Positions 1-44,586 of a stretch of DNA of 44,586 nucleotides are shown in pieces. Numbering within the stretch: the first letter of the stretch is position 1; the number at the start of each line of letters is the position of its first letter. The notes below the pieces were generated by a model that was given only the letters and a program-made list of their open reading frames with translations, did not search any database and was not told the DNA's origin. The DNA is from Desulfovirgula sp. (GTDB taxonomy: Bacteria; Bacillota; Desulfotomaculia; Desulfotomaculales; Desulfovirgulaceae), in the NCBI GenBank assembly GCA_020725525.1, contig DYEX01000126.1, positions 1-44,586 on the forward strand, given 5' to 3'. A program made the position numbers and the translations under genes.

Positions 1-1
1 C

Positions 2-403
2 AAGGCCCTGGCCCGGCGGTTTCAGCGGGCCGTCCTGCGGGAACAGATACGGGCGGAGAACGACTGCCCTGATGGTTTCATATCTGACCGGTCCACCCTG
101 GACTGCTGGGCTTACTGGGCGGCCTACGGCCTGGGGAATGACCCCGAATACCGTGACCTTTGCCTTTCCTGGCCTTACGACCTGCTTGTTTACGTCCCCC
201 CGGAGATACCCTGCCAGGCTGATGGCTTCCGGGACACGGACGAATCCCTGCGCCGGCTGGTGGACGGATTTATCCACAAAGATTTGCTGTGGCAATGCCG
301 GTGCCCCGTCCTGCCGGTAACCGGCAACCCGGAGGAACGGGTTAAGGCCGTCCTGGAGTGGCTGAAAGGAGGAAACGGCCGTGTCAGGCCCCTACCCCGT
401 TGA
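2..403 (+). CDS. AAA ATPase of phage type, C-terminal part (5' end outside window)
   Basis: The reading frame is open from the window edge to the TGA at 401-403, so the N-terminus with the P-loop is missing. The visible part contains the segment SDRSTLDCWAYW, which resembles the conserved Asp-Arg-Ser...Leu-Asp...Ala-Tyr core of small AAA_28 / NadR-kinase-like P-loop proteins common in phages. That assignment is by motif memory only. It overlaps the next gene by 23 bases, as expected in a compact phage operon. Substrate and role are unknown; a nucleotide or nucleoside kinase-like role is possible. Confidence 0.6.
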   Translation, partial: KALARRFQRAVLREQIRAENDCPDGFISDRSTLDCWAYWAAYGLGNDPEYRDLCLSWPYDLLVYVPPEIPCQADGFRDTDESLRRLVDGFIHKDLLWQCRCPVLPVTGNPEERVKAVLEWLKGGNGRVRPLPR

Positions 404-713
404 CAGGCGCGGATTCGCAAAGCTGGAGCCCCTGTGCGATACCTGCGCGAGGGCAACCGCATTGCTTTGCCCATTTATGCGGTTGAAAGACCTGGAAGAG
501 GGACTGCAGGCTGCCGGTGCAACGGCGGCGTGGGTGAAAGTCAAAACCGGCCCGGACCACTGGGAGATGCTCTACAAAGTGACTAGGTGCCGCAGCTACG
601 CCAAAGGCCCGCCCCCACCCCTGGGCGCGGGTACGGCCCGGCGGCAGGCCGTTGACATAGACGGGCGGCTGGGGAAACCCGGCCGTCCACTCAAAAGGGA
701 GGCCCAGCTATGA
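381..713 (+). CDS. Hypothetical phage protein with N-terminal cysteine cluster
   Basis: GTG start preceded by AAAGGAGG at about 366-373; 110 aa. Three cysteines lie in a CDTC...C pattern near residues 19-30 and a fourth near residue 70, so metal binding is possible but unproven. No family recognised. It overlaps the gene before it and shares an ATGA-type junction with the gene after it, which is the best evidence that it is translated. It belongs to the early/middle operon of the prophage. Confidence 0.6.
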   Translation: MSGPYPVDRRGFAKLEPLCDTCARATALLCPFMRLKDLEEGLQAAGATAAWVKVKTGPDHWEMLYKVTRCRSYAKGPPPPLGAGTARRQAVDIDGRLGKPGRPLKREAQL

Positions 714-997
714 AAAAACGGTCAAAGAAAATCATCCGGCTGAAATCCATTCTCGATGCCCCACTTGATTACCTGCACCTTCGCCACGAGCGGGAACGGG
801 CAATCTACCTGGCCGCATACTGGCTGGGCGTGGCGGACGGGATTGACATTGCCATGAAGTCAATTCAGGACTTCGCGGAACTGCGGAAAATGCCGGGGCA
901 CCCTTTCCCCGGTTACCGGTGGCTGGTCCTGGTACTGGGCCTGGGAGAAGATGGGGCAAACTTCCTGCGCTGGTTGGATAAGCGGATGCTGAGTTAA
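710..997 (+). CDS. Hypothetical phage protein, basic N-terminus
   Basis: 95 aa. The ATG overlaps the previous stop codon (ATGA), so translation is probably coupled. The first 12 residues are very basic (KKRSKKIIR), followed by a predicted helical region. No recognised domain. Position between an ATPase-like gene and a nuclease suggests a replication/recombination-module accessory protein, which is inference from context only. Confidence 0.6.
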   Translation: MKKRSKKIIRLKSILDAPLDYLHLRHERERAIYLAAYWLGVADGIDIAMKSIQDFAELRKMPGHPFPGYRWLVLVLGLGEDGANFLRWLDKRMLS

Positions 998-1092
998 GAT
1001 TAGAGTTATACCCAGCTCAGGGGTTAGAATACTGAGACTGTAACAAAGGCCCAGTTTGAGGTAAAAAGCAAAGACCGGGAGGCGGGAAGGCG

Positions 1093-1338
1093 GTGATTCG
1101 CGTGGATGACGTTGCCCGGCTGCTGGCCCAGGACAACCGGGAAAAGAGACAGGCACGGGGCGGCCAGGCCGTGGGCAAGAAATCCCCCCGGGTGGTGCTG
1201 ATGCCGTCTGTGCTGGAAGACCGGCGAGGCCCGCCCTGGTGGCAGGTGGCCCCGCCCCTGGTGCGGGTGGACATCACAACCGGCCGGGTGCTGGTCTACA
1301 GGTGGCCGGTGGCGGAGGGCTGGGAGGTGATAAAGTGA
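1093..1338 (+). CDS. Hypothetical phage protein
   Basis: 81 aa from a GTG start; a purine-rich GGGAGGCGGGAAGG stretch precedes it at a workable distance. N-terminal half is charged and helical, C-terminal half contains a beta-rich segment (VRVDITTGRVLVYRW). The stop overlaps the GTG start of the nuclease pseudogene (GTGA). No family recognised. Confidence 0.5.
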   Translation: MIRVDDVARLLAQDNREKRQARGGQAVGKKSPRVVLMPSVLEDRRGPPWWQVAPPLVRVDITTGRVLVYRWPVAEGWEVIK

Positions 1339-1629
1339 CCAACTACAGGCGGGGTTATGCAGCAGAGCGCAAGGCCATGAAAGTGCTGGAGGCAGCCGGC
1401 TATGTGGTGGCCCGGACGGCGGGGCAGCCACAGCCCTTTTGACGTAGTGGCCGTCGGCCCCGGCGGGGTACGGCTGATTCAGGTTAAGCGGGTAAAATTC
1501 GGCCGAATCCGGGTGACGGTGGAAGCGGCCCTAGAGGAATTGCGACAGGTGCCCAAACTGCCCGGTGTTTCCCGGGAGATATGGGTTTGGGTCGATGGTG
1601 ATGGCTGGGTAGTGCAAGAGGCCGTATGA
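1335..1629 (+). pseudogene. Holliday-junction-resolvase-like PDDEXK nuclease, frameshifted
   Basis: From the GTG at 1335 the protein starts NYRRGYAAERKAMKVLEAAG, then ends early at a TGA at 1440-1442. Skipping one base in the G-run at 1421-1424 moves into a frame that continues GSHSPFDVVAV, then RLIQVKRVK, and ends at 1629. Together these give the order of an archaeal-Hjc-like / phage PDDEXK nuclease: an N-terminal Glu, the Asp in PFDVVAV and the Gln-Val-Lys catalytic strand. The break is therefore a +1-base indel inside the active-site region, inactivating unless it is a sequencing error. A family member normally resolves branched DNA before packaging. Confidence 0.75.
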
Positions 1630-2063
1630 ACAAAGGAGGCTTGAAATTGTCCACACTCCCCGCATACATCCGGCGGTTTTGCAAGGACGTGCTGCGTCAA
1701 TACCCGCTTTTCAAGCAGGAGCTGGCTGCACTCGAAGAAGAGAAAAAGGCCGTGGCCGAATCCCTGCCCGTGGCCACGTGGCGGGAGGCGGCCAGCAGAC
1801 AGGCCATCGGTGACCCCACCAGCAGGCAGGCTTTCCGGCTGTTGCGGCTGGAAGAGATGTTGCGGCAGGTGCGTTTCTACGTCCAGGCTGTGGAGGACCT
1901 GCTTGCTTACCTGGACGAAGAACAGCGAAAACTGGTGGAACTGCGCTTCTTCGACAGTTACCCTCCCTGGCGGGTGGCCCAGGAACTTGGGATGAGCGAA
2001 TCAAGTTTTTTCTGGTACGAGAAGGAAATCCTCACCCTGCTGGCCCATAGGCTGGGGCTGTAA
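1626..2063 (+). CDS. Sigma-like / ArpU-type phage transcriptional regulator
   Basis: 145 aa. The C-terminal part (about residues 95-145) has a helix-turn-helix like sigma-70 region 4: LVELRFFDSYPPWRVAQELGM followed by SSFFWYEKEIL. The N-terminal two thirds is helical. This architecture matches small phage late-gene activators placed just before the packaging module (ArpU/RinA-like), which is consistent with the cos-like element about 1.1 kb downstream. The start overlaps the preceding stop by 4 bases and has AAAGGAGG just inside it; the exact start could instead be the TTG a few codons downstream. Confidence 0.7.
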   Translation: MNKGGLKLSTLPAYIRRFCKDVLRQYPLFKQELAALEEEKKAVAESLPVATWREAASRQAIGDPTSRQAFRLLRLEEMLRQVRFYVQAVEDLLAYLDEEQRKLVELRFFDSYPPWRVAQELGMSESSFFWYEKEILTLLAHRLGL

Positions 2064-2083
2064 ATGGAAAGGGGGTGAAGAAC

Positions 2084-2248
2084 ATGGACCTGGCGAAGCA
2101 GGTTGCAGCGTTTGCCAACAAACTGCGCTTCGGTATCACCGAAGACGAAACTACCAGTAAAGCTACCGGCAAAAAACAGAGTATTGCTGAAGTTATTGCG
2201 GCGTATGCAAACAAGTACAGGCAAGCAAAACAAAACAGGAGGGGATAA
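2084..2248 (+). CDS. Small hypothetical phage protein, 54 aa
   Basis: ATG at 2084 with AAAGGGGGTG upstream, TAA at 2246-2248. The protein is hydrophilic (begins MDLAKQVAAFANKLRFG, ends AYANKYRQAKQNRRG). The repeated AxYANK/FANK motif near both ends suggests a helical hairpin. Its end carries the ribosome site for the next gene (AGGAGGGG). No family recognised. Confidence 0.55.
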   Translation: MDLAKQVAAFANKLRFGITEDETTSKATGKKQSIAEVIAAYANKYRQAKQNRRG

Positions 2249-2250
2249 CC

Positions 2251-2916
2251 ATGTTTGGTAAAATGGGATTAACCGAGCTGGTTGAGGCATTTCAGAAAAA
2301 GAATAGCGAAAGACGCAGCAAGATTAAAAACAGAATTGCCGGTCTTGAGGCCGAGGCCGCACAAGTTACCGCTAAAATCGAAGCAACCACAAAGCAGCTG
2401 GTGGATTGCGAACTAGCGGGAGATGACGCAGGCCAGGCTAAATGCCAGAAGCAAATCCGCGAACTGCAGCTTGAGCTGGACAGAGTGCAGGGGCTTGCCC
2501 AGGCTTACCGGGCGGAGCTTCAAAAAGTAGGCTACGACAAAAAGGACCTGGAAGCTATCAGGACTGCCGCACAAAGGGAGCGCGAGACCCGGTTCAGGAA
2601 GTTTGAAGAGCTAAGGGCCGAGAGGGAGAATGTACGGCAGCAAATTAAGCAGCTGGAAAGCAAACTTGAACAGCTTGACCGGGAAATCGACGCGGCCAAA
2701 ACCAAAAAAGAGGCGCGGGCGTTGATGGCCATAGCAACGTTCATTGACCCGCGAATTGAAAAACTTCCCAGTTATGAACACGAGCAGTTTCTGGATTACT
2801 GGATCGCGGGACAAGATGAAGCTATGGAACAAGCTCTGGCCCGGTATGCGAAGCCCGAGGAACCGGAGCGGCGAATCACTTACCTGAATCAACCGGAGAA
2901 GATTGTTCATGCTTGA
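2251..2916 (+). CDS. Phage coiled-coil protein of unknown function
   Basis: 221 aa with a strong AGGAGGGG ribosome site. Residues about 15-165 form long heptad-rich coiled coil (repeated EAEAAQVTAKIEATTKQL and QLESKLEQLDREIDAAK types), followed by a short globular tail. No enzymatic motif. The position upstream of the cos-like site, where accessory replication genes lie, gives no firm function. It could be a structural or DNA-handling accessory protein. Confidence 0.65.
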   Translation: MFGKMGLTELVEAFQKKNSERRSKIKNRIAGLEAEAAQVTAKIEATTKQLVDCELAGDDAGQAKCQKQIRELQLELDRVQGLAQAYRAELQKVGYDKKDLEAIRTAAQRERETRFRKFEELRAERENVRQQIKQLESKLEQLDREIDAAKTKKEARALMAIATFIDPRIEKLPSYEHEQFLDYWIAGQDEAMEQALARYAKPEEPERRITYLNQPEKIVHA

Positions 2917-2930
2917 AACCTATGAGGGGG

Positions 2931-3071
2931 ATGGCTTTGGACAAGCAAGTTGTCAGATGCCCCTTTTGCGGCGAAGTGACCATCAGGCAGGAATTTGGCT
3001 TCTGGAAGTGTCCGGACTGTGGCTGCGAGATATGGCCGGAGGAAGAAGAAATAGAGGCCCGGGAGGAATAG
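2931..3071 (+). CDS. Small zinc-ribbon protein, 46 aa
   Basis: ATG at 2931 (an in-frame ATG also occurs at 2922); GAGGGGG directly precedes it. The protein has two CxxC knuckles, CPFC and CPDCGC, 16 residues apart, the pattern of a rubredoxin-type zinc ribbon, then an acidic tail rich in Glu. Small ribbons like this (for example Com-like proteins of phages) bind nucleic acid or a partner polymerase. The last codons and the next 20 bases (ending GCGCACGAGAA) recur after the excisionase-like gene at 8502-8530. Confidence 0.65.
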   Translation: MALDKQVVRCPFCGEVTIRQEFGFWKCPDCGCEIWPEEEEIEAREE

Positions 3072-3111
3072 TCCCCAGGCGCACGAGAAGGCCCTGGAAG
3101 GCGAGAAACTG

Positions 3112-3148
3112 ACCGGGCAAGGTATTCCCCCCCTACCTGCCCGGTTTT
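3112..3148 (+). terminator. Rho-independent terminator after zinc-ribbon gene
   Basis: ACCGGGCA (3112-3119) pairs with TGCCCGGT (3138-3145), followed by TTTT. The same stem sequence recurs in the terminator at 8555-8587. It would end the early operon just before the cos-like element. Confidence 0.6.
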
Positions 3149-3180
3149 CCGGGGCTTTATAGGGCCATCTACAGCCTTCT

Positions 3181-3240
3181 GGCGGGTCCTTCCAGAGAGG
3201 TGAAGGGTTGCGGGTCTCGCGAGCCCCGAAATTTGTCTAG
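3181..3240 (+). other. cos-like element, copy 1
   Basis: A 60-base block beginning GGCGGGTCCTTCC and centred on a dyad with TCGCGA flanked by GGG and CCCC. The GGGTCCTTCC box followed by a GC-rich dyad resembles cos regions of lambda/HK97-type phages and sits where a cos site is expected, directly after the late-regulator and zinc-ribbon genes and in a gene-free gap. A near-identical block lies at 9137-9196 (about 54 of 60 bases the same, by eye). The cos function is inferred. Confidence 0.5.
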
Positions 3241-3330
3241 GTGAGAACTTTTCTCATTAGGGTTTTCTTTCCAGTGTGGTAACTAGACGGTTATTGATGA
3301 TGAAAATAAAGAAACTGGAGGGTTCATAAC

Positions 3331-3648
3331 ATGGAAATCACATTACAAAAACCTTTTGTGAAAGACGGAAAGACCATCGAGAAACTTACTTTAAACCTCG
3401 AATCCTTAACCGGCCACGACCTGGTAAAGGCTGAGAAAGTCGCCAGGACGTTCGGAGAGGAAGCAGCCAACCCCTTATTTACGCAGACCGGCTTGGCCGT
3501 GGTTGCCGCCCAGGTTTCCGGTTTTGCAGTAGATGACATTCTCGAACTGAGTGCGCCTGACTTCCTCCTGGTGACCAACACGGTGGGCAATTTTTTATTC
3601 GGTTGGGTCTTGTCGGCGGTAGTACAATCAAAGATTTACGAAAAGTAA
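3331..3648 (+). CDS. Phage tail assembly chaperone (P2 gpE / Mu gp41 type)
   Basis: 105 aa, ATG with GGAGGG upstream. Pattern EITLQKPFVKDGKTIEKLTL, then a helical part and a SAPDFLLVTNTVGNFL segment, is that of the Phage_TAC_7 family, which keeps the tape measure protein soluble during tail assembly. It lies directly upstream of the tape measure gene as in most siphophages and myophages. Near its end it carries the canonical slippery heptamer T TTT TTA in the correct register, so part of the translation should shift -1 and continue into the downstream extension. Terminase, portal and capsid genes that should separate it from the cos-like element are missing. Confidence 0.8.
   Translation: MEITLQKPFVKDGKTIEKLTLNLESLTGHDLVKAEKVARTFGEEAANPLFTQTGLAVVAAQVSGFAVDDILELSAPDFLLVTNTVGNFLFGWVLSAVVQSKIYEK
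3591..3597 (+). promoter_or_regulatory. Programmed -1 ribosomal frameshift site (T TTT TTA)
   Basis: In the zero frame the codons are AAT TTT TTA TTC, so the heptamer fits X XXY YYZ exactly. A -1 slip enters a frame that is open to the TAA at 3768-3770 and encodes the short ORF typical of P2 E'. P2 uses the closely similar T TTT TTG. A GC-rich stretch downstream (GGTTGGGTCTTGTCGGCGG) could help as a stimulatory structure. Confidence 0.75.
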
Positions 3649-3770
3649 TCCTGGCAATGGCCCGATACCTATCAACTTCCGTTGAATTCTGGCTGAACAT
3701 GCCGCTTGGCGAACTGGTTGAGTGGGTCGAAATAGCGGCAGAAACTGAAAAAAACCGTAAGCAGACTTAA
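3591..3770 (+). CDS. Frameshift-accessed extension of the tail assembly chaperone (E'-like)
   Basis: The -1 frame has no stop from the slippery site to 3770. Translation by slippage would give a fusion of about 146 aa instead of 105. The extension ends with EFWLNMPLGELVEWVEIAAE-type sequence, the Trp/Met-Pro-Leu...Glu-Leu pattern seen in the short downstream ORF of tail chaperone pairs. An internal ATG at 3657 could also start a 37-aa product, but it has no clear ribosome site, which favours frameshifting. The longer product normally contacts tail tube subunits and the tape measure. Confidence 0.65.
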   Translation, partial: FFIRLGLVGGSTIKDLRKVILAMARYLSTSVEFWLNMPLGELVEWVEIAAETEKNRKQT

Positions 3771-3831
3771 AGCGAAATCCGGCCGGCGGCCTGGTGCTGC
3801 CGGCCAATAATCAATCCAGGGAGAGATTGAA

Positions 3832-6357
3832 ATGACCCGAACCTTCGAAATCGCTTTTCAATTAGCCGGGAAAATAAATTCCTCCTTCGGCAATATGTTC
3901 ACCTCCGCCAGTGCCCGGATGAACCAGCTTAACCAGCGCATTATCTCCCTGAAATCCGAGATGCGCGCCCTGGAGAGGGCACAGCGGGCGGGAACCATCG
4001 GCGCTCAGGAGTACGCCGAAGCATATGCCCGCCTGGCCGAACAACTCCAGCGCGTCGAAGCCGTCCAGCGGAGGCTGGCAATAACAACGAAGCTGGACAG
4101 GCAGCTTACCAATATCGGAAAAAAGGCACTGGGTTACATGAAGTTGCCGGCGATGGCTGCCATGGGAGTCACGGCAATATCTGCACCCATTATTTTTGCC
4201 GGCTCCCTTTCCAAAGCCATGGCTTTCGAGGCCCAACTGTCCTCCATCCAGGCCCTGACCGGCCTGACCGGTGAGCAGATGGCGAAAATGAAAAACCTGG
4301 CCCTGGAAATGGGCGCAAAGACAAAGTATTCTGCCCTGGAAGCAGCACAGGGAATCGAAGAGCTGCTTAAAGCCGGCTTGACGCCGGCAGCGGTTCAAGC
4401 GGGCGCGCTGGAAGCCGCCTTGAACCTGGCGGCGGCCGGTGGCCTGGAGCTGGCCGAGGCGGCCGAAATCATGTCTACAGCTTTGAACGCTTATAGAGCC
4501 GATAACATGCGGGCTTCCGATGCTGCTGACATTCTTGCTGGCACTGCGAACGCTGCGGCAACCTCTGTAGAAGAACTGCGCTACTCGTTGGCTTCCGTAT
4601 CGGCGGTGGCTTCCGGCGTGGGCATGTCGTTCAAAGACACAAATATAGCTCTTGGCCTTTTCGCCAATAACGGGCTAAAGGGCTCCGATGCCGGGACATC
4701 CCTGAAAACAATGCTGATGAACCTGCAGCCGTCTACAAAGCAGCAGATTGATTTATTTAAAAAGCTGGGCATTATAACAAGGGACAATACAAACCGGTTC
4801 TTTACGGCTGAAGGAAAACTTAAATCCCTGGAAGAGATCGCAAGCATTTTAAGGGAGGCCCTTAAGGATTTAACCGATCAGCAGCGCATGGCTTATTTAG
4901 AGGTTATGTTCGGGTCGGACGCCATCAGGGCCGCGAACATCATCTATAAAGAAGGCGCGGAAGGGGTTAAAAAATTCGCGAATGAAATGACAAAATTCAC
5001 CGCCCTGGAAGTGGCCCGGCAGAAAATGAACAATGCGGCGGGAGCTGTGGAGCAGTTCAAAGGGGCTCTGGAGACACTGCAAATATCTGCAATGTATCCG
5101 TTTCTGCCATTGGTGAAAAGGATTGCCGAAGGTGCGGCGGACCTTACTCAGAGGGTGGGTCCCCAAATAACCGCCTCAATGGAGAGTGCGGCTCAAAAAG
5201 TGGAGGATTTCTTTGCCAGGCTCTCTGCGGACGAAAAATTCCAGCAGATGAACTGGGGCGAGAAAATCAATTACGCCCTGAGAGAGTTGATCCAGGCAAT
5301 CAATGAATGGCTGAGCGGTGGGGGCGGCAAACAGGTAAAGGCGTTTGGGGAGCAGATGGGCACGTTTATTTCCATTGGCCTGGAGGGTGCCGCCCCCATA
5401 CTGGTGAAGTCTGCCGAAACAGCGGGGGAAATCATGGGCAAGGCCGTCATTTCCGCATTTGGGGCGGCGTTGCAAAGCAGCCCCTTTGGTGCAATAATTG
5501 TCGGTGCCCTGGGTGGCGCTGCCATAGGCTCCGTGGTCCCAGGGGTAGGGACGGCTGCCGGTGCCCTGGCCGGTGCGGGAGCCGGCCTGGCTTCGTATGT
5601 CGTGTCAAAATCGGTAAGTGATATTTCGGCTCACCACGAGAAGATAAAGGACGAAATTCCCGAAGGGTATATCACGCGCCCCGCCCCGTTTTCCATCGGG
5701 GCTCCCCGCAAACGTGTCGGCGTTGGCGATCTTCGCGCCATTGAACAACACGCCCGTGGCGGTATTCTCACCAGGCCCCACCTGGGGATGGTGGCTGAGG
5801 CCGGACCGGAAGCGGTCATCCCGCTGACTCCCGGGATGAGGAGCCGTGCGCTGGCGTTGTGGCAGCGGGTAGGCTTCATGCTGGGTGCAGCACCTGAAAT
5901 GCTCATACCTGCCGGGCAGGCAGTAATCACTCCGGTGCTGGGTGCGGTACCGAGGTTACCGGAACTGGCCGGAAGTGCGGTTTACCGGGCAACCGTTACC
6001 GCACCCCGTTTGCCTGAAATTAAAGCCTACGCCCACGGTGGTATTCTCACCAGGCCCCACCTGGGGATGGTGGCTGAGGCCGGACCGGAAGCGGTCATCC
6101 CGTTGGACGGTTCCCGGCGTTCCGTTTCACTCTGGCAGAAGGCCGGGGAGATGCTGGGGGTTGTCCCAGCACGCACCGAAGGCGAAAATACCATCAATAT
6201 CAATGTCACCTTTGCCCCGGTTGTTCATGGCGCCGGTCCCGGCACAATGTCGGCGCTGAAAGAGCAGCAACGATACTTCGTAAAAGAATTAGAAGAGGTG
6301 GTGGAGCGGAAAGTAAAAGAAATGACCCGCCAAAAAAGGCGGCTGTCTTATGAATAG
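3832..6357 (+). CDS. Phage tail tape measure protein (TP901 type)
   Basis: 841 aa, ATG after GGGAGAGATTGAA. Residues about 20-90 are coiled coil; about 120-330 carry the TP901 core (KMKNLALEMGAKTKYSALEA region through GSDAGTSLKTMLMNLQ); about 540-590 are a Gly/Ala-rich hydrophobic stretch suited to membrane passage. Two copies of the GGILTRPHLGMVAEAGPEAV motif lie in the C-terminal third. The protein sets tail length and is expelled during DNA injection. It appears intact, but no tail genes follow, so the tail module ends here. Confidence 0.9.
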   Translation: MTRTFEIAFQLAGKINSSFGNMFTSASARMNQLNQRIISLKSEMRALERAQRAGTIGAQEYAEAYARLAEQLQRVEAVQRRLAITTKLDRQLTNIGKKALGYMKLPAMAAMGVTAISAPIIFAGSLSKAMAFEAQLSSIQALTGLTGEQMAKMKNLALEMGAKTKYSALEAAQGIEELLKAGLTPAAVQAGALEAALNLAAAGGLELAEAAEIMSTALNAYRADNMRASDAADILAGTANAAATSVEELRYSLASVSAVASGVGMSFKDTNIALGLFANNGLKGSDAGTSLKTMLMNLQPSTKQQIDLFKKLGIITRDNTNRFFTAEGKLKSLEEIASILREALKDLTDQQRMAYLEVMFGSDAIRAANIIYKEGAEGVKKFANEMTKFTALEVARQKMNNAAGAVEQFKGALETLQISAMYPFLPLVKRIAEGAADLTQRVGPQITASMESAAQKVEDFFARLSADEKFQQMNWGEKINYALRELIQAINEWLSGGGGKQVKAFGEQMGTFISIGLEGAAPILVKSAETAGEIMGKAVISAFGAALQSSPFGAIIVGALGGAAIGSVVPGVGTAAGALAGAGAGLASYVVSKSVSDISAHHEKIKDEIPEGYITRPAPFSIGAPRKRVGVGDLRAIEQHARGGILTRPHLGMVAEAGPEAVIPLTPGMRSRALALWQRVGFMLGAAPEMLIPAGQAVITPVLGAVPRLPELAGSAVYRATVTAPRLPEIKAYAHGGILTRPHLGMVAEAGPEAVIPLDGSRRSVSLWQKAGEMLGVVPARTEGENTININVTFAPVVHGAGPGTMSALKEQQRYFVKELEEVVERKVKEMTRQKRRLSYE
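5761..5823 (+). repeat. 63-bp direct repeat inside tape measure gene, copy 1
   Basis: Starts GGTATTCTCACCAGGCCCCA and ends ATCCCG; identical by eye to 6040-6102, in the same reading frame, encoding GILTRPHLGMVAEAGPEAVIP. Confidence 0.85.
6040..6102 (+). repeat. 63-bp direct repeat inside tape measure gene, copy 2
   Basis: Second copy of the block at 5761-5823, 279 bases (93 codons) downstream. Identity at third codon positions points to recent duplication or gene conversion. Confidence 0.85.
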
Positions 6358-6403
6358 TTTAAACGCATGATGTTGATACCGGGCAGGTTTTTGGTTATTT
6401 TGG

Positions 6404-6433
6404 TTGCGAACACCGGTTTTGTTTTGGTATAAT
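6404..6433 (+). promoter_or_regulatory. Sigma-A-type promoter for candidate small RNA
   Basis: TTGCGA (6404-6409) and a perfect TATAAT (6428-6433) with an 18-base spacer. No ORF starts downstream before a strong terminator at 6489-6513. Confidence 0.6.
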
Positions 6434-6439
6434 TTAGCT

Positions 6440-6513
6440 ACGGTTTTAATTTCCAAGGTTTTTAATTTCCAATTTACCCTCCTTCGAGCCGGGACTAAGC
6501 CCCGGTTTTTTTT
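6440..6513 (+). ncRNA. Candidate small RNA of about 75 nt
   Basis: The transcript predicted from the promoter at 6404-6433 would start near 6440 and end at the T8 tract after the hairpin at 6489-6505. It has a twofold direct repeat TTTTAATTTCCAA and an unpaired ACCCTCCTTCG stretch whose CCTCC core is complementary to Shine-Dalgarno sequences, a common seed of Gram-positive regulatory RNAs. No ORF of useful size lies within it. The alternative is that only the terminator matters, ending the tail operon. Confidence 0.45.
6489..6513 (+). terminator. Rho-independent terminator with T8 tract
   Basis: CCGGG (6489-6493) pairs with CCCGG (6501-6505), 7-base loop, followed by eight T. It ends the candidate small RNA and any read-through from the tape measure gene. 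Confidence 0.75.
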
Positions 6514-6567
6514 GTTGACCGCCCAGCCGGCGGGATAAAAAGCAGAAGCCAGAATTAAAAAGCAGTA

Positions 6568-6600
6568 AAGGCGCCGGGTATTTCCCAGCGCCTTGTTTTT
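6568..6600. terminator. Convergent terminator hairpin
   Basis: AAGGCGC...GCGCCTT stem with inner GGG/CCC pairs at 6568-6594, then TTGTTTTT on the plus strand. It abuts the stop codon of the minus-strand pseudogene at 6599, so it may work in both directions. Confidence 0.6.
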
Positions 6601-6973
6601 ATTGGCCGAAATGTTCTTTTATACAGGCGTTAATTTTGCTAGCAGACTGCTCTTTATACGCTTTTACGAAGGCGTCAATCTCCTGAGTTAATACGGGCAA
6701 AACATCGTACGGTATCATTTCTAGCAGCCTGAGCCTAAAGTAACTAATCTCTGCTTTATCGTCTTTCCAGTTTTCATAATTATGTGGCTTGTACTCCCTC
6801 AGTAATTTTCTACGTCGCCTTTCGTGTGACAGAGGGCTGTGTTCTTTTTGCCACCTGCGGGCCAGTCAGGCCAGGTCTCTAAGAAACACGATTAAGCCCG
6901 CCGGGTATAAACGCAACAATTCAGCCATCATCTCCTGTACGGAAGTTTCCTGTTTTTCAGCGGTTACCGCCAT
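6599..6973 (-). pseudogene. Hypothetical prophage protein interrupted by in-frame TGA
   Basis: From the ATG at 6971-6973, preceded by AAAGGGGG, the frame reads 35 codons (ending FLRDLA), meets a TGA at 6866-6868, then stays open for 88 more codons (LARRWQKEHSPLSHE ... KINACIKEHFGQ) to a TAA at 6599. The continuity of coding character through a single stop indicates a nonsense mutation, probably TGG (Trp) to TGA. Nothing cysteine-like surrounds the stop and no hairpin of SECIS type is apparent, so selenocysteine is unlikely. It is the last gene of the ImmA-type operon. No family recognised. Confidence 0.65.
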
Positions 6974-7059
6974 AATTAAGATCCCCCTTTCAAGATTTTT
7001 CAGGACAACCGAAAAGGCTGCCATTTTTCTGTCCATGCAGTTCTTTTGTCCGGTTTTCG

Positions 7060-7434
7060 CTAGGGCTGGCCTTTTCTTACCCAGTGAAGAAGCCGGTTAG
7101 CGAAGTAGTCTGCCTCCCTTTCGTTTTTGGCTTTTAATTCTTTTGGTGAATCGAAGTTGTACGCCGATCCTCTATGCAATGCGTAGTGGCCTAGTTCATG
7201 AGCCAACGTGAACTGCCTTTGCTCTTCCGGGAGACTGCTGTCAACAACTATGGCATTGAACTCATTTTTCCCTATGTAAAATCCTCTTACCTCCCCTTCT
7301 AAAGGAGTGCCCCTGAAATCATCCGCAAACATTTTAATGCCCCTTTTGGTCCCAAGGTGAACAAGCCTTTGCCATACCGGGTTGTTGCTTATCTTGATAG
7401 CAGGGATAAACATATCTTCTTTCAACGGAATCAT
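7060..7434 (-). CDS. ImmA/IrrE-type metallopeptidase
   Basis: 124 aa. ATG at 7432-7434 chosen because GGAGGAGG lies 8-10 bases upstream; a longer in-frame start at 7455 would lie upstream of that ribosome site. It carries the zinc protease motif HELGH (His79, Glu80, His83) and a downstream ExxAD (about residue 107), the hallmark of the IrrE N-terminal-like peptidase family. In ICEBs1 ImmA cleaves the ImmR repressor to induce the element. No HTH repressor partner is visible next to it; the two upstream proteins would be the candidates for its substrate. Confidence 0.85.
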   Translation of the reverse strand: MIPLKEDMFIPAIKISNNPVWQRLVHLGTKRGIKMFADDFRGTPLEGEVRGFYIGKNEFNAIVVDSSLPEEQRQFTLAHELGHYALHRGSAYNFDSPKELKAKNEREADYFANRLLHWVRKGQP

Positions 7435-7465
7435 CAACGGCTTCCTCCTCCACAAAAAATAACCA

Positions 7466-7921
7466 TTATTTCACGTGAAATAATCCAGGGCCCCCGACCG
7501 ACTTTTCCTTCTCTTCCTTTGTGAGGCCGCGCCAGAGCAAAGACCCGTCCTTGTTGAAGCAGGCAATGGGGACACCCGTGAATTTCAAAGCCCTGGCAAA
7601 GCCATTTCCAAATGGGTTGTCTACCAAAATCTCTCCGGTATTACGGTTTACACCCCAAAGCTTCTCCAGAAACGTGCCGGGATGGCTTTCAAACCAGCAA
7701 AGAGTATAAACAAACCGGCTGCGGGGTAACATGTCGAGATCAATAACCACCAGGGAATCAGCAGGAATTGGTTTGTAGATTAAGGTGTTTATTTGTTCCC
7801 TGATGCGGTAGACTGCCAGCCTCCGGCCTGCGAAGTAAAAGGCGTCCTGCGGCGGTACTTTAAGCCCGTCCGCTTGTCCATCCGCATTGAACGTTATGTT
7901 TGTTTTCTCTACCACGGGCAT
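7466..7921 (-). CDS. Hypothetical prophage control-region protein, 151 aa
   Basis: ATG at 7919-7921 with AAAGGAGGCAA upstream; overlaps the previous gene by 13 bases. Predicted mostly beta (ADSLVVIDLD, FVYTLCWFES, GEILVDNPFG). The alternation of strands around DSLVVID and GEILVDNP loosely recalls an S24/LexA-type C-terminal domain, but I cannot identify the Ser-Lys dyad and do not claim it. Downstream gene is the ImmA-type peptidase, so it may be part of the lysogeny switch. Confidence 0.6.
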   Translation of the reverse strand: MPVVEKTNITFNADGQADGLKVPPQDAFYFAGRRLAVYRIREQINTLIYKPIPADSLVVIDLDMLPRSRFVYTLCWFESHPGTFLEKLWGVNRNTGEILVDNPFGNGFARALKFTGVPIACFNKDGSLLWRGLTKEEKEKSVGGPGLFHVK

Positions 7922-8181
7922 ACAGATTGCCTCCTTTTATCTGTTGCACCGGCCAGCATTTGTGCTTCCTCTTCCCGCCGGGCTAAAAAACTTTCCGCTT
8001 TTTCAACCACTTCCCGAAGTAACTTTTCGTCCTCCGCTACTGCTCTGGGAACGTAAAGTCTGACCCTCCCGACCTCCCCAGTTTCCAGGTTCAGGCTTAG
8101 TTCCGGAGCTGGAAAATCCCCCTCCATTACCACGATTTCATGAATGCGGCTCTTCTTTGTGCACCAGGTTAGTACGTCCAC
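7909..8181 (-). CDS. Hypothetical prophage protein, first gene of ImmA-type operon
   Basis: 90 aa. The GTG at 8179-8181 is chosen because AGAAGGGGGGC lies just upstream; an upstream in-frame TTG would fall beyond the minus-strand promoter at 8238-8267 and is therefore unlikely. Sequence is beta-rich at first (IHEIVVMEGDFPAPELSLNL, VGRVRLYVPRAV), then a charged helix of about 30 residues. No recognised domain. Confidence 0.6.
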   Translation of the reverse strand: MDVLTWCTKKSRIHEIVVMEGDFPAPELSLNLETGEVGRVRLYVPRAVAEDEKLLREVVEKAESFLARREEEAQMLAGATDKRRQSVCPW

Positions 8182-8237
8182 GCAAAAACTGCCCCCCTTC
8201 TGGTTATGTATTAGAATGTAACTGTCTGTATGTGTAT

Positions 8238-8267
8238 AGTATAGTATTCCTCTCTTTGCAATGTCAA
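8238..8267 (-). promoter_or_regulatory. Minus-strand promoter of the ImmA-type operon
   Basis: Read on the minus strand: TTGACA (8262-8267), 18-base spacer, TATACT (8238-8243). Lies about 60 bases ahead of the GTG at 8181. Back to back with the plus-strand promoter at 8275-8304. Confidence 0.7.
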
Positions 8268-8274
8268 CGGTTTT

Positions 8275-8304
8275 TTGACAAAGGGATGAAGGCTTTGGTA
8301 TACT
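8275..8304 (+). promoter_or_regulatory. Plus-strand promoter of the excisionase-like gene
   Basis: TTGACA (8275-8280), 18-base spacer, TATACT (8299-8304). The two -35 boxes are only 7 bases apart and form an inverted repeat (GTCAA ... TTGAC, 8263-8279), so one protein bound there could control both directions. Confidence 0.75.
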
Positions 8305-8329
8305 GTTGCATGAGAAGGAGGGAATAGCC

Positions 8330-8512
8330 ATGCAGTTACTGACCATAGAAGATGTTGCAGAAATGTTGAAGGTTTCAAAGCGGACCGTTTACGAGTGGAT
8401 ACGGGCGGGCAAACTGGAAGCCGTCAAAGCGGGGAGCCTGTGGCGAATATCGGAAGAGGCTTTGCAGGACTTTTTGGTAAAGGGAAGCCGGAAAAGCGGC
8501 GGGCAGGAATAG
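8330..8512 (+). CDS. Excisionase-like helix-turn-helix DNA-binding protein
   Basis: 60 aa from the ATG at 8330, with AAGGAGGG upstream; a TTG at 8306 is too close to the -10 box. Residues 1-50 are a typical HTH_17/excisionase fold: LTIEDVAEMLKVSKRTVYEW, then IRAGKLEAVKAGSLWRI. Such proteins bend attachment-site DNA for integrase or act as small regulators. It sits divergently from the ImmA-type operon and about 1 kb from the attR, fitting a Xis/Cro-like role. Confidence 0.8.
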   Translation: MQLLTIEDVAEMLKVSKRTVYEWIRAGKLEAVKAGSLWRISEEALQDFLVKGSRKSGGQE

Positions 8513-8554
8513 CCCCCAGGCGCACGAGAATGGCCCAAATTTGCGAGAAAAAAA

Positions 8555-8587
8555 ACCGGGCAGAAATCCTACTGCCCGGTCTTTTTT
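8555..8587 (+). terminator. Rho-independent terminator after excisionase-like gene
   Basis: ACCGGGCA (8555-8562) pairs with TGCCCGGT (8573-8580), followed by CTTTTTT. The stem is the same as at 3112-3145, part of a duplicated gene-end segment. Confidence 0.8.
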
Positions 8588-9136
8588 GTGCCCTTTTAAG
8601 GCCATCTGGCGGCCCAAAACCGCAAGCAAGTATCCCCGAAACCTGCCCAGCCCGCACCAACCGGGCACGAGGCGGCCCGCCTGCTTTACGCCGGATCAAA
8701 TCTCAGCTTCCTGGTGCGAAGATTGCGAAGCAAGTTTCGCACCAATAGCTGGAATGTAACCAGGCCCGCTTATTCCGGAAATAATGGCCTTTTCCCTGCC
8801 ATTCGCTACGCTTGATTTGCTTCTTCGCGCGAACTAGTAGTATCGAAGTAGGCGGGCGGCGGGGGTGCCCGCAGCCCCCAGGCAAATCGCGGCCTGGAGG
8901 GTGCAAAGCCCCCCTTTTGGGACACTTCCAGGCGGTATTACTCATACACGCTGGTTGGGTATTACGTGGCCAGCCTTCAGTGTGCCGGTGCGGGACACTA
9001 GTACACAACACTAGTATCCCTTTGAATTGTGCAGATTCTGCAGAGTAAATCTGTCTGCGGTTATAATGCAGGCGGCTGTAAGCACGAACCCTTTTCTGCA
9101 GAGTGCAGAGTGAGTAGTAAAGGAGAAAACGAACCT
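8588..9136. other. Gene-free stretch of prophage with short repeats
   Basis: No ORF here has a ribosome site or recognisable protein. It holds GC-rich inverted segments around 8850-8920 (GGGGGTGCC, GGGCAC-type pairs, GCCCCCC) and a heptamer ACTAGTA at about 8833, 8997 and 9010. The last two are 6 bases apart, giving ACTAGTA C ACAAC ACTAGTA. Possibly a degraded origin, protein-binding region or decayed gene; nothing firmer can be said. Confidence 0.4.
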
Positions 9137-9196
9137 GGCGGGTCCTTCCAGGAAGGGTAGGGGTTGCGGGTCTCGCGAGCCCCGAAATTCGTCTAG
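9137..9196 (+). other. cos-like element, copy 2
   Basis: Begins GGCGGGTCCTTCCA and contains the same TCGCGA-centred dyad and CCCCGAAATT...GTCTAG end as 3181-3240. Differences cluster in the purine-rich linker between the box and the dyad, leaving the two outer blocks conserved, as expected of a bipartite protein-binding site. Confidence 0.5.
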
Positions 9197-9353
9197 CGAT
9201 AGGGCTGAAAAATTAATTTCCGTTTCCGTTTTAGGGCCTTTACAGAAAGGATTGAAGCCCTGGAAAATCAATGTTCTGCGGTTTTTGCCTGCTGTTTTCT
9301 TCCCGCCTACGAATTACGAAACCCATTCTGCTGGCGCGTGATCCCATCATCCA

Positions 9354-9442
9354 TTTTGGGAGCAGCAAGGCCTGGAGGCCGCGTGGCTGTAAGCGAAACT
9401 GGATTTTCGCTTTGGGAGCATTTTGGGAGCAGATTGGGAGCA
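9354..9442 (+). repeat. Four copies of (T)TTGGGAGCA near attR
   Basis: TTTTGGGAGCAG at 9354, TTTGGGAGCA at 9411, TTTTGGGAGCAG at 9421 and TTGGGAGCA at 9434, all in one direction, 110-200 bases inside the tRNA-Trp remnant. Direct repeats at this distance from an att core behave like the arm-type binding sites of tyrosine integrases. Function inferred from position. Confidence 0.5.
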
Positions 9443-9553
9443 AACACCCCAAAACGAAGCCAAAAACCACCCATTTATTCCCTGGTAGCTTCTAACAACA
9501 CAAGGTAAATCAAGCCTTTGCAAACTTCGCCAAACTATACAAAGGCCGTATTT

Positions 9554-9602
9554 CGGTCTCCAAAACCGTAGGTTGCGGGTTCGAGTCCTGTCTCCCCTGC
9601 CA
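9554..9602 (+). other. attR: 3' half of tRNA-Trp(CCA)
   Basis: From 9554 the sequence is that of a tRNA-Trp from the anticodon stem to the encoded CCA: CGGTCTCCAAAACCG (anticodon CCA at 9560-9562), a T-loop TTCGAGT, and the acceptor strand ending CTCCCCTGCCA. The base before it (9553) is T where the stem needs A, and no D-arm or 5' acceptor strand exists upstream. The remnant is followed by a terminator as a real tRNA would be. This is the displaced 3' end left when an element integrates; the intact tRNA-Trp should lie at the other end, left of the window. Confidence 0.85.
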
Positions 9603-9615
9603 GCCAGTATAAAGA

Positions 9616-9645
9616 AAGGCCTTCCCAAACAGAAGGCCTTTTTCC
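9616..9645. terminator. Bidirectional terminator between tRNA remnant and EF-G paralog
   Basis: AAGGCCTT (9616-9623) and AAGGCCTT (9633-9640) form a stem with a 9-base loop, followed by TTTCC on the plus strand; read from the minus strand it is followed by TCTTT, so it can also end the gene at 9686. Confidence 0.7.
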
Positions 9646-9685
9646 TTATTTAGGGCTAAAAATAAAGCAGGAGATTTGCTCCTGC

Positions 9686-11707
9686 CTATTTTTCTGCCTC
9701 CGCTGCCGCTTTAGCCTTTTTGATAATTTCTTCGGCTAGGCGAGCAGGCACTTCTTCGTAATTGGTAAACTTCATCCGGAAGGAACCCCTGCCCTGGGTC
9801 ATGGATTTCAAGTCGATGGCATAGCGATACATTTCCGCCAGTGGTACCAGAGCCTTCACCCGGGAGTTTTTCCCTGCCGCTTCCATCCCCAGAATGCGTC
9901 CCCGCTTTGTGTTGAAATCACTGATGATGTCACCCATGAAGTTTTCAGGCACGGTGACTTCTACTTCCATGATTGGTTCAAGCAGTACAGGCTTGGCCTG
10001 TTGCTGTCCTTTCTTAAAGGCCATAGAAGCCGCGATTTTAAAGGCCAGTTCCGAGGAGTCTACCGGGTGGAAGGAACCGTCATAAAGCACAACCTTTACT
10101 CCGGTAACCGGGTAACCGGCCAGCACACCTTCCTGCATGGCTTCCCGCACACCTTTTTCTACTGCCGGGATGTACTGTTTCGGTACCGCTCCGCCGAAGA
10201 TTTCTTCCGTAAATTCAAAGGGTGCTTCGGCCAGAGGCTCCAAGCGCAACCACACGTGGCCGTATTGTCCGCGACCGCCGGTTTGCTTCTTGTGTTTGCC
10301 TTCCACCTTTACTTCGGCGCGGATGGTCTCCCGGTAGGGTACTTTCGGTGTATCCATGGTTACATCCACACCGTATTTGCGTTTTAGCCTCTCCAGAAGG
10401 ATATCCAGGTGTAATTCTCCCATACCGGTGAGCAGTGTTTGTTTTGTCTCCGTATTTTTCTCCACCCGAACCGTGGGATCTTCTTCCAACAACTTGGACA
10501 GGGCGTCGCCCAGTTTATCCTCGTCACCTTTGCTCTTGGGTTGAATGGCTACCGTCAGGGTTGGTTCGGGGAAGTTAATTCCCTCCAGCTTAACGGGATG
10601 ATCCTTATCACACAGGGTGTCGCCCGTACTGGTATCCTGCAGTTTTACCAGCACGGCTATATCGCCAGTGGGTACCTCCGTGGTAGGGGTTGAGTTTTTA
10701 CCCCGTACATAAAGGATTTGTCCGATCTTTTCCTGCTTTTCTCTGGTACTGTTCAGCACAACGGTATCGCTCTTCAGGGTTCCAGTGAAAACCCGGATAA
10801 AGTTCATCTTACCGACATAAGGGTCAGCCAGGGTTTTAAAGACCAGGCCGGAGAAAGGAGCCCCTTCCTCCACCGGTGGAGCAGGGCAGTTTTTCACCAG
10901 GAAGTCCATCAGGCTGGTTACAGCCATGTTTTTGGTAGCTGACCCACATAATATGGGCACTACTTTGCCGGAAATAACCCCCTTTTGCAGGCCCTGCTTA
11001 ATTTCCTCGCCGCTCAATTCTTCTCCTTCCAGGTACTTCATCATCAACTCATCGTCAGCCTCAACCGCCGCTTCAATCAGCTTCTCCCGGTAGGAGGGAA
11101 TTTCCGACACCAGGGTATCGGGAATGGCTATTTCCTTGGGTTTTCCATTTTCAAAGGAGTAGGCCTTTTGTTCTACCAGGTCTACAATACCGGTGAAATC
11201 ATTGGCCTGGCCGATGGGCAACTGAATGGGAGCAAAATTGGCATTAAACCTGGCTTGCAAATCGTCCAGCACTTTGTAGAAGTTGGCGTTTTCCCGGTCC
11301 ATCTTATTAATGAAGACTATCCGGGATTGATTGCCCTGTTCAACCAGATCCCAGATGACCTCTGTCTGTACTTCTACCCCGTCAACCGCCGAGACCACAA
11401 ACAGGGCTGTTTCCACCACCCGCAGTACACCGCGCACTTCCCCAATAAAGTCGGAGTATCCCGGGGTGTCTAAAATGTTCAGCTTGCAATTTTGCCATTC
11501 GCAAGGTACCAGGCTGGTATGGATGGTTACCTGGCGATTGATTTCCTCAGGATGGTAATCGGCAGTGGTGGTACCATCTTCTACCCGGCCCAGTCGGGTA
11601 ATGGCCCCGGTATTAAAAAGTATTGCCTCCACTAGAGAGGTCTTACCGGCCCCACCGTGGGCCACCACGCCAATGTTACGAAGTTGAGAAGTCTGGTAAT
11701 TTTTCAA
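9686..11707 (-). CDS. Elongation factor G paralog (EF-G2-like GTPase)
   Basis: 673 aa from the TTG at 11705-11707, chosen because AAGGAGG lies 10 bases upstream and the protein then begins MKNYQTSQLRNIGVVAHGG as the family does. Full EF-G layout: G domain with P-loop AHGGAGKTS (16-24), NKMD at 134-137, then domains II-V ending in a typical EF-G C-terminus. Differences from canonical FusA are clear: GGAGKTS instead of IDAGKTT, and DTPGYSDF (80-87) where translating EF-G has DTPGH. The same Tyr is seen in mycobacterial FusA2-type paralogs, reported to lack ribosome-dependent GTPase activity. It stands alone, away from any str operon. Cytoplasmic; exact role unknown. Confidence 0.85.
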   Translation of the reverse strand: MKNYQTSQLRNIGVVAHGGAGKTSLVEAILFNTGAITRLGRVEDGTTTADYHPEEINRQVTIHTSLVPCEWQNCKLNILDTPGYSDFIGEVRGVLRVVETALFVVSAVDGVEVQTEVIWDLVEQGNQSRIVFINKMDRENANFYKVLDDLQARFNANFAPIQLPIGQANDFTGIVDLVEQKAYSFENGKPKEIAIPDTLVSEIPSYREKLIEAAVEADDELMMKYLEGEELSGEEIKQGLQKGVISGKVVPILCGSATKNMAVTSLMDFLVKNCPAPPVEEGAPFSGLVFKTLADPYVGKMNFIRVFTGTLKSDTVVLNSTREKQEKIGQILYVRGKNSTPTTEVPTGDIAVLVKLQDTSTGDTLCDKDHPVKLEGINFPEPTLTVAIQPKSKGDEDKLGDALSKLLEEDPTVRVEKNTETKQTLLTGMGELHLDILLERLKRKYGVDVTMDTPKVPYRETIRAEVKVEGKHKKQTGGRGQYGHVWLRLEPLAEAPFEFTEEIFGGAVPKQYIPAVEKGVREAMQEGVLAGYPVTGVKVVLYDGSFHPVDSSELAFKIAASMAFKKGQQQAKPVLLEPIMEVEVTVPENFMGDIISDFNTKRGRILGMEAAGKNSRVKALVPLAEMYRYAIDLKSMTQGRGSFRMKFTNYEEVPARLAEEIIKKAKAAAEAEK

Positions 11708-11800
11708 AATCCCGTTACCTCCTTTTTTTGTAAATAATGGTTTCCCCCAGATCTGTATTCTATACTCTATCGCAGCCAGAACTGGGCATATCTGGATTAG

Positions 11801-11861
11801 GCACAAAAAACAACCCCACAAGGGGTGCCCTTTTGTGCAACCCGCAACTCCGTTATTGCGG
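11801..11861 (-). promoter_or_regulatory. Structured leader upstream of the EF-G paralog
   Basis: Two hairpins can form in the minus-strand leader: CCGCAA/TTGCGG (11842-11861) and GCACAAAA/TTTTGTGC (11801-11838), the latter enclosing ACCCC-TTGT-GGGGT followed by TGTTTTTT, which could act as an intrinsic terminator. No minus-strand gene lies upstream, so an attenuator-like role in the gene's own leader is possible. Confidence 0.35.
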
Positions 11862-12008
11862 TGCTTAAACTCCTGTTATTCTACGCTGTACCGGCAAAAT
11901 CCTTTGGAAATATGAAAAATTTTTTTGACAGACATTCTATCAAGCTTGACAAGGTTGGCCACATAGGCCACCGGGTACGAACATAGATATAGCAAGAGGT
12001 GGCAGGAC

Positions 12009-13571
12009 ATGTCCCGGCAATCCTTTGTGTATGGTGCCTTTATCCTATTATTGGCCAGCCTGTGCAACCGGCTGATCGGGTTTGTTTATCAGATTTTAAT
12101 GATTCGTTTGATTCGCCCCGAGGGTGTCGGCCTTTTTAACATGGTCTACCCTTTTTATATCCTGGTGCTGGTTCTGGCAACTGCCGGGATTCCGGTAGCT
12201 ATTGCCAAACTGATGGCTGAAGAGGTGGCCCGGGGCAACCTCCGGGGAGCTTACCGGGTTTTCTCCATTGCCTTTTGGTGCATTGTGGCGAGCAGTGTCT
12301 TCTTTACCCTGCTGATCATCTTTGGGGCACCGCTATTGCAAAAGTATGTCTTTCCCAACCCCAAAGTTTACTACTGTTTTCTTAGCCTGGTACCGGGTAT
12401 TATCATTGTTTCCCTTTGCTCGGCCTTTCGTGGCTTTTTTCAGGGCCTGCAGCAGATGGCCCCCACCGCGGTAACCCAGGTGGTGGAACAACTGGTCCGC
12501 GTTATCGCTGGTTTGGGGATTGCCTGGTTTATGCTTCCCCGGGGAATCGAATATGCTGCCATGGGTATTTCCCTGGGAGTGGTACTGGGAGAATTTACCG
12601 GATTTCTTTTCATGCTGGCTATTTATATCAAAAAACACCCTTCCCTTTCGGGGTTTACCCTTTATTATCCGGAACCAGCACTGGCAGTGACCGGGCGGAT
12701 CTTCGAGCTAGCTGTACCCGTAACCCTCACCCGCTTTGTTTCCACGGCCTTTTTATCGGTGGACGCCATGTTAATCCCCCGGCGCCTGCAGGCCGCAGGG
12801 ATGACTATCAATGAGGCTACCGGAGTGTACGGTCAATTTGTAGGTATTGCCGAGTCCCTATTGTTTACTCCCAGTATTGTTACCATTTCTTTAGCCACGG
12901 CCCTGATACCGGCAATAAGTGATGCCCTGGCCCAAAACGATCTTCCTCTGGTACGCGGTCGTACAGAAGAAGCTTTACGTTTAACCATGCTGGCCGGATT
13001 GCCCGCAACGGCGGTCTTTTTCCTTTTGCCTCGGGAGCTATGTCACGTGCTTTTCGGTTATGCTGATGCGGGGCTGGCCCTGGGCACCCTGGCCATGGGG
13101 GGGCCATTTCTCTACCTGCAGCAGACCACCACGGGAATTTTACAGGGTTTGGGTCGTGCCGAAAGACCGTTACGCAACCTGATTATTGCCGCAGCTTTTA
13201 AGGTAGCAGGTATTTATTACCTCACGGCCATCCCCGCACTGGCCATCAAGGGTACCGCCCTTTCCCTGTGTGCTGCCTATATCATTATGTCCCTGTTGAA
13301 TTACCGGGATTTGAAGGAGTTGATTGCCTTACGGGTGGATTTTAGTTACTGCCTGGGTAAACCTCTGCTGGCCACCGTGGGAATGGCGGTGGTCATGTGG
13401 TATGTCCGTAACTTCATTATTGGTTCCGGTGATATATCCCGGGCCGGCCTGTTAGTTGTGCTTCTCCTGGGGGCAGTAACCTATCTGGTATTGTTGTTTC
13501 TTTCCGGTGGGGTACACAGCCATGATTTGCGGCGACTGGCATCATTCCTTGGCTGGCGTCCTAAATATTAA
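12009..13571 (+). CDS. spoVB: SpoVB-type lipid/polysaccharide flippase
   Basis: 520 aa, ATG with AAGAGGTGGC upstream. About 14 hydrophobic segments span the whole protein and the N-terminus (FVYGAFILLLASLCNRLIGF, then RLIRPEGVGLFNMVYPFY) is characteristic of the MATE/MOP-superfamily stage V sporulation protein B group. Members are membrane exporters of lipid-linked precursors; SpoVB is needed for spore cortex peptidoglycan. Its stop lies 11 bases beyond the convergent surE stop, so the two coding ends overlap. Paralogs serving cell-wall or capsule export have the same fold, so the sporulation role is inferred. Confidence 0.8.
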   Translation: MSRQSFVYGAFILLLASLCNRLIGFVYQILMIRLIRPEGVGLFNMVYPFYILVLVLATAGIPVAIAKLMAEEVARGNLRGAYRVFSIAFWCIVASSVFFTLLIIFGAPLLQKYVFPNPKVYYCFLSLVPGIIIVSLCSAFRGFFQGLQQMAPTAVTQVVEQLVRVIAGLGIAWFMLPRGIEYAAMGISLGVVLGEFTGFLFMLAIYIKKHPSLSGFTLYYPEPALAVTGRIFELAVPVTLTRFVSTAFLSVDAMLIPRRLQAAGMTINEATGVYGQFVGIAESLLFTPSIVTISLATALIPAISDALAQNDLPLVRGRTEEALRLTMLAGLPATAVFFLLPRELCHVLFGYADAGLALGTLAMGGPFLYLQQTTTGILQGLGRAERPLRNLIIAAAFKVAGIYYLTAIPALAIKGTALSLCAAYIIMSLLNYRDLKELIALRVDFSYCLGKPLLATVGMAVVMWYVRNFIIGSGDISRAGLLVVLLLGAVTYLVLLFLSGGVHSHDLRRLASFLGWRPKY

Positions 13572-14328
13572 AGGGTATTTCCCCCCATTGCTGGCGGAGA
13601 ATTTGCAGCGCATGGTGGTCAGTCAGGTCCAGCTGGATTGGAGTAATGGAGATAAAATTTTGTTTTATGGCCTGTACGTCTGTATCCTCACCGTTTTCTT
13701 CCAGATCCAGCGGTTCCCCCGCCATCCAGTAATAAATGCGCCCGCGGGGATCGGTACGTTTATGGAAAATATTTATGTAACGCCGGTTGCCCAAACGAGT
13801 AATGCGCATACCCCGGGGCTTGGCGGGTGGTACATTAATATTTAATAATGTCCCTGGCGGCAGGCCATTTTTCATGACCAGAGTAACCACTTTCCGGGCC
13901 ACTTCCGCAGCGGTAGTAAAATCATAACTGCCATAGCTGGTTAAGGAAATGGCCAGGGACGGAAAACCATTAATAATCCCTTCAATAGCTGCGGAAACCG
14001 TTCCGGAGTAAAGGACATCGGTGCCCAGGTTAGGCCCCTGGTTGATTCCAGCTACCACCAGCTCCGGAGGCCTGGGTAGCAGATCCTCCACAGCCAGCTT
14101 TACACAATCGGCCGGTGTGCCATCCACGGCCCAGGCCCTGGCATTAACGCCGGGAAGGGTAACTGTTTCCAGGCGCAGGGGGCGGTGAACGGTGATACCG
14201 TGACCGGTAGCGCTGCGTTCCCGGTCCGGTGCCACGATGAATAGCTCACCCAGTTCCTGCAGGCTTTCAGCCAGTGCTTTTAAGCCAGGGGCATGGATGC
14301 CATCATCATTGCTAAGCAGGACAACCAT
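13561..14328 (-). CDS. surE: 5'/3'-nucleotidase SurE
   Basis: 255 aa. ATG at 14326-14328 chosen because GGAGG lies 5 bases upstream; an upstream TTG precedes that site. The N-terminus VVLLSNDDGIHAPGLKAL has the SurE metal-binding Asp-Asp pair, and APDRERSATGHGIT and GTPADCVKLA are family signatures. SurE hydrolyses nucleoside monophosphates and, in some species, short polyphosphate. Length is normal. It is the last gene of the minus-strand que/folE run, directly after ypmA. Confidence 0.92.
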   Translation of the reverse strand: MVVLLSNDDGIHAPGLKALAESLQELGELFIVAPDRERSATGHGITVHRPLRLETVTLPGVNARAWAVDGTPADCVKLAVEDLLPRPPELVVAGINQGPNLGTDVLYSGTVSAAIEGIINGFPSLAISLTSYGSYDFTTAAEVARKVVTLVMKNGLPPGTLLNINVPPAKPRGMRITRLGNRRYINIFHKRTDPRGRIYYWMAGEPLDLEENGEDTDVQAIKQNFISITPIQLDLTDHHALQILRQQWGEIPFNI

Positions 14329-14340
14329 GGCAACCTCCAA

Positions 14341-14523
14341 TCATATTTCGTAAATTGAAATAGTCATTGTTCCTTTCTCAGGATCTTTAGTTAAACCAAA
14401 CATAACTTTCTTGTGCTTAAGGCTTTTATTTAAAAAATCAATTACCTTATACATTTCCGCATAGGGAGCAAAGCTCTTTGTGGCTATTAATTCTAATTTT
14501 CCCTCTTTTTCCTTTTCCTTCAT
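14341..14523 (-). CDS. ypmA: YpmA-like small protein (DUF4264)
   Basis: 60 aa. After a lysine/glutamate-rich start the sequence has YKVIDFLNKSLKHKKVMFGL and ends MTISIYEI, the recognisable core of Bacillus YpmA. Function is unknown. It ends 12 bases before the surE ATG and follows folE at a short distance with a GGAGGT ribosome site, so it is part of the same transcription unit. Confidence 0.75.
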   Translation of the reverse strand: MKEKEKEGKLELIATKSFAPYAEMYKVIDFLNKSLKHKKVMFGLTKDPEKGTMTISIYEI

Positions 14524-14568
14524 CGGTTATTACCTCCAAAGTTATTACCCCCCAACAAGCATAGCCGC

Positions 14569-15129
14569 CTAGCCCTTGATTAAGGCCAGGGCTTCTGCTC
14601 TGGTTGCTTCGCTTTTCTGAAAGGAGCCCCGTACTGCCGAAGTAATGGTTTTAGACCCGGGCTTGCGAATTCCCCGCAGAGTCATGCACATGTGCTCCGC
14701 TTCAATTACAACCAGCACTCCTTGCGGATTAAGCCGGCGCATAATGCTGTCGGCAATCTGGGTGGTCAGGCGTTCTTGTAATTGAGGACGTTTGGCGAAT
14801 CCCTCTACCACCCGGGCCAGCTTGGAAAGTCCGGTTACTTTGCCCCGCCTTGGTATATAGGCCACATGGGCCTTGCCAAAAAAGGGTAGCAAGTGGTGCT
14901 CACACATAGAATATATGGGGATATCTTTAACCAGTATCATTTCCTCATGTTCTTCGGTAAATATTTTTTCTAAATGCAATTCGGGATCTTCCCATAGGCC
15001 ACAAAAAATTTCTTTGTACATTCTGGCTACCCGGGCCGGCGTTTCCCTCAGTCCTTCCCGGTCAGGGTCTTCACCAATCGCTTCCAGAATCATGCGTACC
15101 GCTTTTTCAATCTTTTCTGTATCAATCAT
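14569..15129 (-). CDS. folE: GTP cyclohydrolase I
   Basis: 186 aa, normal length for FolE. Converts GTP to 7,8-dihydroneopterin triphosphate, the entry compound of both folate and 7-deazaguanine synthesis. Zinc ligands are visible as Cys76 and His79 in [11 protein letters not shown] and Cys148 in [22 protein letters not shown] and KRPQLQERL are also typical. Its place after queE, inside the queuosine run, indicates that here it supplies the QueD substrate. GGAGGGAGAGGT lies before the ATG. Confidence 0.95.
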
Positions 15130-15146
15130 TACCTCTCCCTCCTGAA

Positions 15147-15887
15147 TTACAAATGACCAAAAAATTTATGCGTTTGGGGGATGACCCTGACGTCGGTTAA
15201 TCTCTCTAGTGCCCGGGATTGCCAGGTGAGTACTTTTTCCTGGTTCAACTGAATTTTGCCCTCTGGAGTTGTAACTGGCTGGATCACCAGGGGTATATCC
15301 CCCACGCCACAGATCAGGTCTAAGGCCTCTTCTATCTCTTCAAGTTTACTGTTTTCATCGACCACCAGCTTCACGAATACATATTTCCTGCGGGCCAGGT
15401 TCAGAAATTCTCTGTGTTCCTGCCAGCAGGGGCCTATTTTTGCCGTTCCTGGAAGTTTGATGTCCATGGCGATAATATCCACCAGGGGAAGTATTGTTTG
15501 CAGCCTATCGGGTAAGGTGCCGTTGGTTTCCAAATAGATACCTTGCCGGGTTTCCTTAAGTAAAGGAATGAGCTCTAACAGAAAGGAAGTGTGTAGCAGC
15601 GGTTCTCCTCCCGTCAGACTGATGGAGTGATGGATGGCCGGGTTTAATTCCCTTACCTTTAAGGCTACCTCCTGAGGAGTAAGGGGGTTGGGTAGAAAAG
15701 TGAATTCCCGGCTACCCGGCCTGATTTCCCAACGGCATTGCCCGGGTGTGTCCCGGAGAGTATCACAATAGCTACACGCAAGGTTACAGCCTGCAAAGCG
15801 TAAAAAAATCTGCCGGCATCCCACCAGTATACCTTCACCTTGAATGGAGGAAAAGATTTCGATCAAGGGGGCAACCGGAAGGGACAT
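15147..15887 (-). CDS. queE: 7-carboxy-7-deazaguanine synthase (radical SAM)
   Basis: 246 aa. Radical SAM enzyme that contracts 6-carboxytetrahydropterin to 7-carboxy-7-deazaguanine. The cluster cysteines are Cys34, Cys38 and Cys41 in [13 protein letters not shown], the CxxxCxxC form; the N-terminal [11 protein letters not shown] and the [10 protein letters not shown] stretch (SAM binding) are QueE signatures. The start abuts the previous gene's stop, and folE follows 17 bases after its end, so the genes are probably translated from one mRNA. Confidence 0.92.
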
Positions 15888-16448
15888 TTACCCCACCCCC
15901 CGTACCTTACATCTGGAGCGTATGACACCCTGCATTTCATCCGCGTAAGTCCGGCCAATTTCCTGGGCCAGCTCAGGGATTGAGGCAACCGGCCAGCCCA
16001 GTTCCACCAGTCCTGCAGCTGGCACAGGTGTGTTTTCCGCGGTAATATTTAAGGCTGTGTGAATCATGGTCGATACGGGAGTGGCAGTGGCAATGGAAAT
16101 GGACAATTTGCGTTCTTCATAATATAAATCATCTCCTGCTCGCTGCAGGCCGGGTTTCCTTTTTTCCAGTATCTCTTTGATTATGGTCACCAGCAACCGC
16201 TGTCGCAGGACCGCCTTTTCCAGATCGTGATCAAAGTGTTCAACAATAAAATGCAACATGTCATCACCATAAATAGGTGATTGTACTCGCACATCTTCCA
16301 GATCCACCATATGGTCGAAATGGACACGGCAGGGCCCCCTGAAACCCACAATGCTGTCTCCTAAGAGACCAAAAGAACGGTAGGCCCAAAGGGAAGAAAG
16401 TTGCGTACCGTCGTACAGGATGGTCTGGGGGACAAAATAAACATGCAT
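15888..16448 (-). CDS. DUF366 family protein in the queuosine operon
   Basis: 186 aa from the ATG at 16446-16448, with GGGAGGTGAAACCC upstream; a longer start inside queC is unlikely. Begins MHVYFVPQTILYDGTQLSSL, then a FGLLGDSIVGFRGPCRVHFDHMVDLED segment typical of DUF366. No characterised activity is known to me. The tight placement between queC (5 bases) and queE (abutting) links it to preQ0/queuosine metabolism or to handling of a product or tRNA, which is inference. Confidence 0.7.
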   Translation of the reverse strand: MHVYFVPQTILYDGTQLSSLWAYRSFGLLGDSIVGFRGPCRVHFDHMVDLEDVRVQSPIYGDDMLHFIVEHFDHDLEKAVLRQRLLVTIIKEILEKRKPGLQRAGDDLYYEERKLSISIATATPVSTMIHTALNITAENTPVPAAGLVELGWPVASIPELAQEIGRTYADEMQGVIRSRCKVRGVG

Positions 16449-16453
16449 GGGTT

Positions 16454-17110
16454 TCACCTCCCTGCGGCGGCCATGGCCCGCGCCAGTCGCCGGCAACTTT
16501 CACAGCGTCCGCACATGTTTTCCCCACCGTGATAACAACTCCAGATAAGGTGCCAGGGCACCCCCAGGCGCTGTCCCAGGCGTACTATTTCTACTTTATT
16601 AAGCCTGGCGGTGTAACTGACTACCCGTACACCGTTGGCCGTAGAATAAGCCAGAGAACGATTAATGGCCTCTAAAAAATCAACGCTGTTATCAGGAAAA
16701 GTGGCGGCTTCTTCCCGGTTAAAACCGGTCACCACCTGATCACAGCCTAAAGCTTCCGCAAAGCACGCGGCAATATTAATGAACAAACCGTTCCGATTGG
16801 GTACCCACACTGCGGCGGCACTGGCTGCAGCCTGTTGGGGATCGTCTAAAGATTCTTCGCTGGGTTCGGGTATGATTCCTTTGCCGTTCACCAGGGAAGT
16901 GGTGGTAACCTCATTTAGAAAGGGAAGCTTGATCACCCGATGGGCCAGTTGATAGTAGGCAGCCAGAGCAGAAGCAGCGGCAATTTCCTTTCTGGCCGCT
17001 CGCTGGCCGTAATCCATCGTCAGGCACAGCTCCACCTGGCCTTCTTGCAAGGCCTGGGCCATGGATACGGTAGAGTCCAGACCACCAGAAAGCAAAATTA
17101 TACTTTTCAC
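16454..17110 (-). CDS. queC: 7-cyano-7-deazaguanine (preQ0) synthase
   Basis: 218 aa. ATP-dependent enzyme that turns the carboxylate made by QueE into the nitrile preQ0. It has the PP-loop SGGLDST (8-14) and four zinc cysteines near the end (Cys192, then CGRCESC at 200-206), as in all QueC proteins. The start overlaps the queD stop by 4 bases. Confidence 0.95.
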   Translation of the reverse strand: MKSIILLSGGLDSTVSMAQALQEGQVELCLTMDYGQRAARKEIAAASALAAYYQLAHRVIKLPFLNEVTTTSLVNGKGIIPEPSEESLDDPQQAAASAAAVWVPNRNGLFINIAACFAEALGCDQVVTGFNREEAATFPDNSVDFLEAINRSLAYSTANGVRVVSYTARLNKVEIVRLGQRLGVPWHLIWSCYHGGENMCGRCESCRRLARAMAAAGR

Positions 17111-17490
17111 GGTATGGCATCCTCCCGGTAACTGGCACAGACATCGGGTGATTCCCAGACCCGTACCTCGCTGATGATTAAATCCGGGGGCAGTAACGGC
17201 TTTAGTTTATCGAAAATATACCTGGCTAGATTTTCAGCGGTGGGGTTATAGTCATTCCGATTAAACGGAGGTAAATCATTCAAACAGCTATGATCCAGTT
17301 CCTCTACTATTTTGCCGACCAGTTCCTTTAAGGTACGAAAATCAACGAGCATGCCGCAAGAGTCTAGTTTGTTTCCCCCCACCGAAACCTCTACGGTCCA
17401 GGTGTGTCCGTGTAACCTGGCACATTGACCCCGATAATTGACCAGGCGGTGGGCGGCCGCAAAGCGCTTACTTACGGTTAATCTGTACAT
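17107..17490 (-). CDS. queD: 6-carboxytetrahydropterin synthase
   Basis: 127 aa. Converts dihydroneopterin triphosphate to 6-carboxytetrahydropterin. Zinc histidines are visible as His14, His27 and His29 (FAAAH and LHGH), with the catalytic Cys23 in GQCARLHGH. It has the size and C-terminal WESPDVCASY of the bacterial QueD group. It is the first gene of the queD-queC-DUF366-queE-folE-ypmA-surE run; GGAGG lies 10 bases upstream. Confidence 0.93.
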   Translation of the reverse strand: MYRLTVSKRFAAAHRLVNYRGQCARLHGHTWTVEVSVGGNKLDSCGMLVDFRTLKELVGKIVEELDHSCLNDLPPFNRNDYNPTAENLARYIFDKLKPLLPPDLIISEVRVWESPDVCASYREDAIP

Positions 17491-17814
17491 ACATTTAATT
17501 CCTCCACCGAGTAGTATAACTCAACCACCTGGATTTTAACTATTTCGCCACCATTCCCTAACGTCCTTCTTCTTTCTACGGAACAAAGACAAAAAGGAGC
17601 GGATTGTACCTTTTGGGAAGACCCGGGTGATGGCTTACCGCACTGTTGTTACGCGCAGAATCCTCAAAAAAAGGCGACGGTCTTCTCGGAGAAGCGAGCG
17701 CCGGGGAAAGACCGCCGCGCCAAAAACGTGTTTTAAAAACTTTAAACGTAGTTTTTATCTTCATTTTTCTGCTGGTGCAGCCGAAGGTGGCATGGAGGGG
17801 CTGACTTAATAATT
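17491..17814. other. Gap upstream of queD; no gene seen
   Basis: No convincing ORF. A TATACT at 17514-17519 on the minus strand could be the -10 box of the que operon, but no good -35 box accompanies it. A stem CGGTCTT/AAGACCG lies near 17680-17720 and could terminate the TPR gene transcribed from the right. I looked for a preQ1 riboswitch in the queD leader and could not see one. Confidence 0.4.
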
Positions 17815-18948
17815 TCATTCCCGGAACAGGCCCAGTGCCCGGTTATAACATTCCACCGCTTCTGAAGTTCGCCCCATCTCGTTGAGCACATTGCCCCGCA
17901 TACCCCAGGTTTCAGAGCAGCCGGGCTGCCTGGCCAGTATTTGGTCACATATGGCCATGGACTCGTCATACCGTTTTAACTTGAGTAAACATGCTGCCTT
18001 ATTTAACATCAAGGTTCGGTTATCCGGTTCCAGGGCCAGGGCCCGGTTGTACAGTTGAAGGGCTTCCTCGTGCCTGCCCGTTTCATCCAAACAAAGGGCA
18101 TAGTTGTTCAAAGTAGTGGCGTCACTGGAGCAACAAAGCAGGGCATTTTCATAACAGGAAAGGGCTTTTTGATACAATTGGGCTCGCTGGTAGCAGGAGG
18201 CCAGATTGGTGAGGATAGTTGCATCACCGGGACACATTTCCCTGGCCAGTTCATAACAAGCAATGGCCTCTTCATAGCGCCCCAGATGGGACAGGCTGTA
18301 TCCCTTGTTGTTCATAATTTCCACGTTATTTAATCCTCCAGCCTGTGCCCGTTGGTAATATTTTAAAGCCTCCTCGTGTCGACCCAGCTTACTTGCTGCC
18401 AGTCCCATATTTAGATATAGCTCGGGACTGGCTCCCTGACAGAGCTGGACCTGTCGGAACAGTGCCAGCGCCTGTTCGGCCCTACCTATTTCCAGTAATT
18501 GCACCCCTATTTCATCCAGGGGTAGGGTGTCAGACCGCCTCCGAAAGAGGTCTCTAAAGCGAGCCAGGGAGTTTTTTCTCTGCTTGCCGGGAGAGGGAGG
18601 GCTCTTCTCCTTTTCTTCAAGAGAGTAAGTACCCGTCTTTTGAATCAGCCGGGAGGCATTAAAAGCCCGTTGGTTGGTCCGGTTAAGCCAGTATAAAAGG
18701 CTGGTTTTACCCTGTTCACCGGCTACCTTTTTCCAGTGCAGGATTGCTCGGTCCAATCGGCCTCGTTTCAGGCACAGCCTGGTTGCGTGCAGGTGGAGTG
18801 TTGCCTGCCTGGGATCGAGCCGCATGGCCCGATCGATCCATCGCAGGGCTTGTTCATCGGCTCCCAGGGCTTCCAGGATGCGGGCCCCTACTTGCCACAA
18901 AACTGCCACGGTACTCTGGCGCTTCAGTGCAGGCAGTGGGTTCCACAT
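17815..18948 (-). CDS. Tetratricopeptide repeat protein
   Basis: 377 aa with roughly eight to nine 34-residue TPR units in two blocks: about 20-90 and about 160-375, separated by a basic Ser/Lys-rich linker (about 110-145). Clear TPR signatures include GLAASKLGRHEEALKYYQRA and GRYEEAIACYELAREMCPGD. No signal peptide or membrane segment, so it is likely cytoplasmic. TPR arrays bind proteins or peptides; the partner is unknown. It is not in an obvious operon. Confidence 0.85.
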   Translation of the reverse strand: MWNPLPALKRQSTVAVLWQVGARILEALGADEQALRWIDRAMRLDPRQATLHLHATRLCLKRGRLDRAILHWKKVAGEQGKTSLLYWLNRTNQRAFNASRLIQKTGTYSLEEKEKSPPSPGKQRKNSLARFRDLFRRRSDTLPLDEIGVQLLEIGRAEQALALFRQVQLCQGASPELYLNMGLAASKLGRHEEALKYYQRAQAGGLNNVEIMNNKGYSLSHLGRYEEAIACYELAREMCPGDATILTNLASCYQRAQLYQKALSCYENALLCCSSDATTLNNYALCLDETGRHEEALQLYNRALALEPDNRTLMLNKAACLLKLKRYDESMAICDQILARQPGCSETWGMRGNVLNEMGRTSEAVECYNRALGLFRE

Positions 18949-19073
18949 CTGAATCGCTCCTTCTTCCGTTAATGTTACATCCTCATTTCTTTCTGCGCCC
19001 TGGTTATTCCTGCTAATAATGGCAACTTTATTCCATCAAGTATCCTATTCTTACGACAACAGGTCTGGATAAA

Positions 19074-19106
19074 AAAACCGGAGGCGACAAAATTACCTCC
19101 GGTTTT
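19074..19106 (-). terminator. Terminator of the CopZ-like gene
   Basis: AAAACCGGAGG (19074-19084) pairs with CCTCCGGTTTT (19096-19106). Read on the minus strand it ends in seven T and lies 8 bases after the copZ-like stop. Confidence 0.9.
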
Positions 19107-19113
19107 GCAAAGT

Positions 19114-19338
19114 TTATGGAAGCACCAGGTAGCCTGCCTTTTTTACGGCTCTGGCCAGTTCTTCTCTGGTTACCGTAGCTTCGTGGGTTACCGTAGCTCT
19201 TTTATAATCCAAATCAACAGCAACATCCTTTACCCCCTTGATTTCCCTTAAAGCCTTTTCCACCGCTGCCTTGCAATGATTACAGGACATGCCTTCAATC
19301 TTTAGTAGTGTCTGTTGTGCTGACAATGAATTCTTCAC
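19114..19338 (-). CDS. Heavy-metal-associated domain protein (CopZ-like copper chaperone)
   Basis: 74 aa, one HMA domain with the metal site MSCNHC (Cys19, Cys22) and the typical LKIEGM...GVKDVAVDLDYKRATV beta-alpha-beta layout. Such proteins carry Cu(I) to an exporting P-type ATPase. No copper ATPase or CsoR regulator is next to it here, so it is a stand-alone gene. Own terminator downstream. Confidence 0.85.
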   Translation of the reverse strand: MKNSLSAQQTLLKIEGMSCNHCKAAVEKALREIKGVKDVAVDLDYKRATVTHEATVTREELARAVKKAGYLVLP

Positions 19339-19433
19339 CCCCTTCGATCCGGTAGCTGCTTCCTTATTATCCCCCGCCTGGTATTCCGTATAAGGACAAG
19401 CGCAGCCGGTGATGATATAAAACCAGTATTATT

Positions 19434-20033
19434 TCAATTTAATGTACCGGTAAACCGCCGCAGCCGAAATTCTCCCCCTAACTTGCGGGCAATTTCCCGG
19501 CATCTTTCCACATCCACTCCCGGCCATTGCACTACCGAAAGCACCACCCTGGGGATTTTCCCCACACAACAGCAGGCAAAATCCAGCACCGCCTGATAGG
19601 CCTTCTCACCATATATGGGTCGGCAGATTTCTACGTACCGGGCAACCGACTGAGCGTTTAAGCTGATACAAACAGTGTCTACCAGATCCTTTAATTCCGG
19701 GACCACATTTCTTCCGTATATGAGGTTCGCCTGGCCGTTGGTATTAATTCTGATTCGCGCACCCATTTGTTTAAGCTGCTCTGCTGCCTTCCTCACCAAT
19801 TCCAACCGCATGAGCGGTTCCCCATAACCACAAAACACTATTTCCTGGTAGCGGGTGGGGTCTGGCACTGCCGCAAGCACTTCTTCCAGGGAAGGTTCAT
19901 GTTTAAGCCAGAGGTCATAGCCAACGCCTTCGACGGTGTGGCGAATACAAAAAAGGCAATTATTGGTACAGCGGTTGGTAATATTTAAGTACAGGTTTTT
20001 CCCCAAAGTATAAGCCACAATTTGTTCCGCCAT
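19434..20033 (-). CDS. Radical SAM protein, TatD-associated type
   Basis: 199 aa from the ATG at 20031-20033 (AGAGGAAAA upstream). The cluster motif is CTNNCLFC (Cys22, Cys26, Cys29) in NITNRCTNNCLFCIR, with VFCGYGEPLMR as the SAM-binding stretch. This short form matches the TatD-associated radical SAM group. The substrate is not known. No tatD gene is visible in the window. Confidence 0.8.
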   Translation of the reverse strand: MAEQIVAYTLGKNLYLNITNRCTNNCLFCIRHTVEGVGYDLWLKHEPSLEEVLAAVPDPTRYQEIVFCGYGEPLMRLELVRKAAEQLKQMGARIRINTNGQANLIYGRNVVPELKDLVDTVCISLNAQSVARYVEICRPIYGEKAYQAVLDFACCCVGKIPRVVLSVVQWPGVDVERCREIARKLGGEFRLRRFTGTLN

Positions 20034-20115
20034 TTTTCCTCTCCCGACCAAAATTAGTCATATTAGCCACATTCGTCTACTATAGATTGAAAATAAAAAA
20101 CGGAGGTGATGGTTC

Positions 20116-20511
20116 TTGCTTAACCAGGAAACTCCAGGTTCCTTTAGTCTCCGGGAAGTGTTACGGGGAACCCTTTTAGGGCTGGCAGTATCTTTTCTGG
20201 GTAGTGCTTTGATTGGCGTGGGTTATTATTTTACCAGCCTGTCTGAAAACTGCCTGCCCTGGTTTGCCGCGGGCCTGTTTTTCTTCAGCGTGCTGGTGGG
20301 AGCCTGGTCAGCTGCCAGCCGGGCCGGGAAGCGGGGGTTGTTTCACGGTTTGGGGGTGGCCGCTCTTTTTTTCATACTTTCCTGGCTGCTTGCCACCACT
20401 ATACTACCCTCCCAGGTCATGCTGGTTTCCATGCTCCAAAAATTAATCCTGGCCCTGGTGGCGGGTGCCCTGGGTGGCGTACTGGGGGTAGGTTCCAGCG
20501 ATCAGGGTTAA
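20116..20511 (+). CDS. Small integral membrane protein, TIGR04086 type
   Basis: 131 aa from the TTG at 20116, placed 8 bases after GGAGGTG. Four hydrophobic segments, near residues 15-40, 50-65, 75-95 and 105-125, span nearly the whole protein. The pattern and Firmicute distribution fit the TIGR04086 membrane family of unknown function. Divergent from the radical SAM gene. Confidence 0.65.
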   Translation: MLNQETPGSFSLREVLRGTLLGLAVSFLGSALIGVGYYFTSLSENCLPWFAAGLFFFSVLVGAWSAASRAGKRGLFHGLGVAALFFILSWLLATTILPSQVMLVSMLQKLILALVAGALGGVLGVGSSDQG

Positions 20512-20822
20512 TTACTTTGACTTTCTACAAGAGTATGGCGAAATCCTTCTTTTAGCGATGCAACAGGGTGACTACCATTAATATCCCTCCTGTACTTAAA
20601 AGGAGCAATCCCAGATATATGCGCCATCGTGACAGCTTCGTCATCATGATCACCCCGGGAAAGAGAACCTGCAATATTATATGTACAGAAAAAGACACCG
20701 GCCTTCGGAAGACGGTGTCTTTTCATTTCTTTAGTATTAAACTTTCCCAGGTAGGCCAGCCAGTTGTTTATTTACCGGGGGCGTACAGGTTAGCCTGGGC
20801 CAACCAGATTTTCATAACCTCT
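20512..20822. other. Intergenic gap with a bidirectional terminator
   Basis: No convincing gene. AAAAGACACCG (20690-20700) pairs with CGGTGTCTTTT (20713-20723), giving a perfect 11-bp stem with T tracts on both strands. It can end both the plus-strand membrane protein gene and the minus-strand hdr-flx operon. Confidence 0.85.
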
Positions 20823-21674
20823 TTAGAATTCCGGCGGAAGCCGTTTAAGCTGGCTTAAGTAAAATACGGGGCCATCCAGGCAAACGTATTTGCTGCCGAT
20901 GTTACAGCGGCCGCATTTACCAATGCCGCATTTCATTTTCATTTCCAGAGTGGTAATGACCTGGTCATCGGCAAAACCCATCTTCTCCAGAGCCTGCAGG
21001 ACAAACTTAATCATGATGGGTGGGCCGCAGGTAATGGCATACTTGTTTTCCGGGGAGGGATTAATCTCCTCCAGGTAGGCCGGAACAAACCCCACATGTC
21101 CCTCCCAACCCAGCTCGGCCCGGTCAATGGTGGTATAGACAGTGGTACCGGGCATTTGGGGCCAGCGATCCAGAATATCGTATTTAAAACAAAGATCATC
21201 CATGGACCGGGCACCGTAAATGATTTCCACCTTCCCATAGTCCCCCCTGTTTTCTTCGGCCAGCACAAAATCAATGAGTGACCGTAGGGGGGCCAGCCCA
21301 ATACCACCGCCAATGAACAAAAGGTCCTTCCCCTTCATTACCTCGTAGGGAAAGTGATTGCCATATGGCCCCCGGATACCCACTTTACTACCCACTTCCA
21401 GCCGGTGCAGTGCACTGGTGAGCATACCCACCTTTTTCACGCTGAACTCCAGAATGCCCCGCCGGGTGGGCGACGAGGTAATGGAGATGGTAGCTTCGCC
21501 CACACCAAATACGGAGAGTTGGGCTACCTGGCCCGGCTTTTGTCGGAAATTTTCCATCACCGCCGGGTTATCGAAAACCATCTGAAAGCTCTTAACGTCT
21601 GGAGTTTCATCGATAATTTTAATGATGGTGGCCGGGTATGGTTTTAAAGGGTTGATGCACTGGCAGTTACGCAT
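20823..21674 (-). CDS. flxA: FlxA-like FAD/NAD(P)-binding oxidoreductase subunit
   Basis: 283 aa from the ATG at 21672-21674, overlapping the flxB stop by 8 bases. Ferredoxin-NADP reductase fold: FAD domain with VGEATISITSSPT, NAD domain with GGGIGLAPLRSLI, and a C-terminal [2Fe-2S] motif CGIGKCGRCNIGSKYVC. It resembles AsrB and sulfhydrogenase gamma subunits. As the last gene of hdrCBA-flxDCBA it should oxidise NAD(P)H and pass electrons through FlxC/FlxB to FlxD and HdrA. NADH preference is inferred from the Flx family. Confidence 0.85.
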   Translation of the reverse strand: MRNCQCINPLKPYPATIIKIIDETPDVKSFQMVFDNPAVMENFRQKPGQVAQLSVFGVGEATISITSSPTRRGILEFSVKKVGMLTSALHRLEVGSKVGIRGPYGNHFPYEVMKGKDLLFIGGGIGLAPLRSLIDFVLAEENRGDYGKVEIIYGARSMDDLCFKYDILDRWPQMPGTTVYTTIDRAELGWEGHVGFVPAYLEEINPSPENKYAITCGPPIMIKFVLQALEKMGFADDQVITTLEMKMKCGIGKCGRCNIGSKYVCLDGPVFYLSQLKRLPPEF

Positions 21675-22707
21675 GCTGAGCCACCTCCTGCAGGTCGGCA
21701 ATAATCTGACGGATATCAATATTCACCGGACACTTGGTGACACACCGGCCACAACCGACACACCCGTCCAGGTCGTAGCGATCCCGGTGGTACTTGAGTT
21801 TGTGCAGAAAACGGTTGCGCACCCGCTCCTTTTGTGTGGGGCGGGGGTTATGTCCTCCGGCCATTCTGGTAAAATGACTGAACATGCAGGAATCCCAGCA
21901 GCGTGACCGCACTCCCCTTTCCCCATCCGGGGCAAAGTCGAAAATATCAAAGCAGTGACAAGTGGGGCAAATGTAAGTGCAGATACCACAGCCCAGACAG
22001 CGACGGGCAATTTCATCCCAGTAGGGTAGTTCGAAGTTTTGATCCAAGAATTCCTTAACACCGGTAGTATCAACAGTGCGGGTAAACTGGCCGGCCAGTT
22101 TTTGGCCCAGTTCCTCTCTCGCCAGTATCACCCGGCTATGCTGGTCCGGGGTAAAATAGCCTTGGTACCGGTGGATCAACTCCTCTCCCCGGGAAGTTAG
22201 TGCCTCAAGCCCATAGCCCCCGTCAATCTCCGTAACCAAAAGATCAGCTCCCCGCCCGTCGGTGGGACCGCCACCCATGGAGGTACAAAAGCAATGGCGT
22301 TCAACCCGGGTACAGCACAGACCCACCAGAATGGTATTTTCCCGGCGATTCTGGTAATAGGGATCCGGATAGGCACCGTTAAATACCGGATCTAAAGTGA
22401 GAATCCCTTTGATGTCACAGGGGCGAAGGCCAAAAATTATGGCCGGTCGGGGAGCTTGCACGTCCGTAAGGTTGATCTGCCCACCGGCGGTGGAAAAGTA
22501 AAACATTTCTTCGGTCTGAGGGAAAATCCAACCTTTGGGTGATACAGTACTATTGGTATAGTTCAGGTTTATCTCGGCAAAACCCTTGACTGGTTTAAAC
22601 AGGATCACATTTTCTTCTTCCTTAACCGGTGCAATCAAGGTGAAATCCCTGGCCAGGGTATCCAGCCAGGCCCCCAAGTTATCCCCTGTCATGATGTATG
22701 CCTTCAT
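21667..22707 (-). CDS. flxB: FlxB-like [4Fe-4S] dicluster electron-transfer subunit
   Basis: 346 aa. Two ferredoxin-type clusters near the C-terminus: CLGCGICTYICPTC (about 240-253) and CVGCGRCVTKCP (about 317-328). The N-terminal half, with IIFGLRPCDIKGI, is shared with AsrA / sulfhydrogenase beta subunits. It would relay electrons between FlxA and the rest of the complex. 12 bases separate it from flxC. Confidence 0.85.
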   Translation of the reverse strand: MKAYIMTGDNLGAWLDTLARDFTLIAPVKEEENVILFKPVKGFAEINLNYTNSTVSPKGWIFPQTEEMFYFSTAGGQINLTDVQAPRPAIIFGLRPCDIKGILTLDPVFNGAYPDPYYQNRRENTILVGLCCTRVERHCFCTSMGGGPTDGRGADLLVTEIDGGYGLEALTSRGEELIHRYQGYFTPDQHSRVILAREELGQKLAGQFTRTVDTTGVKEFLDQNFELPYWDEIARRCLGCGICTYICPTCHCFDIFDFAPDGERGVRSRCWDSCMFSHFTRMAGGHNPRPTQKERVRNRFLHKLKYHRDRYDLDGCVGCGRCVTKCPVNIDIRQIIADLQEVAQHA

Positions 22708-22719
22708 CTGGCGTCCCCC

Positions 22720-23691
22720 CTACATAAATTCATCAGGATCAGAATTGGTAAATATCCCCAGGGCGGGCAGCTCTTCTAAACTGGTACCCGGGGTGGGGAC
22801 GTTGAACAGTTCCTTGACGTCCTTGAGTATTTTCCGGTTCAGGAGCGAAAGGGGTATATTCACCGGGCATACCCGATCGCATTCACCACAGTCCACGCAC
22901 CGTCCGGCCACATGAAAGGCCCGGATCAGGTGAAAAGCCATATTTTCCGACAGGTTGTTGGCTTTAGTCACCCAGCATGGTTCCGCCTGGTCAAAGATAC
23001 ACTCGCGGCAGGTACAGGCCGGACAAACATTGCGACAAGCATAACAGCGTAAGCACCGGCTGAATTGCTTATCCCAGTAAGCGCTCCTTGCCTCTACCGG
23101 TAGTTCTTCCAGTGCTTTTACTGCTGTAAAAGGGTCCAGCGGAGTGGTAGGCGGTATCTCTTCCCCGATTATGAAATCAGAAATTACCGGGGTGTGGTGC
23201 TCGCAGTACCGGCATTTTTCCAGCAGGGCCTCGTCCCGGGTAAAGGTGAAGATTTCCCGCTCCGTTTGTAAAGAAAAATCCTGCTCACTGGTGGTTACGG
23301 CCTTAATTTGCGCTTCCGGGTCCAGGCGGGCTGCCACTAAATCCGGGTTGATGAGACCGGGGCAGGATATACCCAGGATGATCACCTGTTCCCGGGAGAT
23401 CTGGTTATCCTGCAGCAGGCGAACGATGGCACGGGAATCACAGCCCTTTACTACCACAGCCACTTTGCCCGGTTCGTGACGATAATCCAGAAGATATTTA
23501 ACCAGGTTGTTGATACAAAGGGGATTCCAGACCAGCCGGTCTACATCTTCCTCCCGGCTGATAAAGGCGGGGACTACCCGACTCACTTCGCTGCCCGCAG
23601 CGTAACCGATCACCACGCCCGCCTCACCCCCGGCTAACAATTTCCGGGCTATCTCCCTCAGTTTCTCCTGTATCTTCATTTCCTCCCTCAC
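22720..23691 (-). CDS. flxC: FlxC-like iron-sulfur subunit
   Basis: 323 aa. The GTG start overlaps the flxD stop (GTGA); an ATG four codons downstream is an alternative. N-terminal half resembles the F420-hydrogenase / formate dehydrogenase beta family (VVVKGCDSRAIVRLL). C-terminal half has two cluster motifs, CLRCYACRNVCPAC and CVDCGECDRVCP, with a further CRYC pair near residue 160. Electron relay between FlxA/B and FlxD/HdrA. Confidence 0.8.
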   Translation of the reverse strand: MREEMKIQEKLREIARKLLAGGEAGVVIGYAAGSEVSRVVPAFISREEDVDRLVWNPLCINNLVKYLLDYRHEPGKVAVVVKGCDSRAIVRLLQDNQISREQVIILGISCPGLINPDLVAARLDPEAQIKAVTTSEQDFSLQTEREIFTFTRDEALLEKCRYCEHHTPVISDFIIGEEIPPTTPLDPFTAVKALEELPVEARSAYWDKQFSRCLRCYACRNVCPACTCRECIFDQAEPCWVTKANNLSENMAFHLIRAFHVAGRCVDCGECDRVCPVNIPLSLLNRKILKDVKELFNVPTPGTSLEELPALGIFTNSDPDEFM

Positions 23692-24158
23692 TCTACCTTC
23701 ACCCCGGTGGAAACACCTGTTTCTTTCAGTAACGGTTCCTGTCTCATTCTGGTATTTGGACCCAGGGCTTTAATTTGTTCCGTCATCTCCTCAACCGTCC
23801 GGGCGAATTTAGCACCTTCGGAGCCGCTGATCCAGCGGACCTGGAAACGTCCCGGCTCAAAACCAACGAATTCCAAAAGGCGTTTAAAAATGAGATAGCG
23901 CCGCCGCGTATGGTAATTGCCACTAACATAGTGGCAGTCACCGGGGTGTCACCCGCTGACCAGCACACCATCGGCACCCCTCTGGAAAGCACGTAGAATA
24001 AATGCAGGATTAACCCTTCCCGAACACGGCACCCGGATCACCCGGATTGAAGTGGGATAGTTCAGGCGGCTAACGCCGGCCAGATCGGCACCGGCATAGC
24101 TACACCAGTTACAGCAAAAGCCAATTATTTTCGGTTCCCATTGTTCGGTTACAGACAC
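23688..24158 (-). CDS. flxD: FlxD / MvhD-like subunit, selenoprotein (Sec70)
   Basis: 156 aa counting selenocysteine. The GTG at 24156-24158 has GGAGGTG upstream and overlaps the hdrA stop. After [15 protein letters not shown] and [12 protein letters not shown] the frame reaches VSG, TGA (23949-23951), then [17 protein letters not shown] in the same frame. MvhD proteins have GCHPGDCHY here, so TGA stands exactly for the first Cys. VhuD of methanogens has selenocysteine at the equivalent place. A 7-bp hairpin starts 12 bases after the TGA. MvhD holds a [2Fe-2S] cluster and passes electrons to HdrA. Reading it as a broken gene would need a stop that happens to hit one conserved cysteine. Confidence 0.9.
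23918..23936 (-). promoter_or_regulatory. Putative bacterial SECIS hairpin in flxD
   Basis: On the minus strand TGCCACT pairs with AGTGGCA around the loop ATGTT, beginning 12 bases after the TGA at 23949-23951, so the loop lies about 19 bases from the Sec codon. This is in the range known for bacterial SECIS elements, and the loop contains the G-U often contacted by SelB. Confidence 0.7.
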
Positions 24159-26131
24159 AGCGCATCCACCTCCGCCAGTAGCTGCTCGTTGGTAAAGCCT
24201 TTGACGTTGATTGCCCCGGCCCGGCAGGCTACCGTGCAGGCGCCGCATCCCTGACACAGTCCAGTATTCACACTGGCTACCGTGCGTTCGACTGTTTTAC
24301 CGCCCATCCGTTCGCTGATGGTTCTTGATTCAATGGCCCGGTAGGGACAGATCTTCTTGCATTCCATACAACCGGAACAAAGAGCCTGATTGACCTGGGC
24401 AATCATGGGGTCCACGGCCATCTCGTTGCGGGAAAACAGAGCACATACTTTCGCAGCGGCAGCACTGGCCTGCGCTACGGTATCGGGGATGTCTTTGGGT
24501 CCCTGGCATGCGCCGGCCAGAAAGACTCCGGCGGTATTGGTTTCCACTGGCCGTAGCTTGGGATGGCCCTCCATAAAGAATCCGTTCTGGTCGGTGGAAA
24601 TGCCGACAATGCGGGCAATTTCAGCGTATCCCTTACTGGGTACCATGGCCGTGGCCAGCACCACCAGATCAGCCGTTACTTCCACCGGCCGGCCTAACAA
24701 AGTATCTACACCCTTGACCACCAGGCGGTCACCTTCAGGGTAGATTTTGGATACCCGGCCGCGGATATACCGCACACCTTCGTGGACAGTGCGCAGGTAA
24801 AATTCCTCGTAACCCTTGCCGGGAGTACGGACATCCATGTAAAAAACGTATGCTTTCGAGCCCGGAATTTTTTCCAGCACCTGGTGAGCGTGTTTGGCCG
24901 TATACATACAGCAGGTTCGGGAGCAGTATTCCTTACCCTTGGCTGCATCCCGGGACCCCACGCACTTGATGAAAACCACGCTTTTCGGTTCCTTCCCATC
25001 CGAGGGCCTCAAGATCTTGCCACCTGTGGGTCCGGAAGCATTGTTCAACCTTTCGAATTGCAGCCCGCTGATTACATCGGGATAGCGCCCGTAACCGTAT
25101 TCACCGTAGGCCTGCTCCCATTCAAACAGGTCATAACCGGTAGCCACCACAATGGCTCCCACCTGTTCCTTCACTAACTGGTCTTCCTGCTGGTAATCGA
25201 TTGCTTGTGCCGGACAAACTTTCTGACAAACGCCGCATTTGCCTCTGGTAAACTGCCGGCAGTGCTTCCGGTCGATTACCGGTTTATTAGGTACGGCCTG
25301 GGGAAAGCAGATATAGATGGCCTTACGCGTTCCCAACCCTAAATTGTATTCGCTGACTACCTTGGTGGGGCACTTTTCCCAGCAGGTTCCGCATCCGGTA
25401 CATTTGCTGTGGTCCACAAAGCGAGCCTTTTGCCTGATGGTAACCTCGAAATTGCCGATATAACCTTCCACCTTTTCCACTTCTGCGTAAGTAAATAAAG
25501 TTATATTAGGGTGCTGCGCCGCAGCAACCATCTTGGGCGTGCTAATTCAGGCCGAACAATCCAGGGTGGGAAAGGTTTTATCCAGCATCGCCATTTTCCC
25601 GCCAATGGTAGGCTCCCTTTCCACCAGAATGACCTGGTAACCGGCGTCGGCAATGTCCAGGGCGGTCTGTATACCGGCAATGCCGCCGCCGATGACCAGC
25701 GCCCGCTTGGTGACGGGAATGATGGATTCAAAAAGGGGCTCCAGCTTGCTCACCTTGGATATGGCCCGGCGGATTAATTCAATGGCCTTTTGGGTGGCTT
25801 TTTCCGGTTCCCGTTGATGTACCCAGGCACACTGTTCCCGGATATTGGCCATTTCCAAAAGATAGGGGTTCAATCCAGCCCGGGAAAGGGTTTTGCGGAA
25901 GGTAGCTTCGTGGAGACGGGGAGAACACGAGGCTATCACCACCCGGTCCAGGCGGTATTCCCGCACTGCCTGGATAATGGTTTCCTGCCCGGGTTCAGAG
26001 CACATGTACTTGTAGTCGGTGGCGTAGACCACTCCCGGGAAAGTGGAAATAGCTTCCACCACCCGCGATACATCCACCACCGCGCCAATGTTCGAGCCAC
26101 ACCAGCAGACAAAGACGCCGATACGCTGCAT
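24149..26131 (-). CDS. hdrA: Heterodisulfide reductase subunit A, selenoprotein (Sec195)
   Basis: 660 aa counting selenocysteine; ATG at 26129-26131 with AAGGAG upstream. N-terminal [15 protein letters not shown]-binding GGGIAG (148-153), then [11 protein letters not shown] (25547-25549), [13 protein letters not shown] in the same frame. The family has LDCSAC-ILTPK, so TGA replaces a conserved Cys; HdrA is a known selenoprotein in methanogens. After it come [12 protein letters not shown] (244-255), a CGVCQKVCP motif, and two C-terminal ferredoxin clusters (about 585-640). HdrA carries the flavin that splits electron pairs. The length is normal only if the TGA is read through. Confidence 0.92.
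25510..25529 (-). promoter_or_regulatory. Putative bacterial SECIS hairpin in hdrA
   Basis: On the minus strand GGTTGCTGC and GCAGCACC pair around GGC with one bulged T, starting 17 bases after the TGA at 25547-25549. Position and bulged stem are compatible with a SelB-binding hairpin. Confidence 0.6.
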
Positions 26132-26159
26132 ACTCCTATCGCTCCTTGTCGGTGATAGT

Positions 26160-27017
26160 CTAACCAACCAGTTTAAGTACCTGGCCGGTATCTACAAAAT
26201 GGGTGTGCAGGCTCAAGTCCTGCGGATTTAAACCCATGGCAAATCCCAATAGCTGGGTAAAATAAAATACCGGCAAGTGATAATTGGTTCCCCGCAGGCG
26301 GTTAACCTTTAACTGGCGCATATCAAGGTTGAAGTGGCACAGGGGGCAGGCGCACACCAGGCAATTGGCACCGGAGAGTGCCGCCGCATTCAGGATACGG
26401 GAAACCATGGGAATGGCTACTTCTTCATTGCTTACCGCCAGGGAAGCCCCACAGCATTCGGTTTTATGCGACCAGTCCACCGTATCCGCCCCGGTGGCCT
26501 GCATAATTTGCTCTATAACTTGCGGGTTTTCGGGATCGTCGATCTGGATGGCCCGGGGTCGCACCAAAAGACAACCGTAATAAGCGGCAATTTTTAGCCC
26601 TTTTAAGGGCTTCACCACCTGAGCCCGGATCCGCTCCAAACCAACGGAACTGATCACTTCCAGGATAGATATCACCTTAATCTTGCCGTGAAAAGGCCGC
26701 CCTGTAATTTCATTGACCTTTTCCCGTAACTGCGGGTTTTGGTTCAATTCGTGGCAGGCCAGAGCCAGGCGCTGGTAACAGGCAGCACAAGGTGCGGTTA
26801 CATCCAGACCTAGTTCTTCGGCCAGGGCCAGATTGCGGGCGGGCAAGGCCAGGGCCAGAAGGTGACTCGTGCTGTGCCCAGCAGTGGCCCCGCAACAACT
26901 CCAGTCGGGAACCTCGGTAAGTTCAATGCCCAGGTGTTTACTTACCGCCCGGGTGGAAAGATCGTATTCCTTCCCGCTGGTTTCCAAGCTGCAACCGGGA
27001 TAATAGGCAAACTTCAC
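26160..27017 (-). CDS. hdrB: Heterodisulfide reductase subunit B
   Basis: 285 aa. Two CCG domains: one with YYPGCS ... SCCGATAGHS ... CAACYQR, the second with YYGCLLVRP ... ECCGASLA ... CPLCHFNLD. In HdrB these cysteine motifs hold the noncubane [4Fe-4S] clusters that reduce the disulfide. In bacteria the physiological disulfide acceptor is not settled (DsrC or others have been proposed). Starts 2 bases after the hdrC stop. Confidence 0.92.
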   Translation of the reverse strand: MKFAYYPGCSLETSGKEYDLSTRAVSKHLGIELTEVPDWSCCGATAGHSTSHLLALALPARNLALAEELGLDVTAPCAACYQRLALACHELNQNPQLREKVNEITGRPFHGKIKVISILEVISSVGLERIRAQVVKPLKGLKIAAYYGCLLVRPRAIQIDDPENPQVIEQIMQATGADTVDWSHKTECCGASLAVSNEEVAIPMVSRILNAAALSGANCLVCACPLCHFNLDMRQLKVNRLRGTNYHLPVFYFTQLLGFAMGLNPQDLSLHTHFVDTGQVLKLVG

Positions 27018-27019
27018 GT

Positions 27020-27592
27020 TTAAACCTCCTTTTCCGCCTGGCGTACTTTTTCAAAGATACGGTTAATTTCTTCCAGACCCCGGGGTTTGGTCACCGATAG
27101 CTTTAACTTGCCTCGCCTGAGCATGGTTAACCCCGTATTTGCTTCCCGGAAAGGTTGGCCAGTTTTCAGATTGAACATGGCCATGGTGGCAAATTCAAAC
27201 AACCGCCCGTACTTTTGGATTGAACCCAGGAAATTAGTATTGAACAGGGCCGCATTCCGGCCCCTGCCCGGCGGATTAATTCCCTTGCGCCGGGCCATAA
27301 TCCGTAAAGTATCCATGACCATGGCTACGTCAATATTCCGCGGACAACGGGCCGTACAGGTAACGCAGGAGGCACAGAGCCAGATGCATTGACAACGGAG
27401 CACCTCTTCCTTTAATCCCAGCTGCACCATACGCATCACCTGGTGGGGCATCAAGTCGCAGGCAAAGGCCACCGGGCAGCCGGCAGTACATTTGCCACAC
27501 TGGTAACAGTTTTCCACTGCCTGTCTGCTCTCTCTACATACACGGTCAATAAAATCCCTGTCTTCACTTTCGTTGAGTTTGATTGGTTCCAT
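27020..27592 (-). CDS. hdrC: Heterodisulfide reductase subunit C
   Basis: 190 aa. Two [4Fe-4S] motifs, CYQCGKCTAGCP (about 29-40) and CASCVTCTARCP (about 72-83), in the usual HdrC spacing. It wires HdrA to HdrB. First gene of the hdrC-hdrB-hdrA-flxD-flxC-flxB-flxA operon; AAGAGGGATTC lies before the ATG. Confidence 0.9.
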   Translation of the reverse strand: MEPIKLNESEDRDFIDRVCRESRQAVENCYQCGKCTAGCPVAFACDLMPHQVMRMVQLGLKEEVLRCQCIWLCASCVTCTARCPRNIDVAMVMDTLRIMARRKGINPPGRGRNAALFNTNFLGSIQKYGRLFEFATMAMFNLKTGQPFREANTGLTMLRRGKLKLSVTKPRGLEEINRIFEKVRQAEKEV

Positions 27593-27633
27593 TTTGAATC
27601 CCTCTTTTGGTTAAAAATTTACCCTTTTCGAAT

Positions 27634-27661
27634 ATGATAGGGACTATTTTCGCTAAAACAA
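27634..27661 (-). promoter_or_regulatory. Possible promoter of the hdr-flx operon
   Basis: On the minus strand TTGTTT (27656-27661), 16-base spacer, TATCAT (27634-27639), about 40 bases ahead of the hdrC ATG. Both boxes deviate from consensus and the call is weak. Confidence 0.3.
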
Positions 27662-27726
27662 TAAATGCTTATACACTTTTTAAGATATACTTTCGACGCA
27701 AGAATTCCAATTCCTTTTTTTAAAAT

Positions 27727-27759
27727 CTAAAAAATCTCCGCTGGAAAAATGACGGAGAT
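27727..27759 (-). terminator. Second of two tandem terminators after dinG
   Basis: Minus strand: ATCTCCG and CGGAGAT (27734-27740 and 27753-27759) with a 12-base loop, followed by TTTTTT. Confidence 0.75.
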
Positions 27760-27770
27760 CGCAATATTCC

Positions 27771-27804
27771 AAAAAAGCAGGGACAGGTCCTTGTGGCCTG
27801 TCCC
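27771..27804 (-). terminator. First of two tandem terminators after dinG
   Basis: Minus strand: GGGACAGG pairs with CCTGTCCC (27780-27804), followed by TGCTTTTTT. Together with the next hairpin it isolates the hdr-flx promoter from dinG transcription. Confidence 0.85.
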
Positions 27805-27963
27805 GTTTCCTGTTTACTATTTCCTATTTCCAAACCCTCAGTAATAGGGCTCTTAAGAAGGATGGCAGCCGCACGAAGTAAACGCGCAAGACAACTCACC
27901 CCTTTACTTTGTTGGTCCTTAATATAGTATGTGCCACGAGCCGAAAAGTGACAGTTTTGCAAA

Positions 27964-30834
27964 TTATTTTTCCTTATTTCGACCAGGAGAAGTAAATTGC
28001 CTCACATCTTCGGGTTGATTGATGAAAAGCCAATTTGGTTGACTGCTGGGGTGGGCAAACCAGTGGGCAATCCGCCGGGTGATCAGGTGAAGGTCCCCCT
28101 GAATATGGCTTTTTAAAGGTAAGGAATGTAAAAAATGGCGGCCGTATTTTTTATTCAGCAGTCGTCCGTCTAAAACCACCACTACACCCCGGTCCTGGGC
28201 TGTGCGGATTAGGCGGCCGAAACCCTGTTTAAAACGAATAATGGCCTGGGGCAGGCTGAAATGGCGGAAACCATCCTTCCCCTGGGAAGCCAGTTCCTCC
28301 AGGCGTGCTTCCACTACCGGAACATGGGGAGCCCAGAAGGGAAGTTTGACCATGACCACACAACTCAGAGCTGGCCCGGGAATGTCCACTCCTTCCCAGA
28401 AACTGGACGCTCCAAGGAGGATGGCCCTCTCGGAAGTGCGGAATTCCTCTACCAATTGCCACTGGTTGCCGTCCAGATTGTGACCGAGAAGACAGATATC
28501 CCTTTCTTCACATGCCGGTTTTAACCGGCGATAGGTTTCCTGGAGTACCCGGTGAGAGGTATAAAGGACCAGCATGCGGCCGCTGGTAGTTTCGGCCAGA
28601 TCAAGGAGGGTGTGCGTCAATGTCTCGAAGTATAAATCCTCGGCCACTTCCCCGGGGGCTGGTAGCCCCCTCACTATGCACAGCAGTGACTGGGATTCAT
28701 AAACAAAGGGGGAATCCACTTGCATAGTGACTATGCGTTGGGGAGGTATCAGATCCAGGCCCGTACGTTCCATAAAATGATCAAAGGATTCTTCTACCGT
28801 TAAGGTAGCCGAGGTAAAAATTATTGATTTTTTATTTTGATACAGATGGTCATGGAGAATTTTGTTGACCTGAATTGGTGCTGCCCGTAGGCTGCAGCTG
28901 GCCTTTTCTCCCCCATCATTTACTTCTACCCAGTAGACGTTTTTTTCCAGGCTGCCATTAAAGATGGATTCCAGGTCTGCCACCATCATGGTACCTTCTT
29001 TTTCATGGAAGGATAACTCCCAGGCGTGTCCAACCCAGTTCTCTTCCCCTATCTGCCATGATTCCAGATGGTTCATGAGCATTTTTAAGCTGGATAGTAA
29101 CTCCTTGAGGTAGAAGAGGAGATTGGCCTGTTCCGATTGCAGCTGGGTGGTGATATCTCCCTCCCAACCTGGCCTTAACCGGAGAATGTACCGGGGCTTA
29201 TTTTCTCTTTGAGGTATGCCGGCCTGCCGGATTACCAGCTGCTGAAGGGCGTTAAAGAATAACTCTGCTCCCTGCAATGCCCTGTAGCTGGCATCCCGGG
29301 CCTGCTGGAGAATACAAAGCCAGGAAGCCCCTCCCTGAGGTGGTGCCAGTTCGCCAAGGCGGGTCAGTAACCGGTTGATCCTGCTTATCCAGCGGAAGAG
29401 CGCGGTGCGAGAAATTACCCGTCCCAGTTGTTCCGTAGCTGCATCTTCTAGATGATGGGCTTCGTCCACCACCAGGGCGGCGTAAGCAGGAAGTACCCGG
29501 TTTTCGGCGCGCACATCGGATAGAAGCAGGGAATGGTTCACAATGATCAGGTTGGCTCCTTCAGCCTGGCGCCGGGCCCGGGAAACGTAACAGGCGCGGG
29601 CAAACCACCGGCAGCGGGAACCCAGACAGGCTTCACTGTCGGCACACATCTCCTGCCAGAGGTCCTGTTCCAAACTGGTTAAATTGAGCTCGCTTCTATC
29701 CCCCGTTATGGTTTCCTGTGTCCAGACCAGTATGCGGGCATAGTAGGCCGCTTCCGCAGCTGTCCAGTCCCGGGCTTGCAGAATGTTTAACCAGCGCCGC
29801 AGACATAGATAATTTTGCCGCCCTTTAACCAGTGCCGCGCGGCAGGGCCAGCCGAGGGCTGCTTTCACCAGGGGAATATCTCTTTTCCATAACTGTTCTT
29901 GCAGGTTAATGGTTCGGGTAGCAATAACCACACGCTGCCCCCGGGAGAGGGACCAGTACATGGCCGGAAGCAGATAAGCCATGGATTTTCCGGTTCCCGT
30001 CCCGGCTTCCAAAAGCAGAAATTTTTCTTCCTCCAGGGCCCGGCTTACAGCCTCTACCATCCGCCCCTGTTGCGGGCGATATTCATAATTTTCCAGGTGA
30101 AGAGCCAGGGGACCGCCGGGATCCAGCAAAGCGGCCAGTTCCTGGGAGGTTTGGGGCAGTTCCGGTGGGCAAACCGGCTCCTGTTCTTCTTCCGGCGGTG
30201 GGGGTAAGAAAAAGGCAGGGCGGGTAATCTGCCGTGAGCGGGCCTGCCAGGCAATCTGGCCTATTTCTTCGGCCCAGGCTGAACCGGCCCGTTGCAAAAA
30301 GGCTGCCAGGTATAACAATATTTGCCCCTCCATTTCCCCTGCCTTTTCGAGCAACCGGCGATAAAGGGCGGCTGTGGCCAGGGCGTCATCCAGTGCCCGG
30401 TGTGAGCGCATTTGTTCTATTCCCAGGAGCCGGCAGAGATCGGTCAGGCGAAAACTGGATGCACCCGGCAAAAGGATGCGGGCCAGTTCCCGGGTATCAA
30501 AAAGCTTCATTGGCATCAGAGTACCCGTGGCGGCCTGCAGGAAATCCCGATCAAAGGACACGTTATGGCCCATCAAAGGGCCGGAACCAAGGAAATCCAT
30601 CACTACCGGCAACACCTCGTCCGGCGACGGGGCAGCGGCCAGAATTTCTTCGTCTATGCCGGTGAGACGGCGGATACTCACCGGGACCTTCTGTCGTGGG
30701 CGGATCAGGCTATGGAACTGTTCAGTTATCTCCCCTTCCTGGAAACGGAGGAGGGCAATTTCGATTATTTCATCCTGTCCGGGGTTCAAACCCGTTGTTT
30801 CCACATCACAAATTACCACCGAGCGCGGCACCAT
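27964..30834 (-). CDS. dinG: Exonuclease-helicase fusion of DinG family
   Basis: 956 aa, ATG with AGGAGAG upstream. Residues 1-170 are a DEDDh 3'-5' exonuclease (Asp10/Glu12 in CDVETTGLNPG, HNVSFDRDFL, HRALDDALA). Residues about 240-950 are an XPD/DinG helicase: Walker A EAGTGTGKS (about 277-285), an iron-sulfur cysteine set (about 420-445) and DEAHH (about 457). The fusion is the usual Firmicute form and acts in DNA repair or R-loop removal. Transcribed alone and closed by two terminators. Confidence 0.92.
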   Translation of the reverse strand: MVPRSVVICDVETTGLNPGQDEIIEIALLRFQEGEITEQFHSLIRPRQKVPVSIRRLTGIDEEILAAAPSPDEVLPVVMDFLGSGPLMGHNVSFDRDFLQAATGTLMPMKLFDTRELARILLPGASSFRLTDLCRLLGIEQMRSHRALDDALATAALYRRLLEKAGEMEGQILLYLAAFLQRAGSAWAEEIGQIAWQARSRQITRPAFFLPPPPEEEQEPVCPPELPQTSQELAALLDPGGPLALHLENYEYRPQQGRMVEAVSRALEEEKFLLLEAGTGTGKSMAYLLPAMYWSLSRGQRVVIATRTINLQEQLWKRDIPLVKAALGWPCRAALVKGRQNYLCLRRWLNILQARDWTAAEAAYYARILVWTQETITGDRSELNLTSLEQDLWQEMCADSEACLGSRCRWFARACYVSRARRQAEGANLIIVNHSLLLSDVRAENRVLPAYAALVVDEAHHLEDAATEQLGRVISRTALFRWISRINRLLTRLGELAPPQGGASWLCILQQARDASYRALQGAELFFNALQQLVIRQAGIPQRENKPRYILRLRPGWEGDITTQLQSEQANLLFYLKELLSSLKMLMNHLESWQIGEENWVGHAWELSFHEKEGTMMVADLESIFNGSLEKNVYWVEVNDGGEKASCSLRAAPIQVNKILHDHLYQNKKSIIFTSATLTVEESFDHFMERTGLDLIPPQRIVTMQVDSPFVYESQSLLCIVRGLPAPGEVAEDLYFETLTHTLLDLAETTSGRMLVLYTSHRVLQETYRRLKPACEERDICLLGHNLDGNQWQLVEEFRTSERAILLGASSFWEGVDIPGPALSCVVMVKLPFWAPHVPVVEARLEELASQGKDGFRHFSLPQAIIRFKQGFGRLIRTAQDRGVVVVLDGRLLNKKYGRHFLHSLPLKSHIQGDLHLITRRIAHWFAHPSSQPNWLFINQPEDVRQFTSPGRNKEK

Positions 30835-30927
30835 TCACACTCTCCTGGTTTTGTATTTTGGCAACTTGGGGCAAAAAAATGAGCGCATACATATATATGA
30901 TATCAAATTTAAGGAGGGGGAGAGTAG

Positions 30928-31167
30928 ATGGAAAAAACACCTCTTGATGTGGGTATGCTACCCGAACCCCTGCGCAATTTGCTTCAGAAGCTTGATCCGG
31001 CCACAGTGGAGCAGTTAAGGGCCAGCGTTGACCCAGCGGCTCTGATGAGCTTTTTTAGTAATGCCATAGAATTTATGCGCCAGTCTCTTAGCGAGCAGGA
31101 TAACCAGGCACTGAACCAGTTGTTGGCCGGTGTGATGCAATTAATGAATCAGCAAGGTAAAGGCTAA
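30928..31167 (+). CDS. Hypothetical 79-aa helical protein
   Basis: ATG with AAGGAGGGGGAG upstream, its own terminator 8 bases after the stop, and divergent from dinG, so it is a real single-gene unit. Predicted all-helical, with LRNLLQKLDPATVEQLRASV and a C-terminal NQALNQLLAGVMQLMNQ. No signal peptide, no metal motif, no family recognised. Confidence 0.75.
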   Translation: MEKTPLDVGMLPEPLRNLLQKLDPATVEQLRASVDPAALMSFFSNAIEFMRQSLSEQDNQALNQLLAGVMQLMNQQGKG

Positions 31168-31174
31168 ATTAAAT

Positions 31175-31206
31175 GGGGTAGCTTTGGGAGCTACCCCCTC
31201 TTTTTT
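31175..31206. terminator. Terminator of the 79-aa protein gene
   Basis: GGGGTAGC (31175-31182) pairs with GCTACCCC (31190-31197), then CTCTTTTTT. Lies between convergent genes and could serve the subtilisin gene as well. Confidence 0.9.
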
Positions 31207-31214
31207 ATATTTTA

Positions 31215-32504
31215 TTATTCCCTCGTTGGTCCCGGAAGAAAGGGCCAGAAAGCAACTGATGGATAACGGTAGCCCGGTTCCTGGTTCGCACCTGTTTTTG
31301 TTTCAGATGTTTTCGGTTCTATTTCTTCCTCCCGTGAGTGGAATCTTAATTTTTTAGCGGCCAGGTCCACCCGGACCAATCCCGCTCCCTGCTGCTCACT
31401 GGATAGGGAAGGCAATTTTTCGGCAGATGCGAAAAGGGTGTGCAGGATTTGGCCTGCCTTAAGTTTGGGTGCCATGGTCCAAAGTAAGGCAATGGCTCCG
31501 CTGACATGGGCAGTGGCCATGGAGGTGCCGCTTAAACGCGAGAACACCCCCCCAATTCCGGTGGAAAGGATGCCGGTTCCCGGGGCCACCAGTTTAATTT
31601 CCGGTCCCTGACTGCTGAAGGAGGCCAGGCGATCTTTTTCATCCACCGCGCCTACCGCTATGGCTTCTGAATAGGCGGCAGGATAATCTACCGATTGGGT
31701 AGTGCCGTCATTACCGGCAGCAGCCACCACAATCATTCCCCTGGCGGTTACCTGGCGGATGGCCTCGTGGAGGGCCTGGCTGGGAGTGTTGGAACCAAAG
31801 CTCAGGTTAACTACCTGGATGTACTGTTCCAGGCACCACGCAAGAGCCCGGATTACATCAGCGAAATAACCCTCGCCCTTGTGGTTGAGAACCTTTACGG
31901 CGTAAAGTTTAGCTCCGGGAGAGGCACCGACCACACCATAGTTGTTTTTTACAGCCGCAATGGTGCCACTCACGTGGCTGCCGTGGCCGTTATCATCCTG
32001 GGGGGGAAGGTGGGGTTCCACAAAATTTACGCCCCCGGCAATATTTTCCTTTAAGTCGGGATGGTGCAGGTCAATTCCCGTATCTAAAACGGCTACTTTC
32101 ATGCCTTCTCCAGTGGATTGGGGCCAGAGCTGGTCGGCTCCAATGCGGTGAATACCCCAGGGGATAATCTGGTAACCTTCCCTTTTTAAAAAAATTTTTC
32201 TGTCCAGCACCTGGTACGGGTATAGTTTAATTTTAAAATTTTCTTCCAGGGAAGCTATCTCTGTTTCTTCTTCCAGGGCCTTTAGATGGATCTCTGATGC
32301 AAAATCACAAACGACACCGTTAATCAGGGAAAGGGGTTGAACACGAATAGCACCATGTTTGTGGAGCAGGTCCTGGTATTCCCCGCGCAGTTCTTCCCCA
32401 TCAAAAGCGTGATTCTTGAAAAGTACTATTTTGGAGAGTTTTGCATGCCGGGCAAAATTTTTCACCGGTGCCACCACCCTATGTCCGATTGTCACTGCTA
32501 ACAT
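31215..32504 (-). CDS. Subtilisin-like serine protease (S8), probably intracellular
   Basis: 429 aa. Catalytic residues are visible as Asp in VLDTGID (about 141), His in HGSHVSGT (about 174) and Ser in GTSMATAHVSG (about 328). About 110 residues precede the domain, resembling an I9-like propeptide. No signal peptide is present, so it is either cytoplasmic or exported in another way. Its start overlaps the end of the coiled-coil gene upstream by 26 bases, suggesting the two are made together. Confidence 0.88.
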   Translation of the reverse strand: MLAVTIGHRVVAPVKNFARHAKLSKIVLFKNHAFDGEELRGEYQDLLHKHGAIRVQPLSLINGVVCDFASEIHLKALEEETEIASLEENFKIKLYPYQVLDRKIFLKREGYQIIPWGIHRIGADQLWPQSTGEGMKVAVLDTGIDLHHPDLKENIAGGVNFVEPHLPPQDDNGHGSHVSGTIAAVKNNYGVVGASPGAKLYAVKVLNHKGEGYFADVIRALAWCLEQYIQVVNLSFGSNTPSQALHEAIRQVTARGMIVVAAAGNDGTTQSVDYPAAYSEAIAVGAVDEKDRLASFSSQGPEIKLVAPGTGILSTGIGGVFSRLSGTSMATAHVSGAIALLWTMAPKLKAGQILHTLFASAEKLPSLSSEQQGAGLVRVDLAAKKLRFHSREEEIEPKTSETKTGANQEPGYRYPSVAFWPFLPGPTRE

Positions 32505-33045
32505 CCCTGGTCTCGTCTGTATTTACCTTTATTTCCGGGTCACTTTTTTTTTCCATATTGTTGACTAGGGTTCTTAACAAGGTGTTCATGGGTTCCAAAA
32601 CCCTGGCCAGGTCTAAGGAGCTGGAATTGCTGCTCCGGGTACCTTGACTGGCGGTGGTTACCTTGAAGTCGTTAAAGGTTTTGATAATGGAATCAAACAT
32701 GAGCTGGATACTGTTGGCTATGATTTCAATTACCTGACCAACTGTTCTGGTACCGGCGATAATCTTCCGCAGTGTAAACTCCAGGTCACCTCTTTCGCTT
32801 TCAGAACGAACCAGAGGTTCCTTGACCAAACGATCCAGTTGATTAATGATTACCTCGAATTTTTGGACCAGTTTATTTTCCCGGGAGCTCTGTACTTCCA
32901 GGTTGGCAATCAATTCCGCCAGGCGGTCCAGATTGGCCGATAATTTTCCGGCATCTTCAATCTGACTGCTTTTTTCTGCCTGCAGGTTTTCCAGTTTATT
33001 CACCAGGTTATCCAAGGCTTCATGGATGGACTTATGGGAGGCCAT
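32479..33045 (-). CDS. Coiled-coil protein coupled to the subtilisin gene
   Basis: 188 aa. Residues about 5-100 are heptad-rich (LDNLVNKLENLQAEKSSQIE, LDRLAELIANLE), the middle has a short hydrophobic helix (IIANSIQLMFDSIIK), the C-terminus is polar and Ser/Asp-rich. No known domain. The 26-base overlap with the protease start argues for a functional link, for example as substrate, scaffold or inhibitor; this is inference. Confidence 0.65.
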   Translation of the reverse strand: MASHKSIHEALDNLVNKLENLQAEKSSQIEDAGKLSANLDRLAELIANLEVQSSRENKLVQKFEVIINQLDRLVKEPLVRSESERGDLEFTLRKIIAGTRTVGQVIEIIANSIQLMFDSIIKTFNDFKVTTASQGTRSSNSSSLDLARVLEPMNTLLRTLVNNMEKKSDPEIKVNTDETRDVSSDNRT

Positions 33046-33079
33046 GTGTTAAAACATCCTTTCCTAAAAATATGAGGGT

Positions 33080-33106
33080 GGAGGGCCACACTTGGTGCGG
33101 CCCTCC
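33080..33106 (-). terminator. Hairpin after the small membrane protein gene
   Basis: GGAGGGCC (33080-33087) pairs with GGCCCTCC (33099-33106). The T-rich stretch follows only 8 bases later on the minus strand, so termination may be partial and the downstream pair could be reached by read-through. Confidence 0.5.
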
Positions 33107-33146
33107 AGGTTAGGGAAAAAAGGTTCATCATGAATTGGTACCCGCT

Positions 33147-33317
33147 TTAAAAGACCAGTACAACCAGTCCCGTCACGGTAAGGATAACACCGAGAAGGAA
33201 GTTGCTGGTAAGGATTAAAACTAAGCCGATCGCAATTAAGAGAAGACCTACTAAAACTAGAAATGGATTTCCCCCAGACTTAATTCCAATTCCCGGTTTT
33301 TCCACCACATCGGGCAT
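33147..33317 (-). CDS. Small two-TM membrane protein, 56 aa
   Basis: ATG at 33315-33317 with AAGGGGGAATTC upstream; an in-frame ATG six codons earlier overlaps that ribosome site. After a short Gly/Lys-rich start, residues about 19-55 are two hydrophobic helices (FLVLVGLLLIAIGLVLIL, LLGVILTVTGLVVLVF) with a 4-6 residue turn. No family recognised. Confidence 0.65.
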   Translation of the reverse strand: MPDVVEKPGIGIKSGGNPFLVLVGLLLIAIGLVLILTSNFLLGVILTVTGLVVLVF

Positions 33318-33450
33318 CGTGAATTCCCCCTTCATTCAGAATTTGCCATTTTATATTTGAACGATACCAGGGTGGATCGTTCTATTTTAAAATATGAAGG
33401 GGACCCCAAAAGGTGTTACACAGTTAAGTTAACTTTTTCAATAAAAGGAA

Positions 33451-33493
33451 AAAAGAAGGGGCTACCTACAGGTAAAGGTTAACCCCTTCTTTT
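33451..33493 (-). terminator. Terminator of the UPF0173 hydrolase gene
   Basis: AAAAGAAGGGG (33451-33461) and CCCCTTCTTTT (33483-33493) form an 11-bp stem with T tract on the minus strand. Confidence 0.8.
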
Positions 33494-33619
33494 AACCTTC
33501 ACACTAACACCGTGTTCTGTGAGGATGGGTCTAACTATTAAAGCAGCCTTTTCGCCCAGATTTCCGGATCCCGGGAAAAGAAAACGCAAGGCAATAGCCA
33601 GGCCGGATCAGGCCCGTTA

Positions 33620-34303
33620 TTAGACTTCATAGCTCTCTCCCGGGGCGAGAATGATTACCCGCGCCGGTGTTTGTGCTTCCACCACCCGCTTGAATTCCTG
33701 CGGATCCTGTTCAATCAGGGGCCAGGTATTATAATGCATTGGAATGACCAGGTTGGGTTTAATGAGATGTACCGCCTCCAGGGCGTCTTCAGGGCCCATG
33801 GTGAAGTTATCCCCAATGGGCAACAGGGCCAGGTCAATGGGATGCAGGCGCCCCACCATGGCCATGTCCCCAAATAGTCCGGTGTCTCCAGAATGGTAAA
33901 TGGTCTTTCCATCCAGGGTAAAAACAAAGCCACAGGGGGTGCCGAGATATTCAGCCGGTCCGTTGGTAATCAATCCGCTACCGTGCCAGGCGGGCGTTAA
34001 CTTTACTTTTACCGGACCAAATTGATGGCTGCCCCCGATGTGCATGCCGTGGGCCTGAGCACCCTGACGGCTGCAGTAGCTGGCCAGTTCAAAAACTGAA
34101 ACTATCGTTGCCCCGGATCTCCTGGCAATCTCCACCGCATCTCCCAGGTGGTCGCCATGGCCATGACTGACCAGGATCAGGTCCGGGTGCAGTTCTTCTG
34201 CCCGGACGGTGGCCACCGGGTTACCAGTAATAAAGGGGTCAATCAATACCGTTGCCTCTCCCTCCAGGAGAAAGGCTGCGTGGCCTAAAAAGGTAACCTT
34301 CAT
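33620..34303 (-). CDS. UPF0173 metal-dependent hydrolase (metallo-beta-lactamase fold)
   Basis: 227 aa from the ATG at 34301-34303. MKVTFLGHAAFLLEG and the metal motif HGHGDH (47-52), with a later HYNTWPLIEQ, are typical of the YtkL/UPF0173 group. Physiological substrate unknown. Single gene with own terminator. Confidence 0.88.
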   Translation of the reverse strand: MKVTFLGHAAFLLEGEATVLIDPFITGNPVATVRAEELHPDLILVSHGHGDHLGDAVEIARRSGATIVSVFELASYCSRQGAQAHGMHIGGSHQFGPVKVKLTPAWHGSGLITNGPAEYLGTPCGFVFTLDGKTIYHSGDTGLFGDMAMVGRLHPIDLALLPIGDNFTMGPEDALEAVHLIKPNLVIPMHYNTWPLIEQDPQEFKRVVEAQTPARVIILAPGESYEV

Positions 34304-34380
34304 CTGGTAACACCCACTCCTTTCCACTGGCGAATATTAAATCATAAATTATTATACCCCAACATTTCCTTCATTGGTAT

Positions 34381-35355
34381 CTATTTCAATCCATGATCCA
34401 GTTTTTGGTGATATTTTTCCAGCAGGTATCTGGTTATCTCCCGTGCTCCCCGGTAGGGGTCTTTTTCTCTTCTGGCAACTGCATCCAGAATAGGATTAAT
34501 ATAATCCAGCTCTTGTTCAATCATCCGTTGCCAAAGGTATCGGGTCAGTTCCAGGGTTTCGTTTCGTGCCCGGAACCAGCGTCTTTCTCCCAGGGTTTTG
34601 TCCTGGAGAAGGTGCTGTCGGTGTTTTTCTATAGCCGCAAGCAGATCAGCCACTCCCTGTCCATCCAGGGTAGTAGTTTTTACCACAGGCGGTCTCCAGG
34701 TTAAACGGTCCCCTTGCATATCCAGCATCATTTCCACTTCGGCCGCAATTTTATTTGCCCCCGGCAGATCACACTTATTAATGGCAAACACATCAGCTAT
34801 TTCCATAATGCCCGCCTTAATGGTTTGAATGGCGTCCCCTGCTCCAGGGGTTAACACCACCACTGTGGTATCGGCCACATGCATAATATCCAGCTCAGCC
34901 TGTCCCACCCCCACTGTCTCGACAATAATCCACGAAAAGCCAAAAGCATCCATGGCTTTGACTACCTCGCCGGTGGTATGGGCCAGCCCACCCAGGCTTC
35001 CCCGGGTGCCCATACTCCGTATAAAGACTCCCCGGTCGGTGGCGTGGTTTTGCATCCGTATACGGTCTCCCAGCAGTGCTCCTCCGGTAAAAGGGCTAGT
35101 AGGATCCACGGCAATGATGCCTACGGTTTCCCCCTTCTGGCGCAGCAGGGCAGTCAAACGGTCCACCAGGGAGCTTTTCCCCGCACCCGGGGAACCGGTA
35201 ATACCTACAATATACGCCTGGCCCGTGAGGGAGTAAATCTCTTCCATGATCTGTTCCCCAACAGCTTCTTCATTTTCCAGGTAACTGATCAGCCGGGCCA
35301 GTGCTCTGGGGTCGCCGGCCCGAAATCTCTCTAACAGGCTTGTTATGTCATTCAC
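34381..35355 (-). CDS. meaB: MeaB-type GTPase, methylmalonyl-CoA mutase chaperone
   Basis: 324 aa, G3E family (formerly ArgK). P-loop GSPGAGKSS (54-62), then VDPTSPFTGGALLGDRIRM and NKCD. MeaB protects and reloads the B12-dependent methylmalonyl-CoA mutase or a related acyl-CoA mutase. No mutase gene is in the window. Its presence is in keeping with propionate or branched-chain acid metabolism in this group, and with the liv transporter nearby. Confidence 0.9.
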   Translation of the reverse strand: MNDITSLLERFRAGDPRALARLISYLENEEAVGEQIMEEIYSLTGQAYIVGITGSPGAGKSSLVDRLTALLRQKGETVGIIAVDPTSPFTGGALLGDRIRMQNHATDRGVFIRSMGTRGSLGGLAHTTGEVVKAMDAFGFSWIIVETVGVGQAELDIMHVADTTVVVLTPGAGDAIQTIKAGIMEIADVFAINKCDLPGANKIAAEVEMMLDMQGDRLTWRPPVVKTTTLDGQGVADLLAAIEKHRQHLLQDKTLGERRWFRARNETLELTRYLWQRMIEQELDYINPILDAVARREKDPYRGAREITRYLLEKYHQKLDHGLK

Positions 35356-35728
35356 TGCCTACCCCTCCCCCTTTTTTATTATAACTGAAAACCCGGCGGG
35401 CAACATCTATATATTATTTAATTCAAAGAAGGATTTAAAGAACTTTTGCTAACTACAACGGCTGGAATACTACAATCATAAGCCAGATGGTTTTTATAGA
35501 CTGCCGAATGGTAACTGTAAGCAAAAAAAATAGGGCCCGCCATCGAGAGAGGGGGTCGCTGCACTGTCAAAACAGTTATTTTCCACTAAGTGAGTAAATC
35601 TAGCCGTTTGGCCGGCAAAACTTTTCTGCTTTCGGGGTAACGAGTAAAATAAGGGCAAAGGTTGATCACAACCTAATCTCCTCTCCCTTTCTCCGCTGTA
35701 TCAACAGATACAGCCTTCTTTTTGCCCA
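35356..35728. other. Intergenic gap between trxB and meaB
   Basis: No gene seen. A perfect hairpin GCTGTATC/GATACAGC (about 35696-35715) is followed by CTTCTTTTT on the plus strand; in the other direction it precedes no T tract, so it is not a good terminator for trxB. The rest is AT-rich with no clear promoter boxes. Confidence 0.4.
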
Positions 35729-36643
35729 CTACCGGTTGTGTTCCAGATACTTTTCCGCACTAACTGCTGCAATGGCCCCGTCGGCTACGGCAGTGACTAC
35801 CTGGCGCAGGGACTTCTGGCGGACATCACCGGCGGCAAAGAGACCGGGACAGCTGGTCTGCATGTTTGCGTCGGTGAGGATATAGCCCCGTTCATCCAGC
35901 TTAACAAGGTCTTTCACTATAGAAGAATTGGGGCTGTACCCAATGTAGATGAACACCCCATCAATGGGCAATTCACTGGTCTGGCCGGTGCGCACGTCTT
36001 TAATGCGTACACCGGTGACAGTTTCCTTGCCCATGATTTCGTCCACTACGCTGTGCCAGATAAATTCTACGCGCGGGTTTTGCCGGGCCCGCTCCTGCAC
36101 GATTTTGGTGGCTCTTAATTCACCACGCCGGTGGATGATAAACACCCGGGTGGCAAATTTGGTCAGAAACATGGCCTCTTCCACTGCCGCGTCCCCGCCA
36201 CCTACCACCGCCACTTGTTTATCTTTAAAAAATGCTCCGTCACAGGTGGCACAATAGGAAACACCCCGGCCATGAAAAGTTTCCTCGCCTTTGACGTTTA
36301 GTCTTTGGGGCTGTGCTCCAGTGGCAACAATTACCGTACGGGCCCTGATTTCTGCGTCTTCTGTTTTTACGATAAAGTGCACGCTTTCTCGCTGGACGGC
36401 CTCCACATGGACATTGAGGATTTCCAGGCCAAAGCGCCTGGCCTGCGCTTCCATCCGGCTCATCAGCTCCGGGCCGCCAATCCCTTCATCAAAACCCGGG
36501 TAATTTTCAATAAATTCCGTGGTGGCCGCCAGGCCACCGGTCATACCCCGTTCAATTAAGAGGCTTTTCAGTTTTGCCCGCGCAGCATAAATACCGGCCG
36601 CCAAGCCTGCTGGTCCGCCACCAATAATGGCAACATCGTACAT
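35729..36643 (-). CDS. trxB: Thioredoxin reductase
   Basis: 304 aa from the ATG at 36641-36643 with GGAGGG upstream. FAD motif GGGPAGLAAG (8-17), redox pair CATC (Cys131, Cys134) and NADPH motif VGGGDAAVEEA. Low-molecular-weight TrxB of normal length, reducing thioredoxin with NADPH. No trxA beside it. Confidence 0.93.
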   Translation of the reverse strand: MYDVAIIGGGPAGLAAGIYAARAKLKSLLIERGMTGGLAATTEFIENYPGFDEGIGGPELMSRMEAQARRFGLEILNVHVEAVQRESVHFIVKTEDAEIRARTVIVATGAQPQRLNVKGEETFHGRGVSYCATCDGAFFKDKQVAVVGGGDAAVEEAMFLTKFATRVFIIHRRGELRATKIVQERARQNPRVEFIWHSVVDEIMGKETVTGVRIKDVRTGQTSELPIDGVFIYIGYSPNSSIVKDLVKLDERGYILTDANMQTSCPGLFAAGDVRQKSLRQVVTAVADGAIAAVSAEKYLEHNR

Positions 36644-36813
36644 TATGCAACCCTCCGGAAGAAACATGTTTGTCGTCTACTATACTTATGGTACTTGTTG
36701 CAACTTTAAGTAAATCATTAACTGCTGCAACTCCGTATTGTTGAGAGCACGAGTATATTGTACCATGCCGGCAACTGCATATAAATACTTGAAGCCACGG
36801 ATCAATTTTAAAC

Positions 36814-37530
36814 TCAAGCCTCTACTTCGCCGAGGTAGGCACTGCGTATCTGCGGATTGGCCTGCACTTCTGCCGACATACCGCTTAAGACGATGCGGCC
36901 TGTTTCCAGCACGTAGGCCCGGTGAGCTACCTGCAGGGCCATGAAGGCATTTTGTTCCACCAGAAGGACGGTGGTTCCCTGCTGGTTAATGCTCTTGATA
37001 ATTTCAAAAATCTCTTCCACCAGTAAAGGTGACAATCCCATGGACGGTTCATCCAGGATGAGCAAGGTGGGTTTGCTCATCAAGCCCCGGCCCATGGCCA
37101 GCATTTGTTGCTCTCCGCCGGACAAAGTGCCGGCCAGTTGTTTGGCCCGTTCCCGTAAGCGGGGAAAACGGTTCAAGACCTCTTCCAAACTTTCCTGTAT
37201 CTCCGACCGGTTACGGCGGGTGTAAGCTCCCATCAAAAGGTTTTCCATTACCGTCAGATTGGGGAATATTTGCCGTCCTTCCGGTACGTGGGAAATACCC
37301 ATTCTCACTATCTGGTGCGCCGGCATACGGGTTATTTTCTGTCCCTGGAAAAAGATTTCTCCCCGCCGGGGAGTTAATAGACCCGAAATGGTACGCAGGG
37401 TGGTGGATTTTCCGGCACCATTTGCTCCAATTAAGGTAACTATTTCCCCTTTCTGAACGTAAAAGGAAATTCCCTGCAGTGCGCGGATGGAACCATAATA
37501 AACTTCGAGATCTTTTACTTCCAGGATCAA
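36814..37530 (-). CDS. livF: Branched-chain amino-acid ABC transporter ATPase LivF
   Basis: 238 aa from the TTG at 37528-37530, which overlaps the livG stop (TTGA) and lets the protein begin MILEVKDLEVYYGSIRAL as LivF does. Walker A GANGAGKST, signature LSGGEQQ, Walker B LLILDEPS. Last gene of livKHMGF. Confidence 0.92.
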   Translation of the reverse strand: MILEVKDLEVYYGSIRALQGISFYVQKGEIVTLIGANGAGKSTTLRTISGLLTPRRGEIFFQGQKITRMPAHQIVRMGISHVPEGRQIFPNLTVMENLLMGAYTRRNRSEIQESLEEVLNRFPRLRERAKQLAGTLSGGEQQMLAMGRGLMSKPTLLILDEPSMGLSPLLVEEIFEIIKSINQQGTTVLLVEQNAFMALQVAHRAYVLETGRIVLSGMSAEVQANPQIRSAYLGEVEA

Positions 37531-38300
37531 GCCACCGTCGCCCCCTTGCCCAGATAGGCCTCCAAAACCACCGGGTTGTTTCGGATTTCCAGGGGTGTAC
37601 CTGTTGCGATAATCTGTCCGAAGTCCATGACCACAATCCGCTCGCACAGATTCATGACCATACCCATCTGGTGTTCAATCAATAATACCGTGAGTTTGAA
37701 TCTCTGCTTGATGTAGCGAATTAATTCCACCATGCGCTTCACTTCCGCGGGATTCATTCCCGCCGCCGGTTCGTCCAGGAGCAGCAACTTGGGGTAAGTG
37801 GCCAGCGCCCGGGCAATTTCTAACCGGCGTTGATCACCGTAGGCCAGGTTAGCTGCTTTTTCATATGCCCGGTGGGCCAGGTTCAGGGCCCCCAGCAGTT
37901 CCATTGCTTCCAAGGTAACCCGTTCTTCTTCAACGTTATACCGGGGTGTCCGTAAAAGGGCATCCAAAAAGTTATATTTAATGCGGGGATGAAATACTGC
38001 CCGCACATTGTCCAGCACCGTGATTCCCTTGAACAAGCGAATATTTTGAAATGTCCTGGCTATGCCCCGCTGGGAAATCTTAAAAGGTTGTAAACCCGTA
38101 ATATCTTCTCCGCAAAAATTAATGGTACCACCGGTTGGCTTATAAAGGCCGGTGATCAGATTAAAAACCGTAGTTTTGCCCGCACCATTGGGGCCAATTA
38201 GACCCACAACCTCTCCTTCATCTAAGGTAAGGTTAAAATTATTTACTGCTTTTAAGCCGCCAAAAGTTTTGGACAGGTTATTAATTTCCAGAACCGGCAT
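37527..38300 (-). CDS. livG: Branched-chain amino-acid ABC transporter ATPase LivG
   Basis: 257 aa. Walker A GPNGAGKTT, Walker B LLLLDEPAAGMNPAE, and the LivG insertion with GIARTFQNIRLFKG. The linker LAYGDQRRLEIARAL replaces a standard signature, as in the family. Overlaps livM by 20 bases. Confidence 0.93.
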   Translation of the reverse strand: MPVLEINNLSKTFGGLKAVNNFNLTLDEGEVVGLIGPNGAGKTTVFNLITGLYKPTGGTINFCGEDITGLQPFKISQRGIARTFQNIRLFKGITVLDNVRAVFHPRIKYNFLDALLRTPRYNVEEERVTLEAMELLGALNLAHRAYEKAANLAYGDQRRLEIARALATYPKLLLLDEPAAGMNPAEVKRMVELIRYIKQRFKLTVLLIEHQMGMVMNLCERIVVMDFGQIIATGTPLEIRNNPVVLEAYLGKGATVA

Positions 38301-39288
38301 GGGTTTGCTCCTTTCCGGTTGCCATTTTCAAATGATCAGGGGCTAATAACCGCCATTCTCTACCACTAAAAATACCTTGAGGCCTGACAATAATGGAAAC
38401 AATCAAAATCACGGCGTAAATGACTCCGCGCCAGTCAATAAAGTTTTGTCCCAGGACAACACGTAAAACTTCCAGCAAGAAGACCCAGCCTACTGCCGTA
38501 ACAATGGTGCCCGTCATACTGCCCAGGCCGCCCAGCACCACAATAAGGAGAAAGTCAAAGGACTTTAGGAAATCAAAACTGGCCGGGTGTAAAAAAGGGT
38601 AACGGTGGGCGTAAATGCCACCGGCCAGGCCGGCTAAAGCGCAACCCAGGACAAAAGCCATCACTTTGTAACGGGTTGTATCAATTCCCATCACGTCGGC
38701 TGCAATTTCATCTTCCCGGATGGAGGTACAGGCCCGGCCATAGGTGGAAAAAATGAAATTGCGTACCAGAAGGATTACGATCAACGTGAGGATAAAGATC
38801 AGGTCAAAATTGGCTACCTGGGGGGTGCCGCTCATTCCCGTGGCTCCACCCAGCACCGGGAACAGCTTGTTGCCGTTTTCCATGCCTACTCTAACTATAA
38901 TACCAAACCCGAGGGTGGCAATACCCAGGTAGTCGGAACGCAATCTTAAAATGGGCAGGCCGATCAGTAAAGCTACCAGACCCGCTACAGCAGCCCCGGC
39001 CAGGAGGGATAGAAAGAAAAACAGCATATTGCCGTTTCCATAGACCTTGTCGAGGGCTCCGGCTGTGTAAGCTCCCAGACCGTAAAAGGCCGCGTGGCCC
39101 AGGGAAAACTGTCCGGTGAAACCGTAGATGATGGAAAGCCCCAGAGCACCAATAACAATAACCAGGGCCTGGTCCAGTACCAGTTGCCAGTATGGGGTGA
39201 TCATCCCACTGAACTGCATGGCCTTGACCAGGGCAAAAAAGAGCGCGGCTCCTGCAAAGAGAATGAGTGTCTTGCGCGATAATTTCAT
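38281..39288 (-). CDS. livM: Branched-chain amino-acid ABC transporter permease LivM
   Basis: 335 aa from the ATG at 39286-39288 (AGGTG 9 bases upstream); a GTG four codons earlier is the alternative. About 9-10 hydrophobic segments and the permease loop IREDEIAADVMGIDTTRYK, which contacts the ATPase. Inner membrane; pairs with LivH. Confidence 0.92.
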   Translation of the reverse strand: MKLSRKTLILFAGAALFFALVKAMQFSGMITPYWQLVLDQALVIVIGALGLSIIYGFTGQFSLGHAAFYGLGAYTAGALDKVYGNGNMLFFFLSLLAGAAVAGLVALLIGLPILRLRSDYLGIATLGFGIIVRVGMENGNKLFPVLGGATGMSGTPQVANFDLIFILTLIVILLVRNFIFSTYGRACTSIREDEIAADVMGIDTTRYKVMAFVLGCALAGLAGGIYAHRYPFLHPASFDFLKSFDFLLIVVLGGLGSMTGTIVTAVGWVFLLEVLRVVLGQNFIDWRGVIYAVILIVSIIVRPQGIFSGREWRLLAPDHLKMATGKEQTHAGSGN

Positions 39289-39318
39289 CTGCCCATTCAC
39301 CTGCTCTAAAACTTTACT

Positions 39319-40203
39319 TTACACTTTTTCTGTTTCCGTACGTCCCAGTAGCCCCGTAGGCCGGAATAGAAGGACCAGAATCAAAATGGCAAAGGCAATG
39401 GCATCTCGTAGCTGGGAAGAAATATAAGCCGAGGTAAGGGTTTCTATCTGACCCATAATAAGCGCACCCAGTACCGCTCCCGGGATTATCCCGATACCGC
39501 CCAGCACAGCGGCGGTAAAAGCCTTTAAACCCGGCATAATGCCCATAAAGGGGTGGATCTGGGGATAGGCAATGGCGTATAAAACACCTCCCAGGGCGGC
39601 AAAGGCCGACCCGATGGCAAAGGTAATGGAAATGGTGGTATCCACATTAACCCCCATCAGTCGGGCAGCATTGTGATCTACGGCTACGGTGCGCATGGCC
39701 ATACCGGTTTTGGTCCGGTAAATTAGGAGCTGTAATAAGATAAGCATGAGTAGCACGACCACAAAAACTATAACCTGAATATTGGTCACAGACAATCCGG
39801 CGATCTCCCAATGTACTTCGGGAAAGGGTCGCGGAACCACCCGGTAATTGGGACCGAAAACGAATTTCAGACTGCTGAAATACTCTAAGAACAGGGATAC
39901 GCCAATGGCGCTAATCAGGGCGGCAATTTTCGGGGCGTAACGTAAAGGACGGTAAGCCACCCGTTCAATGATCACGCCGAGAAGGGCACAGGTCACCATG
40001 GCTGTCAGGATGGCTACAGGCAGTGGCAGCCCCCATACGGCAAAGCCAAAATAGCCGAGAAAAGCCCCCACCATAAAAACGTCGCCGTGGGCGAAATTAA
40101 TCAGCTGCACCACTCCGTAAACCATGGTATACCCCAGGGCAATGAGGGCGTACATAAGTCCCAGTTGCAAGCCGTTCAATACCTGTTCAAGGAAATGCTC
40201 CAC
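39319..40203 (-). CDS. livH: Branched-chain amino-acid ABC transporter permease LivH
   Basis: 294 aa from the GTG at 40201-40203, with AGGAGG about 9 bases upstream. About 8 membrane segments and the typical TMVYGVVQLINFAHGD start region and VAVDHNAARLMGVNVD coupling loop. Confidence 0.92.
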   Translation of the reverse strand: MEHFLEQVLNGLQLGLMYALIALGYTMVYGVVQLINFAHGDVFMVGAFLGYFGFAVWGLPLPVAILTAMVTCALLGVIIERVAYRPLRYAPKIAALISAIGVSLFLEYFSSLKFVFGPNYRVVPRPFPEVHWEIAGLSVTNIQVIVFVVVLLMLILLQLLIYRTKTGMAMRTVAVDHNAARLMGVNVDTTISITFAIGSAFAALGGVLYAIAYPQIHPFMGIMPGLKAFTAAVLGGIGIIPGAVLGALIMGQIETLTSAYISSQLRDAIAFAILILVLLFRPTGLLGRTETEKV

Positions 40204-40277
40204 TCCTCTAAACCTCCTGCGGTCAACCAACCTGATGCGGGGAGGGGTTTCCCGCCTCCCCGCTTCCTGTTGATGTA

Positions 40278-41459
40278 TTACTTAATTGCCGCAACAAACT
40301 TTTGCTTGCCGCCTTCGATTTTAAGTATGGTTACCGGTTTAATCGGGTTGCCGTCCTGGTCAAAGGAAACTTTCTCACCGCTAACGATGGAGAAGTCCCT
40401 GGTGTTCTGCAAGGCTTCCTTAATCCTGGTCGGGTCGTCGCTGTTCGCAGTCTTGATAGCGTTAAGCAACAGGTTGGTGGCATCGTAGGTCAGCGTAGCA
40501 AAGGCATCGGGCTCCTGGTTGTACTTGGCCTTGTATTGTTCCACCCACTTTTGTACCTCCGGCCTGGGATCCTGGGCAGAGTAGTGGTTGGTGAAGTAAC
40601 CGCCCTCCATAGTCTTGTAATCCAGGTCACTGGAATCCCAACCGTCGCCGCCGATAAAGACCGCTTTAATGCCTTTATCCCGGGCCTGTTTACCAATCAG
40701 GCTAACCTTTTGATAATAGTCGGGGAGGTAGAGGATATCCGGGTTTTTCTTGGCAATGTTGGTCAGCACTGCCGAAAAATCGGTGTCATTCTTGGCATAG
40801 GCTTCCATGGCCAGTACCTGTCCCCCACCGGCAGTGAAGGCTTCCTTAAAGTTGTTGGCCAGACCAATGGTATAGTCGTTCCCCTGGTCGTAGAGGATGG
40901 CCGCAGTTTTTAATTTGAGCTGTTCAAGGGCAAACTTGGCAGCCACGGTACCCTGGGTGGGGTCGATGAAGCAGGCCCGGAAGACATACTCCTTGCGCTT
41001 GCCCTCGTCTACAGTAACCTTGGGGCTGGTGGCCGTACCGGTAATCACTACCACCTTGTTATCATTGGCAAACTTGGAAATGGGAATGGTTGTTAATGAA
41101 GTCAGGGAACCGACGATGGCCTTCACGCCGTCCTGGGTAACCAGCTTGGTGGCTACGTTTACAGCTTCTGTAGCATCGTTGCGGTCATCGGCCTTAACGG
41201 GTTCAATTTTATAGTCCCCTGCTTTAAAGCCGGCCTGTTCTAAAGCCAGGTCAAAACCTTTCTGCGCTGATTCACCAAAGGTCTTTACATCGCCGGTAAG
41301 CGGTGCAATGAACCCGATTTTAATTACCTTTTCTTTTGAGGCTTCCTTTGAGGCACCTTGAGTCTCAGTTTTACCCTGACCACCACAACCCGTGGTCACA
41401 AGGGCTACACTGAGCACCACCCCTAAAAGAATGGACCATAATTTTGAACGCACGGGCAT
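40278..41459 (-). CDS. livK: Branched-chain amino-acid ABC transporter substrate-binding lipoprotein
   Basis: 393 aa. Lipoprotein signal with hydrophobic core and lipobox VTTGC (Cys25), then a Gln/Lys/Ser-rich linker and a Peripla_BP_6 domain (IGFIAPLTGDVKTFGESAQK onward). Anchored outside the membrane to feed LivHM. First gene of the operon; AAGGAGGTAAT before the ATG. True ligand cannot be told from sequence; this family also binds amides and urea. Confidence 0.92.
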   Translation of the reverse strand: MPVRSKLWSILLGVVLSVALVTTGCGGQGKTETQGASKEASKEKVIKIGFIAPLTGDVKTFGESAQKGFDLALEQAGFKAGDYKIEPVKADDRNDATEAVNVATKLVTQDGVKAIVGSLTSLTTIPISKFANDNKVVVITGTATSPKVTVDEGKRKEYVFRACFIDPTQGTVAAKFALEQLKLKTAAILYDQGNDYTIGLANNFKEAFTAGGGQVLAMEAYAKNDTDFSAVLTNIAKKNPDILYLPDYYQKVSLIGKQARDKGIKAVFIGGDGWDSSDLDYKTMEGGYFTNHYSAQDPRPEVQKWVEQYKAKYNQEPDAFATLTYDATNLLLNAIKTANSDDPTRIKEALQNTRDFSIVSGEKVSFDQDGNPIKPVTILKIEGGKQKFVAAIK

Positions 41460-41624
41460 TACCTCCTTCTTTTTTGATTACGGACTTGAGACGCTTGTTG
41501 TTCCCAGCGTTCTGTCACCTCCCCTTGATCAGTGAGCGATTTAAGGTCATAACTTTTTTAACTGAACAAGTAAGCTAATTCCGAAAAATCTTCAAAAATC
41601 CTTTTAAACTCCTCCCGGCGGGGT

Positions 41625-41654
41625 AAAAATTTTGGAGCGCCTTATTGGCGCTCC
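41625..41654 (-). terminator. Terminator of the MTAP/PNP-family gene
   Basis: GGAGCGCC (41634-41641) pairs with GGCGCTCC (41647-41654), followed by AAAATTTTTA on the minus strand. The rest of the gap 41460-41795 is AT-rich and should hold the liv promoter, but I see no clear boxes. Confidence 0.8.
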
Positions 41655-41795
41655 ATCTGGCTCATTCATGTTTTTTTAGAGATTCCTGGACTTTATTAGT
41701 TGTGACCAGGAAATCCTTTCCTCGTTCCTATCCACCTCCCTCTCCCTTATTACACTAAACTATATTATACGGACAGGATTAATTTGACTGGTAAT

Positions 41796-42620
41796 TCATT
41801 CCTTTAACAGGGTGGGATGGCGCAAGTCGGGACAGCCACATTCCTGTCGGGCATCGATTTGGCGCAGGGCGGTCAGGAGAATGTCGCCAATACGGAGAGC
41901 CTCGTGATAAAAAATATCGGCCAGTTCCCGGTGCTCCCATTCTTTGATCACACCCTCGGCGTAGTTGGTAACTATATCCACCCGGCCGTAGCAGGCACCA
42001 ATTTCCCTGGCGAGATAGACTTCGGGGCACATGCTTTGCCCGACTATATCGGCGCCCAAACGTCCAAGCATGGCAATCTCGGCCACACTTTCAAAGTGAC
42101 GGCCGTCGGTAACAGCATAAATTCCCCGGTCAAAAACCCGACCCGGCACATGTTTTTCGGCAGCGTTGATCAGGGCATCCCGGAGTGTGGGGCAGACAGG
42201 CTGGCGCATGGTGAGCAGAAATTCCCCGTCCAGGCCCACATCCCTGCGCATGGAAAAGTCCAGGTAATCCGAGGCAACCAGTACATCCCGGGGTTTGAGC
42301 AGATGATTGACGGCCCCTACTCCACCCTCAGCTAAAATTCTTTTTACTCCTGCTTCCCGCAGAACCCAGAATAGTTGTTGGGAAGCCTTCCCCCGGCTTA
42401 TTCCCCGGCGCCACCCGTGCATTTTTACAGTCAACACTTTTTTTTCCCCAAGGGCAAACAGTTTTAAAGGAGGGCTGTCCCCGTAGGGTGTAGGAAAAAC
42501 CAGATTCTCAGCCAGGATCTGGATATCGGGAGCATGCAGATCCGCGGGAAAATTTAAACTAAATGTACCCGACCCGCCGATAATGGCAAACTCTACTCGG
42601 GGGATGTTGGATGTGGACAT
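41796..42620 (-). CDS. mtnP: MTAP/PNP-family nucleoside phosphorylase
   Basis: 274 aa from the ATG at 42618-42620, with AAAGGAG upstream. FAIIGGSGTFSL at the N-terminus binds phosphate, and IVGQSMCPEVYLAREIGACY with VTNYAEG are family signatures. Cleaves 5'-methylthioadenosine or purine nucleosides with phosphate; which one cannot be fixed by eye. Ends VIKEWEHRELADIFY-type. Only 4 bases from the methyltransferase stop. Confidence 0.83.
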   Translation of the reverse strand: MSTSNIPRVEFAIIGGSGTFSLNFPADLHAPDIQILAENLVFPTPYGDSPPLKLFALGEKKVLTVKMHGWRRGISRGKASQQLFWVLREAGVKRILAEGGVGAVNHLLKPRDVLVASDYLDFSMRRDVGLDGEFLLTMRQPVCPTLRDALINAAEKHVPGRVFDRGIYAVTDGRHFESVAEIAMLGRLGADIVGQSMCPEVYLAREIGACYGRVDIVTNYAEGVIKEWEHRELADIFYHEALRIGDILLTALRQIDARQECGCPDLRHPTLLKE

Positions 42621-42624
42621 GAAA

Positions 42625-43365
42625 TCAACTCCTTTGAGCGACATAAAAATGGCGGCGGCTGCCCGAATGAATAGGGGAGAAGGAAAAGGCATCGTACGAA
42701 GCCAGGTGCTCAAGACCGGCGGTCTGTAAAGCCAGGTACACCTGCTCTGGTGTATAGCCATATTCCCGGTGTTTTTCGGTAAATTTATAATAGTATTGAC
42801 CCTCTCGGACAAAAGCGGTGAGCTGAATTTCCCATTTGCAGTCAAGAGGCTCATAGCAACTTTGCCAGATGAGGGTCAAATCGGGTTCATCGACCACGGT
42901 TACTTCGGAGGTGGTACCGGCCAGCCACTGAATGGTATTTAGATCAAAAACGAACATGCCACCGGGAGTGAGGTTGCTTCTCACCTGTCGAAAGGTCCTT
43001 TCCAGGTCATTATAATCCGGTAAATAGTTTAAACCATCGTGAAAGCAGGTAATTAAGTCGACCGGCTCCTCCAGCTGGAAAGAACGCATATCAGCGGTAA
43101 AGAAATCTACCGCCAGCCCCTGTTTAGTGGCCTTGTCCCTGGCAATGGCAATCATTGCCGGGGACAGGTCCAGCCCTGTGACCTGATAACCCCTGCGGGC
43201 CAGGGGCAGGGTGGTATTTCCTGTACCACAGGCCAGATCCAGTATCGTGCGGGGATGATGGTTAAAATGCCGCAAAATCTCCTCCAGGTAATCGATCCAC
43301 GCCTCGAAATTTACGCCGGCAACTAAATAGTCATAAATGCGCGCCAGACCGGCATAACACTCCAT
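42625..43365 (-). CDS. Class I SAM-dependent methyltransferase
   Basis: 246 aa from the second ATG (43363-43365), which is better spaced from GGAAGG; the first ATG lies two codons upstream. SAM motif I DLACGTGNTTLPLA, motif post-I GLDLSPAMIAIAR, then DLITCFHDGLNY. Substrate unknown. Its closeness to the nucleoside phosphorylase suggests one transcript, possibly tying methylation to recycling of SAM by-products, though this is inference. Confidence 0.8.
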   Translation of the reverse strand: MECYAGLARIYDYLVAGVNFEAWIDYLEEILRHFNHHPRTILDLACGTGNTTLPLARRGYQVTGLDLSPAMIAIARDKATKQGLAVDFFTADMRSFQLEEPVDLITCFHDGLNYLPDYNDLERTFRQVRSNLTPGGMFVFDLNTIQWLAGTTSEVTVVDEPDLTLIWQSCYEPLDCKWEIQLTAFVREGQYYYKFTEKHREYGYTPEQVYLALQTAGLEHLASYDAFSFSPIHSGSRRHFYVAQRS

Positions 43366-43428
43366 AACCATTTTCCTTCCAAATGAGTTAATTGACCCCC
43401 GGTAAAATTCACGGGGGTCGCGAAAACC

Positions 43429-44136
<708 letters not shown>

Positions 44137-44174
44137 TCAGGAAAACAGGTTTGTCAATGTACTAAAATAAACAA

Positions 44175-44195
44175 AACCCGGGTTTGACCCGGGTT
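44175..44195 (-). terminator. Terminator after the tRNA-Pro remnant
   Basis: Minus strand: AACCCGGG, 5-base loop, CCCGGGTT, then TTGTTTATTTT. It probably belonged to the original tRNA gene. Confidence 0.75.
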
Positions 44196-44217
44196 GCATC
44201 CCGCCATAAAAAAAGAC

Positions 44218-44241
44218 TGGTCGGGATGACAGGATTTGAAC
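44218..44241 (-). other. tRNA 3'-end remnant (probably tRNA-Pro), putative att site
   Basis: Read on the minus strand it is GTTCAAATCCTGTCATCCCG followed by ACCA: T-loop TTCAAAT, 3' T-stem and acceptor strand with encoded CCA. The acceptor TCATCCCGA best fits tRNA-Pro. The 5' half of the T-stem and everything before it are missing. It is followed by a terminator as a tRNA gene would be. It looks like the displaced 3' end left by an element that extends to the right of the window. Confidence 0.7.
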
Positions 44242-44290
44242 TAAAAGCAGGCCCGCAGGGGCCGGAAAAGATGGGGTTTTCCGCGCCCTG

Positions 44291-44404
44291 CTAATCGTGC
44301 TGGACGCCTTTCGGTAATGATGGACGCGCCATCGACAAAGCCTCGCCCAAATCCGGCGCGCCGTCGTCAAGACCGGGCAGGATATGTGCGTGCAGGTCAA
44401 TCAT
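44291..44404 (-). pseudogene. Truncated CpsB/YwqE-type tyrosine-protein phosphatase
   Basis: The ATG at 44402-44404 overlaps the galE-like stop (ATGA). The product starts [20 protein letters not shown], the PHP-fold metal-binding start of CpsB-type phosphatases that regulate capsule synthesis, but stops at a TAG after 37 codons where about 250 residues are expected. The tRNA remnant lies only 50 bases further on, so the gene was probably cut by recombination there. Confidence 0.75.
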
Positions 44405-44586
44405 GAAAGCCTACCTCCAGCAATGGACAAAGAAAAAAGCCCGTCTCCATAGCCCTCCGGGTGCCGCCGGTGCCACTCCCAGGCCGTGCGGAGGATGGTT
44501 TCCAGGTCGCCGAAGTGTGGCCGCCAGCCCAGCTCTTCCCTGATGCGCCGGGAGGAGGCCACCAGCACCGCCGGGTCCCCCGGGCG
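44401..44586 (-). CDS. galE: UDP-glucose 4-epimerase-like protein, C-terminal end (partial)
   Basis: The frame is open from the window edge to the TGA at 44401-44403; 61 residues are visible. [21 protein letters not shown] followed by [19 protein letters not shown] is the GalE C-terminal signature. GalE interconverts UDP-glucose and UDP-galactose for surface polysaccharide. ATGA coupling to the CpsB-type gene indicates a polysaccharide operon running in from the right. Confidence 0.85.

Follow-up and report, generated by a model that had tools for sequence, protein, structure and literature searches.

A promoter-like site, a short duplication and a T-tailed hairpin between converging genes of a Desulfovirgula prophage remnant: a probable terminator region

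Introduction

The C-rich small RNAs RoxS/RsaE, FsrA and CsfG of Bacillota end in a U-tailed terminator and are represented by Rfam models, and RsaE, FsrA and CsfG are conserved across species. C-rich regions are described for RoxS, FsrA and CsfG of B. subtilis, and RoxS is described as conserved (PMC8216469). Here, we analyse a candidate small RNA (sRNA) downstream of a phage tail gene of Desulfovirgula sp.; the window is the whole contig DYEX01000126.1, 44,586 nucleotides long. The candidate resembles these RNAs only in having a terminator and a C-rich motif that could pair with Shine-Dalgarno sequences. Its single C-rich motif is predicted to be half paired, and searches gave no sign of conservation: none of 112 other genomes in the class matched, and in a second set just 2 of 199 other genomes did, at the hairpin or 3' flank only. 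None of the Rfam models of RoxS/RsaE, FsrA and CsfG matched the candidate at the gathering score, nor were they among the 12 matches at E up to 10. For this bacterial group, a literature search on prophages and small RNAs yielded a single general review.

A second class of described elements, the intrinsic terminators between convergent operons, is matched by two T-tailed hairpins, one per strand, between facing stop codons. What sets the locus apart from such terminator regions is an extended -10 promoter-like site ahead of the + strand hairpin.

Results

The first ~9.6 kb of the window are a prophage remnant (Table 1), which bears out the location proposed by the first-pass annotation; host-type genes follow, the first being an elongation factor G homologue. 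The tape measure gene is the last recognised tail gene of the + strand, and the frames downstream of it lie mainly on the - strand. Among the remnant frames scanned, none was clearly a gene for terminase, portal or capsid; a scaffold family match to 2251-2916 stayed below the family cut-off, and terminase small subunit families matched the excisionase-like protein weakly (E about 0.001). ARAGORN reported no complete tRNA in the window. The tRNA-Trp fragment, whose identical counterpart in locus L056 sits inside a full tRNA-Trp, is probably the attachment-site copy at the prophage end.

Table 1. Coordinates of features in and around the candidate region
Feature	Position	Strand	Basis or remark
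Sigma-region-4 / transcriptional-activator-like protein	1626-2063	+	protein family searches
Tail assembly chaperone	3331-3648	+	profile search
Tail length tape measure protein gene (841 aa)	3832-6357	+	PHROG 1533, E 9.7e-101
Promoter-like site	6404-6433	+	10/12 consensus positions, TG present
Predicted ~74-nt transcript	6440-6513	+	inferred from sequence
Direct duplication GGTTTTAATTTCCAA / GGTTTTTAATTTCCAA	6442-6472	+	15/16 nt
C-rich motif CCCTCCTT	6477-6484	+	reverse complement of Shine-Dalgarno sequence
Intrinsic terminator-like hairpin with T8	6486-6513	+	starts 129 nt past the tape-measure stop codon
Terminator-like hairpin of the opposing strand	6568-6594	-	terminator-like site scan
Last frame of the opposing strand	6599-7036	-	in-frame TGA at 6866-6868
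M78/IrrE-type metallopeptidase	7060-7455	-	profile searches
Excisionase-like protein	8330-8512	+	profile search
3' part of tRNA-Trp	9554-9602	+	matches tRNA-Trp; 49 nt identical to L056 8758-8806

A genome of the same genus (G001, the source of L056) has the same prophage end at tRNA-Trp. Positions 15020-17771 of L056 align in three pieces to window 759-3272 at 91-97%; sequence around 995-1069 stays unaligned, and L056 carries ~110 additional nt near 2065. The part matching 759-3272 runs directly into a part matching 9278-9605 (94%), so that a ~6-kb segment with the tape measure gene and the candidate is missing there. The difference may be an insertion in the window or a loss in G001; since G001 lacks the segment (window 3272-9278), the remnants at the tRNA-Trp site differ by a whole module.

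The facing stop codons (6357 and 6599-6601) are separated by a gap of 241 nt that holds one terminator-like hairpin per strand. On the + strand, the hairpin has eight pairs, five of them G-C and the last three formed with T of the run, and the T8 ends at 6513, as the first-pass annotation had claimed; a G+C hairpin followed by a T run is thus found downstream of the last gene of its strand. We rejected a riboswitch or attenuator, as the + strand past the hairpin is antisense to the opposing frames and the next recognised + strand gene is the excisionase-like frame at 8330. A type I toxin was likewise rejected: the 21-codon frame at 6367-6432 ends in the -10 box and has no visible ribosome-binding site and no antisense partner.

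The promoter-like site upstream of this hairpin, which had been called near-consensus, has the -10 element TATAAT at 6428-6433 (6/6), with TG in the extended position and a perfect extended -10 TGGTATAAT at 6425-6433, a weak -35 element, TTGCGA at 6404-6409 (4/6), and a long spacer of 18 nt. In dinucleotide shuffles of 6358-6600, a region picked post hoc because it looked good, the promoter score was equalled on the + strand in 2 of 2000 cases and on either strand in 3 of 2000. The best promoter score of the intergenic region was 12 on the + strand vs 8 on the - strand, and the exact extended -10 TGNTATAAT has three sites in the window, both strands counted. The surrounding 3 kb show no enrichment of promoter-like sites (3 vs 2.4 expected) and hold 10 terminator-like sites vs 4.9 expected. 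The window has two pairs of promoter and terminator at a distance of 25-250 nt, vs 0.075 per shuffled window (40 shuffles); this excess is overstated and owes much to the terminators, because real DNA is terminator-rich (36 terminator positions window-wide vs 5.4 in shuffles; promoters 11 vs 5.5). A short transcript from the promoter-like site to the T8 is plausible from these elements. The fold of the predicted RNA is unremarkable (z -0.63; equalled by 45 of 200 shuffles), and the - strand of 6420-6620 folds slightly better than its shuffles (z -1.74, 13/200), mostly owing to the two hairpins.

The repeated sequence within the predicted transcript was confirmed: TTTTAATTTCCAA occurs at 6444-6456 and again at 6460-6472. 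A close repeat of 13 nt was equalled in 6 of 2000 dinucleotide shuffles of 6358-6600, and the window holds two other close 13-nt repeats. As a single motif with up to two mismatches, TTTTAATTTCCAA is found seven times vs 2.75 expected, a count reached in none of 100 shuffles; the five further copies have two mismatches each and are scattered over the window. Tandem Repeats Finder gave no row at the duplication at scores down to 30; the units are short and differ in length by one T. A direct duplication of 15/16 nt may have arisen by replication slippage. With only two short units 16 nt apart, a CRISPR-like repeat was rejected. The exact pattern of the double repeat was absent from the viral contigs, and the repeat pair with up to three mismatches was found nowhere else in its own genome nor in nine relatives.

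Is the C-rich motif available for pairing with messenger RNAs? The first-pass annotation had taken CCCTCCTT to be exposed, yet only its CCCT half is predicted to be unpaired (0.91-0.98); the CCTT half is mostly paired (unpaired 0.15-0.31), its partner in the minimum-energy fold being AAGG, where the two repeats meet. The promoter, repeat, motif and T8 hairpin are all present where they had been placed, and the exposure of the motif is the part of that description that could not be confirmed. Furthermore, CCCTCCTT occurs at chance level, with five copies in the window vs 2.8 expected (16 of 100 shuffles reach five). We predicted pairing of the 5' part of the RNA (6440-6486) with the start regions of 46 chosen frames of the window, nearly all drawn from 254 listed open reading frames with mechanically assigned starts (one start was entered as 8331, the true one being 8330). 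The mean pairing energy was not above that of shuffled RNAs (28 of 100 reached it), while the best duplex was reached by only 5 of 100; its predicted target is the start region of a 60-aa frame at 14341-14523.

Searches for relatives returned little. No Rfam family matched the candidate at the gathering score, and the 12 matches at E up to 10 were at chance level; the lowest E values, those of SorX (0.48), rseX (0.91) and MicF (0.92), were far under the gathering scores, and we rejected them as U-tail look-alikes. Searched against 200 genomes (its own included), 6358-6540 found itself and two short matches, in 2 of the 199 others; the first covers 30 query bases on the hairpin, the second 32 at the T run and 3' flank. 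Against 113 genomes of the class (its own included), 6358-6610 found itself alone (0 of 112 others), and no relative of the candidate appeared in the phage collection at E 1e-5 or in the plasmid collection at E 0.01. Tape-measure relatives are present in 18 of 60 genomes (its own included) and at eight viral loci, and their downstream gaps were compared solely through blastn of 6358-6610. In a sensitive blastn search of that region against 56 loci, with copies of the window itself left out, two matches lay at the hairpin flank (E 1.8e-4 and 0.001) and all remaining ones had E 0.5 or worse. A 19-nt core, AATTTCCAATTTACCCTCC, occurs at two loci in genome contigs and in degenerate form at four in viral contigs, two of the latter being identical over the stretch compared; within ~90 nt on each side, these six loci have neither the double repeat nor, by eye, the arrangement of promoter and hairpin. 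With a - strand query and E up to 1, matches turned up in 89 of 100 genomes; among those listed besides the window itself, all are short (best E 0.0012) and were taken as chance. As for the neighbours, the M78 peptidase had no relative in the viral contigs, and the frame at 7466-7918 had one weak match, with stops inside, among 298 other genomes.

Discussion

The probable explanation of this locus is, in our view, an ordinary convergent terminator region within a prophage remnant, which may also give a short RNA of no function. The + strand hairpin would most likely end tail-gene transcription coming from the left and the - strand hairpin the opposing transcript; with one terminator-like hairpin per strand in the gap, the hairpin at 6486 is accounted for without an sRNA. 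This reading is in line with the remnant surroundings, the absence of the segment from G001, the chance-level frequency of CCCTCCTT, the plain fold and the relatives sought and not found. Against it stands the promoter, the one element that it leaves unaccounted for, since a tail terminator needs none and the site is better than local composition predicts (3/2000); the best duplex (5/100 shuffles), the over-representation of TTTTAATTTCCAA (7 vs 2.75) and the encoded Hfq also speak against it. The promoter-like sequence may start an RNA of ~74 nt as well, and its presence makes such a short RNA plausible. If made, this RNA would most likely be a leftover or by-product that regulates nothing in trans, and it is best treated as ordinary.

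How likely, then, is a regulator? The first-pass annotation had described an mRNA-binding RNA with an anti-Shine-Dalgarno seed, and of this proposal the short transcript is plausible, the location in a prophage remnant is right, and the anti-Shine-Dalgarno role is not supported. A prophage trans-acting sRNA of ~74 nt that blocks Shine-Dalgarno sequences through CCCUCCUU and its U-rich 5' part, perhaps with Hfq, would make sense of the extended -10 promoter and the T8 terminator. Its C-rich motif recalls the C-rich regions reported for RoxS, FsrA and CsfG of B. subtilis (PMC8216469). An hfq gene is present in the genome and sRNA regulation is therefore possible in this organism, and there is one strong predicted duplex. 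However, the searched genome, class, phage and plasmid collections held no real relatives, the six loci that share the core lack the double repeat and any visible promoter-hairpin arrangement, the CCTT half is paired, the mean pairing to the 46 start regions is matched by 28 of 100 shuffles and the motif is at chance. We therefore regard this sRNA as unlikely. Its more specific form, a lineage-specific sRNA with its own promoter by the tail genes, in which a duplicated U-rich module and an anti-Shine-Dalgarno motif would silence host or phage mRNAs, appears more doubtful still. A trans-acting anti-Shine-Dalgarno function, for which the argument is the CCCTCCTT motif alone, is unsupported, and a regulatory sRNA in general is possible, if unsupported. 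As the proposed role depends on a motif that is of chance frequency, half paired and without known relatives, we assign the better part of the probability to the ordinary terminator region.

Two further readings turn to the opposite strand. There, AAGGAGGG could serve as ribosome-binding site for a gene, either small or broken, that starts with TTG at 6472 or 6456, a remnant to which the duplication and the junction with the tape-measure gene have done damage. Indeed, AAGGAGGG is followed by TAAA and, 4 nt on, by the TTG at 6472; a start codon lies 3-12 nt behind 10 of the 14 AAGGAGG in the window, this site included, where we estimate roughly 5 of 14 from random codon occurrence; and if the duplication were removed, the first TTG would come into frame with a 55-aa open reading frame at 6289-6456. 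Yet the frame from the first TTG has just eight codons, no relative of the 33 residues outside the tape-measure gene turned up at E 0.01 among 111 other genomes or at E 1 in the phage collection, a terminator-like hairpin (6568-6594) lies upstream, and the intergenic region offers no good - strand promoter; we find this gene improbable. Least credible, and in our view very improbable, is a cis-antisense RNA directed at read-through from the opposing genes: the RNA would be antisense to any - strand transcript reading past 6568, but it overlaps no recognised - strand gene, its end at 6513 is 86 nt from the stop at 6599, and the interval contains a terminator-like hairpin.

The main lesson of this locus is how readily a reverse-complemented Shine-Dalgarno sequence can pass for an sRNA seed; a working sRNA would add to the orphan regulatory RNAs of prophages.

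Several features of the surroundings were observed alongside. The - strand frame at 6599-7036 comprises 146 codons and is open to 6599 apart from its single TGA; the interruption may reflect nonsense mutation of a gene in decay or may separate two frames, and the part after the TGA has no PHROG match. In the tape measure gene, a 77-nt stretch that encodes part of the protein's C-terminal region (5750-5826) is duplicated at 6029-6105 (95% identity, 279 nt apart). Moreover, a G+C-rich element of 62 nt, GGGTCCTTCC ... TTGCGGGTCTCGCGAGCCCCGAAATT, is present on the + strand as two direct copies of 90% identity, at 3179-3240 and 9135-9196, which flank the ~6-kb tail/immunity segment; G001 has one copy at the corresponding site (L056 17679-17735). 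The element is also found in G008 (L061 8103-8162), with weaker matches in G017 and G075. Because it is placed after a late-regulator-like gene, its position suggests a packaging (cos-like) site or a recombination point.
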